This document shows positions 1 to 64,000 of a stretch of DNA of 64,000 nucleotides, piece after piece; within the stretch, counting starts at the first letter, position 1; every line of letters starts with the position of its first letter. A program made the position numbers and the translations under genes. This DNA is from Cyanobacteriota bacterium (GTDB lineage: Bacteria; Cyanobacteriota; Cyanobacteriia; CACIAM-69d), in assembly GCA_022402445.1 (NCBI GenBank), contig JAKRSF010000010.1, forward strand, positions 248,001-312,000, in the 5' to 3' direction. The notes beneath the pieces were generated by a model, which was not told the DNA's origin, ran no database searches, and saw only the letters and a program-made list of their open reading frames with translations.

Positions 1-507
1 CATGCCCTGGTGCTGTGTAACCTGGATCTAGATCCCCAACAGGCGGACGCTCAAACCCTGGTGACCCTTTTACATTTGCGGGATATTTGCAATCAGGGGG
101 GGCACGATCTTCAAATCGTGACGGAGATTTTGGATGTGCGCAACCAGGCCCTGGCCCAGGTGGCCCGCCCCGATGATTTTGTCATTAGCGAACAAATTAT
201 TAGTTTGATGATGGCCCAGGTGGCGGAGCAAAAGAACCTGAATGCGGTGCTGACGGAGTTGTTTAGCCCCGAAGGTTCAGAGATTTATCTCAAGCCGGTG
301 GGGCATTATGTGACCCTGGGGCGTCCGGTCAATTTCTATACGGTGGTCGAGGCGGCGCGCCAGCGGGGGGAATCAGCCATTGGCTATCGGTGTCAGGCCC
401 AGGCGGGCAGCATGGCCCAGGATTATGGGGTGGTGCTCAATCCGCCGAAGGGGGAGCCGATCGCGTTTCAGGCGGGGGATTCGGTGATTGTGGTGTCCCA
501 GTCCTAG
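1..507 (+). CDS. C-terminal part of a CASTOR/POLLUX-like ion channel (TrkA-N/RCK type), truncated at window edge
   Basis: The frame is open at base 1, so the start lies upstream; 168 residues are visible. The piece begins with ALVLCNLDLDPQQAD and contains HDLQIVTEILDVRNQAL and VISEQIISLMMAQVAEQ, which resemble the regulatory (RCK/TrkA-like) domains of CASTOR/POLLUX/DMI1 channels, large envelope channels also found in cyanobacteria. The visible part would be the cytoplasmic gating domain, with no membrane helices. The end (GDSVIVVSQS) looks like a natural C-terminus. The family call is from memory of these motifs; a generic TrkA-C protein is the alternative. The next gene, thiD, converges on it from the other strand. 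Confidence 0.72.
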   Translation, partial: HALVLCNLDLDPQQADAQTLVTLLHLRDICNQGGHDLQIVTEILDVRNQALAQVARPDDFVISEQIISLMMAQVAEQKNLNAVLTELFSPEGSEIYLKPVGHYVTLGRPVNFYTVVEAARQRGESAIGYRCQAQAGSMAQDYGVVLNPPKGEPIAFQAGDSVIVVSQS

Positions 508-531
508 TAGGGGCATAGGGGACGATCGCGG

Positions 532-1404
<873 letters not shown>

Positions 1405-1458
1405 AGCTCCTCACCGTTCACCAATGCCGCCCCACAGCTTCCGCCGCGATCGCGCCCC

Positions 1459-2172
1459 CTACAGCCCCAAGGCCGCCAGGGTTTCCGCCCCCACGACCCC
1501 ATCCGCCACCAGCCCCCGCTGCCCCTGGAATTGCCGCACCGCCGCCGCCGTACCGGGACCGTAGAGGCCATCGATCGCCACCGAAAACCCCGCCTCCCCC
1601 AAGGCCCGCTGCACCTGCCGCACGCGATCGCCCCCCATCGGCGGCACCGTCAACCGCAGCACCCCCGTCCCCTGGGCCAGATCGGCGGGGGCCGACGGTT
1701 CCCAGGTCAAAAACCCCTCCCAGGGCTCCCCCAAAAACAGCGCCCGCTCCGCCCGCCGCCGCCGCGACAGCCCCAGAAGCGATCGCCCCCCCGCCTTATC
1801 CCAGCGCAAAAACTCGTCCGCCGCCGCCCCATAATCCCCGCCATTCAACCGCTTGCGCAGGGTCGATCCCCCCAACGCCCCGTCCCCCACGTTGTAGGCA
1901 AACACCACCAACGCCGAATATTGATCATCCGTCAGGGGCACCGTCACCAGCGATCGCACCACCCCCTCGAACCGATCCAAATCCTTCCGCAGGAGCACCT
2001 CCGCCTCCGCCTCACTGATCACCATGCCCGACCGCACCCCCGCCGTGGTGCCATAGCCAATGGTCCACACCCCCACCGAATCCTGATACGCCCGCAGGTA
2101 GAGCCCCTCAAACGCCTTGAGCAGGCGGATGGCCTCGGTCGTCAGTTGATTGGGGGATGAGGGGGTACCCAT
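1459..2172 (-). CDS. GH24 (T4-type) lysozyme with C-terminal peptidoglycan-binding domain
   Basis: The 237-residue protein is a muramidase of the phage-lysozyme family (GH24), cutting MurNAc-GlcNAc bonds. The catalytic triad has the family spacing: Glu22 in FEG, Asp31 and Thr37 (E-8-D-5-T), followed by IGYGTT. The middle carries the family's YSALVVFAYNVG and STLRKRLNGGDY segments. Residues from about 170 to 237 form a PG_binding_1 repeat (VRQVQRALGEAGF, DGLYGPGTAAAVRQFQ). No signal peptide or membrane helix is visible, so export is unexplained. Its start is only 20 bases after the ftsZ stop on the same strand, so it is probably co-transcribed with ftsZ. No other phage gene is nearby. Confidence 0.9.
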   Translation of the reverse strand: MGTPSSPNQLTTEAIRLLKAFEGLYLRAYQDSVGVWTIGYGTTAGVRSGMVISEAEAEVLLRKDLDRFEGVVRSLVTVPLTDDQYSALVVFAYNVGDGALGGSTLRKRLNGGDYGAAADEFLRWDKAGGRSLLGLSRRRRAERALFLGEPWEGFLTWEPSAPADLAQGTGVLRLTVPPMGGDRVRQVQRALGEAGFSVAIDGLYGPGTAAAVRQFQGQRGLVADGVVGAETLAALGL

Positions 2173-2192
2173 GGCGTGACCCTCCAGATGGC

Positions 2193-3494
2193 CTAGGGTT
2201 TCTTGCGCTGCCGCTGCAAAAACTCAGGAATATCTAACCCGCCCCCGCCGCTGCCCCCACTGGGATCTTCCGGCTCCGGCAGGGGCGCAGGGGGGGGCGG
2301 CGATGCAAAGGTCCCGGAACGGGGCGATCGCTGCGATCGCGGCAACCCCAACCCATGGCCCGTCGGCGGCTTCATCGGCGCGGGGGCATCCGTCGCAAAC
2401 CCCGTCGCAATCACCGTAATGCGAATCTCCCCCTGCAGGCGGTCATCAATCACCGCCCCAAAAATGATATTGGCATTCGGATCCACCACCTCATAGATCG
2501 CCTCCGCCGCCGCATTCACCTCATGCAGCGTCAGATCCGACCCGCCGGTGATGTTGAACACCACCCCCTTCGCCCCCTCAATCGAGGACTCCAGCAGGGG
2601 CGACGAAATGGCCGCATTGGCCGCATCCCGCGCCCGGGATTTACCCGATCCAATGCCAATGCCCATCAGGGCCGACCCCGCATCGCACATCACCGCCCGC
2701 ACATCGGCAAAGTCCACATTGACCAAACCGGGGATCGTGATGATGTCCGAAATGCCCTGCACCCCCTGGCGCAGCACATCATCGGCAAAGCGGAACGCAT
2801 CCTGCACCGGCGTTTGTTCAGGAATCGCCGCCAGCAGGCGATCGTTGGGAATGATGATCAGGGTATCCACATGGGCCTTCAGTTCCGCGATGCCCTCCTC
2901 CGCCTGGGTGGTGCGCCGCCGCCCCTCAAACTTAAACGGGCGCGTCACCACCGCCACCGTCAAGGCCCCCAGTTCCTTGGCCACCTCCGCCACCACTGGA
3001 GCTGCCCCCGTGCCGGTGCCGCCGCCCATCCCGGCGGTGATGAACACCAGATCCGTATCCTGGAGCGCGGCGGCGATCTCTTCGCGGGATTCCTGGGCGG
3101 AGTTTTTGCCCACGGCGCGATCGCCCCCCGCCCCGAGGCCCTTCGTCAGCTTTTGGCCCAGTTGTAGCCGGTTCGGAGCCGCCGCCGTTGCCAGGGCCTG
3201 GGCATCTGTATTGATGGACCAAAATTCAATGCCAGTGATCTCGCTCGCGATCATGCGATTGACGGCGTTGCCGCCGCCGCCACCGACCCCGATGACCTTT
3301 ATCCGCGCAACGTTGCCTGGCACGATATCGCTACCTTCTTTGTCTCGATCGGACTGCCGTCCCACATTACCGTTGGCGTATTGCCCTTGGCCGAGCCCAC
3401 CGATCATGCTATTGCCATCGACACCCGCGAGGCTAGAAAAATCGGGGGGATAAACGTTGGATTGGGCGAATCCCGGTCGATCATTCAGCGTCAT
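2193..3494 (-). CDS. ftsZ: Cell division protein FtsZ
   Basis: FtsZ is the tubulin-like GTPase that polymerises into the division ring. I chose the ATG at 3494 (MTLNDRPGF), which matches the MTLN start of cyanobacterial FtsZ; the open frame continues 71 codons upstream without family resemblance. The 433-residue protein has the nucleotide-binding strand [18 protein letters not shown] (about 65-82), the GTP signature GGGTGTG at 157-163 and the T7 synergy loop NVDFADV at 259-265. A Pro/Gly-rich linker leads to the conserved tail [12 protein letters not shown] that binds partner proteins. ftsQ lies upstream and the lysozyme gene 20 bases downstream. Confidence 0.97.
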
Positions 3495-3801
3495 GGGGGA
3501 AAAGAGGGTTTGACAGGATAGTTCCGGTGTGTTTTTGCCTAGCTCGAACGACTTTACGTCAACTATAGGGTAAGTCGTTTGAAAAACCAATTGATGGCGA
3601 TTGGGCATGAATCCTAGGCAGGGGGGGCGATCGCCGGAGGCGACTGCCGCTTTGGTTGTATCCGCCTTGGGGGGATGGTGTCTAGGGCCATGATGAAAAA
3701 TCCCCATCAGCGTAATCGCTCAATGGCTGGTTTGACCGATTTGGGGCGACTGAATTAAGTAAAGCCTATCGATGGCTAGTTTATTGATAATTCGGAGGGG
3801 G
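3495..3801. other. Intergenic region between ftsQ and ftsZ (ftsZ leader and promoter)
   Basis: No convincing gene lies here. The open frame upstream of the ftsZ start runs through part of it but lacks family similarity. It holds a sigma-70-like promoter and an 8-base inverted repeat, described separately. The stretch at about 3735-3800 is comparatively AT-rich and lies just downstream of the ftsQ stop. Confidence 0.6.
3547..3590 (-). promoter_or_regulatory. Candidate ftsZ promoter with flanking inverted repeat
   Basis: On the minus strand a -35-like TTGGTT (3590-3585), a 17-base spacer and a -10-like TATAGT (3567-3562) end about 70 bases before the ftsZ start. Two perfect 8-base arms, AACGACTT (3547-3554) and AAGTCGTT (3572-3579), form an inverted repeat with 17 bases between them that brackets the -10 element. 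This arrangement suits a dimeric regulator acting at the promoter, but no regulator is identified and the promoter is predicted from sequence only. Confidence 0.4.
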
Positions 3802-4824
3802 TTAGGGGGGTGGGGCGGGGGTGCCTTGGGGGCTGGCTTGGGGATTGGCGGTGGGGCTGGGGGGCGGTTGCAGGTCCAGGATGGGGGTGGCGGGGTCGCG
3901 CAGGTCGATGCGGGCGGTTTGGCCCTGGGGTAGGCGGCCTTCGAGGTTGCCGAGGCGGGCGATCGCGTTGAGCTGGTCCACGAACTGATCGCCGTAGGGG
4001 CCGCAATCAATGCGGGCGGTGGCGGTGACGAGTTCGAGCTGGTTGGGGGCGCGCCAATGGATTTCGCGGATGGGGACGCTGGCGAGGCGGATCTGGGCGT
4101 AGAGCTGGGGCCAGAGGGGCTGGAATTGGCGGTAGTGATCGACGATGACCTTGAGGGGGGGCAAGGGCGGTGGGGGCTGGAGCGATCGGTAGCGCTCGAA
4201 GTCGATCCAGCGGCCCCGCTCGTCGATGAGGCCCAGGGGGCTGGGGGGCTTGCCGGCGACGTTGGCGAGGGGGACGGGGCGGTTTTGGAGGACGGCGACG
4301 GGCACCAGTTCCCGCACCCGCACGGTGAGGCCGGGGGGCAGCAGTTCGCGGCGGACGGTGGCTTCGGCGATGGGGGCGCGGGCTTCGATCGCGGCGGCGA
4401 TCGCGTCGGGCTGGATGCGCCAGAGGGATTGGGGATAGTCGATCGCGGCGAGGCGCAGGATGGTGTCGCGATCAATCAAACGGTTGCCTTCAACGCGCAC
4501 ATCGGCCCCCGATCGCAGCACCCAGACCGGGGAGGCGATCGCCCAGGCGGTGGCGGCGGCGATCGCCCCTGTGGCCAGCACCCGCCAACCCCCAAACGCG
4601 ACCTTGAGCCGTCGCCGTTTGCGCAGTTCGGCCCGCCGGTGCAGCAGGGCTTGGCGGGCGGCATTGGGGGGCTGGGGCCGCGATCGCGCCTCGGCGGGCG
4701 AGGATGGGGGGGACGGCGGGGCGGGGCGGGCCGATCGTCCGCTGGATCGCTGGCTGACCCCCCGCTTGGATTCCTGCATCGGAGGGCTGGGGGGCTTCCC
4801 TGATCGGCGGCGACGTCTAGCCAT
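3802..4824 (-). CDS. ftsQ: Cell division protein FtsQ (POTRA domain)
   Basis: FtsQ is a bitopic membrane protein that links early and late divisome proteins. The start at 4824 gives MARRRRRSG and 340 residues; the frame is open further upstream without similarity. A long basic, Pro-rich cytoplasmic tail (1-75) is followed by one membrane helix (about 76-101) and the POTRA segment beginning VRVEGNRLIDRDTILRLA (about 109-126), then the FtsQ/DivIB beta domain. The C-terminus is Pro-rich. Its position immediately upstream of ftsZ on the same strand is the usual cyanobacterial order and supports the call. Confidence 0.88.
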   Translation of the reverse strand: MARRRRRSGKPPSPPMQESKRGVSQRSSGRSARPAPPSPPSSPAEARSRPQPPNAARQALLHRRAELRKRRRLKVAFGGWRVLATGAIAAATAWAIASPVWVLRSGADVRVEGNRLIDRDTILRLAAIDYPQSLWRIQPDAIAAAIEARAPIAEATVRRELLPPGLTVRVRELVPVAVLQNRPVPLANVAGKPPSPLGLIDERGRWIDFERYRSLQPPPPLPPLKVIVDHYRQFQPLWPQLYAQIRLASVPIREIHWRAPNQLELVTATARIDCGPYGDQFVDQLNAIARLGNLEGRLPQGQTARIDLRDPATPILDLQPPPSPTANPQASPQGTPAPPP

Positions 4825-5046
4825 GGTGGCCGTCTCCCCTGGGTGTCCCTGGGCGATCGCCCCCCCCAAACCAGACCCGCCCCAAGGCCCAGGACCGCCA
4901 CGGGCCTTCACCCCGCCTCCAAGCGACCCCATCCGTTATATAAAATCCAGACAGAAACACAACCATTACCCCCTCACCCCCAAGCCGCGCCCCAAGCCGC
5001 GCCCAACCTCGCCTATTTCCGAGTTCCCCATCGATAGCCGGTGCCC

Positions 5047-6375
5047 ATGGCCTTAGACCTATCCCGATTCTTCAAAGCCTGTAACCCCGCCAAAACCCTC
5101 GACATGGGGGACGAAGGCGATCGCAAATACTATATAGACTTTGCCCCCGTCCGGGGCGGAAAAATCATCGGCGAACTCAAGCGCACCATCTCGCGCATCT
5201 CGCCCGAGGATCCCACCTGCCAACTGTTCACCGGCCACATCGGCTGCGGCAAATCCACCGAACTGCTCCGCCTCAAGAACGAACTGGAGCAGGAAGGGTT
5301 TTATGTGGTCTACTTCGAGTCTAGCCAAGACCTCGACATGGCCGATGTGGACATTAGCGACATTCTCCTGGCCATTACCCACCAGGTTAGCGACAACCTG
5401 GAAACCATGGGCATCAAGCTCAAGCCCAGCTATTTCAGTAACCTGTTCCGGGAGGTGGGGGATTTTCTGCAAACGCCCATTGACCTGTCGGCGGAGGCGG
5501 AACTGTCGTTGGGGATCGCCAAGCTGACGGCCAAAACCCAGGACAATCCCAAGCTCCGCAACCAATTGCGCCAATATCTTGAACCGCGCGCCGAGGGCAT
5601 CTTGCGGGCCATTAATGAAGAGGTGCTTGCCCGGGCCAATCGGGAACTGACCAAGCGCGGTCAGCAGGGGCTGGTGGTGATTGTGGATAACCTCGATCGC
5701 GTGGACAACCGCCCGATGCCGTCGGGGCGATCGCAGCCGGAATATCTATTCATTGATCGCGGTGCCCAACTGCGGCGGCTGAACTGCCATGTGGTCTACA
5801 CGATTCCCCTGGCGCTGCTGTTTTCCGACGAGTACGAAACCTTAAAAAATCGCCTCGGCGGTGGCGTGGCCCCCAAGGTGTTGCCCATGGTGCCGGCCCG
5901 CGATCGCGACGGAGCCCCCTTTGAAACCGGCATGTCCCTCCTGCGCCAAGCCATCCTTGCCCGGGCTTTTCCGGACTTGCCCGAGGCCGAGCGCCTCGCC
6001 GCCCTCGATCGCATTTTTGACAGCCAGGACACCCTCGATCGCCTCTGCCGCGTCAGTGGTGGCCACCCGCGCACCCTGCTGGGCCTGGTCTACCGCTGCC
6101 TCCAGCAGGAGGATCCGCCCCTCACCCGCGACAGCCTCGAACACGCCATCCGCGACTACCGCGATGATTTAGTGCTCTCGATCGACAATAACGAATGGGA
6201 TCTATTGCTCCAGGTGGCCGGCGGCGAGGGCATTCGCGGTGAGGAGGACTACCAACGGCTTTTGCGGAGCATGTTAGTCTACGAATATCGCGATGCCCGT
6301 GGTCGTTGGTTTGGGATCAACCCAGCCCTGGAAGAAACCGAACGTTTCCAAGCCTGGAAAGCGAGTCGTGGCTAG
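5047..6375 (+). CDS. P-loop ATPase (AAA/KAP-like), cyanobacterial family of unknown role
   Basis: The 442-residue protein (ATG at 5047; an in-frame GTG at 5041 is the alternative) has a Walker A motif GHIGCGKST near residues 63-71 and a Walker B strand LVVIVDNLDRV near 209-219. A sensor-like segment (CHVVYTIPLALLF) follows, and then a helical C-terminal half (VSGGHPRTLLGLVYRC, LLRSMLVYEYRD) typical of AAA/KAP or STAND-type ATPases with a winged-helix-like lid. No membrane helix or signal peptide is visible. I recall this family from other cyanobacteria, often beside a second ATPase-like protein, as here. Function is unknown; a conflict or signalling role is conceivable but not shown. Confidence 0.75.
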   Translation: MALDLSRFFKACNPAKTLDMGDEGDRKYYIDFAPVRGGKIIGELKRTISRISPEDPTCQLFTGHIGCGKSTELLRLKNELEQEGFYVVYFESSQDLDMADVDISDILLAITHQVSDNLETMGIKLKPSYFSNLFREVGDFLQTPIDLSAEAELSLGIAKLTAKTQDNPKLRNQLRQYLEPRAEGILRAINEEVLARANRELTKRGQQGLVVIVDNLDRVDNRPMPSGRSQPEYLFIDRGAQLRRLNCHVVYTIPLALLFSDEYETLKNRLGGGVAPKVLPMVPARDRDGAPFETGMSLLRQAILARAFPDLPEAERLAALDRIFDSQDTLDRLCRVSGGHPRTLLGLVYRCLQQEDPPLTRDSLEHAIRDYRDDLVLSIDNNEWDLLLQVAGGEGIRGEEDYQRLLRSMLVYEYRDARGRWFGINPALEETERFQAWKASRG

Positions 6376-6418
6376 GTAACCAGCAACCCCACCCCCCAGC
6401 CCTAGATCCCCTCTGTCC

Positions 6419-6440
6419 GCCCCCATCTTTCCCTGGGGGC
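6419..6440. terminator. Short perfect hairpin after the ATPase gene
   Basis: GCCCCCA (6419-6425) and TGGGGGC (6434-6440) form a perfect 7-bp stem with an 8-base loop, about 45 bases after the ATPase stop. There is no strong T-run behind it, so intrinsic termination is doubtful; it may be an RNA-end-stabilising hairpin. Confidence 0.3.
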
Positions 6441-6603
6441 AACTTCTGTTTCCGGGAGATCTGGGGGCCGCCATCCGATAGTTTCTCCCCCCGGTGGCCC
6501 TGTTTCCCAAAATCGTTCCCCCAGGGGCTGCGGACTTCCGGGGGCCTGTGAACCGCATTGAAGAGAAGAGCGATCGCCAGACATTCACGATAGGTTTAGG
6601 CTC

Positions 6604-7086
6604 ATGGCCCGACCCCTGATTTCTACCCCCTCAGATGACGCGATCGCGGCCCTAGCGCTCCTAGATCGCACGATTGATCTGCAACGGGGCGAATTTGCCC
6701 TCATGTTGGCCCACTGCAATGATTCGGCCATCGAGGCGCAAATGACCCAACTGCTGTTGGCGCGGGGGTGCGATCGCCTCGCCATCACCCTACCGGGGGA
6801 GACCCAAACCCTCTACCGCAGTATCCATCAGCTCCTTGGCCCCCGCACCCCCAGCGCCCTCTTGATCCACGGGCTCGATCAGGTGGAGCACCTGGATGAT
6901 TTACTGGTGGCCACCAATCGGGTGTTCAACGCTTTTAGCCGCGCCTTTCCTTTCCCATTGGTGCTGTGGGTGAACGATCGCGTCCTGCGGCAAATTGTCA
7001 CCCTGGCCCCCGATCTCAAAAGCCGCGCCCCCATCTGTATTCGCTTCACGGCCCAACCGGCCGCCGTGGCCTTTAGCCGTCCCTGA
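6604..7086 (+). CDS. Short protein following the P-loop ATPase, possibly a truncated gene
   Basis: This 160-residue product starts MARPLISTPSDDAIAALA. It contains strands that look like an NTPase core without a Walker A motif: GEFALMLAHCNDSAIEAQM, SALLIHGLDQVEHLDDLL (a Walker-B-like position) and FPLVLWVNDRVLRQIVTLAPD. I recall longer cyanobacterial proteins with a similar N-terminal domain followed by repeats, next to the same ATPase. Here the frame stops at TGA 7084, but the same frame then stays open to 7294, so this may be the remnant of a longer gene. Function is unknown. It lies 228 bases after the ATPase on the same strand. Confidence 0.5.
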   Translation: MARPLISTPSDDAIAALALLDRTIDLQRGEFALMLAHCNDSAIEAQMTQLLLARGCDRLAITLPGETQTLYRSIHQLLGPRTPSALLIHGLDQVEHLDDLLVATNRVFNAFSRAFPFPLVLWVNDRVLRQIVTLAPDLKSRAPICIRFTAQPAAVAFSRP

Positions 7087-7706
7087 GGGCAACAACCTGG
7101 GGCTTTCTTCGCCGCCGCGATGCCGTTTCAGGGGCAATTCATGGCCCTTCCGTGGCCCGTGGCCTCTACCCTAGGGGTCGATTTTGCCCTAATTAAGTTC
7201 CGGGCTTGCCGCTGCGATCGCCCCGAAGACATTCCCTTTATCGCCGATCCTCAAGGGTTGAAGGGCAACTGGATTCCCCGCGATCGCCCGATTTGATCAA
7301 GCTAATCGGTGCCCACGGCAGTGGAAACTCGACGGCCCATATATTTATTTATCTTTATTTTATATTTTTCTTAGATTTGGGCAAGGTCTTGCTAGGCTAA
7401 AGAAAAGCTAGGGGCTCCCCTAAATTCCTTGGCCGGGGGAGTTGCGATCGCGTCCCGGCCCCTCCCCACTTGACCGCTCCACCGCGCGATCGCCCCCAGA
7501 GCCCACGGCACCAGTCCCTTACACCGCACACCGCTGTCCTCCTTCAGCAGCGTCCATGAAGCACCGCCCTTGACCGGGGTGAAACCCTCCCGTTTCAGCC
7601 CCCGCCACGAGTCTCTTCAGTCCCCAGTTCCAGGGGCGGTCAACTGGAACTGGGGCCATCGGCACCATCCCAGGGGTAACGCTGATCCGCACCGGAGGTT
7701 TTGATC
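7087..7706. other. Gene-poor stretch with an AT-rich tract; possible decayed DNA
   Basis: Bases 7087-7293 are an in-frame continuation, without stops, of the preceding short gene past its TGA. Bases 7338-7382 form a sharply AT-rich tract (runs of TTTATTT and TATTTTT type) unlike the GC-rich surroundings. Just after it a small palindrome TAGGGGCTCCCCTA lies near 7410-7423. I see no convincing gene in the rest. The mix suggests a site of past insertion or deletion. Confidence 0.4.
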
Positions 7707-7949
7707 GTGAACAGCAGCAGCAGCAGCGGCTACCCTTTCCTGGAACCGGACCCCGAACAGATGGCCTGTTTCCTCTATCAAATCGGAGCCCTTGCGCCGG
7801 AGCAGTCCCTCCCCTGGTCCCAGGTGGTGCTGTTGGCAAGCGAGTTGGGCTATTACGACGACCTTGCCGATGTGCGGGGGGCTAGGGCCACCTGCATTCC
7901 CTGCTCCCTCCACCGCCAGGGGACCGACTGGCACGCGATCGCCTCCTAG
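7707..7949 (+). CDS. Hypothetical small protein (80 aa)
   Basis: A GTG at 7707 is preceded by a good ribosome-binding site, GGAGG at 7694-7698, with eight bases between. The product starts with a Ser-rich stretch, then EPDPEQMACFLYQIGALAPEQ and a helical-looking segment (WSQVVLLASELGYYDDLADV), and ends with two Cys residues (CIPC). I recognise no family. It sits alone in a disturbed region and could be a gene fragment, but its ribosome-binding site is better than those of many genes around it. Confidence 0.35.
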   Translation: MNSSSSSGYPFLEPDPEQMACFLYQIGALAPEQSLPWSQVVLLASELGYYDDLADVRGARATCIPCSLHRQGTDWHAIAS

Positions 7950-8059
7950 CGCCCCCACGGTCCGACGGTTGATGGCGCAGCGGCGGTGGGCGATCGCCAA
8001 TCTCCCCACAGCGTTAGGTTTTTGTTGAGTCTTGGTTAGGTCTTTGCGCCCTTGGGAGG

Positions 8060-9925
8060 TCACTTGGCTTGGATCACCGGATCCACCGGCCCATTGCAAT
8101 AGACCGTAATGGACCGTTCAATGCCCTTAAAGCGATAGTCCCCCATGGGGCTCCAGCCCGCGCGATCAGACAGCAGCGCATAGGTCGCCTCACTAATCAC
8201 ACAGCGCCCCGGCGGGCAAATGCTCTCCATCCGCGACGCCAAATTCACCGAGCCCCCCAGCACCGTGTAGTCCATCCGCTGGGGACTGCCCACATCCCCC
8301 ACCACCGCGCGGCCACTGTTGATGGCAATCCGCAGTTGCAGCGGCTCACTGAGGCCCCCCCGCGCATTCAAATCCGCCAGGCGATCGAGCATACGGCAGG
8401 CCGCCTGGGCCGCAAAATCCGCGTGGCGCTCCTGGGGTTCCGGTGCCCCGAAAAACGCCATGATGCAATCGCCAATGAACTTATCGAGGGTGCCCCCCAG
8501 CTCAAAAATTTCCTGGAGCATTTCCTCAAAAAAATGGTTGAGCAGGCTGGCCACCTCCGACGGGCTCATGCGCTCGGACAGGGCCGTAAAGCCGACGATA
8601 TCCGCGAATAAAATGCTGATTTCCCCGTCCTTTGGGGGAATGCGCCCCTGCTCGAAGGCTCCGGTGGCCATCATCTGCTGCACCACCGACGGCGAGAGGT
8701 AGCGCTCTAGCTTTTGGCACAGGCGCTCCTCCTGCTGGAGTTTTTGGGACAGGAGCCACCGCTGCACGCTGGCGGCCACCAGGTTGGCGAGGGCGGAGAA
8801 AAAGCTCAGATCCTCTTCCCCCTCTTCCACCCAACTGGCGGCGGAGAGGTCCGCGTCGGCGTAGAGGACGCCCACCACCTTGTCGTCGTTCCAGAGGGGG
8901 ACGGCCATGGCGCTGCGGATGCCTTTGTTGAGGATGCTTTTTTCTTCGCCGAAGCGGTTGTCGGCCTGGGCGTCGGCGGTTTGGAGGGCGATTTTTTCCC
9001 GGAAGACCTTTTGGCAGATGCTGCGGCCGATCCAGGTGCCGTCGAGGGTGAGGCCTTGGGATTTGGCGTCGTCGCGGGAGGCGGCGTTGAGCAGGCGCAG
9101 GCGGCCGGTTTCGTCGATGTCTACGAGGAGGGCGAGGCGCTGGATGTTGGTGAGGTAGCGAAAGACGACCTGCTGGACCTGCTCGAAGATGGCGTCGCTG
9201 GATTCGGCGGAGGTGAGGGCTTTGGCGATTTCTACGAGGTCCTTGAGGCGGGCGATGGTGCGATCGCGGTTGGGGTCGGTGGCGCTGCCATGGTCGAGCC
9301 ACTGCTGCTGGAGGTCGCGGGCGTTGCGGGCGATGCGCAGTTTGCCGTCGGGCATGGCCGAGAGGGTGGGCGCGCCCTGGCGGGGGTTGGTGGGGGGGGC
9401 CACATTGAGCTGGGTGGCTTCGTTGGGGACGCTGCCGGGGCTGGGGAGGCGGGGGGCTGGGGGTGCGGGGGGATTGGGGGGCTGAAAGGGGGGCGGGGCG
9501 ACGGGGGGTTGGGCGTAGGTGTGGGCGGCGGTGGCCAGGTGGGCGGCGATCGCGCTGGGGGGGCCGGGGAGGGCCGAGGCCGCCTGCTGGAGGGAATGGT
9601 GGCCGTAGGCGTCGTCGCGATCGCTGCCCCCGAGCACCACGAGGGAAATATTTTCAAGCTGGATGCGATCGCCGTGGTGGACCAGATGGAGGCCATTGAG
9701 CGGACTATTGTTGAGGCGGGTGCCGTTCTTGCTGCCCATATCCTCGACGCACCAGCCCCCATCGTTGCGGTAGGACAGGCGGGCGTGGTGGCGGGAGATG
9801 CCGAAGGAATTCAAAATCAAGTCGCAGTCGCTAGCCCGACCAATGAGCACCGTGGGGCGATCAATGGCAATCACGCGATCGGGACTGCCGGGGATTTGCA
9901 GACGCAACTTGATCGAACTAGCCAT
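8060..9925 (-). CDS. FHA-GAF class III adenylate cyclase
   Basis: The 621-residue protein makes cAMP. An N-terminal FHA domain (GRASDCDL 29-36, SRHHARL 44-50, GSKNGT 64-69) would bind phosphothreonine peptides. A Pro-rich linker (about 125-190) leads to a GAF-like domain (about 230-395), then a short helix and the cyclase catalytic domain (435-615). Catalytic residues are present: metal-binding Asp442 and Asp486, purine-specifying Lys482 (KFIGD) and Thr554 (DYTVLGG), and Asn561/Arg565. The Lys/Thr pair fits class IIIb adenylate rather than guanylate cyclases, a type often bicarbonate-responsive. No membrane helix is visible. It is encoded alone. Confidence 0.92.
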   Translation of the reverse strand: MASSIKLRLQIPGSPDRVIAIDRPTVLIGRASDCDLILNSFGISRHHARLSYRNDGGWCVEDMGSKNGTRLNNSPLNGLHLVHHGDRIQLENISLVVLGGSDRDDAYGHHSLQQAASALPGPPSAIAAHLATAAHTYAQPPVAPPPFQPPNPPAPPAPRLPSPGSVPNEATQLNVAPPTNPRQGAPTLSAMPDGKLRIARNARDLQQQWLDHGSATDPNRDRTIARLKDLVEIAKALTSAESSDAIFEQVQQVVFRYLTNIQRLALLVDIDETGRLRLLNAASRDDAKSQGLTLDGTWIGRSICQKVFREKIALQTADAQADNRFGEEKSILNKGIRSAMAVPLWNDDKVVGVLYADADLSAASWVEEGEEDLSFFSALANLVAASVQRWLLSQKLQQEERLCQKLERYLSPSVVQQMMATGAFEQGRIPPKDGEISILFADIVGFTALSERMSPSEVASLLNHFFEEMLQEIFELGGTLDKFIGDCIMAFFGAPEPQERHADFAAQAACRMLDRLADLNARGGLSEPLQLRIAINSGRAVVGDVGSPQRMDYTVLGGSVNLASRMESICPPGRCVISEATYALLSDRAGWSPMGDYRFKGIERSITVYCNGPVDPVIQAK

Positions 9926-10491
9926 GAATTGCGGTCACTCCTACTGGCGCGATCGTCAGCAAGCCCTGGGCCAACCCCACCGCCAACACGGGGAGCAGGG
10001 CGGGCAGTCCATCACAGTTGCACCCGGATCTAGCCGGTTAGTCCGTACTTTTAGAACGACGGCGTGTATCTAGATTAACGTCGATTGTCGGAAAGGGGAC
10101 GCAGGGGGACGTCGCCCCCCTGGGCCACCGCAGGGGAGCTAAAGGCCCTCAATTGTCAGCAACTGTAGACTGATCGCGGGACTTTTATCTTATTTTCACG
10201 GGGGCTCCGGTGGGATCGAGCTACCCTGTAGGACAAGTTGGACTGGCACCTGATGTGGCTCTGATACACCCTTGCCCGCGCGATCGCGTCGGCACCGTAT
10301 GGAGCACCCCAGACGTTTCGGCAGCGACCTAGATCTTGACCTGCGCCCCATCGCGATCGCCGCCGCCGGAGAAGCCCGCGATCGGCCCCTCCCAAACCCT
10401 GCCCGCGATCCGAGCCAAGCCTTTCCACGACCCCTCGCCCCGCCGAAACCGCCCCAGCCAACCCCCAGCAGTTGACAGAAAAGGAAGTGTC
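9926..10491. other. Intergenic region between divergent cyclase and gnd genes
   Basis: No supported gene. It must hold the promoters of the leftward cyclase gene and of gnd. A hairpin CAGGGGG (10102-10108) / CCCCCTG (10116-10122), with a 7-base loop, lies inside. The AT-rich segment at about 10183-10198 is the best place for a gnd promoter, but I cannot assign clear -35/-10 boxes. Open frames crossing the region have no family resemblance. Confidence 0.5.
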
Positions 10492-11916
10492 ATGAAGCGA
10501 AGCTTTGGTGTGATCGGCCTAGCCGTCATGGGCGAAAACCTAGCCCTGAACGTCGAACGCAACGGCTTTCCGATCGCCGTCTATAACCGCTCCCGTGAAA
10601 AAACCGACGCCTTCATGGCCAACCGGGCCGGTGACAAGGATGTGGTACCCACCTACTCCCTCGAAGAATTTGTCAAAACCCTCGAACGGCCCCGCCAAAT
10701 CCTGGTGATGGTCAAGGCGGGCGGTCCCGTCGATGGGGTCATCGAACAGCTCAAACCCCTCCTGGACCCAGGGGACACGATCATTGACGGGGGCAACTCC
10801 CTCTTCTCTGACACGGAACGGCGCACGGCGGACCTCGAAGCCACGGGCCTCACCTACATCGGCATGGGGGTCAGCGGCGGCGAGGAGGGTGCCCTCAATG
10901 GCCCGAGCCTCATGCCCGGTGGCACCAAGGCCGCCTACGATTCCATCGAGCCGATCGTCAAGAAAATCGCCGCCCAGGTGGACGATGGCCCCTGTGTGAC
11001 CTATATCGGCCCCGGCGGCGCGGGCCACTACGTAAAAATGGTCCACAACGGCATTGAGTATGGCGATATGCAGCTCATTGCCGAAGCCTATGACCTGCTC
11101 AAGAGCGTCCTGGGGCTGGAGCGGGCGGCCCTTCAGGAAATTTTCGCCGAGTGGAATGAAACGGATGAACTCAATTCGTTCCTGGTGGAAATCACGGCGG
11201 ACATTTTTAAGTATGTGGATCCTGAAACCGGCACGCCGCTGGTGGAGCTGATCGTGGATGCGGCGGGCCAGAAGGGGACGGGCCGCTGGACGGTGATCAG
11301 TGCCCTGGAGTTGGGGGTGGCGATCCCGACGATTACGGCGGCGGTGAATGCGCGGATTTTGTCGTCCATGCGGCCTGAGCGGCTGGCGGCGGCCCAGGAG
11401 TTGACGGCGACGACGACGGCGTTTGCGGGCGATCGCGCGGCGTTCGTGGGCAAGGTCCGGGATGCGCTCTACTGCTCGAAGATTTGTTCCTATGCCCAGG
11501 GGATGGCCCTGCTGGCGAAGGCGTCGGCGGACTATGGCTACCAGTTGGATCTGGGGGAAATGGCCCGCATTTGGAAGGGGGGCTGCATTATCCGGGCGGG
11601 CTTCTTGAACAAAATCAAGAAGGCGTTTTCGGAAAATCCGGCCCTGCCGAACCTGCTGCTGGCTCCGGAATTTAAGCAGTCGATCCTCGATCGCCAGGCG
11701 GCGTGGCGGGAGGTGGTGGCGACGGCGGCCCAGGTGGGGATCGCGGTGCCGGCTTTCAGTGCGTCGCTGGATTATTTCGATAGCTATCGCCGCGATCGCC
11801 TGCCCCAAAACCTCACCCAGGCCCAGCGGGACTTCTTCGGGGCGCACACTTACGAGCGGACCGATCGCGACGGCACCTTCCACACGGAATGGGCCAGCCC
11901 GCCGCCGATCGCCTAG
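10492..11916 (+). CDS. gnd: 6-phosphogluconate dehydrogenase (decarboxylating)
   Basis: Gnd oxidises 6-phosphogluconate to ribulose 5-phosphate and CO2 with NADP+, the oxidative pentose phosphate step that gives cyanobacteria NADPH in the dark. The 474-residue protein has the Rossmann segment FGVIGLAVMGENLALN, the YNRSREKTD NADP-phosphate region, the substrate motif MGVSGGEEGA, and the catalytic KMVHNGIEYGDMQ helix with the active-site Lys. The ATG at 10492 follows AAGGAAG at 10481-10487; the frame is open 52 codons upstream without similarity. Length is normal for the family. Confidence 0.98.
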   Translation: MKRSFGVIGLAVMGENLALNVERNGFPIAVYNRSREKTDAFMANRAGDKDVVPTYSLEEFVKTLERPRQILVMVKAGGPVDGVIEQLKPLLDPGDTIIDGGNSLFSDTERRTADLEATGLTYIGMGVSGGEEGALNGPSLMPGGTKAAYDSIEPIVKKIAAQVDDGPCVTYIGPGGAGHYVKMVHNGIEYGDMQLIAEAYDLLKSVLGLERAALQEIFAEWNETDELNSFLVEITADIFKYVDPETGTPLVELIVDAAGQKGTGRWTVISALELGVAIPTITAAVNARILSSMRPERLAAAQELTATTTAFAGDRAAFVGKVRDALYCSKICSYAQGMALLAKASADYGYQLDLGEMARIWKGGCIIRAGFLNKIKKAFSENPALPNLLLAPEFKQSILDRQAAWREVVATAAQVGIAVPAFSASLDYFDSYRRDRLPQNLTQAQRDFFGAHTYERTDRDGTFHTEWASPPPIA

Positions 11917-12064
11917 GGCCATGGGGGGCAATGGGGGTTAACTCCACCACCGCGCGATCCAAGGAAACCGTTACGATGGAGGGGGTGGGCATCCGCGCGA
12001 TCGCCCAACCCTTGCCCCCGTTGCTGTTGTTGACCTCCTTCGATCTACTGCGATCCCTTGACCC

Positions 12065-12631
12065 ATGCCTGCCGCCGTCCTCGTTGAAAAGAAAAAGCTC
12101 AAAAATCCCCCCCTCGATATCCACACCCTCGGCGATCGCGTCCTGCGCCAGCCCGCCAAACGGGTCGCCAAGGTGGATGACAGCATCCGGCAGTTGGTGA
12201 TTGACATGCTCAAAACCATGTACAGCGCCGACGGCATCGGTTTAGCGGCCCCCCAGGTGGGGATCAATAAACAGGTCATCGTCGTGGACTGCCACCCGGA
12301 TGAGCCGGATGAGCCGCCCCTGGCCCTGATCAATCCCGTGATCAAGGCCACGAACCAGGACCTGGAGACGGACCAAGAGGGCTGCCTGAGCATTCCGGGG
12401 GTGTATTTGGACGTGTGCCGCCCCACGGAAATTGAGGTGTCCTATAAGGACGAGGCCGGTCGCCCCCAAACCCTGCGGGCGGACGGCCTGCTGGCCCGCT
12501 GCATTCAGCACGAGATCGATCACCTCAAGGGGGTGATGTTTGTCGATCGCGTCGAAAATGATTTGATGCTGACGGAAGCCCTGCGGAAGAACGGTTTTGC
12601 GCGCCAGGATGTGCAGCCGGTGCGGGCCTAG
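12065..12631 (+). CDS. def: Peptide deformylase
   Basis: Def removes the formyl group from the N-terminal Met of nascent proteins. All three metal-site motifs are present in the 188-residue protein: GIGLAAPQ, EGCLSIPG (Cys metal ligand) and QHEIDHL (two His ligands and the catalytic Glu). An extra basic N-terminus (KKKLKNPPLDIHTLGD) precedes the usual start of the fold, as in other cyanobacterial copies. It follows gnd by about 150 bases and is probably transcribed separately. Confidence 0.97.
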   Translation: MPAAVLVEKKKLKNPPLDIHTLGDRVLRQPAKRVAKVDDSIRQLVIDMLKTMYSADGIGLAAPQVGINKQVIVVDCHPDEPDEPPLALINPVIKATNQDLETDQEGCLSIPGVYLDVCRPTEIEVSYKDEAGRPQTLRADGLLARCIQHEIDHLKGVMFVDRVENDLMLTEALRKNGFARQDVQPVRA

Positions 12632-12692
12632 CGAGGGCTCGTCAGGGTTTCGGTCAGATGGTCCGTTGGAATTTTGAGGAGTGGTTTGAGCG

Positions 12693-12887
12693 ATGGGAAT
12701 GACGCCGAAAAGTGGCCTGTTTTTGGGCCTGTCCTGCGTGGCCGCGATCGCGGCGGTGGGGTCGGTTTTTGAGTTGACCTCCGGCGCACCGGACTGGGGC
12801 ACCACGGCCACGGCCATCATTCTGGCCCTGAGCGTCCCCCTGAGCGGCGCTTGTTTCTATGCCGCCGTGAAAAATAGCGAGAGTTAG
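12693..12887 (+). CDS. Small two-helix membrane protein, conserved in cyanobacteria
   Basis: The 64-residue product has two probable membrane helices, SGLFLGLSCVAAIAAVGSVF (about 7-26) and TATAIILALSVPLSGACFYAA (about 38-58), joined by a short polar loop. I cannot assign a function. Start ATG 12693 or 12699 are both possible. It follows def by 61 bases on the same strand. The hydrophobic pattern and lack of a better frame argue that it is real. Confidence 0.6.
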   Translation: MGMTPKSGLFLGLSCVAAIAAVGSVFELTSGAPDWGTTATAIILALSVPLSGACFYAAVKNSES

Positions 12888-12915
12888 TTGGGGGCCGTCG
12901 GGCGATCGCGCTCCC

Positions 12916-12971
12916 GAGCCAGGAGATTTGAGCCGGGGGATTTGAGCCGGGGGATTTGAGCCGGGAGATTT
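12916..12971. repeat. Four tandem copies of a 14-bp unit
   Basis: Units at 12916-12929, 12930-12943, 12944-12957 and 12958-12971 have the consensus GAGCCGGGGGATTT; units 2 and 3 are identical, unit 1 differs at two positions and unit 4 at one. The array lies between two converging genes and its last base enters the stop codon of the DUF6464 gene. A 14-bp period rules out a protein repeat. It looks like recent slippage expansion. Confidence 0.85.
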
Positions 12972-13363
12972 CAGACCGCTGGTCCGCGATCGCCCCGGCT
13001 CTGCCAATGGGGATCTAGCTCGAACTGATGGCACCCGGCGCACGGCCCCGACGGCTGCACCGCACAGCGCAACAGTTCCGAATGGGCGTTATAGCGGCAC
13101 CGGGCATCCCCCAGCACCCAGCGATCGCCCAACTTCGTCTGTTCCGTCGGCCGTTCCGTCGGCTGCACATGGAGCGCCACCTGATGGAGCCGATAGCGCC
13201 CCGCCTTGAGGTGGTAGCGGTGCCGCCGCTCCAGGACCGTATAGGTCTTGCCCGCCACATCCACCTGGTTACCGGGCTGGGGCGTCCAGTCGAGGCGCAC
13301 CTCCCCCAACGACTCGCGCGGATGGGTCACGATCACTTCCGTCGGCAGGGTGGTGGGATCCAT
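12971..13363 (-). CDS. DUF6464 family protein
   Basis: The 130-residue protein matches a cyanobacterial family of unknown function. Typical segments are PTEVIVTHPRESLGEVRLDW, TPQPGNQVDVAGKTYTVLER, RHRYHLKAGRYRLHQVALHV and SELLRCAVQPSGPCAGC. The conserved Cys residues near the end (one in RCAV, then CAGC) could bind a metal, but this is inference. No membrane helix or signal peptide. The family call is from memory of the conserved segments. Confidence 0.8.
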   Translation of the reverse strand: MDPTTLPTEVIVTHPRESLGEVRLDWTPQPGNQVDVAGKTYTVLERRHRYHLKAGRYRLHQVALHVQPTERPTEQTKLGDRWVLGDARCRYNAHSELLRCAVQPSGPCAGCHQFELDPHWQSRGDRGPAV

Positions 13364-13790
13364 GGGCGGTGGCGGCGATCGCGATCGCGCGCAGGTTAAT
13401 GGCAGATGGGGTCAACATTAAGGGAACTCTAGCCGGAGCCCTAACGGATAATGGTAGCTTGCCTAACCCCAAGGGCCGCCGGAGGGGCGTGATCCCAGAG
13501 GATTTGACCCCGATTTTTCCCCCCTTTGACCGGCTTGGGACGCGATCGCGCCCCCAATCCCACAGAAAATACCGCCACCCCCTTCAAGATCCGCGCAACA
13601 GCGCCTATACTGGTGAGTCTGGAAACGCAGTTGCGCCGCGGCTGGCCAACCGCATCAGAGCTTTAGTGAAAGATTGATGGAGTGCCCCGGCCCCCGTCGG
13701 TCAGTCCCAACCGGCAGGCCCGCGCTCCCCGTGCAGTCCGTTTGTTTGTTCATCGCAATCCGTTCGTTCGACACTTTCTAGAAGGACACC
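13364..13790. other. Leader and upstream region of rpsD
   Basis: No supported gene. It holds the likely rpsD promoter (13583-13611, listed separately), leaving a 5' leader of roughly 170 bases. Such leaders of ribosomal protein genes can bind the encoded protein; S4 is an autoregulator in several bacteria. The ribosome-binding site AAGGA lies at 13781-13785 just before the rpsD ATG. Confidence 0.5.
13583..13611 (+). promoter_or_regulatory. Candidate sigma-70 promoter of rpsD
   Basis: TTCAAG (13583-13588) and TATACT (13606-13611) are separated by exactly 17 bases, in the gap upstream of rpsD and on its strand. The -10 is close to consensus, the -35 moderate. Transcription would begin near 13618. 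Confidence 0.5.
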
Positions 13791-14399
13791 ATGGCTCGAT
13801 ATAGAGGTCCGCGCCTCCGCATTACCCGTCGCCTGGGCGAGCTGCCCGGCCTGTCTCGCAAAACCGCGAAGCGCGCCTATCCCCCCGGTCAGCACGGCCA
13901 AGCCCGCCGCAAGCGCTCTGAATATGCGGTGCGTTTGGAAGAGAAGCAAAAGCTGCGTTTCAACTACGGCGTGAGCGAGCGCCAACTGCTGCGCTATGTG
14001 CGCAAGGCCCGCCGCTCGACGGTTTCCACCGGTACCGCCCTGCTGCAACTGCTGGAAATGCGCCTGGATAATACGGTCTTCCGTTTGGGCATGGCCCCGA
14101 CGATTCCGTCGGCGCGTCAGTTGGTCAGCCACGGCCATATTTTGGTCAATGGCCGCCGGGTGAATGTGGCGAGCTACCAGTGCCGCCCCGGTGAGGTGAT
14201 CACCGTCCGCAATAAGGATGCGTCCCGCAAGCTGGTGGAGGCGAATTTGCAGTACCCCGGTTTGGCGAACCTGCCTAGCCACCTGGAATTCGACAAGACC
14301 AAGCTGGAAGGCAAGGTCAACAGCATCATTGATCGCGAGTGGGTGGCCCTGGAAATCAATGAACTGCTGGTGGTGGAATACTACTCCCGTAAGGGCTAG
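13791..14399 (+). CDS. rpsD: 30S ribosomal protein S4
   Basis: S4 is a primary 16S rRNA-binding protein of the small subunit and a decoding-fidelity factor. The 202-residue protein starts [21 protein letters not shown] and carries the S4 RNA-binding domain ([32 protein letters not shown]) at about 90-150. It ends VVEYYSRKG as in plastid and cyanobacterial S4. It is a single-gene unit with its own promoter and a strong terminator, as is common in cyanobacteria. Confidence 0.99.
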
Positions 14400-14440
14400 G
14401 ATTTCGCGGTCAACCGACCCGGCATTTCGACATGCAGAAA

Positions 14441-14477
14441 AACGCCTCCGATGGGTTTCCGTCGGGGGCCGTTTTTT
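14441..14477 (+). terminator. Rho-independent terminator of rpsD
   Basis: An 11-bp stem (14444-14454 with 14459-14469, including G-T pairs), extended by two more pairs across a bulged C, closes a 4-base loop and is followed by six T residues (14472-14477). It begins 42 bases after the rpsD stop and separates rpsD from the converging coaE gene. Confidence 0.85.
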
Positions 14478-14509
14478 GCGCGAATGGTTGGGCGAATGTT
14501 TGATGGGGG

Positions 14510-15133
14510 TCAGGGTTGGCCTAACCAGGTGGCGGCGGCTTGGTCCACGCGATCGCACAAATCCTGTTCCGTGCCATCGTTTGAGAGGACCAGATCCGCG
14601 CGGGCGATTTTTTCTTCTAGGGGCCACTGGCTGTTGAGGCGGGCTTCGGCGGCGGCGCGATCGAGGTGGTTGCGGGCCATGAGGCGGCGCAGTTGGGTTT
14701 CGCGATCGCAGCCGACCACCCACACCGCATCGGCCAGCGTCTCCATCCCCGTTTCATAGAGCAGGGGCACCACCAGAACGATCGCGCGATCGCCCCCCTC
14801 CCCCCGTCTCCAGCCATCAGCAGCTTCAGCTAACCGTTCCCGCACAAAGGGATGGATCTGCCCCTCTAGCCAAGCCCGCTCCTGGGGATCCGCAAAAATG
14901 ATCGACCCGAGCCGCGATCGATCCAACTCCCCCGACGGCAGCAGGATGGACGAACCGTAGCGGGCCGCGATCGCCGCGATCGCCCCCGTCCCCGGAGCCA
15001 CCGCCCGCCTAGCCAACTCATCGGCGTCCACCACCGCAAACCGCCACCGCGATCGCAGCCGCTCCGCCACCGTCGTCTTGCCCGTGGCGATCCCCCCCGT
15101 CAGGGCCAAAATCCCCGGCCTGCCCATCGCCAT
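14510..15133 (-). CDS. coaE: Dephospho-CoA kinase
   Basis: CoaE phosphorylates dephospho-CoA, the last step of coenzyme A synthesis. The 207-residue protein has the P-loop LTGGIATGKTTVAERL near residues 11-26, VVDADELARRAVAPG with the substrate-binding Asp, HPFVRERL, and the lid region VPLLYETGMETLADAVWVV. Length is normal. It starts 16 bases after the stop of a small membrane-protein gene on the same strand and converges with rpsD. Confidence 0.97.
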   Translation of the reverse strand: MAMGRPGILALTGGIATGKTTVAERLRSRWRFAVVDADELARRAVAPGTGAIAAIAARYGSSILLPSGELDRSRLGSIIFADPQERAWLEGQIHPFVRERLAEAADGWRRGEGGDRAIVLVVPLLYETGMETLADAVWVVGCDRETQLRRLMARNHLDRAAAEARLNSQWPLEEKIARADLVLSNDGTEQDLCDRVDQAAATWLGQP

Positions 15134-15149
15134 CTTTCGCCCCTAAACC

Positions 15150-15380
15150 CTACTGCTCCTTAGAGTCCCCATCGCGATCGCGCGGGAAGCCCCCAATCAG
15201 GCCACTCTCGATCATCAACCCCACCCCCGCATTAATCACCGCCAGCGCGATCGTCCCCCACCAAAACCACGACTCCCCCGCAATCCGGCGCGTCACCGCC
15301 TCCCCAAACAAACACAGCCCCAACGGAAACAGCAGCACCCCCGCCTGGGCCTTGATGTACCAAATCCACTTCTTACTCAT
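15150..15380 (-). CDS. Small membrane protein, conserved in cyanobacteria
   Basis: The 76-residue product starts MSKKWIWYIKAQAGVLLFPL (ATG at 15380; the frame is open 26 codons further up without similarity). Two probable membrane helices are seen, about 10-30 and 40-62 (WFWWGTIALAVINAGVGLMI), then a charged C-terminus. I recall close relatives in other cyanobacteria, all without known function. It precedes coaE by 16 bases and may share its transcript. Confidence 0.65.
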   Translation of the reverse strand: MSKKWIWYIKAQAGVLLFPLGLCLFGEAVTRRIAGESWFWWGTIALAVINAGVGLMIESGLIGGFPRDRDGDSKEQ

Positions 15381-15569
15381 CACCAAAACTCCCCATAATG
15401 CGCCAAAACACGCCAATTCCTCCCCATTCAACCCCACCCCCAAACCCCTGACAAGCACCCCTGGACCCCCCTCTTTTTCAAAACTCCGGTAATCCCACCG
15501 GCAAAGTGGAGATTATAGGCGTAATATTATCCATGAGCACCATCACAGTTAAGTAGAGGTAGCCGCCTC

Positions 15570-16586
15570 GTGGGTATCGTCGTTGAGAACGTGTCCAAGC
15601 GGTTTGGGGATTTTCAAGCCGTCCAAGACGTCAACCTAGAAATCAAATCCGGTTCCCTGGTGGCCCTCTTGGGAGCCTCCGGTTCCGGAAAATCCACCCT
15701 GCTGCGGATCATTGCGGGCCTCGAAAATCCCGACAGCGGCAAAATTCTGCTGACGGGCAAGGACGCCACCCACCAGAGTGTGCAGGAGCGCCGCATTGGC
15801 TTTGTGTTTCAGCACTATGCCCTCTTTAAGCACATGACCGTGCGGCAGAATATTGCCTTTGGCCTCGAAATCCGCAAGGAGCCCCGCGCCAAGGTGGAGC
15901 AGCGGGTGACGGAACTGCTGGATTTGGTGCAGTTGGCGGGGCTGGGCAATCGTTATCCGTCCCAGCTCTCGGGGGGGCAACGGCAGCGGGTGGCCCTGGC
16001 GCGGGCGCTGGCGGTGGAGCCGAAGGTGCTGCTGCTGGATGAGCCGTTTGGGGCGCTGGATGTGAAGGTGCGTAAGGATCTGCGGGATTGGCTGCGGCGG
16101 CTCCACGATGAGGTGCATGTGACGACGGTGTTTGTGACCCACGATCGCGAGGAGGCCATGGAGGTGTCCGACGAGATTGCGATCATGAACCACGGCAAGG
16201 TGGAGCAGGTGGGGCGGCCAGCGGAGATCTATGACAATCCGGCGACGCCGTTTGTGATGAAGTTCATTGGGCCGGTGAATGTGCTGCCCGGTACGTCGCA
16301 GATTTTTGGGGGGCAGACGGGCCATAACCAGCGCGAGGAGGTGTTTTTGCGGCCCCATGATGTGCTGGTGGAACGGGTGCCGGACAGTGCGACGGCTCCG
16401 GCGCGGGTGCAGCGGGTGATCCATCTGGGCTGGGAGGTGCAGGCGGAGTTGGTGATGGATGACGGCCAGGTGGTGACGGCCCATCTGACGCGCGATCGCT
16501 TTGATGAACTGAAGCTGGAGCCGCGCCAACGGGTGTTTGTGAAACCCAAGGGGGTGAAGGCGTTTCCGTTGCACTATTCGATCTGA
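15570..16586 (+). CDS. cysA: Sulfate/thiosulfate ABC transporter ATP-binding protein CysA
   Basis: CysA powers sulfate and thiosulfate import with CysT/CysW and a periplasmic binding protein. The 338-residue protein has Walker [11 protein letters not shown]-loop VFQHYALF, signature [15 protein letters not shown], Walker [13 protein letters not shown] and switch His in FVTHDREEA. The C-terminal TOBE-like region contains [14 protein letters not shown], which separates CysA from other importers. Start is GTG at 15570. No permease or binding-protein gene lies nearby, so the other subunits must be encoded elsewhere. Confidence 0.93.
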
Positions 16587-16677
16587 TGGGTCTGGCCGCG
16601 ATCGCTGGAGCCTTCCCTTCCCTTGCCGTCCTGGAAACCGTTGAATTCTGTTGAGACCCCACGAAAGCCATCAAGCC

Positions 16678-17076
16678 ATGACCTCGGATCATCCCCTTCC
16701 CGTTGATGCCTTGCCGCCCCTGACCCGCGAGACCCTCTGGGGAATTTTGGAGGACGCGATCGCGGATGAAACCGTGAATCAACTGCTGTGGGCGGGGTTG
16801 GGCTACCGCTGGGATGGGGCGATCGGCCAGTGGGATTTAGGCAGCGTCGCCGCAGACTGGCGCGAAGCCTACCCCGAGCCGCCGGATTTTATCGACAGTC
16901 GCCCCGCCACCGTCAAACTCACCCGGGCCATTCCCCCGGAGCATAAACAACTGCTCAAGACGGACTTGGGCTTCAAGGGCTATGCGATCGGTGAACTGGT
17001 CCCGCGCAAAACCCGCCGCGCCACCGCCGTCAGTTGGCTGCTCGCCCACATGCGCGATCGCGGCATCCCCCTGTAG
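16678..17076 (+). CDS. DUF1823 family protein
   Basis: The 132-residue protein belongs to a family found in cyanobacteria and plants. Conserved segments are PPLTRETLWGILEDAI, DETVNQLLWAGLGYRWD, YPEPPDFIDSRPATVKLTR and PPEHKQLLKTDLGFKGY. It is soluble with no visible catalytic motif; function is unknown. I chose ATG 16678 because similarity starts soon after it. Confidence 0.85.
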   Translation: MTSDHPLPVDALPPLTRETLWGILEDAIADETVNQLLWAGLGYRWDGAIGQWDLGSVAADWREAYPEPPDFIDSRPATVKLTRAIPPEHKQLLKTDLGFKGYAIGELVPRKTRRATAVSWLLAHMRDRGIPL

Positions 17077-17411
17077 CCTTCAGTTTGCAGCCCAACATTC
17101 ATCACCCCAGCCGCCTCATCAACTGGCCGGTGCCCGCCATGCCAGCTTTGTAACTGGACCAAGGCCGGAAACCGGCTCCGGAACCCCCTCGTCAAGGCAG
17201 GAAGGAAGGGACAGTTAGGAGAACAAACCCAGGAAAAAAAGCAATTCATTCCATGGTCCATGGGGTTTTAGGAAAACTCGCTGAATAGGCAAACCATAGT
17301 CGGCATTCCTAAACCTTTGAATATCCATCCATGAATTAAATTCCTGCCAAGATTCCCCGATCTTCCCTTCCGTTGCCAACCGATTCATAACCCCTGACGA
17401 GGACATTTCCC
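17077..17411. other. Structured intergenic region; candidate small RNA or long leader
   Basis: No gene seen. Between 17121 and 17217 several stems can form: CTGGC (17123-17127) with GCCAG (17141-17145), GCCGG (17164-17168) with CCGGC (17172-17176) around AAA, and TAACTG (17151-17156) with CAGTTA (17212-17217) enclosing the second hairpin. A purine-rich stretch containing GGAAGGAAGG follows. It could be a small RNA or the 5' leader of the SLH-protein gene. The last 190 bases are AT-richer and contain CCATGGTCCATGG at 17251-17263. Confidence 0.3.
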
Positions 17412-18692
17412 ATGGCACTGATCAAACGCTGGAAAGCTACCACCGCCCTGCTGCTGACCCTGGGCATGAACGCCACGACCCTGGCTCCCCTGGTGGCGGC
17501 CCCCTTCGTGATGCCCCAGCCGGCGGCGGCCCAAGCCTTTAGCTTCCCCGATGTGCCCAGCGGCTATTGGGCGAAGGAGTATATTGATGCCCTAGTGGCG
17601 AGAAATGTATTGGCGGGTTTCCCCGATGGCACGTTCCGCCCCGATGCGCCCGTGACCCGCGCCCAGTTTTCTTCGATGCTCCAGGCGGTCTATCGCGGCA
17701 ATAAGCCGACGGTGCGCAATGCGATCGGTTTCCGCGATGTGCCGAGCAACCATTGGGCTTCCCAATCGATCCGCACGGCCTATGAGTTGGGCTTCCTTTC
17801 GGGCTATCCCGACAGCATCTTTTTGCCGGAGCAAAATATCCCCCGGGAACAGGTTTTGGTGGCCCTGGCCAATGGCTTGAACTATCGGGCGAATAATCCG
17901 GTGGATCAGGTGATTTCGGGCACGTTTAATGATGGGTATGCCATTTCTGATTTTGCGCGCCCCGCGATCGCGGCGGCCACGGAGAAGCGGATGGTGGTGA
18001 ACTACCCCAGCCCGAGCACCCTGAATCCGGGGCGCAATGCCACGCGGGCGGAGGTGGCGGCGTTCCTCTATCAGGCGCTGTTGAGCGAGGGGCGCGTGGG
18101 GGCGATTCCGTCGGCCTATGTGGCGTCCTATCAGCAGCAGCCCGGTGGGGGCATGACGGACTATCGCATTGCGGCGGGGACGTCGCTGCCGGTGACCTAT
18201 GAGCGGGATCAGATTGTGCTGATGCCGGATGAGACGGTGCCGGTGACCTTCCGCCTGAGCGCGAATATCACGACGCCGGATGGGCGGGTGCTGATCCCGG
18301 CGGGTAGCCAGGTGAGCGGTGAATTCCGTCCGGCGGGCGAGGGTCGCACCCAGTTTGTGGCCCAAACGTTGGTGGAGCCGAATGGCACCCAGCGCACCCT
18401 GTCGGCGCGATCGGCGGCCCTGGCGACGACGGATACGATTCGGGAGGGGGCTAACCTGAGCCGCTTCCTGAAGAATACGGCCATCGGTACGGCGGCGGGG
18501 GCTGCGATCGCGGCGGTGACGGGCGATCGCGTGATTGCCACGGAGGATCTGCTGATCGGCGCGGCGGGCGGCGGGGTGCTGAGCTTGATTCAGCGCTTCC
18601 TGGGCCGCAACAGTGTCGATGTGGTGGTGGTGCAACCGGCGACGGGGCTTGATCTGACCCTCGATCGCGATCTGATGGTGGCGGCCCGCTAG
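17412..18692 (+). CDS. S-layer-homology (SLH) domain protein, exported
   Basis: The 426-residue protein has an N-terminal export signal (about 1-41, ending AAAQA) and three SLH domains (about 43-235) with typical DVPSGYWAKEYIDALV, FPDGTFRPDAPVTRAQFSSM and DVPSNHWASQSI segments. SLH domains anchor proteins to the peptidoglycan-linked polymer. The C-terminal half (about 250-426) is beta-rich, includes LIPAGSQVSGEFRPAG, a small glycine/alanine-rich hydrophobic stretch and RNSVDVVVVQPATGLDLTL; it recalls TrbI/VirB10-like barrels seen in other cyanobacterial SLH proteins, but this match is weak. It is monocistronic. Confidence 0.88.
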   Translation: MALIKRWKATTALLLTLGMNATTLAPLVAAPFVMPQPAAAQAFSFPDVPSGYWAKEYIDALVARNVLAGFPDGTFRPDAPVTRAQFSSMLQAVYRGNKPTVRNAIGFRDVPSNHWASQSIRTAYELGFLSGYPDSIFLPEQNIPREQVLVALANGLNYRANNPVDQVISGTFNDGYAISDFARPAIAAATEKRMVVNYPSPSTLNPGRNATRAEVAAFLYQALLSEGRVGAIPSAYVASYQQQPGGGMTDYRIAAGTSLPVTYERDQIVLMPDETVPVTFRLSANITTPDGRVLIPAGSQVSGEFRPAGEGRTQFVAQTLVEPNGTQRTLSARSAALATTDTIREGANLSRFLKNTAIGTAAGAAIAAVTGDRVIATEDLLIGAAGGGVLSLIQRFLGRNSVDVVVVQPATGLDLTLDRDLMVAAR

Positions 18693-18712
18693 TCGGTTTA
18701 CCCGTTGGTTCA

Positions 18713-20164
18713 CTAGCTGGCTGAGGCTGGGGGCGGGTGGGGTTGTTGAGATTCCCGCTCCCGCTGAAGCCAGGTGAGGAGGCGCGATCGCTCAATTTTT
18801 CCCTGGGCATTACGGGGGAGTTGGGCGATCGCGTAGCCGTATTTGGGGCATTTGTAGGGGCTGAGGCGATCGCGCAGGGCGGCCCGCAGGTGGTCCCAGG
18901 ATTGGTAGCGATCGCTGGGGACGTAGGTGGCGGTGATGGCTTGGCCCCAGTCGCGATCGGGCAGGCCGATGACGCAGGCATCCTTGACGAGGCCCGTGGC
19001 CAGGAGCGCCGCTTCGACTTCCTGGGGATGGACTTTCTCGCCGCCGGTGATGAGGGTGTGGCTGCGGCGACCGAGGAGATGTAGATGGCCCGCGTGGTCA
19101 AAATAGCCCAGGTCGTCGGTGAGCCAGGGGCGATCGCGGCGGGGGGATTCTAGGGCTTGCGGATCGTCGGGATGGGCGAGGTAGCCCAAAAAGAGGGAGG
19201 GGCCTTGGATGGCGATCGCGCCCGGTTGTTGGGGGGGGGCGGGGCGATCGCGCTCCAGATCCCAGGGGATGACGGTGGCGTGGGGTAGGGGGGGGCCGGT
19301 GCTGGCGGCTCCGGCCAAAAAATCCTGGGGGTGGAGGGTGGCGACCTGGGCGGCGGTTTCGGTCATACCGTAGGTGGGGGCGAGGCGGATCGAGGCTTGG
19401 CGGGCGCGATCGAGCAGGTCCGGCCAGGGGGGCGCGCCGCCGAGGAGGACCGTTTGGAATTGCCGGAGCCACGCTGCGCCGCCGGGATCTGCCAAAAGCC
19501 GCGCCAGTTGGGTGGGCACCAGGGAGAGGAATGGGGATGAAAATTCAGGGCGGGCGGGCATGGGGGGCCGGGGGCGATCGCGCTTTGCCAGGGCCAGACA
19601 GCCGCCGGACCGGGCGCAGCGCAGCAGTTGCATCAGGCCGCTGACGTGGTGCAGGGGCAGGGTGCAGAGGGAATTGACGCGGCCCTCGGGGAGATCGGCG
19701 GCGAAATGGCCACAAAATCCGGCGACGGCGGCCCCCAGACTGGCCCCATCGTGGAGGGCGAATTTGATCTGGCCGGAACTGCCGCCGGTGGGGATGGCGA
19801 TCGCGCCGGGAAAGATTGGCCCCTGGGGATTTGAGTGGGGATTGGGGTGGTGATTAATCCAATCGCTCCATAGAATTTCCGGCTGGGCGAGGGCGATCGC
19901 CTGGGCCTGTTCCGACGGGCTCCAGCGGGGATCGGCGAGGATGACGGTGGCTCCGGCGGCGGTGGCGGCGAGGAAATCCCGAAGAAATGCACCGGGATCG
20001 GCCCTGGCGATCAGTACCCGTTGACCGGCCTGGAGTTGGGACGATCGCGCGATCGCCGTCGCCAAGATCCCATCCCCATCGGCTCCCCAAATCCATGGCC
20101 CCAGGTGGGTCGGGCGCGATCGCAACCGATCCAACAAATTCGCCAACTCCATCGCGGCGGCCAT
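18713..20164 (-). CDS. menE: o-Succinylbenzoate-CoA ligase MenE
   Basis: MenE activates o-succinylbenzoate with ATP and CoA for phylloquinone synthesis. The 483-residue ANL-superfamily enzyme has the phosphate loop PTGGSSGQIKFALHDG, the APTYGMTETAAQVATLHP segment, the hinge-preceding WLTDDLGYFD with GRRSHTLITGGEKVHP, and the catalytic Lys in NAQGKIERSRL. Assignment as MenE rather than another acyl-CoA ligase rests on its place in the men cluster, 3 bases after the menC stop. Confidence 0.93.
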   Translation of the reverse strand: MAAAMELANLLDRLRSRPTHLGPWIWGADGDGILATAIARSSQLQAGQRVLIARADPGAFLRDFLAATAAGATVILADPRWSPSEQAQAIALAQPEILWSDWINHHPNPHSNPQGPIFPGAIAIPTGGSSGQIKFALHDGASLGAAVAGFCGHFAADLPEGRVNSLCTLPLHHVSGLMQLLRCARSGGCLALAKRDRPRPPMPARPEFSSPFLSLVPTQLARLLADPGGAAWLRQFQTVLLGGAPPWPDLLDRARQASIRLAPTYGMTETAAQVATLHPQDFLAGAASTGPPLPHATVIPWDLERDRPAPPQQPGAIAIQGPSLFLGYLAHPDDPQALESPRRDRPWLTDDLGYFDHAGHLHLLGRRSHTLITGGEKVHPQEVEAALLATGLVKDACVIGLPDRDWGQAITATYVPSDRYQSWDHLRAALRDRLSPYKCPKYGYAIAQLPRNAQGKIERSRLLTWLQRERESQQPHPPPASAS

Positions 20165-20167
20165 GTT

Positions 20168-21157
20168 CTACAGATCCTCCCGCAGGCGCTGCCACCAGTC
20201 CGCCGGGAGCGGTTCGAGCCACGCCGCCGTACCGATTCCCAGGGCGCGATCGCTGGGTAGCTGGTCCGCGATCGCCGCAATTGCCCCCAACCCCACCGCC
20301 GTTTCAAACACCGACGACAGAACCACATCCAGGGCGCGATCGCGGATCAACGCCAGCAATTCCAGCGGATCCCCCGCGATCGCCGGTTTAATAATCACCG
20401 GCCCGCCCCAGCCGCGATCGTGGCACCGCCGCAACTGCGCCACCGTCGCCACCGACTCATCCAGGGCGATCACCGTGCCAAACTCCGCCGCCAGCCCCTG
20501 CATCGCCATCTCCTGACCGGGCGGCAGGGGTTGCTCCAAAAATTCCACACGATCCCCCGCGCGATCGCAGGCCGTCAGCCATTGGCGAGTAGCCTCTTCG
20601 TCCAGCGCCCCATTGGCATCGAGCCGCAGCCGCCCCCCCGCCGGTAACGGTTCCAAAATCTGTTCAAACAGCGCCAATTCCGCCCGAGGATCCGCCACGC
20701 CAATTTTCCACTTGAACGTGCGGTGGCCCCGATCCCACAACTGCGGCAACCGCGCGATCGCCCCGGCCCCCGCTGGCAACAGGCCCGCCACCCGTTCCGG
20801 CGCAATTTTCGGATCCTCCCCCAGGGGCCACGGCGGCCACGACGCGATCGCCATCCCCAGGGCAAACCGGCAGGCGGGCAACGGGTCAGGGATCGCTGCG
20901 ATCGCCCCCCGATCCACACCATTTTTGAAAGGCTCCAGGGCCGCGATCGCCGCCTCAAGGGTCTCCGTCCCGAACCAGGGCACCGGGGCCAATTCCCCAA
21001 AGGTTGCGCGTCCTCGGCCATCCGTCAGACGAATAATCGCCCCCTCCCGCCAAGCCCAAGGGCCATGGGCCGTCACCAAAGGTTTTAGGAAACGCCGCCG
21101 ATAGGAGAACACCGCCAGCCGCGATCGCCGATCCCCAGGATATTGCGCCGCCGCCAT
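20168..21157 (-). CDS. menC: o-Succinylbenzoate synthase MenC
   Basis: MenC dehydrates SHCHC to o-succinylbenzoate. The 329-residue enolase-superfamily enzyme has the catalytic FKWKIG lysine motif (K-x-K), metal ligands in LRLDANGAL, EFLEQPLPP and IALDES, and the second catalytic Lys in VIIKPAIAG. It overlaps neither neighbour but is packed tightly: 6 bases after menA and 3 before menE, so the three genes form one operon. Confidence 0.95.
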   Translation of the reverse strand: MAAAQYPGDRRSRLAVFSYRRRFLKPLVTAHGPWAWREGAIIRLTDGRGRATFGELAPVPWFGTETLEAAIAALEPFKNGVDRGAIAAIPDPLPACRFALGMAIASWPPWPLGEDPKIAPERVAGLLPAGAGAIARLPQLWDRGHRTFKWKIGVADPRAELALFEQILEPLPAGGRLRLDANGALDEEATRQWLTACDRAGDRVEFLEQPLPPGQEMAMQGLAAEFGTVIALDESVATVAQLRRCHDRGWGGPVIIKPAIAGDPLELLALIRDRALDVVLSSVFETAVGLGAIAAIADQLPSDRALGIGTAAWLEPLPADWWQRLREDL

Positions 21158-21163
21158 CGTCCC

Positions 21164-22174
21164 CTAAATTCCCCAGAGAGGCAGCAACAGGCCCAGGCCA
21201 AACAGCAGGCCACTCCAGAAATGAAGCGCCACCGCAATGAACTTAGAATTACTCACCGCCGCCGGTTGGTCATGGTGTACCCCCACATGGCGGCAAAGCT
21301 GCACCGCCCAGGGCAAACTCAGGCCACACAGCAGCGTCCACACCGGCAGCGCCCCCGCGATCGCCGCCACCCCCACCGGCCCAAAGGCCAAAACGCACAG
21401 CCAGGGCAGCAACTCCGCCGATCGCCGCGTCCCCAACCGCACCACCGGCGATCGCTTCCCCGCCGCCAGATCATCCGCCACCTGATGGAAATGGGAGCAG
21501 AACAAAATCAAACTCGTGGTGATCCCCACAAAACTCGACGCCGCGATCGCGCCCCCCACCGGCACCACCCACGCCCCCGTCTGGCCATAGGCCGCCGCCA
21601 GAACCCCCAACGGCCCAAAGGTGACAAAACAAATCACCTCCCCCAACCCCAGATAGCCCAACCGGAACGGCGGCCCCTGGTACAGATAGCCCCCAAAACA
21701 GGCCAGCAGCAGCAGCACCAACACCGTCGGATCCCCCTGGCCCCAGCACAGGAGCGCGATCGCCGCGATCGCTACCCCCAGAAACCCATTGGCAATCCAA
21801 AACACCAAATCCCGCCGCCCCGTCAGGTTCACCACCGAATGGGCCTTATTCACATCGATGCCCGTCGCCGCATCGAACACATCATTGGTCAGATTTTCCC
21901 AGGCAATAATCGCGATCGCCGCCCCCAGCAGCAGACCAAAGCGCCCCCAATCCACCGCTTCCGCCGCGATCGCCCCCAGGGCCGTCCCCACCCAAATCGG
22001 CACCACCGCCACCGTATACATGGGCGGTTTGATCGCCGCGAGCCACAGCCGCCGCCGATCCACCGCTGGCCCCGGCTGAACTTTTTCTGGCCCTGTCCCT
22101 GGGGCCGGAGCGGGCATCGTAGATCGCCCCTTCAGATCCGTCGATTGGGGCGGGCGAAGCGTTGAAAAATCCAT
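21164..22174 (-). CDS. menA: 2-Carboxy-1,4-naphthoquinone phytyltransferase MenA
   Basis: MenA attaches the phytyl chain to the naphthoquinone ring, making the phylloquinone precursor used by photosystem I. The 336-residue UbiA-family membrane protein has the first Asp motif NLTNDVFDAATGID and the second HFHQVADDLAAGKRSPVVRLG, with about eight or nine hydrophobic helices. The N-terminal 40 residues are polar and Pro-rich; an internal Met (MPAPAPG) about 20 residues in is an alternative start. First gene of the menA-menC-menE operon, divergent from menF. Confidence 0.95.
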   Translation of the reverse strand: MDFSTLRPPQSTDLKGRSTMPAPAPGTGPEKVQPGPAVDRRRLWLAAIKPPMYTVAVVPIWVGTALGAIAAEAVDWGRFGLLLGAAIAIIAWENLTNDVFDAATGIDVNKAHSVVNLTGRRDLVFWIANGFLGVAIAAIALLCWGQGDPTVLVLLLLACFGGYLYQGPPFRLGYLGLGEVICFVTFGPLGVLAAAYGQTGAWVVPVGGAIAASSFVGITTSLILFCSHFHQVADDLAAGKRSPVVRLGTRRSAELLPWLCVLAFGPVGVAAIAGALPVWTLLCGLSLPWAVQLCRHVGVHHDQPAAVSNSKFIAVALHFWSGLLFGLGLLLPLWGI

Positions 22175-22516
22175 AAAAAACTCCCCTCAGCGCCCTCGAT
22201 TCGGCGCGGCACGCATCCTAAAAACACTTAAAAATTCAAAACCGCCCCCGGAGTCGCCCCGCGATCGCCACGCACCGCCCCGAAGCACCCCCAAAGCGCC
22301 CTAAATTATAGGGGACGATCCGCCCGCCCCCGCCCCCACGAAAGAAGTTGACATAAACCCAGCCCCACCGCGCCCCGCCGCCCCCGCGCCCCCAGGCACC
22401 CCAGGGCCAGAGAGCCGGGATCAAAAGATTCCATTAAGATAGCCATAGTTTGAAATTTATCCATTTGCGGATAAAAATTAACTTTTTTTAAATCCCCGTC
22501 GAGACCTCGCAGCTCA
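22175..22516. other. Divergent promoter region between menA and menF
   Basis: No gene. The left part is very C-rich; bases about 22430-22495 are AT-rich (TAAGATAGCCATAG, and a run of T residues at 22483-22489) and are the likely site of the menF promoter. No clear operator or riboswitch is seen. Confidence 0.5.
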
Positions 22517-24019
22517 ATGCTAAGCGCACCGGATCGAACGATTGCATTTGAGAGCCATAAAACGCTCTACCGCGCGATAAAAGAGACGATTGAAGCCGCC
22601 CGTCGCAGCGTTTCTTGGCAATTATTTAGCATCTCCTTCGACATTTCACCGGTTGATCCCCTCGGGGTTTTTGATGCCTTGACGGCGGTGGATGGGCGGA
22701 ATTTTTATTTTGAAAAACCCGATCGCGGTGAGGCGATCGTGGCCTGGGATGAGGCGGCAACCCAAACGGTGACGGGGGGCCGTCGCTTCCAGGAGGCCCA
22801 AGCCTTTGTGGACCACTGCCGGGGGCGATCGCACCATTTCGGCGTAGGCATTGGCGATCGCGGCTTCTGTGGACCCACGTTCATCTGCAATTTCCCCTTC
22901 CTCGATTCCCCCCAGGGCCAGGGGCCATTTAGCCAAGGGACCGTCACCGTGCCCCGCTGGTGCTACGGCCACCGCCCCGATCGCCAGGGCCGCCTGCGGG
23001 CAATTTTTACGGCCGTCCGGCGCATCGATCCCCGGACGGCCCCGGAACCCCTGTGCCATGAGATTTTGCAGCAGCTTGATCGCCTGTGCCACGGCCTGCC
23101 GGTGGGGGTGCCCTGGCGGGGGGGACGGCCCGGAATGGTGACGCCGCCCCTGCGATCGGTGGCCCCGGTGCCGGTGGCCCTGCTGCGGGGGGAAACCTTT
23201 GAGGCGGCGGTGGCGGCGGCCCTTGAGGACATCCAGCGCCAGCGCCTGCGGAAGGTGGTCCTGGCCCATGCGCTGGATCTGGAACTGGGGCGTGCCCTGG
23301 GGCTCGATCCGGCCGTGGGCCACCCCGCCACCCTGCTGGGGAACCTGCGCGATCGCTACCCCAACTGCTACAGCTTTGCCCTCGGGGACGGCCAGGGGCG
23401 CACCTTCCTGGGGGCCAGCCCCGAGCGGCTCGTGCGCCTCGACCAAACCGGCCCCGGCGGCCCGCGCCTGTATACGGAAGCCCTGGCCGGGTCCGCCCCC
23501 CGAGGCACCACCCCCCAGGAGGATCGGGTCATTGGCGATCGCCTCCTGCGCAGCCCCAAGGAACTCTACGAACATGCGTTGGTGGCGGATTTCATCGTCG
23601 GTTGCCTTCAGGATCTAGGGGCCACCGTCGATCGCCCACCCCAGCCCCAGTTGCACAAACTCGCCAATATCCAGCACCTCCACGCGCCGATCGCGGGGCA
23701 CCTGAAGCATCCCCTCGATCCCCTGGCGGCGGTGGCAGCCCTGCACCCCACCCCAGCGGTGGCGGGCACCCCACGGGACGCGGCGATCGCGGCGATCGCC
23801 CGGTATGAAGCCTTTGATCGCGGCCCCTACGCCGCCCCCCTCGGGTGGATCGACAGCCAGGGGAACGCCGAATTTGCCGTGGGCATTCGCTGCGCCCTGC
23901 TCGATGGCGATCGCGCCCGACTCTACGGCGGCGCAGGCATCGTCGCCGGATCCACCCCCCAGCGGGAACGGGCCGAAATCCAGCTCAAACTGCAAGCCCT
24001 CCTCGCCGCCCTCGTCTAG
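22517..24019 (+). CDS. menF: Isochorismate synthase MenF
   Basis: MenF converts chorismate to isochorismate, committing it to phylloquinone synthesis. The 500-residue chorismate-binding enzyme has RLRKVVLAHALDLEL, FLGASPERLVRL, EALAGSAPRGTTPQEDR, the LHKLANIQHLHAPIAG metal/substrate segment and GGAGIVAGSTPQRERAEIQLK at the end. The pairing of menF with a divergent menA-menC-menE operon resembles other cyanobacteria. menB, menD and menH are not in the window. Confidence 0.95.
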   Translation: MLSAPDRTIAFESHKTLYRAIKETIEAARRSVSWQLFSISFDISPVDPLGVFDALTAVDGRNFYFEKPDRGEAIVAWDEAATQTVTGGRRFQEAQAFVDHCRGRSHHFGVGIGDRGFCGPTFICNFPFLDSPQGQGPFSQGTVTVPRWCYGHRPDRQGRLRAIFTAVRRIDPRTAPEPLCHEILQQLDRLCHGLPVGVPWRGGRPGMVTPPLRSVAPVPVALLRGETFEAAVAAALEDIQRQRLRKVVLAHALDLELGRALGLDPAVGHPATLLGNLRDRYPNCYSFALGDGQGRTFLGASPERLVRLDQTGPGGPRLYTEALAGSAPRGTTPQEDRVIGDRLLRSPKELYEHALVADFIVGCLQDLGATVDRPPQPQLHKLANIQHLHAPIAGHLKHPLDPLAAVAALHPTPAVAGTPRDAAIAAIARYEAFDRGPYAAPLGWIDSQGNAEFAVGIRCALLDGDRARLYGGAGIVAGSTPQRERAEIQLKLQALLAALV

Positions 24020-24282
24020 GGACCGGGCCAAGGTCCGCCCGTGGAAAACCAGGGGCCGAGATGAGCCACCCAAGGCCCCGACGCCCCCTCCGCTAGGCGA
24101 TGGCCCCCCACCTGCGGGGAATATGTCACAATTCGCAATGTTCCCGCAATTCAGGGCCAATGGCCCCCCCAGGGGCGTCTGGGCGTTCCCAGGGGCGATC
24201 GCCCTGGGGCATCCTCAGACCCCCGACCCCCCTCGGGTCCCCTCTTCCTATAATTAGTCGGTCACGAATCCTTTCGTCCTTG

Positions 24283-24792
24283 ATGATGCTGAACCAACTG
24301 CGAACCTTCGTCGCCTGCGGGGCGATCGCCCTGCTGCTGTGGCTAGCGAATCCCATGGCCCCCGCCCTGGCCGCCAGCTCCGCCGCCATTCGGGCCTATG
24401 ACGACGCCGCGATCGCCGATCTCAACTTCGCCGGTCAGAACCTCGCCGCCCAGGAATTCAGCGACGCCCAGCTCGACGGAGCCAACTTCAGCGGAGCCGA
24501 CCTGCGGGGGGTCGTCTTCAACGGCAGCAGCCTCAAGGGGGCCAACCTCGCCAACGCCGACTTCAGTGACGGCATCGGTTACCTGAGCAACTTCCAGGGG
24601 GCCGACCTCACCAACGCCGTCTTCGCGTCTGCGATGTTGCTGCGATCGCGGTTTGATGGTGCCAAAATTGAGGGAGCCGACTTTACATTCGCTGTCCTCG
24701 ATCGCGTGCAGATCAGCAATCTGTGCAAACACGCGACCGGCACCAATCCCAAAACGGGTGCAGACACGCGCGAGTCGCTGGAGTGTCCCTAG
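24283..24792 (+). CDS. Exported pentapeptide-repeat protein, probably thylakoid-lumenal
   Basis: The 169-residue product starts MMLNQLRTFVACGAIALLLW with a signal peptide ending near APALAA (residue 31). Pentapeptide repeats of the A(D/N)Lxx type run from about 45 to 145 (DGANFSGADLRG, KGANLANADF, QGADLTNAVF), forming a right-handed beta-helix. The end, ISNLCKHATGTNPKTGADT, with paired Cys residues resembles lumenal pentapeptide proteins of cyanobacteria and chloroplasts (TL17/TL20.3-like). Molecular role unknown. Start at ATG 24283 or 24286. A TATAAT box lies at 24249-24254. Confidence 0.85.
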   Translation: MMLNQLRTFVACGAIALLLWLANPMAPALAASSAAIRAYDDAAIADLNFAGQNLAAQEFSDAQLDGANFSGADLRGVVFNGSSLKGANLANADFSDGIGYLSNFQGADLTNAVFASAMLLRSRFDGAKIEGADFTFAVLDRVQISNLCKHATGTNPKTGADTRESLECP

Positions 24793-25020
24793 CGGGGCGA
24801 CGCTCCATCATCACATCAGGCAGCGGGTCCGGCCCCGACGGGCTCCAATCCATTCTTCAACGATTGATTGGCAGATCGGGCCACCGGACACCAGACCCCT
24901 CAAGCGACCAGCGCAGCGCTTACTTTTTTGGAAAGATACACAGAGAGGTCAGTTTGCTTGGCTGCTTCACTGAGGGTTTATGTCGCACAATCGGGTGAAG
25001 GTATCGGGGTAGGAAGCGCC

Positions 25021-26424
25021 ATGAGTCGAGAACACGCTCGCGAGGAATGCCTAGGCAAGCTGCGGTGGGCCACCCAGGAATTGGGCCTGAATGTTCCCCC
25101 TGACAAGCTTGATAAGACCGCATCGATTATCGTCCAGACGATGACGGGGCCGTGGCGCTATTTCCATACCCCGGACCATATCTTCGAGGTGGGGGGCGAT
25201 GAGGATCCCCTGGAGGTGCTCTCGGCCCTCTTCCACGATCTGGTGTATGTGCAGGTCGATCGCAGCGTCAATTTCAACCTGAGCTATTACGTGGCTCCGT
25301 TCATCCGTGAGGAGGGGGAGTCGCTGATTATTCGCGATCAGGGGGAGTTGCCGAGCGATCGCATGTTGTCGATGGTGATGGATGTCTTTGGCTTCGAGCC
25401 GGGGCAGGTGCTCTCGCCCTATGTGGGCATGAATGAATTTTTGAGCGCCCTGGCGGGGGCCAAGATCCTGGAGGAGTTTTGCCCTGAGACGCTGATCGCC
25501 CAGATTTCCGCCTGCATTGAGGCGACGATCCCCTTCCGTCCCAAGAATGCGGAGGGTAAGAGCAATAGCGATATTTTGTTCGAGCGGCTGCTGCTGGTGC
25601 GCGATCGCTATGGCCTAGAGCTGGATGATATGGCCGTTGAGGAAACGGTGAAGCGATCGGTGCGCCTGTCCAACCGGGATGTGGGCAGTTTCGCCAACCC
25701 CAGCCCCGCCCGTTTCCTGGACAACACCTGGAGTCTGCTGCCGGAAACCAACCATAATCTGCGCTACGCCACCTCCTACACGGTGCATCAATACCGCATC
25801 GCCCTGGAGAAAATGGAGGGGTTCATGTGCTTTTTGGATCCGGAGCGGATTTTTCATCAGTTCCGGGGGGAGCCGGACGATGAGACCTACCAAAAGCTGG
25901 TGAACCAGGCTAGGGCGAATATGGAAATCGGGCGGCTGTATCTGGGCAGCAAGCTTTTTACGATCGCGTTCCTAGAAGCCCTATCGATGCGTTTTGGCAA
26001 GGACATTCCCCTGTCGATGCTGATGGGGGAAATGCCCACGGAGGGGTTTGCGGTGTCGGTGCTGGCGGACTTTTTGCCGGAGCCGGAGGAGCCCTTTGTG
26101 CCGCAGAGCGCGGTGGAGCAGGAGGTGCTGACCCTGGTGGAGGTGGGGCGGCTCCAGGATTTTGAGTACGACATCAAAAATTCCCCCCTGACGACGTTTA
26201 TGGTCAAGGCGATCGGCTTTGATGAAATCGTGCGTCTGCGGGATGAGGGGCGGCGCTTTTTCTCGGGGGAAATTTCCGGGGAGGAGTTTTTGAGCGAGTG
26301 CGATTCCCAGATGATTGCCCATGTGACGGAGGGTTTAGGCAAGTTGTTCGACAGTCGCAAGGCGGCGCTGCACGGGACGCGGGTGGTTCCTGGTCCGAAG
26401 GTGTCGGTGCCGAGGCCGGCCTAG
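25021..26424 (+). CDS. HD-domain-like protein with extended C-terminal region
   Basis: The 467-residue protein starts [20 protein letters not shown]. Residues 45-80 contain [11 protein letters not shown] and [14 protein letters not shown], giving His49, His53 and the His72-Asp73 pair expected of an HD-superfamily metal phosphohydrolase; the domain seems to continue to about 210. The remaining half is helical with no recognised motif ([36 protein letters not shown]). I recall whole-length relatives in other cyanobacteria, function unknown. The frame is open 51 codons upstream, but the ATG at 25021 fits the conserved start. Confidence 0.75.
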
Positions 26425-26455
26425 GGCGCTGTTGGGGGATTGTTGGGGGAGTGCG

Positions 26456-26638
26456 ATGGGACGGCAGCGGAAGAAGGCGGATTTTCCGAGCAAGGTGTGT
26501 CCGGTGTGCGATCGCCCGTTCGTGTGGCGCAAGAAGTGGGCGGACTGCTGGGAGGAGGTGAAATATTGCTCGGATCGCTGTCGGCGGCGGCGATTGCCCA
26601 CGTCTCCCGCTGAGGATCTAGGGCCTGAGGGCGATTAG
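26456..26638 (+). CDS. DUF2256 zinc-ribbon-like small protein
   Basis: The 60-residue protein has [18 protein letters not shown] followed by [12 protein letters not shown], the cysteine pattern of DUF2256, probably a small zinc-binding protein. Function is unknown. It begins 32 bases after the HD-domain gene stop on the same strand. Confidence 0.85.
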
Positions 26639-26645
26639 GGGAGCA

Positions 26646-27545
26646 TTAGGGGGCCATCAGGGCGATCGCCTGGTCGAGGAACCACCGACCGGCGAGGGAA
26701 TGGCCGTGGCCGTCGAGGGGGGGCGACCAAACCGCGATCGCGCCGTGGTGGGGATGGGCGGCGAGGATGAGGCCGCTGACGCCGGATTTGGCATACCAGC
26801 CGGTGGCTTGGAAAAAGCGCGGCGAGTCTTCGTAGAGGCCGCCCATGGCGAGGGTGGTGCGTAAAAAGGCTTCGTCGGCGGTCTGGGGGAAGGGCCGTCG
26901 CGGGGCGATCCATTGCAATCCCAGGTGGGCGAGGGCGATCGCGTCGGCGGCGAGGCAGCAGATGCGGTTATAGGTGGCGATCGCGGCGGTCGGGTCGGGG
27001 CAGTGGCCTGCGGCGGCGAGGGTTTGGGCGATCGCCCGGTTGCGGCTGTTGGGGGTTGCCTGGACGGAGGCGAGGGTGTCGTGATCCAGATGCACCGTCA
27101 CATCGGCCCCACCCTGGGTTTCGAGCCAGTGGGCGAACCGATCGCCGCGATCGACCGCACCGCGACCGGGCAGTTGGGCACACAGGGCGATCGCGCCGCT
27201 GTTGAGGCAGCTATTGCGGGGGGTGCCCCCATCGGCCCGGAGCTGTTCGAGGGAATGGTAGGGCAATTTTGAAGGGCGCGCCCCCAGCCACTGGCGCAGG
27301 CGATCGCCCTCCCCCAGGTGCAGCAAATAGGCCAGGGCAAAGGGTTTGATGACGCTCATCAGGGGCACGGGCCGGTGGATGGCCCCCGTACTCCAGATCC
27401 GCTGGGTGCGATCGCGCGGCCACCACACGGCGGCAAAGGCTTGGCGATCCACCTGGGCCAGATGGGGAATGTAGGTGGGCAAACTCCCGGCAATCCGCGC
27501 GCGATCGCGGGCCTGCTGGGCCAGGGCGTCTAAGCTGCTCTCCAT
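26646..27545 (-). CDS. Glutaminase (GlsA family, divergent)
   Basis: The family hydrolyses glutamine to glutamate and ammonia using a beta-lactamase-like Ser-x-x-Lys site. The 299-residue protein has PLMSVIKPFALAYLL (SVIK as the SxxK motif), SLEQLRADGGTPRNSCLNSG (compare the PRNP.INAG motif) and GWYAKSGVSGLILAA near the end. It is clearly more diverged than typical GlsA, so substrate is not certain. The start at 27545 (MESSLDALAQQ) is preferred; ATG 27575 is an alternative. Confidence 0.82.
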   Translation of the reverse strand: MESSLDALAQQARDRARIAGSLPTYIPHLAQVDRQAFAAVWWPRDRTQRIWSTGAIHRPVPLMSVIKPFALAYLLHLGEGDRLRQWLGARPSKLPYHSLEQLRADGGTPRNSCLNSGAIALCAQLPGRGAVDRGDRFAHWLETQGGADVTVHLDHDTLASVQATPNSRNRAIAQTLAAAGHCPDPTAAIATYNRICCLAADAIALAHLGLQWIAPRRPFPQTADEAFLRTTLAMGGLYEDSPRFFQATGWYAKSGVSGLILAAHPHHGAIAVWSPPLDGHGHSLAGRWFLDQAIALMAP

Positions 27546-27663
27546 CGCCTCCACCCCCTCCCAACCCCAGGTCATGGCCTAGGGAATCGATGACATCAAG
27601 CTACGGCATTAGGCTGCGAAATCTAGGCGACGAAATCTAGGCAATGGCCTCCGCGATCGCCCC

Positions 27664-27990
27664 CTAGCCGCAGCAGGGATCGACGCCCAAGCGGCACATC
27701 AGCAGATCGCTGATGGCATTGGCCACCGCAAACTCGCCAAAAAAACTTTCCGTAAAATCAAAGCCGCGCATTTCCATCACGATCGCCAGCACCAGGGAGC
27801 CCAGGTCATTTTCCCCCTCCATCCGCTGCCGCACGTAGGCTTGGGCCGCCTTTTGGGCGATGGTGGCATTGATGGCCTCGGGGATATATTCGCGATCGAG
27901 CCAGTCGAGGAGCGTCGCCTCGAGCCACTCCCGCTCCTGTTGCACATCGTCGGGGGGCGGTAGGGTGATGGGGGGAATGGGTTCGGCCAT
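27664..27990 (-). CDS. Conserved cyanobacterial protein of unknown function
   Basis: The 108-residue acidic protein contains EREWLEATLLDWLDREYIPE, AAQAYVRQRMEGENDLGSLV and FFGEFAVANAISDLLMCRLG, ending DPCCG. I recall highly similar proteins in most cyanobacteria with no assigned function. It is soluble and helical. It stands alone, about 120 bases from the glutaminase gene that follows it on the same strand. Confidence 0.72.
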   Translation of the reverse strand: MAEPIPPITLPPPDDVQQEREWLEATLLDWLDREYIPEAINATIAQKAAQAYVRQRMEGENDLGSLVLAIVMEMRGFDFTESFFGEFAVANAISDLLMCRLGVDPCCG

Positions 27991-28460
27991 GGACCTTGCT
28001 CCGGTCGCGGCGATCGCGGGGCAATCGCACTCGCTAAGATCAAGAAATCAATCGAGAAACGGGTCGAGGGCCGGACGATCGCACACCTCGGACACCGGGA
28101 CGGCGATGGACGGCGGCGAACCGCTCTAGATCGCTACTATAGCGAATCTTTCCCGGCCCATTCTAGACCCCAGCCGGGATTCTCCCGGTCCCCAACGGCC
28201 CGCCACAGTGTGGAAAAATTTAGTCATCCCGCGATCGACGTTTGGGCCGCAATCTTTCCTAAAAAATTCTCCCCACCTTTTCCCCAAACCCTCGATTGGC
28301 GCTGGATCCGTCCCCTGGTTCGTCCCGATGTTGTTCCCCCCGTGCCGGCCGCCGCGCCGTCGATCGCCCATGCCTCAGCCAAGACCCAAACCTAAGCCCT
28401 GGGATCGATTCGGAGGGCAGCCATGGCAAGAAAAGCAGTTCTGAGGAGGGCGGAGAGCCG
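27991..28460. other. Intergenic region upstream of aat
   Basis: No supported gene. A small palindrome TCGCTA-CTA-TAGCGA lies at 28130-28144. The frame of aat is open upstream to 28296 but without similarity, and the strong ribosome-binding region (GGAGGGCGGAGAG) sits just before 28461. Nothing else is recognised. Confidence 0.5.
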
Positions 28461-29072
28461 ATGAATATGGGGATGGGCGGGGCGATCGAGCGGGCGCGGT
28501 ATGACATTCCCGCGATTGTGGATGGATATGCCCGGGGCTTTTTTCTGATGGCGGATGAGGAGGGCAAGGATCTGGGCTGGTATTCCAGTCGCCAGCGGAC
28601 GCTCATTCCCCTCGACGATCGCTTCCGGTACCCGCGATCGCTGCGGCGGGTGCTCAATCAGGGGCGGTTCGCGATCGCCATTAACCGCGCGTTTCGATCG
28701 GTCGTGGAGGGGTGCGCCGCCCGCGAAACCACCTGGATTTCCGACGAACTCAAGGAAATTTATTGGGAATTGCACTGCGCCGGCTTTGCCCACAGTTTTG
28801 AAGCCTGGGACGGGGATGAGTTGGCGGGCGGCATTTTGGGCCTGACCATCGGCGGCGGCTTTGTGGGGGAATCCATGTTCTACCGGGTGCCCGATGCCTC
28901 GAAGGTGGCCCTGGTGAAGTTGGTGGAGCGCCTGCGCGATCGCGGCTTTTGCTTCTTCGATGCCCAGATGATGAACCCCCACCTGGAACGGTTCGGGGCC
29001 TATGTGGTGCGATCGCGCGACTACGACACCCTCCTGCGGGACGCCCGCGCCAACCCCCGCACCCTCGTCTAA
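28461..29072 (+). CDS. aat: Leucyl/phenylalanyl-tRNA-protein transferase
   Basis: Aat adds Leu or Phe to the N-terminus of proteins with basic N-termini, marking them for ClpS-ClpAP degradation. The 203-residue product has AINRAFRSVVEGCA, ETTWISDELKEIYWELH, GFAHSFEAWDGDELAGGILG and FVGESMFYRVPDASKVAL, the family core. It is compact: the usual first motif is reduced to GYARGFFLMADEEG and WYSSRQRTLIPLDDRF. Start at ATG 28461 follows GGAGGGCGGAG. Confidence 0.93.
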   Translation: MNMGMGGAIERARYDIPAIVDGYARGFFLMADEEGKDLGWYSSRQRTLIPLDDRFRYPRSLRRVLNQGRFAIAINRAFRSVVEGCAARETTWISDELKEIYWELHCAGFAHSFEAWDGDELAGGILGLTIGGGFVGESMFYRVPDASKVALVKLVERLRDRGFCFFDAQMMNPHLERFGAYVVRSRDYDTLLRDARANPRTLV

Positions 29073-29136
29073 TTCCAACGCCAGCGGGCCAGCGCCATGG
29101 GACAATCAAGCCCGTTGATATTCCCCAGGAGCCCCC

Positions 29137-30777
29137 GTGGACGATCGCGCCCCATCGCCGGTCGCACCCGCACCCGCCCAAGCCACCGCCCAACCCCCCG
29201 CCCGTGCCGCCGGTAAGGTCTATCTCGTGGGGGCCGGTCCCGGCAGCGGAGCCTATCTCACCCTGCGGGCGTGGGAACTGCTGGCCCAGGCGGAGGTGCT
29301 GATCTACGATGCCCTGGTCGATCGCGCCCTGCTCGATCGCGTCCCCGTGGCCTGCCAATGTATCGAAGTGGGCAAACGGGGGGGCCGCCCCTCCACCCAG
29401 CAACAGGCCATCGATCGCCTGCTGGTGGACCATTGCCAAGCCGGTCGGCTGGTGGTGCGCCTCAAGGGGGGCGATCCATTCGTCTTTGGCCGCAGTGCTT
29501 CTGAGATTCAGGCGTTGGCGGCGGCGGGCTGTCCCGTTGAGGTGGTTCCTGGCCTGTCGAGCGCGTTGGTGGCCCCGTTGGTGGCGGGCATTCCCCTGAC
29601 GGATCCGGTCCTGAGCCGCTGCTTCGCCGTCGCCAGCGCCCACGAGCCCGATGCCCTCAATTGGGAAGCCCTGGCCCAACTGGAGACGCTTGTGTTTTTG
29701 ATGGGGGGGCGATCGCTCGGCGTCATTGCGGAACGGCTGATGCGCTGTGGCAAACGGCCCGATACCCCCGTGGCGATCGTGCGATCGGCGGGGCAACCCC
29801 AGCAGCAGATCTGGATCGGCAACCTGGCTTCGATCGCGGTGCAGACGGCGGGCATTCGCCTGTCGCCAGCGGTGATCGTGGTGGGGGAGGTGGTTCATCT
29901 GCATCGTTACTTGGCGGTGGCGGCCCCCCCGATGCCCCTCGGCCCCGCCGCGCCCCTGTTTCAATCCTCCGGTGATCGACCCATGGAACCCTTGACTGGC
30001 CGTACGGTGTTGGTGACCCGCGCTGCGGGCCAAGCGGGATCGTTTGTGCAGCAACTGACGGCGGTGGGGGCGCGGGCCATTGAACTGCCGGCCCTGGAAA
30101 TTGGCCCGCCCACCAGTTGGGAGCCCCTGGACCGGGCGATCGCGGCGATCGAAACCTATGACTGGCTGATTCTGACCTCCGCCAATGGGGTCGAGGCGTT
30201 GCGCGATCGCCTGGCGATCGCGGGGCGGGATGTGCGCGCCTTGGCGACGGTCAAGATCGCCGTGGTGGGCCAAAAAACCGCCGATGCCCTGCAACAGTGC
30301 GGCCTTAGGCCCGATTTCATCCCCACGGACTTCATTGCCGATCGCCTCGCGGCGGAATTTCCCGAGGATCCGAGCGATCGCCGCATCCTCTTCCCCCGGG
30401 TGGAAACAGGGGGCCGGGACGTGCTGGTGCGAAATCTGCGCGATCGCGGCGCGATCGTCGATGAGGTGGCCGCCTACGAATCCCGCTGCCCCGCCGAGCT
30501 GGCCCCCGCCGCCCGCCAAGCCCTCGAAGCGCGCCAGGTGGATATCGTCACCTTTGCTAGCTCGAAAACCGCCCACAATTTCGCCCATCTGCTCCGGGCG
30601 ATCGATCGCGGCCACAACGGCAGCTTTGACCTGCTCCAGGGGGTGTGCATTGCCTCCATTGGCCCCCAAACCTCCGACGCCTGCCGCGAAGCCTTTGGCC
30701 GCGTGGATCTCGAAGCCGAAGAATATACCCTCGATGGCCTGCGCCGCGCGATCGTCACCTGGGTCAGCCAGCCCTGA
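29137..30777 (+). CDS. Fused uroporphyrinogen-III C-methyltransferase and uroporphyrinogen-III synthase
   Basis: The 546-residue protein joins CobA (about 27-265) to HemD (about 288-540). CobA is shown by VYLVGAGPGSGAYLTLRAW, VVRLKGGDPFVFGR and VPGLSSALVAPLVAGIPLT; it makes precorrin-2 for siroheme and cobalamin. HemD is shown by TVLVTRAAGQAGSFVQQL, LILTSANGVEAL and VDIVTFASSKTAHNF; it makes uroporphyrinogen III for all tetrapyrroles, including chlorophyll. The N-terminal 26 residues are Pro/Ala-rich. Start is GTG at 29137. The HemD half provides substrate for the CobA half. Confidence 0.93.
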   Translation: MDDRAPSPVAPAPAQATAQPPARAAGKVYLVGAGPGSGAYLTLRAWELLAQAEVLIYDALVDRALLDRVPVACQCIEVGKRGGRPSTQQQAIDRLLVDHCQAGRLVVRLKGGDPFVFGRSASEIQALAAAGCPVEVVPGLSSALVAPLVAGIPLTDPVLSRCFAVASAHEPDALNWEALAQLETLVFLMGGRSLGVIAERLMRCGKRPDTPVAIVRSAGQPQQQIWIGNLASIAVQTAGIRLSPAVIVVGEVVHLHRYLAVAAPPMPLGPAAPLFQSSGDRPMEPLTGRTVLVTRAAGQAGSFVQQLTAVGARAIELPALEIGPPTSWEPLDRAIAAIETYDWLILTSANGVEALRDRLAIAGRDVRALATVKIAVVGQKTADALQQCGLRPDFIPTDFIADRLAAEFPEDPSDRRILFPRVETGGRDVLVRNLRDRGAIVDEVAAYESRCPAELAPAARQALEARQVDIVTFASSKTAHNFAHLLRAIDRGHNGSFDLLQGVCIASIGPQTSDACREAFGRVDLEAEEYTLDGLRRAIVTWVSQP

Positions 30778-30840
30778 GGCTCCCTCTATGGGATGATGGG
30801 GAACAACGTAAAAATCCCGTAATAATAGCGTTTAAGACCT

Positions 30841-31179
30841 ATGGCGGTTATCCAATTCATTCGCGGCATTGACGAGGAAGTGATCCCCGACGTGCGGCTC
30901 ACCCGGTCCAAGGATGGTCAAACCGGCCGCGCAACCTTCTATTTCGCAGATCCGAAGTCGTTGCCCCAGTCCGTGTCCCAGGAAATCCAGGGCATGTACA
31001 TGATCGACGAGGAGGGGGAACTGGTGACCCGTGAGGTGAATGCCAAGTTTGTCAACGGGCAGCCGGCGGGCCTGGAAGCGTTCTACTCCATGAAAACCCC
31101 GGCGGCCTGGGATCGGTTCATGCGCTTTATGGAGCGCTATGCCCAGAAGAATGGCCTAGGGTTCTCGAAGTCCGAGTAG
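30841..31179 (+). CDS. psb28: Photosystem II assembly protein Psb28
   Basis: Psb28 binds PSII assembly intermediates (RC47) on the cytoplasmic side and helps chlorophyll-protein assembly. The 112-residue protein has [53 protein letters not shown] and [13 protein letters not shown], all characteristic. It lies 63 bases after the cobA-hemD fusion on the same strand, a sensible tetrapyrrole neighbourhood; the AT-rich gap may hold its own promoter. Confidence 0.97.
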
Positions 31180-31200
31180 GGAATTGAATCGATCAACCCC

Positions 31201-31230
31201 GTAGGGGCGGGGTCCCCCCGCCCAGCCCCC
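31201..31230 (+). repeat. 30-base dispersed palindromic repeat, copy 1
   Basis: GTAGGGGCGGGGTCCCCCCG followed by CCCAGCCCCC. It can fold into a short GC hairpin. It is nearly identical to the copy at 39946-39975 read on the other strand and shares the GTAGGGG(N2)GGGT framework with the copy at 31336-31365. Confidence 0.65.
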
Positions 31231-31335
31231 TCCAGCCCAGCCGCGCCCCGTTTCACCCCGCCCCATGCCGGTTTGCCCTGGCCTGTTCCGCGATCGCTGC
31301 TATGCCCAAGGTTGACTGGGTTCGGGGTGGCCGGT

Positions 31336-31365
31336 GGGGCAGGGTTGGGAGACCCAACCCCTACG
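31336..31365 (-). repeat. 30-base dispersed palindromic repeat, copy 2 (variant)
   Basis: Read on the minus strand it starts CGTAGGGGTTGGGTCTCCCA and continues ACCCTGCCCC. The arms GGGTTGGG/CCCAACCC form an 8-bp hairpin. Same layout as copies 1 and 3 but with TT/AA in the arms where those have CG/CG, a compensatory change that keeps pairing. Confidence 0.6.
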
Positions 31366-31499
31366 GTGATGGAATTGATCATGGGATTGATGACGGTATT
31401 GATGGTGGCCTTGGGGAATCGGTGACGCAATCCAAGGGCCGTTAAGAATTACGCCACGATAAATCATCTGGTCAAACTCAAGCCGGTTTGGAGGTGCCC

Positions 31500-32024
31500 A
31501 TGGCCGCCCCACCCCCCATCGTTCCCCATCCGGATCCCGCCGGACCGTTGCCGTCGCTGCCCTGTGGGGTGATTACGGTGAGCGATACGCGCACCCTGGC
31601 GGACGATCGCAGCGGCCAGGTGATTGTGGATGCTTTGGCGGCGGCGGGCCATGCAATTTTGGAGCGGGTGGTGCTGCGGGATGAACCCACGGCGATCGCG
31701 GCGACGGTGGCCGAGTGGGTGGCGCGGGGGAATTTGACGGCGATTTTGCTGACGGGGGGGACGGGCCTCGCCCCGAGGGATACGACCTATGAGGCGATCG
31801 CGGGGCTGCTGGATCGGGAAATTCCGGGGTTTGGGGAACTGTTCCGATCGCTGAGTTTTCAGGAAATTGGGTCGCGGGCCATGGCGTCGCGGGCGGTGGC
31901 GGGGGTGCGCGATCGCACCTTGATTTTTTCCATGCCCGGTTCCGCTAAAGCCTGTCGGCTGGCGATGGAGGCGCTGATTCTGCCGGAGCTAGTTCACCTG
32001 AGTCGGCTCCTGGGGGGCAGCTAG
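31500..32024 (+). CDS. moaB: Molybdenum cofactor biosynthesis protein MoaB/Mog family
   Basis: The family adenylates molybdopterin before molybdenum insertion. The 174-residue protein has CGVITVSDTRTLADDRSGQV, ILLTGGTGLAPRDTTYEA (the MPT-binding motif) and ALIFSMPGS-like TLIFSMPGSAKACR. ATG 31500 follows GGAGG at a normal distance. Its last 36 bases overlap the 3' end of the converging SLH-lipoprotein gene. Confidence 0.92.
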   Translation: MAAPPPIVPHPDPAGPLPSLPCGVITVSDTRTLADDRSGQVIVDALAAAGHAILERVVLRDEPTAIAATVAEWVARGNLTAILLTGGTGLAPRDTTYEAIAGLLDREIPGFGELFRSLSFQEIGSRAMASRAVAGVRDRTLIFSMPGSAKACRLAMEALILPELVHLSRLLGGS

Positions 32025-32945
32025 GGCGTCCTGGGCGGAAATGCCCTGGTTTTCGAGGCCGAAATACCACAGGGCCGCCGCCGCTTCGGCATGGGTCACC
32101 GTGGCCTTCGGTTGCAGGAGGGTCGTAAACCCAAAGGCCCGCCGCACGTTGGACAGTTCGCCGTTTTGGTGGTCCGCCGCGATCGCCCGCAGGGCCGACG
32201 GGTCAATCTTGGCGGCGTCCTGAAAACCCCAGGATTTTTGGATCGTATCCACCGTGGCGATGGGCAAATTCTGCCGCCAATCGAGGGGCACTTTCCAGGT
32301 GAGCAGGGTTTCGCGGGTCAGGGGGGCATCGGGCCGAAAGTCCGTCGGGCCACCGGCTCCGGCCAGGGGGCTGGGGAGGATGCCCGCTTCGGCGAGCCCT
32401 TGGATGGTGGCAAAGTCGCGATCGCCCGTGGGCACGTCCTTAAAAATCGCCGTCGCATTGGGGCGGGCGGGGCGCAGGGCTTCGGCGGGGCGGTTTTCGT
32501 AGAGGCGGTTGTGGGTCGCCAGCAGCCAGCGGGCAAAGGTGCGGCGGCTGATGGGGCGGTTCGGCTCAAACCCTAGGGCCGTTTTGGCGTCGGCCCCTTC
32601 CGCGATCGCCAGGGTGCCCAGGGCCGCCCAGTCCTTCAGGTAGGGCCGCAGGGGGTCCGGGGCCGCCGCGATCGCCCCTTCGAGATCCGTCGCCGTCGCT
32701 GGGGCCGTTCCCGTTTCCGTTGTTGGGGGAGTCGGGGTGGGTGTCGCTGGGGCCGTTGATCCGGGCTCCGGTGATGGGCTCGGAACCGGCGTGGGCGTGC
32801 CTTCGGGGGCTGGGGATGCCACCAGACGCGGATCCGGCGCGAGGGAATTTTGCAGCCGCTCCGCCAATGGCCCCCCCGCACAGCCGCTCAGCAGCACCGC
32901 GATCGCACCCACACCCCATGGAACCCAAAAATAACGAATCTTCAT
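31989..32945 (-). CDS. SLH-domain lipoprotein
   Basis: The 318-residue product has a lipoprotein signal, MKIRYFWVPWGVGAIAVLLS then GC at residue 22 (lipobox LLSGC). A Pro/Thr/Ser-rich linker (about 40-90) leads to SLH-like segments: WAALGTLAI, NRPISRRTFARWLLATHNRL, FKDVPTGDRDFATIQGLAEA, FRPDAPLTRETLLTWK and ATVTHAEAAAALWYFG. It is expected at the outer or plasma membrane surface bound to the wall. Relatives occur widely in cyanobacteria. Its 3' end overlaps moaB by 36 bases. Confidence 0.83.
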   Translation of the reverse strand: MKIRYFWVPWGVGAIAVLLSGCAGGPLAERLQNSLAPDPRLVASPAPEGTPTPVPSPSPEPGSTAPATPTPTPPTTETGTAPATATDLEGAIAAAPDPLRPYLKDWAALGTLAIAEGADAKTALGFEPNRPISRRTFARWLLATHNRLYENRPAEALRPARPNATAIFKDVPTGDRDFATIQGLAEAGILPSPLAGAGGPTDFRPDAPLTRETLLTWKVPLDWRQNLPIATVDTIQKSWGFQDAAKIDPSALRAIAADHQNGELSNVRRAFGFTTLLQPKATVTHAEAAAALWYFGLENQGISAQDALAAPQEPTQVN

Positions 32946-33078
32946 TGCCCCCAGACTTCAACGCGCTTGTACAACATCACAAAACCGTCCGCCGCCACCG
33001 ATCCTAGCCGTTGCCCATGGGGGAACTTAGCCCCTGGCTCCTGGCGTTTGGGCCGTAGCTAATTGGCCCCTGATCCCG

Positions 33079-33585
33079 CTAAATTGGCTTGACTATGGTA
33101 TTAATCGGCGGCGCGCAATAGACACAGAGTTCATTGGCAATACTAACCGCTTCCTCAGGGGTTTTATCGAGATACATGGCCGTCAGGGCGAAATATTCCC
33201 CCGCCCCGATCGCACTGAACTCATTGATCTTTTCCACGAGATAGCTATCGCAAATCCGAAAAACTTCCCCCTCAATGCCAATCAAATACTCATTGCGCTT
33301 GCCGAAGGAACTGTCTTTGCTGGTGGCCCAGCTATAGAATTCCACCATGAAATCCAGCACCGACTCCACCGTTGCGGCGGCGGGCTTGTGGTTGCGGGCA
33401 AAGATTTGCATGAAGCTGAGTTCCATAATCAGCCCCACGCCACCAATGACCAGATCATTGACTTCAAATAATTTGCCCCGCTCGTCGGTCACGCGGGAGG
33501 TTTCCCGTAAATGGCCGCTCACGCGGATGCTATCGGAGGCGAACACGAGGCGATCAGAATATTTACGGGCGGCGACAACGCTCAT
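33079..33585 (-). CDS. Proteasome/HslV-like Ntn hydrolase
   Basis: The 168-residue protein resembles proteasome beta subunits and HslV. After removal of Met1 the N-terminus is Ser1 (SVVAARKYSDRLVFASD), with Asp exactly at position 17, and Lys37 (ERGKLFEV) in the place of the conserved proteasome Lys33. The C-terminal half (YLIGIEGEVF, FSAIGAGEYFALTAMYLDKT, PEEAVSIANELCVYC) matches the fold's characteristic GSG...YA and helix pair. The nucleophile would therefore be Ser rather than Thr. No HslU-type ATPase is adjacent. Partner and substrate unknown. Confidence 0.8.
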   Translation of the reverse strand: MSVVAARKYSDRLVFASDSIRVSGHLRETSRVTDERGKLFEVNDLVIGGVGLIMELSFMQIFARNHKPAAATVESVLDFMVEFYSWATSKDSSFGKRNEYLIGIEGEVFRICDSYLVEKINEFSAIGAGEYFALTAMYLDKTPEEAVSIANELCVYCAPPINTIVKPI

Positions 33586-33698
33586 GGGCAGTGGCAGTGG
33601 GATTGGGCGGCTGCAAAGGGGGCAACTTGGGGCAGGGCCTTTCGAGTTTAGCGACTGATCGCGGGAACCGCCGCCCGAGTTGCGCGTAATTTAAAGTC

Positions 33699-34304
33699 CT
33701 AGCAGGCCCCTAACATTGCTGCCACCGCGATCGCGCGATCGGGCATGGCAACGGGCGCGATCATCTCGCCAGCCTCGACGGTCAGTTTAGTGCGATAGCC
33801 ACTGTCGCTGGGGTCGCGGTAGACCTCCACGAGGTTGGCCGCCAGGTCCACCAGCCAATATTCGCGAATCCCCGCGATCGCGTAGAGCGGCCCCTTGGTG
33901 TCGCGATCGAACCGCACCGTCGTCTCCGCCACTTCTACGATTAGCAACACGTCTTCGGGGGTTGGGTGGCTGTTGCCATAAAAATCGGCGCGTGGGGCCA
34001 GCAAGGCCACATCCGGCTGTGGCAGGCTGCGATCATTCAACCGCACGGAATTTTGGATGCTGACGACTGCGGCATCCCCAGCGGCTCGACCCAACAGGCG
34101 GTTCAGGCGATTGACGCAACCGGCGTGGCGGGCTCCGATGGGTGACATTTCGACGATCGCTCCTTCAATCAGTTCCGTGCGGGTCTCCGGTGGCAGAATG
34201 CCGACTTCGTACATGCGCTGGAAATCGGCCACCGCAAATGGGTAGACGCGCGGAATGTCGGCGCGATCGCGATCAACTGTCGGAGGCAGGTCGAGGCGGG
34301 CCAT
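33699..34304 (-). CDS. Uma2 family (DUF820) PD-(D/E)XK nuclease-like protein
   Basis: The 201-residue protein belongs to a family greatly expanded in cyanobacteria. Typical segments are RTELIEGAIVEMSPIG, QNSVRLNDRSLPQPDVALL (Asp ligand), LLIVEVAETTVRFDRDTKG (Glu-x-Glu with a later Lys) and YAIAGIREYWLVDL. The fold is restriction-endonuclease-like but biochemical function is not established. It is transcribed alone. Confidence 0.9.
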   Translation of the reverse strand: MARLDLPPTVDRDRADIPRVYPFAVADFQRMYEVGILPPETRTELIEGAIVEMSPIGARHAGCVNRLNRLLGRAAGDAAVVSIQNSVRLNDRSLPQPDVALLAPRADFYGNSHPTPEDVLLIVEVAETTVRFDRDTKGPLYAIAGIREYWLVDLAANLVEVYRDPSDSGYRTKLTVEAGEMIAPVAMPDRAIAVAAMLGAC

Positions 34305-34436
34305 GGTTGGGTTTCCCTCGGACGAATGGCAGCGATTGGTTCAATTGTGCGCGATCGCGGGCGATCGCGCCGGAATCTTGGGCCATGGGGCGGGGGATTT
34401 AGCGCGGCCCTAGAGTCGTTCTAGAGTAGGGGGTAG

Positions 34437-36695
<2,259 letters not shown>

Positions 36696-36705
36696 GCCCT
36701 GATCC

Positions 36706-37485
36706 CTAAAGCGCCCGTTCCCGCAGTTGCCCGTCTTCCATATAGGCAATGCGATCGGCCACATCCACAATGCGCGGATCGTGGGTGACGATCACCACCG
36801 TCGCCCCGTCCTCCTTCGCCAAACCGTGCAGCAAATCCATCACCGCATGGCCGCTGTGGGCATCGAGGGCCGCCGTCGGTTCATCCGCAAACACCAGCGG
36901 CGGATTGGCCGCCAACGCCCGCGCGATCGCCACCCGCTGCTTCTGGCCCCCCGATAGCTGCTTAGGCAAACTCGATGCCTTATCCGACAGCCCCACGCGA
37001 TCGAGCAACTCCCCGGCCATCCGCCGCGCCGATCGCCCCGGAATCCCCTTCAAATTCAGGGCCACCTCCACATTCTCTTGGGCCGTCAGGGCCGGGAACA
37101 AATTAAACCCCTGAAAAATAAAGCCAATATGCTCCAGGCGGAACCGCGCCAACTGGCGGCCATCCATCCCCGTAATCTCCTGACCCATCAGCTCCACCGA
37201 GCCCCCCGTCGGCGTCAGAATACCCGCCAAAATCGACAGCAGCGTCGTCTTGCCAGACCCCGACGGCCCCATCAAAAGCTGCACCTCCCCCCGGCGGACC
37301 TCCAGATCCACCCCCTGCAACACCTGCACCTCCTGCCCCCAGGAGCGATAGCTCATCTCAACCCGGCGGGCAGACACCACCACCTCGCACGGGGCATCCG
37401 GGGCCGCAGTCCGGGCCGTTGCAACCCGACTAGCGCGCCTCTGGGAAACAGGTCTGGTGGCCGAACCAATGGAAAAAACAGTCAT
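36706..37485 (-). CDS. DevA-like ABC transporter ATP-binding protein
   Basis: About 259 residues with Walker A GPSGSGKTT, Q-loop IFQGFNLFPALT, signature LSGGQKQRVAIARALA, Walker B LVFADEPTAALD and His in VIVTHDPRI. This places it in the MacB/LolD/DevA group of exporter ATPases. An unconserved N-terminal extension of about 35 residues (rich in Arg/Ala) precedes VVVSARRVEMSYRS. Start could be 37485 or 37506. A DevC-like permease gene is upstream on the same strand; DevB, the membrane-fusion partner, is not adjacent. The export substrate is unknown; in heterocyst formers DevBCA exports glycolipid. Confidence 0.88.
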   Translation of the reverse strand: MTVFSIGSATRPVSQRRASRVATARTAAPDAPCEVVVSARRVEMSYRSWGQEVQVLQGVDLEVRRGEVQLLMGPSGSGKTTLLSILAGILTPTGGSVELMGQEITGMDGRQLARFRLEHIGFIFQGFNLFPALTAQENVEVALNLKGIPGRSARRMAGELLDRVGLSDKASSLPKQLSGGQKQRVAIARALAANPPLVFADEPTAALDAHSGHAVMDLLHGLAKEDGATVVIVTHDPRIVDVADRIAYMEDGQLRERAL

Positions 37486-37856
37486 GGGTTTGCAAAACCG
37501 TTGCAAAGGAGGACGGGGGTGGAGCTTGAGTCTGAAAACGGCGGCACAACGATAGGATAACCGTCGAGAAAGCCCAGGGTAGCAGCCCGGTGAGCCGCTG
37601 GTGATCGGGAGGTGGCTCCAAATCCATGGGGGGCGGTGGCGCGATCGGCGAATGCCCCTGCTGATGCCTACCGTTAATGCCTACGTTGACCCTATCAATA
37701 CCACCGGTCAACTGTGGTGTGGGACATGACGATCGCGAAGGTGGAAAGATCAATCCGGCGGTGGGGGGCGAGGTTTGGCGAAAGGCATCCCCATGCCCCT
37801 GGGGGATCGCGGTTCCTGACGGTTTAGACCCCCACGGGGCGGAAAACGTTGGAATC
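37486..37856. other. Gap between DevC-like and DevA-like genes
   Basis: No supported gene. A weak inverted repeat TTGACC (37686-37691) / GGTCAA (37706-37711) is present. The 370-base gap is unusually long for two subunits of one transporter and suggests that the ATPase gene has its own promoter. Confidence 0.45.
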
Positions 37857-39161
37857 TTAGGCTTTGAAGACGATCGCGGGATCGACCCGTTCGATCTTTT
37901 GGATGGCGAAGAGGGCGGAACCCGTACACATCATCACTGTAACGCCGAAAATTCCGACTGCGCTCAGGGGGGTGATGGCGATGGTGACGCCCGCTTCGGC
38001 GGCGGCCCAGGCGGCGACCCCCAGGCACAGGCCCATGCCGGGAAGGTAGCCCAGGACGGCCATCCACAGGGCCTGTTCAATGATGATCAGCCGCAGGGTG
38101 AAGTTGGATGCGCCCATGGCCTTGAGGGTGCCGAATTCGCGGATGCGATCGCTGGCGGAGGAGTAGAGGATTTGCCCAACGATCGCGACGCCCACAATTA
38201 AACCCACCCCGGCCCCGAGGGCGAGGACAAAGCCAACGCCGGTGCGATCGCGCCAGTGGACCTGGGCCTTTTCAATCAATTCTTCGCGGGTGAAGACGTG
38301 GACGTTGGGCAGGGCTTTGGCGAGGGCTTGGCGGACGGTTTCGCGATCGGCATCCGGGGCCACCTCCACCAGGACGAAGGTGATCGGATCGGCGAGGGCG
38401 GCCCGCCGGGGTACGGGGGCATCGTCGGGCCGGAGGGGTTCCGCTGGTTTTTGCGCTGGTTTTTGCGCGCCATCATTGCTCTGGCTGGGTTCGCTGGCCC
38501 CCTGGGCCTGGGCGAGACAGTCGAGGCCCCCGTCGGCGGACACCTGGCAGTTGAGTTCGGACTGTTGGCCCGCCCGCAGGTAGGCTCCGGCGGTGCGCAG
38601 GGAGGTGAACAGAAAGGGGCTAAAGAGGATCGATTGGGCTCCCTGGGTGAGGGCGCTCACTTCCATGGGCAGGTCACTGACGCGGCCCAATTCCCCAAGG
38701 CCCTGGCGCAGGCCGAGCGATCGCAGTTTGGTGCGGTCCACGGCGGCGCGGTAGGGCTGGCGCAGGCTGTCGAGGTTGCCGCCCACGAGGTTCCAGGGGC
38801 GAAACAGCCGCCCGCCCGGATCAAAGCCCACCATGGAAACCGTGTCGATTTGCCCGTCGCGATCGCGCCAGAGCACTTTTCGCAACAGCAGCCCCTCCGC
38901 CCGCGCCACCCCGGCCACCTCGCGCGATCGCACCACCAGCTCCAGGGGAATCGGCAGGGTCAGCTCCAGATGCACAAAATCCTTCGAGGTGATCCACAGG
39001 TCCGCCCGCGATCGCTCCACCAGCACCGACGCCGACTCCAAAAACCCCCGAAAAATCCCCGTCTGGATCGTCACCAAACTCACGGCAAAGGCGATGCCCG
39101 CCTGGGCCACCAAAAACCGAGGAATGTCTTCAAATAAATTCTTGCGGGCGATCGAAGGCAT
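37857..39161 (-). CDS. DevC-like ABC transporter permease (MacB/FtsX type)
   Basis: The 434-residue protein (start MPSIARKNLFEDIPRFLVAQ at 39161) has one N-terminal membrane helix, a large extracytoplasmic domain (about 45-310) and three C-terminal helices (VGFVLALGAGVGLIVGVAIV, then two more), the FtsX/MacB layout. The segment SDRIREFGTLKAMGASN is the typical coupling region of the family. The outer domain contains a low-complexity insert (QKPAQKPAEPLRPDDAP). It should pair with the DevA-like ATPase downstream. Confidence 0.87.
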   Translation of the reverse strand: MPSIARKNLFEDIPRFLVAQAGIAFAVSLVTIQTGIFRGFLESASVLVERSRADLWITSKDFVHLELTLPIPLELVVRSREVAGVARAEGLLLRKVLWRDRDGQIDTVSMVGFDPGGRLFRPWNLVGGNLDSLRQPYRAAVDRTKLRSLGLRQGLGELGRVSDLPMEVSALTQGAQSILFSPFLFTSLRTAGAYLRAGQQSELNCQVSADGGLDCLAQAQGASEPSQSNDGAQKPAQKPAEPLRPDDAPVPRRAALADPITFVLVEVAPDADRETVRQALAKALPNVHVFTREELIEKAQVHWRDRTGVGFVLALGAGVGLIVGVAIVGQILYSSASDRIREFGTLKAMGASNFTLRLIIIEQALWMAVLGYLPGMGLCLGVAAWAAAEAGVTIAITPLSAVGIFGVTVMMCTGSALFAIQKIERVDPAIVFKA

Positions 39162-39369
39162 GGCAGGGGGGCAGCAATCGGCAAGGGCAGGGCTCATCCC
39201 CCGCTAGGGGTATCCTATCGCGCCCATTCCGGCGGCGGCAGGGCCGGGGCAGGGACGGGGCTCGTAAGATGAATTCAATGGGTTTTTAGATGGGTTTCTG
39301 GCCCGATGGGCGATCGCCCAACTTTAAATTCGCCATATTTGCCGTTATTTGCCGTTGACTAGCCCCACC

Positions 39370-39927
39370 ATGCTCAGACCCCAGCCTAAAACCGAAGCGG
39401 ACTGGCAGCTCGCGGATGTGCTGCTGCAACCGGCCCTGATCCGCACGGTCGATAATATTCGCAAGCAGCTTGAGGCGTCGGACTGGCGGGGGCGCTATGA
39501 GGAATCCTGGGTGTTTCCGCCCGGTACGCCGGAGGAAACCCAAATGCGGGTGAAATTGCTCCAGCAGCAGCTCACGGCCGCCCAGCCGGAGGAGGCCGCC
39601 GCGATCGAAGAGGCCCTAGCGGCTCTGCCTGCCCCGAGCCCCGCCTACCAATTCCACCTGAGCCGGGGCGATCGCAGCACCAGCATCGACCTGTGGCAGC
39701 TATGTTTCCGCATTTGCTTCCGGGACTATGCCGCCCGCGCAGCCCTGGCCAATGGCGCGATTGTCGAAGTGGAAATTGATCGCGACCTCCTGGACGAAAC
39801 CACCGGCGAAGTGGACTGGCATCGCCTCGATCAAAAATCCCAGGAGGCGGTCCAGGCCATCTTTGCCCTCCTGGGTGATCCCAGCGCAACGGCGACATCG
39901 ATCCCCCCCGAACCGGGCGAAGGGTAG
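39370..39927 (+). CDS. Conserved cyanobacterial protein of unknown function
   Basis: The 185-residue soluble protein starts MLRPQPKTEADWQLADVLLQ. Recognisable segments are RTVDNIRKQLEASDWRGRYE, WVFPPGTPEETQMRVKLLQ and LWQLCFRICFRDYAARAALA. I recall similar proteins in other cyanobacteria without function. The C-terminus is acidic. ATG 39370 was chosen over an upstream start. Confidence 0.65.
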   Translation: MLRPQPKTEADWQLADVLLQPALIRTVDNIRKQLEASDWRGRYEESWVFPPGTPEETQMRVKLLQQQLTAAQPEEAAAIEEALAALPAPSPAYQFHLSRGDRSTSIDLWQLCFRICFRDYAARAALANGAIVEVEIDRDLLDETTGEVDWHRLDQKSQEAVQAIFALLGDPSATATSIPPEPGEG

Positions 39928-39945
39928 GGCCTATCAGGGATCCTG

Positions 39946-39975
39946 GGGGCTGGGCGGGGAAACTCCGCCCCTACG
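39946..39975 (-). repeat. 30-base dispersed palindromic repeat, copy 3
   Basis: On the minus strand it starts CGTAGGGGCGGAGTTTCCCC and continues GCCCAGCCCC, differing from copy 1 at 4 of 30 positions. It lies between two converging genes, 18 bases after the stop of the upstream gene. Confidence 0.65.
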
Positions 39976-39989
39976 ATTGGTGGTGGTTT

Positions 39990-40277
39990 TTAATGCAGGG
40001 CCATGGTGATCAATCCCTGTTGGCCCAACAGCAGTTCACGGATCAGGCTCATGATCCCCACCCAGACGATCGGGCTGATGTCCACCCCACCGATGGGGGG
40101 CACCACCTTGCGGGTGGGCTTCAGGAGCGGCTCCGTGGGCACCACGATCCAATTGAACGGGAACTTGTCCCCCTCCACCTGGGGATACCAGGTCAGCACA
40201 ATGCGGAAAATGAATAGGAAAATATAGACCCCCAGGAGCAGGCTCAGGGTCAAGGCGGCGATCGCGGCGGCATCCAT
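39990..40277 (-). CDS. YggT/YlmG family membrane protein
   Basis: The 95-residue protein starts MDAAAIAALTLSLLLGVYIF. It has two membrane segments (about 5-30 and 65-90) around WYPQVEGDKFPFNWIVVPTE and PLLKPTRKVVPPIGGVDISP, the YggT signature. In cyanobacteria and plastids YlmG proteins affect nucleoid distribution and cell division; the exact role here is not known. Start at 40277 is preferred over the upstream open frame. Confidence 0.88.
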   Translation of the reverse strand: MDAAAIAALTLSLLLGVYIFLFIFRIVLTWYPQVEGDKFPFNWIVVPTEPLLKPTRKVVPPIGGVDISPIVWVGIMSLIRELLLGQQGLITMALH

Positions 40278-40423
40278 GGGCTTAAGGGCGTCCTCGGTGG
40301 GGTGGCAAAACAATCTAGGGCGGGGGCACCGTGGCAAGAGGCGATCGCCCATTGCTTCTCAAGGTCCGGCTTGCCCGATAAAATAAGGGTCGAGTTTATT
40401 TTTATAGCAATTCGAGGATAACC

Positions 40424-40543
40424 ATGACGCCTTCTCTTGCCAATTTCCTCTGGAGCCTCCTGTGGGGATCTGTGATCGTCGTTATCCCCGCCACCGTGGC
40501 CCTGCTATTCATCAGCCAGAAGGACAAGGTGACCCGCTCCTAA
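40424..40543 (+). CDS. psbX: Photosystem II protein PsbX
   Basis: A 39-residue single-helix subunit of PSII near cytochrome b559 and the QB site. The sequence [20 protein letters not shown] followed by [19 protein letters not shown] is a near-exact PsbX. ATG 40424 follows a GAGGA ribosome-binding site at 40413-40417. It is directly upstream of ycf66 on the same strand, an order I recall from other cyanobacteria. Confidence 0.97.
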
Positions 40544-40627
40544 GCGTTTCCGCATCGGGCAACCCTAGCGGCCACGGGCGTCAACCCCTCGGGCCGCTAG
40601 GATGAAGGCAGGCTTTGGGGAGGGACG

Positions 40628-41974
40628 ATGGTTAACGTTGGATTCAGTTGGGGCAGCCTGATCGGCATTGTGCTTGCCGTGGCCGGTGCTGCCCTCTACT
40701 TTTTGCGATCGGTTCGACCGGGCCTCGCGCGCGACTACGATATTTTTTTCGCGGCGGTGGGGCTGCTGTGCGGCGGCATTTTGTTTTTCAATAGCTGGCG
40801 GCTCGATCCGATTTTGCAGTTCAGCCAGTTCCTCTTGGCCGGTTCGACGATTTTCTTTGCCTACGAGAGCATCCGCCTGCGGGGGGTGGCGACGGAGCAG
40901 GCGAAGCGCAGTGCGCCGCCGGTGTCCTATGAGGACGATCGCCCCGTGAGCCGGGTCTATCGGGCGGAGCTGGATGAATTGGAGCCGCCGCCGCCGCCCC
41001 AGCCGTTTTTGCGCCGGATCCGGGGGACGGATGACGGGGCTTCGGCGGGGCCGGATGCCTATGGGGCCTATGGCGGGGCCGATGAGGGCCGGGGTGGCCG
41101 TCGCCGTCCGCCCAGTGGGGGCCGCCCGGTGCGATCGCGTCCGCCGGTGGAGGGGGTGGGGGATGAGCCGCCGCGCCGTCGCCCGCCGAGTGTTCGCCCT
41201 GAGGGTCGCCCTGGCAGCCGCCCGAGCCGATCGCCGCGATCGCCCCTGGAGGCGGATGGATGGGATCAGGAGGATGTGGCGGGGCCGCCGATGCGATCGC
41301 CGTCGGGCCGTCCGGTGCGTGGTCCTGAGCGCGGTACCCCCGAGCGTGGTGCCCCTGAGCGCGGCCAACGGCGCTCCCCTGCGCCCCAGGGCGATCGCTC
41401 CGGGGGCCGCCCTAGCCGGGATCGGATGGAGCGTGGCGGTGTTGACCGTTCTGGGCCGCCGCGATCGCCTCGGGTTTCCCTAGAGGAGATGGGCACGCCC
41501 TACCTGGATGAGGAAGAGCCGCCAATCCGGACCACCACGGGCCGCCCTGGGCCGACCCCGACGGCGGAGGAACCCTATGTGGACTACCAGCCGATTGATG
41601 CGGCGGATCCGGCGGCGGTGGCACCGTTGGATCTCGATGAGCGCCCGGAACGGTCGGGGGGGCCGGAGCGATCGCCCCAGGCTGCCGGTGCGGGGGGCCG
41701 ACCTCTGGATTTGAGAACGCCGCCACCCGAGCGTCCCCCGTCCGAACGTCCCCCGTCCGAGCGATCGCGATCGTCACGGATGGCGAGCGCCCTCGAGGAG
41801 GATGACTACGACGAGGAGTATGGCGATCGCTACGGGGATCCCTACGGCGATGATGAGGATGACGATGACAGGGGCGATCGCCGGGTGCCATCCTACGGGG
41901 CTGGGGCCTATGACGACCTCGACGCGGACGATGACCTAGGGGACGATTTTGGGCGATCGCCGCGCGATCGCTAG
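40628..41974 (+). CDS. ycf66: Ycf66 family protein with long disordered tail
   Basis: The N-terminal 90 residues are Ycf66: FSWGSLIGIVLAVAGAALYF, ARDYDIFFAAVGLLCGGILF, SWRLDPILQFSQFLLAGSTI, about three membrane helices. The remaining 350 residues are predicted disordered: first rich in Arg, Pro and Gly with short repeats (PERG, PPSERPPSER), then strongly acidic (EEDDYDEEYGDRYGD, DDEDDDDRGDRR). The role of Ycf66 is not known. This copy has a much longer tail than plastid versions. It follows psbX by 84 bases. Confidence 0.88.
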   Translation: MVNVGFSWGSLIGIVLAVAGAALYFLRSVRPGLARDYDIFFAAVGLLCGGILFFNSWRLDPILQFSQFLLAGSTIFFAYESIRLRGVATEQAKRSAPPVSYEDDRPVSRVYRAELDELEPPPPPQPFLRRIRGTDDGASAGPDAYGAYGGADEGRGGRRRPPSGGRPVRSRPPVEGVGDEPPRRRPPSVRPEGRPGSRPSRSPRSPLEADGWDQEDVAGPPMRSPSGRPVRGPERGTPERGAPERGQRRSPAPQGDRSGGRPSRDRMERGGVDRSGPPRSPRVSLEEMGTPYLDEEEPPIRTTTGRPGPTPTAEEPYVDYQPIDAADPAAVAPLDLDERPERSGGPERSPQAAGAGGRPLDLRTPPPERPPSERPPSERSRSSRMASALEEDDYDEEYGDRYGDPYGDDEDDDDRGDRRVPSYGAGAYDDLDADDDLGDDFGRSPRDR

Positions 41975-41978
41975 GGCC

Positions 41979-42533
41979 ATGGCCCCGTTATTGTGGCCAG
42001 TGGGGCGGGTTTGGGGTGTCCTAGCCGCGATCGCCGTTTTGGGCGGCTGCACCCCCAGCCAGCCCATTGCCCTGCCCACGGGGCTCAACTCCCGCTACAA
42101 CGACGAACAGCCCGCCCTGAGCGGCAATGGCCGTTTTATGGCCCTGGTGTCGAACCGCAACGGCAGCCGCAGTCTGCTGATGTTTGACCTGCAACGGCGG
42201 CAGTTTATTGACCTGCCCCACCTCAATCGCCGCGATGCGATCGCGGAGCAGCCCAGCCTCAGCTACACCGGCCGCTATCTGGTCTACCTCGCCAGCGACT
42301 ATGCCCGCCCCGAGGTGGAACTCTACGATCGCGCCACCGGCCAAGTGCAAATCCTCACCCAGGGCTATCGCGGTTGGGTGCGATCGCCCCACATCAGCCC
42401 CGACGGTCGCTTTGTGGTGTTCGAGAGCGGGCGGCGCGGCCAGTGGGATGTGGAAATTTTTGATCGCGGCCCCGGCGTTGAACTAGATCTGCCCGACGGT
42501 CGCCCCGTTCCGCCCCCCATCGTGGCCAACTAG
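41979..42533 (+). CDS. TolB-like beta-propeller lipoprotein
   Basis: The 184-residue protein starts MAPLLWPVGRVWGVLAAIAV and has a lipobox LGGC, so it should be lipid-anchored. Repeats of the PD40/TolB type follow: NDEQPALSGNGRFMALVSNR, EQPSLSYTGRYLVYLASD and RSPHISPDGRFVVFESGRRG. Only about three blades are present, so it may oligomerise or bind a partner to close a propeller. It begins 4 bases after the ycf66 stop and is probably co-transcribed with it. Confidence 0.83.
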   Translation: MAPLLWPVGRVWGVLAAIAVLGGCTPSQPIALPTGLNSRYNDEQPALSGNGRFMALVSNRNGSRSLLMFDLQRRQFIDLPHLNRRDAIAEQPSLSYTGRYLVYLASDYARPEVELYDRATGQVQILTQGYRGWVRSPHISPDGRFVVFESGRRGQWDVEIFDRGPGVELDLPDGRPVPPPIVAN

Positions 42534-42608
42534 CCCCCCTAGAAAAACGCCATCACCAGATCCAAACGTAAAAACCAAACACAAGAAATAAGAACAAAAA
42601 TTAGGCGC

Positions 42609-42641
42609 TAAAAAACCGGAGGTGGTCCCAGGGCCTCCGGC
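42609..42641 (-). terminator. Rho-independent terminator of psaK
   Basis: CCGGAGG (42616-42622) and CCTCCGG (42634-42640) form a perfect 7-bp stem with an 11-base loop. On the minus strand the stem is followed by six T residues (A-run at 42610-42615), about 110 bases after the psaK stop. It is oriented for psaK only. Confidence 0.85.
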
Positions 42642-42753
42642 TACTCACGGGCAAATCAACAAAAAAGTGGGGAACCAGGACGCGATCGCGCCCCCAGGAC
42701 AGCTTTGAAATCGCTAGATCGCTGGGACTAGATCCTCAAGCCGATTGGCCGAT

Positions 42754-43014
42754 CTACAGGGCACCCATATTCGCCAGACCGAGGATCGTCCCCAGACCGA
42801 GGATGTGGCCAAAGCTCGTGGTGGCCAGCAGCGCCGGGAAGCCCATGCCCCCAAACAGCGTCGGCGACGGCAGGGCAGGCCCTTCGCTCGGGTGCTTGAT
42901 GCTGTACTTACCGATGGCGATCGCCAGGACGTTGCAGATAATCATCACCAGGGCCACCTTCGGGCTCCATTCCAGGGTGGCGGGCACCGTCGCCAGGGTT
43001 GAGAGGAGGGTCAT
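42754..43014 (-). CDS. psaK: Photosystem I subunit PsaK
   Basis: PsaK is a peripheral two-helix PSI subunit at the edge of the monomer, involved in excitation transfer and phycobilisome coupling. The 86-residue protein has ATLEWSPKVALVMIICNVLA, IAIGKYSIKHPSEGPALPSP and LFGGMGFPALLATTSFGHIL, all characteristic. ATG 43014 has a GAAG ribosome-binding site at a better distance than ATG 43020. A short leader precedes the mature WSP region. Monocistronic with its own terminator. Confidence 0.95.
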   Translation of the reverse strand: MTLLSTLATVPATLEWSPKVALVMIICNVLAIAIGKYSIKHPSEGPALPSPTLFGGMGFPALLATTSFGHILGLGTILGLANMGAL

Positions 43015-43421
43015 AAACATCGCTTCAATTGATCCTAAGGTCTATAAAAAAATCCGCAGGGCCGTCCCCGCTAAGCTCCGCAAGCCAAGAGATGCTTGGA
43101 AATTAGTGCATATCTTGCCGGTAATTCCTGCAAAATTCCCCGGTTTTGTGCAAAAAGTTAATAATCCGCCGCCGCGATCGCCGGGATGTCGTTGCGCTTC
43201 TTCAGGTTTCTTTACGTTGACGGGGCCGTGGGGCGGAGTGCAGGTGCAAGGGCGGCCGGGGCGCGGCTGAGACGCGGATCAATATGCAACAATGGGCGGT
43301 CGGCAGTGGCGGCACGTCCCCAGGCCGCAGCGCCCCCCGCGATCGCGCCCCCGTGGTTCAAGGTCGCCCCTTCGCGTTTGCTCCCCTCGGTTTCGCATAG
43401 GTATTAACAGGTATTAGGCGT
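43015..43421. other. Divergent region between psaK and the DUF2079 gene
   Basis: No gene. It should contain the light-regulated psaK promoter; AT-rich pieces lie at 43041-43051 and 43148-43162, but I cannot point to a clear HLR1-type box. Near the other end, GGTATTA occurs twice, 10 bases apart, at 43400-43416, just before the DUF2079 start. Confidence 0.45.
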
Positions 43422-45092
43422 ATGGTGGCCCTGCCCAAGGATTGGACCCCCGGTGCATGGAAAGCGTGGCTTGGCCAGCGGCCCGGACTGCGGCGGATTT
43501 TGACCATTGCCCTGATCTTTTGGGCGATCGCCCTCACCTTTGCCCTCCATCGCTACTGGACGTTCTACGCGTCCTATGACCAGGGCATTTTCAATCAGGT
43601 GTTTTGGAACAACCTCCACGGACGCTGGTTTGAAAGTTCCCTGTCGTCGTCCCTCTCTAGCGCCGTCAAGCAGGATGATCTGCCGCCGGAGGTGTTCTAC
43701 CGCCGTTTGGGCCAGCATTTCACCCCTGCGCTCCTGTTTTGGGTGCCGATCTACGCCCTCCATGCCAAGGCGGTCACCCTCGTGTGGATCCAGGTTTCCG
43801 CGATCGCGGCGGCGGGCCTCGTGCTCTATGCCCTAGCGCGACAGCATTTGGGCAGTGGCCTGTCGGTCTGGATTGCGGGCAGCTACTACGCCGCCAACGC
43901 CGTCATCGGCCCCACCTTCTCCAACTTCCACGATTTGTGTCAGATTCCCCTGTACACCTTTTCCCTCCTGCTCGCCATGGAAAAGCGGAAGTGGGCGCTG
44001 TTTTGGCCCATTGCCCTCGCCATTTTGGCCGTGCGGGAAGATTCGGGATTTGTGCTCTTTGGCGTTGGGGTTTATATGGTCTTGAGCCGTCGTTTTCCGG
44101 CGGCGGGTTTGGGTGCTTGTACCCTAGGATTTCTCTATATTCTGGTCTGCACGAATATTTTCATGCCGATCTTTTCGCCCGATATTTCCAAGCGTTTTGC
44201 CATTGAACGCTTCGGTCAATATGTCGATGGTGATGAAGCTTCAACCCTAGATCTGCTCCGGGGTATGCTGACTCAGCCGTGGCTTTTAATTGGCGAATTG
44301 ATTAATCCCCCCCTGCCAACGCTGAAGTATTTGTTGGGCCAATGGTTGCCCCTGGGGTTGATTCCTGCCCTCTCGCCCGCCGCCTGGGCGATCGCGGGAT
44401 TCCCGTTGCTCAAAATCTTTTTGCAGCAGGGGGAGGCGGCCATGTCGATCAATATTCGCTACGCGATCGCGGTGGTGCCGGGGATGTTTTATGGGGCGAT
44501 TTTGTGGTGGTCGAGCCATGGCAGCGCCCTGACGCCGCGCTTCAAACAATTCTGGAAAGTGTGCCTTGGCCTGTCCCTCTTTTTCTCGATTGTGTCGAGT
44601 CCCCATCGGGTTTTTTATTTTGCCATTCCCGATTCCATTGACCCGTGGGTGCATGTGTCGCTGCCGGAACAGTGGAGCCACTCGGGCCACGTTCGCCAGG
44701 TGACCGATCGCATTGAACCGGAGGCTAGCGTTGCCGCCACGACCTATATGGTGCCGCCCCTGTCGAGCCGCCGCGCGATCGTGCGGTTGCCCTGGCATGA
44801 GGTGCTCAAGGATGGGGGCGAGGTGGAGGCGGTGAATTATTTGCTGGCGGATACGTGGCATCTGCGGCGCTACCTGAAGGCATTCCGCAAGGAGTGGATC
44901 GAATTGGCGGAGTCGATGCCCCTCTTTGATCAATCCCTCACGGATGGCAGCTATGGGGTGGTGGCCCTCGAAGATGGGGTGGTGCTGTTCCAGCGGGGGG
45001 TGCCGTCGGATCCGGAGGTGCTGCCCCGTTGGATGGCCCTGCGGGAGGAGTTGATTCCCCTGATTCAAGCGGGTCAACCGGGGGGAAATTAG
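43422..45092 (+). CDS. DUF2079 polytopic membrane protein
   Basis: The 556-residue protein has about ten hydrophobic helices. FALHRYWTFYASYDQGIFNQ, GQHFTPALLFWVPIYAL, GPTFSNFHDLCQIPLY and REDSGFVLFGVGVYMVL are typical of DUF2079, a family related to GT-C glycosyltransferases (acidic residues in the first outer loop, here YDQG). It probably uses a lipid-linked sugar, but this is inference. The C-terminal 180 residues form a soluble domain. It precedes an unrelated nuclease-like gene. Confidence 0.85.
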   Translation: MVALPKDWTPGAWKAWLGQRPGLRRILTIALIFWAIALTFALHRYWTFYASYDQGIFNQVFWNNLHGRWFESSLSSSLSSAVKQDDLPPEVFYRRLGQHFTPALLFWVPIYALHAKAVTLVWIQVSAIAAAGLVLYALARQHLGSGLSVWIAGSYYAANAVIGPTFSNFHDLCQIPLYTFSLLLAMEKRKWALFWPIALAILAVREDSGFVLFGVGVYMVLSRRFPAAGLGACTLGFLYILVCTNIFMPIFSPDISKRFAIERFGQYVDGDEASTLDLLRGMLTQPWLLIGELINPPLPTLKYLLGQWLPLGLIPALSPAAWAIAGFPLLKIFLQQGEAAMSINIRYAIAVVPGMFYGAILWWSSHGSALTPRFKQFWKVCLGLSLFFSIVSSPHRVFYFAIPDSIDPWVHVSLPEQWSHSGHVRQVTDRIEPEASVAATTYMVPPLSSRRAIVRLPWHEVLKDGGEVEAVNYLLADTWHLRRYLKAFRKEWIELAESMPLFDQSLTDGSYGVVALEDGVVLFQRGVPSDPEVLPRWMALREELIPLIQAGQPGGN

Positions 45093-45152
45093 GATAAGGA
45101 AGGGTGCCCTTCTCTAATCTTCAACCCAACCGGAACGGAGTGAACAGCGACT

Positions 45153-45761
45153 ATGGCCTATGGAGATTTTTCGTTGGCGGAAGTGCTGAGGCGGTTTGAG
45201 TTGTGCGATGAGTATGGGTATCTTTTCCCGGATTTGGAGCCCGTGGAACCGAGCCCGTGGCTATTGGAAACCCTGGCATTGGGTCGGGGGTTGGCGCTGC
45301 CCGGTGGCAGTGAAAAGGCGCGGTCTGAGTTTTTGATTGTGCCGATTTTGTTGGAGTTGGAGCGGACCTATGGAGGCCAGTTGGCGATCTATTCGGGGCG
45401 TAATTTTGAGGTGGATCGCGATCGCGGCCTGACGGGGGAATGTGATTTTTTATTGGGCAAAGGGGCGACAGCATTGGCGGTGCGATCGCCTATTTTTTGC
45501 CTTGTGGAGGCGAAGCGGGATGACGTGGAGGGGGGGATCGGGCAGTGCGCGGCTCAGATGGTGGGCGCGGCCCTGTTCAATGCGGCCCAGGGGGAACCGT
45601 CGGCCCAGATTTTTGGGTGCGTGACGACGGGGGAGGTCTGGCAGTTTTTGCGCCTGCGCGATCGCGTTCTGATGGTGGATCGCGATCGCTATTACCTCAA
45701 TCCCCTCCGGGAGGTTTTGGGCTGTTTGACCGCGATCGTGGGCCAGCAATTGCAACCTTGA
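45153..45761 (+). CDS. PD-(D/E)XK-like protein of unknown function
   Basis: The 202-residue protein has SEFLIVPILLELERTYGGQL, IYSGRNFEVDRDRGLTGECD (Asp in ECDFLL) and IFCLVEAKRDDVEGGIGQCA (Glu-x-Lys), the layout of a PD-(D/E)XK nuclease-like core similar to the N-terminus of type I restriction R subunits. Relatives without a restriction system are common in cyanobacteria. No methylase or helicase gene is next to it, so a restriction role is unlikely to be complete here. Confidence 0.75.
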   Translation: MAYGDFSLAEVLRRFELCDEYGYLFPDLEPVEPSPWLLETLALGRGLALPGGSEKARSEFLIVPILLELERTYGGQLAIYSGRNFEVDRDRGLTGECDFLLGKGATALAVRSPIFCLVEAKRDDVEGGIGQCAAQMVGAALFNAAQGEPSAQIFGCVTTGEVWQFLRLRDRVLMVDRDRYYLNPLREVLGCLTAIVGQQLQP

Positions 45762-45857
45762 AATTGCCCTCGGGGGTAACCCTTCAGCCAAGGGGGCGCA
45801 AACCAGCGGGTACAATAGGCTGTCGTTATCCAGCCCTCAAAAACTCTCCCCCCGCCC

Positions 45858-46601
45858 ATGGCTGTCCCTATCCTTGAAATCCAGAGCGTTTACGCGGGCT
45901 ATGTCCAGGGCCTCGACATTCTCCAAGGGGCGTCCCTGACGGTGGCGGCGGGGGAGTTGGTGGCGGTCATTGGCCCCAACGGGGCGGGTAAATCGACGTT
46001 GATTAAGGCGGTGGCGGGGCTGCTGACGCCGAACCGGGGCGACATTTTGTTTCAGGGGGCGTCGATCGCGGGGCTCAAGGCCAATGAGATTGTGAAACGC
46101 GGCATTTGCTATGTGCCCCAGATCGCCAATGTTTTTAAGTCGCTCTCCGTCGCCGAAAACCTAGAAATGGGGGGCTACATCCTCGACGGTGCCCTCAAAC
46201 AGCGCAAAGAGCGGATTTATACCATGTTTCCCCGGCTGGCGGAGCGGCGGCACCAGCGGGCGGGCACCCTCTCCGGGGGCGAGCGGCAGATGTTGGCGAT
46301 GGGGAAGGCTTTGATGCTGGAGCCGAAGCTGCTGCTGCTGGATGAACCGTCGGCGGCCCTGTCGCCTTTGCTGGTGAATGATGTGTTTGCCCAGATCAAG
46401 GCGATTAATGGCACGGGTACGGCGATCGTCCTGGTGGAGCAAAATGCCCAAAAGGCCCTGGAGTTGTGCGATCGCGGCTGCGTTTTAGAGGCGGGGTGCG
46501 ATCGCTTCACCGGGGCCGGTCGAGATTTATTAAGCGATCCCAAGGTGGCGGAACTGTACCTGGGGGCGGGCCATATTCCGCCGCAGGGCCAGTCCGCCTA
46601 A
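45858..46601 (+). CDS. natE: LivF-type ABC transporter ATP-binding protein, probably NatE
   Basis: The 247-residue protein has Walker A GPNGAGKST, Q-loop YVPQIANVFKSLS, signature LSGGERQMLAMGKAL and Walker B LLLLDEPSAALSPLL, followed by VLVEQNAQKALELCDRG, which is specific to the LivF group. With NatA-D this would form the neutral amino acid (N-I) permease of cyanobacteria. A LivM-type permease gene lies 3.3 kb downstream on the same strand, separated by pgi and a GUN4-type gene. UrtE of urea transporters is a less likely alternative. Confidence 0.82.
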   Translation: MAVPILEIQSVYAGYVQGLDILQGASLTVAAGELVAVIGPNGAGKSTLIKAVAGLLTPNRGDILFQGASIAGLKANEIVKRGICYVPQIANVFKSLSVAENLEMGGYILDGALKQRKERIYTMFPRLAERRHQRAGTLSGGERQMLAMGKALMLEPKLLLLDEPSAALSPLLVNDVFAQIKAINGTGTAIVLVEQNAQKALELCDRGCVLEAGCDRFTGAGRDLLSDPKVAELYLGAGHIPPQGQSA

Positions 46602-46637
46602 GCAACCTGATGAGTCCGGTGGGTCTAGGTTTTACCC

Positions 46638-48254
46638 CTAGCCGCGCCACGCCACCCGCAAGGTCGCCGGTTCCGCCAAACTCCCTTCGACGGTCAGGCC
46701 GCGATCGTTGGCCGCCAGGTGCCGCACGATGAAATAGATTGTTTCGATTTCCGCCGGTTGGCCCGTTTCCTCCGCCAGTTCCGCCAGCCCCAGGGGGGAG
46801 CCCGCCGCCTTCAGGGTTTCGAGCACCTGCTTCTGCAACTCCAGAATCGCCGCCGCCGCCTTCTTGCCCGCCTCAACCCCCGGCTGGTGGTAGGCATTGA
46901 TGTTCACCAGGGACGCATAGAGGCCCACGGCCCGCTCATAGAGGGCAATCAACGCGCCGATCGTGCGCCCATCCACCCGCGCCACGGTCAGGGTAATGGA
47001 CTCGCGATCGTTGTCATAGAGCGCCTTGCGGGTGCCCTGCAACAGCCCCGACAGGTAATCGCCCGAGGTGATGTCCCCCGCCTCCACGGCCACGGATTTG
47101 GTGGGGCCGCCATCCTCGAGCACTTCGATGAAGGTCACAAAAAAGTTATTGATGCCCTCGCGCAGTTGCTGCACATAGGCGTGCTGGTCCGTGCTGCCCT
47201 TGTTGCCATAGACGGCGATGCCCTGATAGACGCGATCGCCCGCCAGATCAAATTCCTTACCCAAGGACTCCATCACCAACTGCTGGAGATAGCGCGAGAA
47301 CAGCAGCAGCCGATCCTTGTAGGGCAGCAGGACCATATCCTTTGCCCCCTTGCCGTTGCCCGCCCAATACCAGGCCAGGGCCAGCAGGGCCGCCGGATTG
47401 GTTTTTAGGTCCGCCACCCGCGTGGCCTCATCCATGGCCTTGGCCCCGTCGAGCATGGCGTGGATGTCGATGCCCTGGAGCGCCGCCGCCACCAGACCCA
47501 CCGCCGACAGCTCCGACGTGCGGCCCCCCACCCAGTCGTACATGGGGAAGCGGGCGAGCCACTGCTCCGATACGGCCCGCTGATCGAGGGCGCTACCGGG
47601 GCTGGTGATGGCGATCGCGTTGGGGGCAAAGGGCACCGCCGCCGCCGCAAAGGCCGTTTGGATTTCCACCATGCCGTTGCGGGTTTCTGGGGTGCCGCCG
47701 GACTTGGAGATCACCAGCACCAGGGTCGTGGCGAGGCGATCGCGCAATGGCCCACAGCCGCCGTCGCGATCGAGCACCCGCGCAATGCCATCCGGATCCG
47801 TATTGTCAATAAAATGCACCCGCATCGGCGGCGAGTTCGGGGCCAGGGCCTCCGCCACAAACTGCGGCCCCAGGGCCGATCCGCCAATGCCAACTGAAAG
47901 CACATCCGTGTAGCGATCACCCGTCGGCGTTTTGATCTGGCTCCCATGGACCCGCGTGGCAAAATCCGCGATCGCCTTCACCCCCGATCGGATCTCCGCC
48001 GTCAACGCCGCCGTGGGGGCCAGCTCCGGATTGCGCAGCCAATAGTGGCCCACCATGCGCCCCTCGTCCGGATTCGCGATCGCCCCCCCTTCGAGGGCCG
48101 CCATCGCCGCAAACGCCTGGTCAAACCTCGGGGCCATCGCCTCCACAAACCCCGCATCAAAACGCATCCGGCTGATATCAAGGAACAGGGACAGCTCCCC
48201 GTTGTAATACAACCAATCCTGGTAGCGTTGCCACAGCGCCGTATTCGCGTTCAT
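46638..48254 (-). CDS. pgi: Glucose-6-phosphate isomerase
   Basis: Pgi interconverts glucose 6-phosphate and fructose 6-phosphate. The 538-residue protein has [56 protein letters not shown], the catalytic Glu segment [30 protein letters not shown] and the C-terminal [15 protein letters not shown]. Length and motifs match cyanobacterial PGI. It sits on the opposite strand to its neighbours and converges with natE. Confidence 0.98.
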
Positions 48255-48631
48255 AGCCCTCGTGATGACCTTTGGGTAACTCAGATTGCACAGGCGGAAT
48301 TTGCGAAAAATCCCTCAAAATCCGTGCTGGCGGCGCGGACTGCAACCCCAAGCCGCAGTTGGTGTGCAGTTTAACCCAACGGGGGGGGCGAGAGGCCACA
48401 GGTCCCGCGCTGTACCCGTAGGAGCAGCGTTCGAGGAACAGTCCCCCCAGGCCCGTCCCCCAAGGGGGCGATCGCAACGCCCCTAGAGCCGATCCGTAGC
48501 GTTTTGGGCACCCTCGACCTTGGGGGGTATAACCCCTCACCCCGATGACTCGGATAGACTGGAGCAAGACCTTCGGCCCTGGTTGCGCCGGTCCCGCCCC
48601 GCGATTCCCTTCACCCTTTGCCCCCACTGCC
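48255..48631. other. Divergent region between pgi and the GUN4-type gene
   Basis: No gene. Possible -10-like TATAAC at 48529-48534 for the rightward gene. A loose inverted repeat ACTGCA (48338-48343) / TGCAGT (48366-48371) lies upstream of pgi. Nothing else recognised. Confidence 0.45.
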
Positions 48632-49810
48632 ATGAGCGCCGGGAAAACTCCTCCCCCCCCGTCTCCGTCGCCCCCTGCGGGTCCGCCCGCCATCAGTTGT
48701 TGTCCCGTCTGCCAGTCGGAATATTCCGAGCGGGAAACGATGCACTGTTTCACCTGCGGCTGGTATTTGATGCCCCTGCCGTCGAACTTTACGGGGGCGG
48801 CGGCGGCGGTGCTGGCGTCCCGGGAGCAGGTGCGGCTGGCCTGGGCGCGGGAGGCGTGGTCCAAGACGCAGTTGACGACGCAGCTCAATCAGGTCCATGC
48901 CCAACTGAAGCGGGCGCGCCATGAGCGGGCGCAGATCCATTCCCAGTTGCAGCAGGTGTTGCGGGGCCAGCAGGAGGGGGGGCTGGAGCTGATGGCCCAA
49001 ACGCTGTTGCAGGTGCTCGATGGGGTGAATCGCTTGCAGGATTTGGTGGAGGGGGGGGCGATCGCGGCGGATCCGGTGCCCGGTGGGGCCAGTGGGGGGG
49101 CTTCCCTGTCTCCGGCGGCGCTGTCGGCGATCGCGGTGCCCCCCGCCATTCCGTCCGGGAGTCCTCCGGTGACGGCATACCCTTCCCCCGCCCCGGCCCC
49201 CATCCCGGCTTCGGTGCCTCGGGGGGCGACGCCGAATAGTCCCTTCCCGCCGGATCCGGAGGAGGTGACGCTGCTGCAATTTGAACCGGTGGCGGCCAAT
49301 GGGACGGTGCGGGGGGCGGACTCTGGCCCGCGATCGCCCCTGCCGAGCTTTTCCATGGCGGTGGATCGGGGAAAGGGGGCCTTGGCGGGGGCCTATCAGG
49401 CGCTAGAGCAGTTGCTCGCCCAGGGCCAGTGGCGGGAGGCGGACATTGCCACCACCCAGATCATGCTGGAGGTGGTGGGGCGCGAGAAGGCGAGCTGGCT
49501 GCGGGTGGAGGACATTGAAAATTTTCCGCCCCAGGATCTCAAGATGCTGGACGAGCTCTGGAGCCGCTATAGCAAGAATCGCTTTGGATTTAGTACCCAG
49601 AACCGCCTCTGGACGCAGATCGTGGCCCGGTCCACCAGTCCGGTGGAGGCGTGGTGTGAGTTTGGCGATGCCCTGGGTTGGCACGCGAATAAGTCGTTGA
49701 CCTTTAGCCTGAAGGCTCCGGCGGGCCATTTGCCCTACTGTTCGTCCGTGGGGATTTGGTGGTGTTCGGGGCTGTTCCCCCGCGCGATCGCGGCGGCCAC
49801 GGCCCAGTAG
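48632..49810 (+). CDS. GUN4-domain protein with N-terminal zinc ribbon and coiled coil
   Basis: The 392-residue protein (ATG 48632) starts Pro-rich, then has a zinc ribbon with Cys24-x2-Cys27 and Cys39-x2-Cys42 (CPVCQSEYS, HCFTCGWYL). A charged helical stretch (about 65-140, HAQLKRARHERAQIHSQLQQ) is likely a coiled coil, followed by a Pro/Ser/Ala linker. The last 130 residues are a GUN4 porphyrin-binding domain: AYQALEQLLAQGQWREADIA, LRVEDIENFPPQDLKMLDEL, WSRYSKNRFGFSTQNRLW and FGDALGWH. GUN4 binds protoporphyrin and activates Mg-chelatase; the extra parts suggest a sensory variant. Confidence 0.88.
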   Translation: MSAGKTPPPPSPSPPAGPPAISCCPVCQSEYSERETMHCFTCGWYLMPLPSNFTGAAAAVLASREQVRLAWAREAWSKTQLTTQLNQVHAQLKRARHERAQIHSQLQQVLRGQQEGGLELMAQTLLQVLDGVNRLQDLVEGGAIAADPVPGGASGGASLSPAALSAIAVPPAIPSGSPPVTAYPSPAPAPIPASVPRGATPNSPFPPDPEEVTLLQFEPVAANGTVRGADSGPRSPLPSFSMAVDRGKGALAGAYQALEQLLAQGQWREADIATTQIMLEVVGREKASWLRVEDIENFPPQDLKMLDELWSRYSKNRFGFSTQNRLWTQIVARSTSPVEAWCEFGDALGWHANKSLTFSLKAPAGHLPYCSSVGIWWCSGLFPRAIAAATAQ

Positions 49811-49921
49811 CGACGATCTGGTTGGGTGATGAATTGACCCATTTGCGGCGAATAATGCCGGTAGGATAGTCCCAGCCAAGGCCGAGGGCGGCGACTTGAG
49901 GGCTTTCATCAACCGGGGATT

Positions 49922-51073
49922 ATGGTCGGATATCTAACGCTGCTGATGATTTTGACGGGCACCTATGCCCTGTTTGGCCTGGGGCTGAACCTGCAATGGG
50001 GGCTGACGGGGCTGATTAATTTCGGCCATGTGGCGTTCATGACGGTGGGGGCCTATGCGACGGTGCTGCTGAGTTCGGCGGGGGTGTCGTTGTGGGTGGC
50101 GGTGCCGGTGGGGGTGGGGTTGGCGGCACTGCTGGGGCTGCTGATTGGTGCTTCGACCCTGCGGCTGCGGGAGGATTATTTGGCGATCGTGACGATCGGG
50201 GCGTCGGAGGTGGTGCGCCTGGTGGCCCTCAATGAGGAGTGGCTGACGCGGGGGCCTCGGGGGGTCTATGGCTATCCGCTGCCGTTGAGTGAGGTTGGGT
50301 CGGGGCCGTGGTTTCCGCCGATCGCGATCGCGGTGTGGACGGGGATTTTTGGCCTGTCTTTGTGGCAGGGGGTGCGGTGGTTCCGGCGATCTCTGGCGGT
50401 GCGATCGCGCCATGGGGCCGCGGTGGCGGAGCTGGGGACCGATGGGCAACCGGTGCGGCGACGGCGGCCCGTGTCCGTGGGGCGGCTGGCGTTGGCGGTG
50501 GTGTCCGCGATCGCGGCGACGGGATTTTATGGGGTTGGGGTGGCGGCCCTGTGGGAAAACTCCTACCGGGCGCGGCTGCTGCTGCTGGTGTTTTTGACTT
50601 TGGCGGTGGTCTATTGGCAGCTCGAACGGCTGGCGCGATCGCCCTGGGGACGGGTCCTCAAGGCCATCCGCGAAGATGAGGAGGTGGCCAAGGCCCTCGG
50701 GAAAAATGCCTTCTGGTACAAGCTCCAATCCCTGATGCTCGGCGGCGCGATCGCGGGTTTAGCCGGAGCCTTTTTCGCGTGGCAGCAGAGTTTTATTAAT
50801 CCCGATGTATTCGTGCCCCTGCTCACGTTCCAAGCCTGGATCGTCGTCGTCGTGGGCGGCGCGGGCAACAACGCGGGTACCATCCTCGGGGCCGTGATCT
50901 ATTGGGCCTATACCGCCCTCACCCGCTTTGCCCTGCCCTATCTGATGCCGATGACGGACGATCGCGAGGGGGCTTTTCGGGTCATGACCATCGGCCTAAT
51001 TTTGATCGTGCTGATGATGACTCGTCCCCAGGGCATTCTTGGCTCGAAGGATGAGCTCTCCCTCGGGCGCTAG
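49922..51073 (+). CDS. natD: LivM-type ABC transporter permease, probably NatD
   Basis: The 383-residue membrane protein has LGLNLQWGLTGLINFGHVAF and TLRLREDYLAIVTIGASEVV near the start, and PWGRVLKAIREDEEVAKALG, LGGAIAGLAGAFFAWQQSFI and FQAWIVVVVGGAGNNAGTIL in the second half, as in LivM/NatD permeases. A charged, Arg-rich cytoplasmic loop (about 155-185) is longer than usual. It presumably works with natE. Its last 4 bases overlap the converging DnaJ-WD40 gene. Confidence 0.85.
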   Translation: MVGYLTLLMILTGTYALFGLGLNLQWGLTGLINFGHVAFMTVGAYATVLLSSAGVSLWVAVPVGVGLAALLGLLIGASTLRLREDYLAIVTIGASEVVRLVALNEEWLTRGPRGVYGYPLPLSEVGSGPWFPPIAIAVWTGIFGLSLWQGVRWFRRSLAVRSRHGAAVAELGTDGQPVRRRRPVSVGRLALAVVSAIAATGFYGVGVAALWENSYRARLLLLVFLTLAVVYWQLERLARSPWGRVLKAIREDEEVAKALGKNAFWYKLQSLMLGGAIAGLAGAFFAWQQSFINPDVFVPLLTFQAWIVVVVGGAGNNAGTILGAVIYWAYTALTRFALPYLMPMTDDREGAFRVMTIGLILIVLMMTRPQGILGSKDELSLGR

Positions 51074-52566
51074 GGGGCGATCGCGTCTGGAGTCCAAATT
51101 TCCAGATGCCCACCGCGATTGACCAGAATTAATTCACGCCCACCCGGAGCCAGCGTAAAGGCCGTATGGGGTCCGTTGATCCGTTGCACTACGGTCCTAG
51201 AGGTCAGATCCAAGATCTGAAGACCGCCCGTTTTCAAAAGCGCAATGAGGTGATTTGTTCCCGCAAAACTGACCTGCTTGATTGGCCCCAAAAGCGGCAA
51301 GTCATTCAGGCAAGTGCGATTGGCAAGATTCAGGATTGAGAGTTGTGCCGGTCCTGCTACCGCAAGTTGCTGACCGTTACTAGACAGGGAAATTGCGGTA
51401 TTGATTTCATAGCCCTGCAACGACCGAACCAATTTGCCGTCATTCAAGCGCCGCAGCCGCAGGGGCATTTCTGCACCGGCGCACCAAATTTGTTTATCCC
51501 GCTGATGGAGTGCCAAACTTGCGGGCACCGCCCCATGGCCCGCCACCTGATACTTCAAGTTGCCAGAACGAATCTCCCAACAGCGGATAAGGCGATCATC
51601 GCACCCCGCAACTAACAGCTCTCCAGAGGGATCGAACAGGAGCGATCTCGCCTCTATGCCGGGACTTAGCAGACGACGAATTAGCTTCCCTTTTTTGAGA
51701 TCGATCAACAGGATAGAAGTGGTCTGCGGATGGGCGATCGCAAGGGTTCGTTCGTTCGGACTCAAGGCGGTACAGGTCACCTTAGAGGCACCAAAAGTTT
51801 GCCGCCAAATCAATCGACCCGCCGCCTTGTCAAGAACTAAAATGGTGCCCCGTTGGCTAATGACTACCACTTGCCTAGTGTGCGAAAGGCCATGGACTCC
51901 AGCAATGGGCTCCGAGATCGCCAGCCAGCGCACCTGAAATTTCCACGGCAGTTTTGAGGGGTCAGGGGATTTAGAGGGCGGCGGTGGCGGTGGCTGGACC
52001 GGTTGCCAGCGATCGCGCGCCGCCCGCTGATGACGCTGAAAACGATCGCGCAATTCCTGAATTTTCAGAAAATCCTGCTTCGCGCGATACTCAAACCCTA
52101 ATTGCACCAACGCTTCATAGCGCAATTCATAGGCCGCTAAATAGTCGCGATCGCATGCGATCGCATCAGCCAAATATTGTGTCGCCGCCGTATATTGCCC
52201 CCGTTGAAAACAATCTAAACCATAGCTAAGCCACATCTCGGCAGGGGAGCTGTCGTGCCTGTGGGTCGTCACCTGAACTTTGGGGCTAGGGGGAGGCGAC
52301 TGCGGACGGTTCGGCGGGGGCGGCGAAGCCGTAGCCCTCTTGGCCGTTGCGCCAGGGTTGGGGGCTGATCCCTTCGCGTCCTTTAAGTAAGCATAGGCTT
52401 GGTTGATGGCCGCCAGCTTTGCCGTTGCCATGGCCTGAAGCTCCGGATCCTCCGCGAATCGATCCGGATGCCAAACCTTGGCAAGGCGACGGTAGGCCAG
52501 CTTGATCTCTGCCGGAGAGGCGGAAGGCGGCACATCCATAATTCGGCAACTTTCCTCATAATCCAT
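51070..52566 (-). CDS. DnaJ-TPR-WD40 protein
   Basis: The 498-residue protein begins with a J domain (about 1-65; HPD in KVWHPDRF) that stimulates Hsp70. A Pro-rich linker is followed by a TPR-like stretch (about 108-185; WLSYGLDCFQRGQYTAATQY) and a second Pro/Ser linker. The C-terminal 290 residues form a WD40-type propeller (VTCTALSPNERTLAIAHPQT, ARSLLFDPSGELLVAGCDDR, CWEIRSGNL). It probably recruits DnaK to a specific client. Codon and base use look less GC-biased than most neighbours. Confidence 0.85.
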   Translation of the reverse strand: MDYEESCRIMDVPPSASPAEIKLAYRRLAKVWHPDRFAEDPELQAMATAKLAAINQAYAYLKDAKGSAPNPGATAKRATASPPPPNRPQSPPPSPKVQVTTHRHDSSPAEMWLSYGLDCFQRGQYTAATQYLADAIACDRDYLAAYELRYEALVQLGFEYRAKQDFLKIQELRDRFQRHQRAARDRWQPVQPPPPPPSKSPDPSKLPWKFQVRWLAISEPIAGVHGLSHTRQVVVISQRGTILVLDKAAGRLIWRQTFGASKVTCTALSPNERTLAIAHPQTTSILLIDLKKGKLIRRLLSPGIEARSLLFDPSGELLVAGCDDRLIRCWEIRSGNLKYQVAGHGAVPASLALHQRDKQIWCAGAEMPLRLRRLNDGKLVRSLQGYEINTAISLSSNGQQLAVAGPAQLSILNLANRTCLNDLPLLGPIKQVSFAGTNHLIALLKTGGLQILDLTSRTVVQRINGPHTAFTLAPGGRELILVNRGGHLEIWTPDAIAP

Positions 52567-52703
52567 GGATTCCAGATCCCACTGTCCGATGGCCGTTCAA
52601 CTTCTTTTATGTTAGTTGATTCCCTGAAGCCCAACGGTCTGACCAGTTGCCCTAAGGGACGGGGGTTAACCTAGCAACAGGGGCAGTCTGGAAACTCAAG
52701 GAT

Positions 52704-53147
52704 CTAGGGAGAGGACGAAACCTCGGATTCTTGGGATGGCGGGCTCGATTCCGTTTCAAATTCCGCGTCATGGATCTCATCCACCGGCGCGAGGGGCAAT
52801 TCCTTCACCGTCGCCGGTTCCGCCCCAGCGGGCAGTTGTTTCTTTTGCTCTAGCTCGAACCGCAGCCGCGATAATTCCGCCTCTAGTGCTTCGATTTGCT
52901 GGTCTCGTTTTTTCAGTTCCCGAGCATTTTTGAAGCGATTGAAGAGGTTTTGGACGCCGCCCCACAGGCCAATTAACCAGGACAAAATTGCCCCAAAGCC
53001 GAGGGAAAAGAGCAGTTGCACCGAGAGGGGCGCTTCGATCTCTAGGCCCGGAAACAGTTCGATCGCCACGGGGGCTGAATTGCGAATACTGAAGAGGCCG
53101 AAGGCAAGGCACAGCAGAAAGACAAAAATGAAGCTGAGTTGACGCAT
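52704..53147 (-). CDS. LapA domain membrane protein
   Basis: The 147-residue protein has two membrane helices (about 4-22 and 42-65: LSVQLLFSLGFGAILSWLIG) with the LapA pattern FSIRNSAPVAIELFPG between them. A coiled-coil segment follows (ELKKRDQQIEALEAELSRLR) and an acidic, Ser-rich tail. LapA-type proteins act in envelope assembly in proteobacteria; the cyanobacterial role is not known. Confidence 0.83.
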   Translation of the reverse strand: MRQLSFIFVFLLCLAFGLFSIRNSAPVAIELFPGLEIEAPLSVQLLFSLGFGAILSWLIGLWGGVQNLFNRFKNARELKKRDQQIEALEAELSRLRFELEQKKQLPAGAEPATVKELPLAPVDEIHDAEFETESSPPSQESEVSSSP

Positions 53148-53328
53148 GGCTCAAGGGCAAGGTTGACGATCGCTCTGGAGCCGGCTGCCCAAAGCGCCCA
53201 TGCCGATTGTGCCACGCCCTTTGGGTCCGTGGGGTTGGCGATCGCGCGATCGCGTTCCTGGGGGTGGCGCGCTACCCTGAAAGCAAATTGGTTTTGATCT
53301 GGCCCCATGTGCGGGCTGAGCATGTCCC

Positions 53329-54465
53329 ATGGCCCCCTGGAATCCCTGTCGATTGTTCAAAACCCTGCTGTATTTCGGCACGTTGCCGGTGCTAGATGGC
53401 AATGGTTGGATGGCAAAATTAATGGGCGCGCAAAGCCCAAACCCTGTGACCGATGGAATCGATGCCATGACGGAAGCGATTGTAGTGGTGACACCGCCCC
53501 CCGCTGAGGCCCTGGGGGATGCGCTGGTGGCGGCCCTGGGCGATCGCGGCTGGCCGGTGCGGCGGACGGCGACGCTGCCCCTGGAGGGGTCGATCCTGGC
53601 GGGGGCGACGGCGGTGATTGTGGGGGTTCCCGTGGGGGGCGAGTTTCGCTCTGATCGCGGTGTGGAGCGGCTGATTGACCAGATTAGCCAGGGGACAACC
53701 GGTGCGGTGGGGCGCTTTGGCGGGCTGACCCTGTTTGATTTTCGGCAGGCGGATCCGGCGGCGGCGGGCGCGATCGCGCGGGTGTGGGGGGCCGTGGACG
53801 ATGTGGTGATGGGCGGCGTCAGCGATAGCCAATTGCAGTTGGGCACGGGGGCGGCGCTGTTTTCCGGTACGGTCTCGACGGCCAATAATGGCGGGTTCGT
53901 GTCGGTGCGCACGCGCAATTTTGAAACGCCCCTGGATCTGACGGGCTACCAGGGCCTTGAACTGCGGCTGCGGGGGGACGGCCAGCGCTACAAATTCATC
54001 GCGCGATCGCAGGCCCAGTGGGACGGCATGGGCTACAGCCAGTCCTTCGATACTGTGTTTAATACCTGGATGACCGTGCGGCTGCCCTTCCGGGATTTTG
54101 TGCCGGTGTTCCGGGCGCGGACCGTGACCGATGCGCCGCCGCTGGAGGTGGCGGCCCTGCGATCGTTCCAACTGATGCTGAGCAAGTTTGAATATGACGG
54201 CGGCCTCAATCCCCGCTTTCAGCCGGGGACTTTTTCCCTGGAGCTAGAGACGATCCGGGCCTATGGCGGACCGCCCCGGCGGCCGTTGGTGATCCTGGTG
54301 GGCGATCGCCCCGAAACGGCGGACTATCTGCGCTCCAGCGGCCTGCCCCATGCGATCGTGGCGACTCCGACGGCCCTGACCCCGGCGGCCCTGGCTACGA
54401 CGGTGCAGGCTTGCCTCGCCGCGATCGCCCAGGGAACCCCCCAGGTCTCGCAGCCAGTGCCCTAG
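53329..54465 (+). CDS. CIA30 (complex I intermediate-associated protein 30) domain protein
   Basis: The 378-residue protein has a CIA30 beta-sandwich in residues about 125-300: WGAVDDVVMGGVSDSQLQLG, FSGTVSTANNGGFVSVRTRN, YQGLELRLRGDGQRYKFIAR and FQLMLSKFEYDGGLNPRFQP. Mitochondrial relatives help assemble complex I. The N-terminal region (EAIVVVTPPPAEALGDALVA, ILAGATAVIVGVPVGG) and C-terminal region (PLVILVGDRPETADYLRSSG) look like halves of a Rossmann-type domain into which CIA30 is inserted, as in other cyanobacterial forms. It overlaps the converging kinase gene by 4 bases. Confidence 0.85.
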   Translation: MAPWNPCRLFKTLLYFGTLPVLDGNGWMAKLMGAQSPNPVTDGIDAMTEAIVVVTPPPAEALGDALVAALGDRGWPVRRTATLPLEGSILAGATAVIVGVPVGGEFRSDRGVERLIDQISQGTTGAVGRFGGLTLFDFRQADPAAAGAIARVWGAVDDVVMGGVSDSQLQLGTGAALFSGTVSTANNGGFVSVRTRNFETPLDLTGYQGLELRLRGDGQRYKFIARSQAQWDGMGYSQSFDTVFNTWMTVRLPFRDFVPVFRARTVTDAPPLEVAALRSFQLMLSKFEYDGGLNPRFQPGTFSLELETIRAYGGPPRRPLVILVGDRPETADYLRSSGLPHAIVATPTALTPAALATTVQACLAAIAQGTPQVSQPVP

Positions 54466-55787
54466 GCGAAATGGGGCATGGCGTAGGCGGAAATGGAGGG
54501 GCCGCCGCGACCGGTGGAACGGGCCGTTTCCATCGCCAGGGTGCCCGATTGGTGCGCCAGGGTGGCTAAGCCCAGATGGATCGGCAAAATGATCTGAAAT
54601 TCTGTGCCCCCCTCGGGTCGCCGCCCGTGGGATAAAAGCCCCTGGTGCTTACCCACGACGATATTGCGCGCGATCGCCAACCCCAGGCCGCTGCCCTTGC
54701 CCACCGGCTTCGTGGTGAAAAAGGGATCAAAAATGCGATGCTCCGTCGCCCCATCAATGCCGATGCCATCATCCGCAATCACAATGGCCACCTGATTCCC
54801 ATTCACCACACGGGTCTTGATCTCAATGGTTCCGAGGGGTTCCGCCGCCCCCGCCCGCCGCGAGCGCCCCACCGCCGCGCGATCGCGCTCCAGGATCGCA
54901 TCCACCGCATTATTCAGCAGATGCACCACCACCTGATTCACCTCCCGGGGATTGCACTCCACCTTCGGCAGCGGCCCATACTCCGTCACCAGGGCAATGC
55001 GCCCCGGCCCCAGGCGACTTTCCAAACTCGCCGCAAAAATCCGCAGCGTACTTTGCAGATCCGAATTCAGGCAGGCCAGCTTGTAATGGGCCTCATCTAG
55101 GCGTGAAAAGGAGCGCAGATCCTTGACCGTATCGCGGATCCGTTCCGCGCCGCTGCGCATGGACCCCAGCGCCTTGGGCAAATCATCCTCAAAAAAATCC
55201 AGCTCCAGATCCGCCACGAGGGCGGCCGCCTGCTGGGGGTTGCGCTCAATGGCCCGGGCCGTCCGCAGCAGGGCGCTCACCCCCTCCTCCAAGTGATATA
55301 AATTGCCGTGGATAAAGCTGATGGGATTATTAATTTCATGGGCGATACCCGCCGCTAAACTGCCCAGGCCCAACATCTTTTCCTGGTGGATTAATTGAAT
55401 TTGGGTCTGCTGGAGCTGGTGCAGGGCTGCCTCGGCCTTGTCCTTGGCCTTGAGGTATTTTTCCTGGGTAATGAACAGGGTTTTGTAGTAGGTGTTGGTG
55501 CTAAAGAGCACAAAGAGTGCCCCAAAGAAAAAGATCAGCCCCGTCAGGAAGGCGATCGCCTGGTAGAGCGCCTCCCAAATCCCCACGGCCGCCAGGGAGT
55601 AGCCCCCCAGAAAGAAGATCATGAGGCCGTAGAGGATTTGCCATTCCCGCAAGCCCTCGCGCCCCGACAGCAGCCGCAGCACCGTGCGGGTCTTGAGGAT
55701 GGCGAGGCCCATGATGCCCATGCCACCGGAGATGAGTGCCAGGATGGAGAGTTGGAGAGGGCTAGAGGGCAGGGAGCTAAGGTCCAT
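54462..55787 (-). CDS. Membrane sensor histidine kinase
   Basis: The 441-residue protein (start MDLSSLPSSPLQLSILALIS) has three membrane helices (about 13-32, 50-70 and 75-97), a coiled coil, and a kinase core: H-box GIAHEINNPISF with His150, N-box NQVVVHLLNNAVDAI, G1 VIADDGIGID, F-box IFDPFFTTKPVGKGSGLGLA. The helices have almost no outer loop, so the signal may be sensed in the membrane. No response regulator gene is adjacent. Confidence 0.92.
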   Translation of the reverse strand: MDLSSLPSSPLQLSILALISGGMGIMGLAILKTRTVLRLLSGREGLREWQILYGLMIFFLGGYSLAAVGIWEALYQAIAFLTGLIFFFGALFVLFSTNTYYKTLFITQEKYLKAKDKAEAALHQLQQTQIQLIHQEKMLGLGSLAAGIAHEINNPISFIHGNLYHLEEGVSALLRTARAIERNPQQAAALVADLELDFFEDDLPKALGSMRSGAERIRDTVKDLRSFSRLDEAHYKLACLNSDLQSTLRIFAASLESRLGPGRIALVTEYGPLPKVECNPREVNQVVVHLLNNAVDAILERDRAAVGRSRRAGAAEPLGTIEIKTRVVNGNQVAIVIADDGIGIDGATEHRIFDPFFTTKPVGKGSGLGLAIARNIVVGKHQGLLSHGRRPEGGTEFQIILPIHLGLATLAHQSGTLAMETARSTGRGGPSISAYAMPHFA

Positions 55788-56093
55788 AGGGTCTGTTTGA
55801 TCGGTCCCGAGCGGCGGCGGTTGACGGGGCGGCACCCTGGCGATCGCGACGTGGAACCCTTGGGCCATGGCGATCGCCGTGGGATCAGTCTATCCCACAG
55901 CTATTTTGAGACTGGGAAATCAAACAGAAAGTCAGACATGGACCGGTACGATAGGACGCGATCGCCTGCAATTGTTGCGATTTGGCACCCTAATTGGATT
56001 GAAATAAATCTCAAGAACTCCTAAAAAAACTCAACAATTCCAAGGGGATTTTTGGCAATTGACCCTACGTTCAGGGGCGTCTGAATGGGGATG

Positions 56094-57290
56094 CTAGGGG
56101 CGGCGGGTGCAGAGGCGAAAGTAGAGGGATTTGATCACTTCCTTGGGCATAAACGTTAGGTAGGTCAGGGGATTGATCGTGACGATGATGTTGCGAATAT
56201 CCCGCTTGGCGAGGGCCACAATGGCCTTGGCGGTGAGGGTGGCATCCATCACGCCGATGGGGTTGAGGTTGCTTTTGAAGGGGCCAAGGATGAGTTTACG
56301 GATGGTGCAGGGGGCATCGAGCCGCCGCAGGGTGACGATATCCCCGATGGTGCGCTTGCTGAGTTCGTAGAGGGGGCTGAAGGCGGGCTGCACTTCCGCT
56401 TCGGAGGTGTTGACCCAGACTTCCTTGAGGGCGCGGTGTTCGGAGTCGGTGACGGTTTCGAGGAAGGTTTCCAGGAAGCGCCAGCTCGAAAAGGCGTTGA
56501 CTTCGTAGGCTTGGGCGATCGCGGCGGGGCTGCGGGCTCCGGGGTCGTTGGTGCCGTGGTTGAGGATCAGGATGTCTACCTTGGCGAGGCGATCGCGCAG
56601 GGCCGCCTCATTGCCCGGTTGCCACTGCCAGACGGGGATCGTGTCGCCGAAGGGGTGATCGGCGCGGGTGGTCAGGGCGATGGGTTTTGCGCCAGCGGCC
56701 AGCAGTTGGCGGATCAGGGCTTGGCCGAGGGTGCCGGAGGCTCCGGTGATGGCGATTTTTTTGCCCTGGAGGGAGAGGGCGGTGCCGAGGAGTTTGTCCA
56801 CGAGGGTGAGGGTGCCGCAAAAGTAGGCGTTGCCGGAATCGAAGTGGTGCCGCCAATGGTAGGTGCGGTTGACGCTCCAGATCGATGGCGGCGCGGTGAG
56901 GGGGCCGGGTTCGTGGGTCAGGTCGGTCCACATCAGGGCTCCACGCGATCGCGCGATCGCCGCCCCCACAAAGCTAAGGGCATAGAGGCTCCCGGCCCAC
57001 AGGCCCCAGGTCTGGCCCCAACCGTAGGCCGCCGCCGCCCCCATGGCGATCGCCCCGCCGATGGCCGCCATGAACAGCCCCTCCGGCACATCGTTATAAA
57101 GCTGGGCCTGGGCGAAGGTTTCAAAACTGGTGATCGATAAATCCCGCCGGAAGGCCCGGTGGTGCAGGTTATGCCAGCGCTGGAGCGGCTGCCACTGGTG
57201 ACCCGCCACGTGATAGCAATCCCGGACCACCTCCGCGATCGCGATCGACCCAATCCCCAGGAGCGGTTGGAGCCACAGGCTAGCGCTCAT
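56094..57290 (-). CDS. Fusion of fatty-acid/sterol hydroxylase-like domain and short-chain dehydrogenase
   Basis: Residues about 1-170 have hydroxylase-type His clusters (CYHVAGHQWQPLQRWHNLHH and TYHWRHHFDSGN) and hydrophobic helices, resembling di-iron membrane hydroxylases. Residues about 175-398 form an SDR domain: KKIAITGASGTLGQALIRQL (NAD(P) site), DILILNHGTNDPG, and YELSKRTIGD with the catalytic Tyr-x3-Lys. I recall such fusions annotated in cyanobacteria as bifunctional sterol desaturase/SDR. The substrate is unknown; a hydroxylation followed by oxidation of the same lipid is a reasonable guess. Confidence 0.85.
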   Translation of the reverse strand: MSASLWLQPLLGIGSIAIAEVVRDCYHVAGHQWQPLQRWHNLHHRAFRRDLSITSFETFAQAQLYNDVPEGLFMAAIGGAIAMGAAAAYGWGQTWGLWAGSLYALSFVGAAIARSRGALMWTDLTHEPGPLTAPPSIWSVNRTYHWRHHFDSGNAYFCGTLTLVDKLLGTALSLQGKKIAITGASGTLGQALIRQLLAAGAKPIALTTRADHPFGDTIPVWQWQPGNEAALRDRLAKVDILILNHGTNDPGARSPAAIAQAYEVNAFSSWRFLETFLETVTDSEHRALKEVWVNTSEAEVQPAFSPLYELSKRTIGDIVTLRRLDAPCTIRKLILGPFKSNLNPIGVMDATLTAKAIVALAKRDIRNIIVTINPLTYLTFMPKEVIKSLYFRLCTRRP

Positions 57291-57495
57291 AAACCTTTAA
57301 GTCCATCCGAAATGATCTGAAACAGGCCCACCGCCACCCCCCTGACCTGCGATGCCCAGGCGGCCCAGGGGCGATCGCGCCCGTCACCGCAGCCGCCGCT
57401 GGTGGGGAGGTGTGGAATTGTGGCTAATCATGGCTAATTGTAAATCAACCATTAACAACCATTAAATTAACCGTGCAGCTTCTTGGCGCGCCGCC

Positions 57496-58188
57496 CTAAC
57501 CCAGGATCACCAAATCCCGCAGGCGCGCCCCCAGGGTGCAGGTCCAGTAGCAGGCGAAGAGGTCGGGCTTTTGGACCCCGTGGCTCGCGAGGGCGGGGCG
57601 GGCGGGGAAGGGATAGAGGCGATCGACCACCATCCGACCGCGCCCATCCAGGCTGAATTGCAATAGGTACACGCTGGGCGGTGCATCGAGGGCTTGGAGC
57701 AGTTGCAGGCCGGTGCGGTAGGCGGGTTGACGTTCCGCATCGCTCAGGTGCCACGGCTGGGCAAAGCCGTTGCGCTGCCCATCGAAGGCGATCGCCTCCC
57801 CGTAGAGCGGCCCCTTGGCGGTGAGGGCGATGGGCAGCCACCAGAATCCATCCCCAGTCGCCACATCAAGGGTGTCCTCGACCCAGGTGCGGAATTGGGC
57901 GCGATCGCGGCATTTCGTCAGCACCTCCCCCAGGGCCGGATCCAGCAACGTCGGCGGCACATTGAGCGACAGGGGCAACACCGTCACCGCATTGCGATCG
58001 GGCGGCAGGGGCGACTGGGCATCGGCCACGGGCACCACCCGCACCGGAAAACCCGACACCGTTGCGATCGCATCAATGGCCAACGCAAGGCTGCGATCGC
58101 CCCAGTGCCAGTCCACCTGATCCGGGCGCTTCTGGTCCGGCGGCACCGGCTCCGCATCCACGGCCAACCAAATTTCACTCACGGCCAA
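57496..58188 (-). CDS. Hypothetical protein, unrecognised
   Basis: The 230-residue soluble protein starts MAVSEIWLAVDAEPVPPDQK and has well-formed strands and helices (FWWLPIALTAKGPLYGEAIA, RTGLQLLQALDAPPSVYLLQ). The C-terminal stretch from SVYLLQFSL to the end recalls, weakly, the last strand and loop of ATP-grasp enzymes, but no ATP-grasp catalytic residues are obvious. It is the only sensible frame here and lies 90 bases after the coiled-coil gene on the same strand. Confidence 0.6.
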   Translation of the reverse strand: MAVSEIWLAVDAEPVPPDQKRPDQVDWHWGDRSLALAIDAIATVSGFPVRVVPVADAQSPLPPDRNAVTVLPLSLNVPPTLLDPALGEVLTKCRDRAQFRTWVEDTLDVATGDGFWWLPIALTAKGPLYGEAIAFDGQRNGFAQPWHLSDAERQPAYRTGLQLLQALDAPPSVYLLQFSLDGRGRMVVDRLYPFPARPALASHGVQKPDLFACYWTCTLGARLRDLVILG

Positions 58189-58278
58189 CCCTGCGCCCCC
58201 TCGGGCTCCACCTCAATATCATTCACCGCATTCAGGGTGGGGCATTCACGGAGTCCTTCACCGAGGACGCCCCGCCCC

Positions 58279-58842
58279 CTACGCCTTACCAAAGGAGGGC
58301 ATCTGTAGCCCCGCGCCGCCGCCCGCCGCCGATTCCGCAAAATCCGGCAGATCCAGCGCCCCCGGTTGACGGCTATTGACCGCGAGGCGATAGCTCACGC
58401 TCTGCAATTCCGCCTGGAGGTTGCGGTTTTCCTGCTGGAGACGGGCCACCTTGTCGCGCACTGCCTCCATCCGCTCCTCGAATTTTTGGCGATACACGTT
58501 GGGCAAATCCTGGATCACCTGCTCCAACATGCGGCTGCGATCGCCCAATTCCTGCACCGACTGGCGCAATTGATAAATTTCATTGTCCCGCTCCCCAAGC
58601 TGCCCCTGGTAGAACGCCACCTGCTGTTCCACCTCATGGAGTTGGTCCCGCAGGGCCTGCATTTCCACCTGGTGCTTTTCCGACACCTGCGGATCCGGCA
58701 CGAGGCCCGCATTGCCCTTCACCAGGCGAAATAGTTCCTGGGACAACTGCTGCACAAGCTGGTCGCGCATTTTGAGTTCTTCGCGCAGCCGCATGACCTC
58801 GGCCTGCATCCCCTGGGGGCTCGTAAATTCAGCTTGGTTCAC
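58279..58842 (-). CDS. Coiled-coil protein, conserved in cyanobacteria
   Basis: The 187-residue protein is a nearly continuous coiled coil from about 10 to 150 (AEVMRLREELKMRDQLVQQL, ALRDQLHEVEQQVAFYQGQL, RLQQENRNLQAELQSVSYRL), with a short Gly/Ala-rich end. No enzyme motif, signal peptide or membrane helix. Probably structural or an adaptor. Family not named with confidence. Confidence 0.7.
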   Translation of the reverse strand: MNQAEFTSPQGMQAEVMRLREELKMRDQLVQQLSQELFRLVKGNAGLVPDPQVSEKHQVEMQALRDQLHEVEQQVAFYQGQLGERDNEIYQLRQSVQELGDRSRMLEQVIQDLPNVYRQKFEERMEAVRDKVARLQQENRNLQAELQSVSYRLAVNSRQPGALDLPDFAESAAGGGAGLQMPSFGKA

Positions 58843-59092
58843 GGTGACCTATCGCCTTCAAACGACTAGCCTCTAGATTAACCGCTAACCTTGGGTTTTT
58901 CGAGCCGCGATCGCGCCCTGGAAGCCATCGGTAGCAATCGAGTGGCAATCTGCCGTTGGCAATCCTGTCGCTAATTTGCGCCGTGGAGCTTTTTGTCCAC
59001 CGCTGGCGCTTTACAGTTTGAGGGGGAGCAAGTTTAACCTTCACAACCTCCAAAACCCTTAGAACCTTTGAATACCTAGGAGAAAAATTCCT

Positions 59093-59872
59093 GTGTTGCC
59101 TCGGGAAGATCTGCTGAAACGGTCGGAAAATCGAGAATTGGCGGCGCGGCTGGTGGATCTGGCGGAGCAGGCCCTCAAAACCTGGGAACCGGCCCTGAGC
59201 CATTTTCTGTCGCCGCCGGAGCAGTTCGAGGCCCAGCGGCTGTTTCAGGGGCTGGCGGATGTGGCGGTGGTGACGGGGGGCGGCTATCCCCAAGCGGAGC
59301 GGCGGCGGGTGGGGTTCAACCGCAGTGAGCTGGGCCTGCTGCCGGAGCAAATCGAGGTGGCGGCGCTGGATATTGCGGGGAATTTCCTGTTTGATTCGGC
59401 CACCCATCGGGATTTTTTGGGGGCGATTCTGGGGACGGGCATCACGCGCGACAAGGTGGGCGACATTGTGGTGCTGGGGGAACGGGGGGCGCAGGTGCTG
59501 ATCGTGCCGGAACTGGCGGAATTTCTCGGTGCGACGCTGGTGCAGGTGCGATCGGTGCCGGTGAAGGTGTCGCCGATCGCGTTGACGGACCTCAAGGTGC
59601 GGCCCCCCCAACGGAAGGAGTTGACCACGGTGGAGGCGTCGATGCGGTTGGACGCGATCGCGTCGGCGGGGTTTGGCATGTCCCGCAGCAAGATGGCGGA
59701 TCTGATCGGGTCGGGGGACGTGCGGGTGAACTGGAAAACCATCACCACCGCGAGCCACGCCCTGCAATCGGGGGATTTGGTGGCGGTCAGCGGCAAGGGA
59801 CGGCTAGAAATTGGCGAGGTGGCGGTGACCAAAAAGGAGCGCTATCGCATCCAACTGACGCGCCTGATCTAG
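59093..59872 (+). CDS. Photosystem II S4 domain protein (YlmH-like)
   Basis: The 259-residue protein has the cyanobacterial S4-domain family layout: RLFQGLADVAVVTGGGYPQA, FDSATHRDFLGAILGTGITR, DKVGDIVVLGERGAQVLIVP, then an S4 RNA-binding domain at about 180-245 (SMRLDAIASAGFGMSRSKMA, VRVNWKTITTASHALQSGDL). The family is conserved with photosynthesis and also resembles YlmH of Gram-positive division clusters, which acts in ribosome rescue. GTG start at 59093 follows AGGAGA at 59078-59083. Confidence 0.9.
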   Translation: MLPREDLLKRSENRELAARLVDLAEQALKTWEPALSHFLSPPEQFEAQRLFQGLADVAVVTGGGYPQAERRRVGFNRSELGLLPEQIEVAALDIAGNFLFDSATHRDFLGAILGTGITRDKVGDIVVLGERGAQVLIVPELAEFLGATLVQVRSVPVKVSPIALTDLKVRPPQRKELTTVEASMRLDAIASAGFGMSRSKMADLIGSGDVRVNWKTITTASHALQSGDLVAVSGKGRLEIGEVAVTKKERYRIQLTRLI

Positions 59873-60098
59873 CCCTTGGGCATTGTCCAAGCCAGCGCAG
59901 CCCACTGCTCACCCCTGATGGGAATGGCTGAATGGTCCACGGGGCTTGGATCTGGCCCTTGAGCGGATCCCCCGGCGTGAGGTGCCATGCCCACGGGCGG
60001 GTCGAGGTGCCCTTGGGACTGAACGGTCCAACCATGGCTATGATCGGGGGCGGGGTTGCAGTCCCATCCCCATCCATCCCTATCCCCCGCAAACGCCT

Positions 60099-60797
60099 GT
60101 GAATGTCGGAGAATTTTTTGACAAGGGTGGCGTCGCCATGTGGCCGCTGCTGGTGCTGTCGGTCCTGTCCGTCGGGACGATCGTAGAACGGGTCGGCTTT
60201 TGGGCGCGGATCCTGCTCAATGAACGGGCGGTGGTCGATCGCATCCTTGAAGCGGCCCGGTCGGATTGGGCGGCGGCGGCGATCGCGGCCCGCAAGGCCA
60301 AGGATCAGCCCATGGGCCGGTTTTTGGCGGCTCCCCTGAAATTAGATCGCCCGGATCCGGATCTGTTTCGCCTCGCCCTCGAAGCGGCGGCCGATGAGGA
60401 ATTGGCGGCCATGCGCAAGGGGGAAAAAATCCTCGAAGCGGCGATCGCCCTGTCCCCCCTGCTGGGTCTGTTGGGGACGGTGTTGGGCCTGATCAATTCC
60501 CTCGGCTCGATCCGCATTGGCGATCTGGGCACCGATGCCACCAGCGGCGCAACCCTGGGGATTGGGGAAGCGTTGATCAGTACCGCCACGGGCCTGGTGG
60601 TGGCGATCGCCAGCTTGGCCTTTTATCGCCTGTTCCAGGGGATGCTGTTCAGCCAAGCGAAACTCTTTCGGCGGGCGGGCAATGAATTGGAACTGATCTA
60701 CCGCCAAGCCTGGGGACGGCCCGACGGTGCCCCCGCCCCCAAGGGCCACGGCCACGATGACGATGATGAGGATGCCCAGGACGGCCCCGACCGATGA
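60099..60797 (+). CDS. exbB: ExbB/TolQ/MotA-type proton channel protein
   Basis: The 232-residue inner-membrane protein pairs with ExbD to harness the proton gradient, normally for TonB-dependent uptake. [20 protein letters not shown] is the first helix; residues about 120-160 ([30 protein letters not shown]) and [20 protein letters not shown] form the two channel helices. The C-terminus is His/Asp-rich. GTG 60099 ([10 protein letters not shown]) was chosen; ATG 60138 is an alternative. The stop overlaps the exbD start (ATGA at 60794-60797). No tonB gene is adjacent. Confidence 0.92.
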
Positions 60798-61426
60798 AAC
60801 TTCACCTCGATCGCGCCGGTGATGATGAGGTTCGCATTGAAATCGTGCCCCTCATTGATGTCATCTTTTGCATTCTGACCTTCTTTATCCTCGCCGCCGT
60901 CACCTTCACCCGCCAGCAGGCGATCGAGGTGGATCTGCCCGCCTCCAGCACCGCCCGCCCCCAAATGCGCCAGTTGGCGATCGTGGTCATTAACCCTTCG
61001 CGGCAACTGTTGGTGGAGGGGCAGCCGGTGACGGAGGCGGAACTGGTGGCCTATATCCAACGCTTTGTGCAGGAGCAGCCCGAGGGGCGAGTGGCGCTCT
61101 ATGGCTCGAATCTGGCGTTCTATAGCGATGTGCTCGGGGTGCTGGATCTGCTGCGGGAGGTGGCGGGCGATCGCGTGGTGCTGGCGACCCGACCGCCGGA
61201 CGATCAACCGCTGGGGGAGTTGGATAATTTCAATCCCTTTGGGGGGGGGCTCGATCGCCCGAGCGCTCCAGCGACGCCGCCCCTGCCGGAACAGCCGACG
61301 ACGCCCCTGGTTCCCGGCGCGCCCCAGCCCGGAATGCCCCAGGATGGCGGTGATTTGGGACCCTTTCCCGGTGGCGGCGATCGCGGCCTAGACAGCCCAC
61401 CGATTCCCCCCACCCCCATTCCCTGA
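60794..61426 (+). CDS. exbD: Biopolymer transport protein ExbD
   Basis: The 210-residue protein has one membrane helix after [20 protein letters not shown], where the Asp of PLIDVIF is the proton-carrying residue conserved in ExbD/TolR. A periplasmic domain follows ([40 protein letters not shown]). The last 60 residues are a Pro/Gly-rich tail not usual in ExbD. Translationally coupled to exbB by a 4-base overlap. Confidence 0.92.
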
Positions 61427-61457
61427 TGCCCTTCGGCCCTCCGCTGCGAGCGTTATC

Positions 61458-62390
61458 ATGGTTCAGAAATTGCCCCCCGGACCCATGCGCGATCGCCCCG
61501 ACCTCCCCGGCCCCGCCAAGCCCCCCCGCAAGGACACCCTCTTTGCCCAATACCTCGCCCCATTGGCGCGGCTGATTTTGGATGATCGCCCGGTGCGCGA
61601 TCTGGCGGAACGCATTGACTGGGACGCGGCCCGCCGCACCCACGAAAATCCCCAAACGGTCTACCCGGACTATTACCTGGCGGAAAATTTCCACGGCATT
61701 GAGGGCGGCTATCTCACCATTACGGCGGCGGCCACCTATGACGCCATTACGCAATATGCCCTGCCGCCCCACGAGGATTGGGTGCGCGATGGGCTGCTGC
61801 GGGCGGTGGGGGGCGAGCCGCGCCGGATTTTAGATTTGGGCTGCGGCACCGGATCGATGGCCCTGGCGCTCCAGCGGCGGTTCCCCCAGGCGGCGGTGGT
61901 GGGGCTGGATCTGTCGCCCCATATGCTGGCGGTGGCGGCGGATAAGGCCGATCGCGCGGGGCTGGCGATTGATTGGGTCCATGCCCAGGCGGAGGCGACG
62001 GGATTTCCGGCAGGGCGCTTTGATTTGATTTCCGTGGCGCTGCTGTTCCATGAAACGCCCCCGGCGATCGCGAAGGCCATTTTGCGCGAGGCGTTCCGGC
62101 TGCTGGTGCCCGGTGGTCAGATTGTGATCTTGGATGGGGCGCAACTGGTGCTGCGGCAGTTTTCGGCGCTCCAGCACATTTTCGAGGAGCCCTATATGGA
62201 TGCCTATGCGCGCGGCAATTTGGATGCGTGGCTGGGGGCGGCGGGCTTTGAGGCGGTCCACAGTGATTTGCACTGGGGCATCCATCAGGTGTCGCGGGCG
62301 ATGAAGCCGCACCCGGTGGCCGAAGGGCTGGGCGATCGCGCGGAGGGGTTTGGCTTTGCGCGGCCTCTGGCGACGCCGGCCTTGGGTTAA
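61458..62390 (+). CDS. Class I SAM-dependent methyltransferase
   Basis: The 310-residue protein has motif I RILDLGCGTGSMALAL, motif II VVGLDLSPHMLAVAA, and later ISVALLFHETPPAIAKAILR and LLVPGGQIVILDGAQLV, as in UbiE/COQ5-like enzymes. An N-terminal helical region (about 25-110; TVYPDYYLAENFHGIEGGYL) precedes the fold and is shared, as I recall, by a cyanobacterial subfamily. Substrate unknown. It starts 32 bases after exbD on the same strand. Confidence 0.87.
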   Translation: MVQKLPPGPMRDRPDLPGPAKPPRKDTLFAQYLAPLARLILDDRPVRDLAERIDWDAARRTHENPQTVYPDYYLAENFHGIEGGYLTITAAATYDAITQYALPPHEDWVRDGLLRAVGGEPRRILDLGCGTGSMALALQRRFPQAAVVGLDLSPHMLAVAADKADRAGLAIDWVHAQAEATGFPAGRFDLISVALLFHETPPAIAKAILREAFRLLVPGGQIVILDGAQLVLRQFSALQHIFEEPYMDAYARGNLDAWLGAAGFEAVHSDLHWGIHQVSRAMKPHPVAEGLGDRAEGFGFARPLATPALG

Positions 62391-62491
62391 GGCTTGGTTC
62401 GGTTCCGGGGAAAGACTCGTTTAAAATGGGGGGCAATTTTTTAGGCCGATGGCCGCCGCGATCGCCCCCTTGCCGTTGCTGCCCGCATCCT

Positions 62492-63226
62492 ATGACCCTA
62501 AAAGCCGTCTTTTTCGATTTCAACGGCACGATCATCAATGATGAGGCCATCCACCGGGAGTTGCTCCAGGGGGTGCTCGTCAGCGAAAATTTGCGGCCTG
62601 ATATTGAAGAATTTCGCGAAATTTGCCTCGGGCGGCGCGATCGCGACTGCCTGCGGGAGGTCCTGGCCCGTCGGGGGCGCGTGGCGGATGAAGTGACGCT
62701 GGATCGCCTGGTGGCCCAAAAGTCCGCCGCCTATCTCCACTGGCTCGAGACCCAGCCCAAGGTGCCCATCTATCCCGGCGTCGAGGATTTGATGTATCGC
62801 CTCACGGCGGATCATGTGCCCATCGCGATCGTCACCGGTGCGCCGCGCCAGGAGGTGGAGCGCGTCCTCCGCCGCACGAAGCTGGGCGATCGCGTGCGGT
62901 TCATCGTCAGCGGCGAGGATGTGGCCCAGGGCAAACCCAGCCCAGAGGGCTACCAGCGGGCGATCGCCACCATGGCCACCGTCACGGGGGACGCCACCCT
63001 CACCGCCGCCAACTGCGCCGCGATCGAAGATACCTACCCCGGCCTCACCGCCGCCAAAGCCGCTGGCCTCGTGGCGATCGGCGTCGCCAACAGCCACCCC
63101 TTCCAGATGATGCAGCGCCACGCCAACTGGGCCGTTGATTTTCTGCACCAGCTCGAAGTTGAACGGCTGAGATTTTATTTCGAGGGGCGCGAACGGGAAA
63201 ATGATGCTACTATAGATGTCGCTTAA
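62492..63226 (+). CDS. HAD-superfamily hydrolase with Asn in motif I
   Basis: The 244-residue protein resembles beta-phosphoglucomutase/phosphatase-type HAD enzymes: motif I FFDFNGTII, motif II VTGAPRQEV, motif III Lys in QGKPSPEGYQ, motif IV IEDTYPGLTAAKAAG. In motif I the second Asp of DxD is Asn11 (D-F-N-G), which removes the usual general acid/base. A helical cap (about 20-85) follows. The start MTLKAVFFDF at 62492 fits. A tRNA gene begins 11 bases after the stop. Confidence 0.85.
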   Translation: MTLKAVFFDFNGTIINDEAIHRELLQGVLVSENLRPDIEEFREICLGRRDRDCLREVLARRGRVADEVTLDRLVAQKSAAYLHWLETQPKVPIYPGVEDLMYRLTADHVPIAIVTGAPRQEVERVLRRTKLGDRVRFIVSGEDVAQGKPSPEGYQRAIATMATVTGDATLTAANCAAIEDTYPGLTAAKAAGLVAIGVANSHPFQMMQRHANWAVDFLHQLEVERLRFYFEGRERENDATIDVA

Positions 63227-63236
63227 ACGGCGGACC

Positions 63237-63309
63237 GGGGAATTAGCTCAGTTGGTAGAGCGCTGCAATCGCACTGCAGAGGTCAGGAGTTCGAATCTCC
63301 TATTCTCCA
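63237..63309 (+). tRNA. tRNA-Ala (anticodon CGC)
   Basis: A 73-base cloverleaf. The acceptor GGGGAAT pairs with ATTCTCC (one G-T), discriminator A. D-arm GCTC...GAGC, anticodon stem CTGCA/TGCAG around ATCGCAC giving anticodon CGC for GCG alanine codons, T-arm AGGAG TTCGAAT CTCCT. CCA is not encoded. Its -10 region (TACTAT, 63208-63213) would lie inside the end of the HAD gene. Confidence 0.95.
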
Positions 63310-63725
63310 TTTTCAATCCATAGCCCGCGCGATCGCGCGACACCCCCATACGGCCCTAGGAACTCCCCAGGCGATGGACCTCATCCGGGGGACCAAATCG
63401 GGGCGGCCCCGCGATCGCCCCCACCCCATCCCCAACTCACCAGGGGGAAGTGACCTCAATCACAGCCCCCCTAAATTCCCTTCAGACCCCCCACAAGTTC
63501 ACCCCAAATTCCCCTCAAAGACGCCCTGCAAAACGCAAAATTTAAATCTTGAAACCCTTGCGTACAAAGGAATTCGGCCAGGTTTACGCAAGCTTCAAAT
63601 ATGAACAAGCAATCTTCAACGACCCTTCACCTATTCCCCCTAGGCATCCTGATAGCCTGAGTACAGAAAGCTTGGAACGGGATTGCCCCACCAACCAGCC
63701 CACCGAACTCAGCACGTTAAGCACC
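63310..63725. other. Region between tRNA-Ala and a secreted-protein gene
   Basis: No gene seen. The left half is C-rich; the right half (63535-63700) is AT-richer and likely holds the promoter of the following gene. An 8-base perfect inverted repeat at 63557-63592 is listed separately. Confidence 0.5.
63557..63592. promoter_or_regulatory. Inverted repeat, possible operator
   Basis: CTTGCGTA (63557-63564) and TACGCAAG (63585-63592) are perfect inverted arms with 20 bases between, about 130-170 bases before the start of the secreted-protein gene. No T-run follows, so it is not a terminator. Confidence 0.35.
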
Positions 63726-64000
63726 ATGAACACCTCCATCGTTTCCAAATTAACCGCCGCCGCCCTGAGCCTAGGGGCCATCACCCTCCTCGCCCCCAGC
63801 GCCATGGCCGGTTCCCTGGTCCCCACCAAAGAAGGGGAAGTGAACGTGGGCCTTGGCCTCGTGGATCCGGCCCAGGCGGTCTCCCTCAACGGCTTCTCGA
63901 TCACCAGCCTCAGCAGCGCTGATCTAGGCCGCTCGGACAACATCACCCGCAGCCGCCTGTTCGTGGATGAAACCAGCACGGCCAACTACTACTCCGAAGG
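63726..64000 (+). CDS. N-terminal part of an exported protein, truncated at window edge
   Basis: The frame runs off the right edge; 91 residues are visible. A signal peptide is clear: MNTSIVSKLTAAALSLGAIT then LLAPSAMAG, with cleavage after AMA (residue 28). The mature part begins GSLVPTKEGEVNVGLGLVDP and is beta-like and polar. No family recognised. Confidence 0.75.
   Translation, partial: MNTSIVSKLTAAALSLGAITLLAPSAMAGSLVPTKEGEVNVGLGLVDPAQAVSLNGFSITSLSSADLGRSDNITRSRLFVDETSTANYYSE

Follow-up and report, generated by a model that had tools for sequence, protein, structure and literature searches.

A cyanobacterial gene encodes a predicted proteasome-like Ntn hydrolase in which Lys33 and Asp17 of the proteasome are retained while Thr1, Ser129 and Asp166 are replaced together. 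It lies in the stretch of 64 000 nucleotides analysed here (the window; contig JAKRSF010000010.1 of a Cyanobacteriota bacterium). The protein very probably belongs to CPH (Cyanobacterial Proteasome Homolog), one of 22 new subfamilies described by Fuchs, Alva & Lupas (2021; PMC8665760), a match made by the described features and not by the sequence of the family's representative. It is a further member of an already named family, and Ser1, the lack of a propeptide and the lack of an ATPase partner are all documented in the superfamily. On balance, CPH is probably an active Ser-Ntn peptidase that assembles into a homo-oligomeric double ring of the BPH/HslV kind without a dedicated unfoldase. Homology, the predicted fold, the invariance of the catalytic residues, purifying selection and the failure to find HslU come from computation; we infer the ring, the activity and the substrate. 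No bench study of CPH was found in the literature searched, with subscription papers mostly outside the search.

The gene and its N-terminus

The open reading frame (Table 1) is real and its translation gives, after Met removal, the Ser1, Asp17 and Lys37 described in the initial annotation. In the window copy there is no ATG, GTG or TTG 5' of the start up to an in-frame stop 35 codons upstream, and the Met-Ser start agrees with the claim that a propeptide is lacking. Many homologues have an in-frame stop 1–8 codons 5' of the same Met. An alternative upstream start is possible in five of the 28 aligned rows (ATG at −2 in L020 and L029, GTG at −2 in L006 and L026, TTG at −11 in L005); since MSVV is kept at the start of all 28, use of these upstream codons is unlikely. 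Met removal is expected when the second residue is Ser, and judging from this small residue the Met of CPH is probably cleaved, which would expose Ser1.

Table 1. Features of the CPH gene and of neighbouring genes, in window coordinates
Feature	Position	Strand	Remarks
CPH gene	33079..33585	-	168 aa + stop, ATG start; from ORF and translation
Ser2 codon (mature Ser1), predicted nucleophile	33580..33582	-	Ser 28/28; model residue 2 opens the alignment with BPH, on BPH residue 1
Asp18 codon (mature Asp17)	33532..33534	-	Asp 28/28
Lys38 codon (mature Lys37)	33472..33474	-	Lys 28/28; equivalent of proteasome Lys33 / BPH Lys37
Ala128 codon (mature 127)	33202..33204	-	Ala 28/28; at proteasome Ser129 / HslV Ser124 position
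Cys154-Val-Tyr-Cys157 codons	33115..33126	-	both Cys 28/28; at proteasome Asp166...Ser169 (HslV CIYT)
psb28-like gene (presumed)	30841..31179	+	two genes from CPH
SLH-domain protein	31989..32945	-	flanks CPH on the same strand; lipoprotein-like start
Uma2-family putative endonuclease	33699..34304	-	flanks CPH on the same strand
NAD-dependent DNA ligase (presumed)	34455..36695	+	Ala/Pro-rich stretch of ~60 residues just ahead of the ELKIDG motif

All 30 copies extracted, one of them truncated and another distant, have Ser as residue 1. For the window copy, then, neither of the two findings that would have overturned the initial annotation turned up. The lysine placed near the Lys33 position is invariant in the 28 aligned sequences and aligned with Lys-37 of BPH, with the refinement that it is mostly Lys38 in other copies because the window copy is one residue shorter. 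Of the HslV-like GxG turn the two glycines stand, being invariant (28/28), but the motif reads Gly-Ala-Gly against Gly-Ser-Gly in E. coli HslV.

Predicted fold

The window protein is unmatched in Pfam and NCBIfam at E values up to 10. When all 28 members were scanned, three Pfam families that look unrelated matched weakly (best E 0.031), and the two HslV models, neither of which the window protein reaches, were matched weakly by 16 to 17 members (best E 0.0057; for TIGR03692, 16 members and best E 0.012). PHROG_1040, labelled 'peptidase HslV family', covers residues 1–164 of the window protein with E 6.4e-16, and the CPH family profile finds BPH (E 2.2e-4) and HslV (E 0.026) among PDB sequences.

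AlphaFold2 gave a poor model from CPH sequences alone (pLDDT 49), which was set aside. With 11 viral-contig relatives added to the alignment the model reached pLDDT 88.5 and pTM 0.85, the sole stretch below pLDDT 50 being residues 24–35, between Asp17 and Lys37. The top Foldseek match of this model is the BPH structure 5ovs (E 5.9e-11), and the best 50 of 1370 matches are all BPH, HslV/ClpQ, 20S or Anbu chains. VIA-align also places BPH first (Z 22.1 over 163 residues, 2.1 Å); HslV/ClpQ chains follow with Z of at most 19.4, and the 20S beta subunits among the matches listed score 17.5–18.5. Profile match, model, Foldseek and VIA-align all support the proteasome-like Ntn fold proposed at the outset.

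Helices are predicted at residues 53–63, 73–90, 130–138 and 143–153, followed by a final strand (158–167) with no helix after it. The AlphaFold2 model is thus that of a compact group I subunit that keeps H1–H4, with no large insertion and no C-terminal extension, which makes double-ring assembly the most likely arrangement.

Conservation and distribution

A scan of genome_contigs returned 22 relatives, all of them cyanobacterial, with identities of 72–84%; since its patterns were derived from the window protein alone, close relatives only could be found. That so many exist indicates that the window ORF is not a chance one. The genera include Okeania, Moorena (from which we take WP_008185288 to come), Symploca, Calothrix, Nostoc and Anabaena. 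Together with genome searches the scan yielded an alignment of 28 sequences, three pairs of which are identical, apparently the same genome reached via two tools, so that 25 are distinct. The alignment omits L009, which has an in-frame stop, L027 and L028, each with a frameshift, and L032, a distant relative at 29% identity.

All 28 sequences keep Ser1, Asp17, the catalytic Lys and Gly50 without exception. The codon for Ser1 is AGC in 22 and AGT in six, that is always AGY, a single step from the ACY of Thr. Ten of the 11 pairs compared gave dN/dS of 0.02–0.13; for one of these, L005/L006, dS exceeds 4, and the remaining pair was saturated. Purifying selection on the gene is strong. The initial annotation had called Ser instead of Thr unusual for this fold. 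It is uncommon but already documented: every BPH outside Betaproteobacteria has Ser1, and so do CodW and one Anbu (PMC5777263).

The distribution is patchy. Counting the window's own genome, CPH at about 70% identity or more is present in three of six genomes of the window's own family and in four of 386 evenly drawn cyanobacterial genomes; a profile search of the same 386 added distant relatives only, for a total of six. Of the 22 genome_contigs loci three are broken by a stop or frameshift, which together with this rarity suggests that CPH is dispensable for many cyanobacteria. In the tree the Nostocales group together, as do Moorena and Symploca, on a backbone that is not resolved, so that the tree is as compatible with horizontal transfer as with its absence.

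A phage or mobile origin was considered and set aside: scanning IMG/VR with the CPH query found no relative, and the 30 of 95 phage records listed reach 24–28% identity. Two other genes in cyanobacteria were also observed. The first, in L032 (1456–1998, − strand), is a distant relative at 29% identity that combines Ser1 and Gly-Ser-Gly with Cys at position 169, possibly an intermediate form. The second, a Thr1 proteasome-like gene in a different cyanobacterial assembly (L060, 1471–2025, − strand), overlaps the end of a thioredoxin-like gene by four bases and has a WhiB-like protein close by, both named by eye. A phage origin or contamination is possible for this gene.

The second catalytic triad

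Besides Thr1, Asp17 and Lys33 the proteasome has a second triad. Ser129 and Asp166, with Ser169 bonded nearby, are described as protonating the Thr1 amine, and yeast beta5 is reported to stay active when Thr1 is exchanged for Ser, with a loss of 40–45% in one activity (Huber et al., 2016; PMC4792962). At the three positions CPH has Ala, Cys and Cys in all 28 sequences, as judged from the alignments and from comparison with E. coli HslV. The Ala is encoded by four different codons. The main text of the CPH paper makes no mention of Ser129, Asp166 or Ser169 (PMC8665760).

We compared these positions with relatives on viral contigs, where 24 loci were fetched and 11 aligned, the rest being repeat contigs, near-duplicates or partial. 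All 11 have Thr1; the 129 position is Ser in ten and Cys in one, Asp166 is present in nine, and position 169 is Ser or Thr in nine. The exceptions at 166 and 169 are L066 and L067, the two most divergent rows, where the alignment is uncertain. Thr1 is likewise found in all five phage or plasmid relatives, two of which (L063 and L064) have Cys at 129. E. coli HslV, our yardstick (L079), has Ser124, Cys159 and Thr162. Aligned by hhalign, the CVYC of CPH falls on the CIYT of E. coli HslV with E 1.6e-4 and a probability of just 50%, and the Cys pair is also aligned with the DxxS/T of the viral relatives.

With second-triad residues unlike those of the proteasome, CPH may have only a weak peptidase activity, or one of a different type. 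One could go further and suppose that CPH is a specific acyl transferase or amidase and not a general peptidase, which we consider possible but unlikely. In Ser-Ntn acylases the N-terminal amine is the base. With Ala/Cys/Cys in place of residues that protonate the Thr1 amine, the amine of CPH might be less protonated and act as such a base, or the acyl-enzyme might be handed to an amine as in connectase; the uniform Ala/Cys/Cys of the 28 sequences against mostly Ser/Asp/Ser-or-Thr in the 11 viral-contig relatives would fit this. Connectase, a protein ligase without H1/H2 and with a two-helix insertion, shows that the chemistry of the superfamily can be switched (PMC8665760), but CPH has no such insertion and keeps H1/H2. 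Moreover, a Cys at the Asp166 position does not keep E. coli HslV from being a protease, the 129 position varies elsewhere, with Cys in L063, L064 and L066, and there is no clue to a substrate. In the same vein, and with little confidence, we suggest that CPH may have swapped Thr for Ser as its nucleophile and exchanged the second triad in full, shifting towards Ser-Ntn acylase/acyl-transferase chemistry, with the invariant Cys near Ser1 possibly a redox-sensitive element in a phototroph.

CPH is a natural test of the proteasome's insistence on threonine and on Ser129/Asp166. Its activity would tell whether proteasome-fold catalysis depends on the second triad or whether that triad marks a change to another reaction.

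Partner ATPases and genomic context

No HslU over the cut-off was found in the 20 cyanobacterial genomes searched. In none of 16 CPH-bearing genomes did an HslU match reach E 1e-35 or pass the cut-off (the control was positive in 5/14), and none had HslV over the cut-off; G015 has one sub-threshold HslV match, away from its CPH locus. The look for co-occurring ATPase genes that had been proposed therefore came out negative for HslU. The remark that no unfoldase is adjacent also holds, no AAA+ unfoldase having been recognised by eye in two ORFs on each side of CPH at 15 loci. The P-loop ATPases near CPH in these 15 loci are ABC-type (L005, L012) and, in one lineage, a STAND-like P-loop NTPase, identified by eye (L006 1–879, − strand; L026 7123–8868, + strand). 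L006 and L026 carry identical CPH.

In all 20 cyanobacterial genomes there are AAA+ proteins, presumably ClpX, FtsH and ClpC, with sub-threshold matches to the HslU profile, and a partner role of other Clp-type ATPases is possible. CPH might dock to such a housekeeping unfoldase (of ClpX, ClpC or FtsH type) and act as an ATP-dependent protease, and its short pore loop of 12 aa is nearer to the unfoldase-gated HslV than to BPH. We think this distinctly improbable: besides the absence of HslU from the 16 genomes and of a recognisable AAA+ gene beside CPH at the 15 loci, CPH is patchy while HslU-like ATPases occur in all 20 genomes, and no co-occurring AAA+ interactors were reported for the new homologs (Fuchs et al., 2021; PMC8665760).

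Neighbouring genes were compared all-against-all over the ORFs of 32 loci and of the window from 26 to 40 kb. Among the 40 largest clusters common neighbours are mostly lineage-bound (Nostocales; the Calothrix group; Moorena; Okeania; Symploca). Among the same clusters, sharing across lineages is limited to the following: the window has a psb28-like gene in common with Moorena-type loci and ABC-type ATPases in common with L011 and L012, a transposase-like gene recurs in L009, L010 and L021, and a glycosyltransferase-like gene in L007, L009 and L010. Since the neighbours differ between lineages, CPH is best viewed as a stand-alone gene; an operon partner was rejected, no neighbour being common across lineages in an operon-like manner. 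The psb28-like gene is adjacent and convergent to CPH in L024 and L030, 2.3 Mb from it in G228, and on a separate contig in G001, G003, G013, G015, G048 and G148. Where the two genes lie close together, we regard this as coincidence or as a remnant of old synteny. Further along the window, the Ala/Pro-rich stretch of the presumed ligase looks to us like an insertion relative to other ligases.

The genome of the window also encodes an Anbu elsewhere (L038), matching a designed Anbu protein with E 1.7e-84 and 5nyw with E 3.2e-70. A Rubisco activase (L038 133–2241; G000 C13 at ~395.9–398.0 kb, outside the window) lies 33 bases upstream of this Anbu on the same strand, with Pfam AAA, activase helical and Rubisco small-subunit domains. 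This pairing of an AAA+ ATPase with a proteasome homologue was seen in one of ten Anbu loci, whose flanks are short.

Proposed mechanism

In the peptidase ring that we favour, methionine aminopeptidase would expose Ser1, which Lys37 and Asp17 would activate for attack on peptide or amide bonds, leading to an acyl-enzyme, while backbone groups near Gly50 would form the oxyanion hole. The subunits would assemble into a homo-oligomeric double ring like those of BPH and HslV, which could trim peptides or unstructured or unfolded proteins with no need of a dedicated unfoldase. A non-catalytic ring with a binding or structural role would suit the loss of the second-triad residues and the three broken loci among 22, but is highly improbable given the invariance of Ser1, Asp17, Lys and Gly50 in 28 of 28 sequences and an N-terminal Ser directly after the start Met that mere binding would not need.

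Comparison with known systems

BPH (Thiobacillus denitrificans, 5ovs) is the best fold match to CPH, at ~19% identity to the window protein. Its description gives Lys-37, equated with proteasome Lys-33, Gly-50 and Ser-139 (PMC5777263); the first two have the same numbers in CPH, and a known unfoldase is absent there as for CPH. The same source reports that BPH is inert on standard peptides and casein, yet its Thr1 reacts with epoxomicin. The acidic pore loop of Td-BPH has 17 aa and a net charge of −5, whereas the pore loop of CPH has 12 aa and 0 to +3 (28/28), and where BPH has Ser139 beside the nucleophile CPH has Ala (28/28). Membership in BPH therefore fails on the short, non-acidic pore loop after H2 and on the replacement of Ser-139.

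HslV (ClpQ) has its fold in common with CPH, and Cys is found at the Asp166 position in both. However, E. coli HslV has Thr1, Gly-Ser-Gly and HslU as a partner; in CPH there are Ser1, Gly-Ala-Gly and no HslU found. Membership in HslV fails because the TIGR03692 cut-off is not reached and HslU is found in none of the 16 CPH-bearing genomes.

The viral PHROG_1040 proteins, which we infer to be of PPH/AAH type, match CPH as a sequence family and have the same catalytic triad positions, but with Thr1 against Ser1. PPH lacks helix H2 (PMC8665760). It was ruled out on this and on its length of ~140 aa, CPH having 168 aa and a predicted helix at 73–90. Anbu, with a C-terminal helix H5, was ruled out by the terminal strand (158–167) of the CPH model, and connectase by H1 (53–63) and H2 (73–90), which leave no space for a two-helix insertion between S3 and S4.

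This leaves CPH as described by Fuchs et al. (2021; PMC8665760), who placed 27 sequences at nr90 in group I with BPH, HslV, AAH and PPH, found propeptides confined to proteasome beta and HslV, and gave WP_008185288 as the representative. Their Table 1 marks columns beyond Cyanobacteria for CPH, whereas the present scan found cyanobacteria alone. Otherwise no difference emerged in this comparison by description rather than by the sequence of the representative: the cyanobacterial distribution, the compact group I subunit with H1–H4 and no extension, the Ser/Thr1-Asp17-Lys33 triad, and the lack of a propeptide and of an ATPase partner are the same, and the oxyanion Gly47 is present in 28 of 28 aligned sequences.
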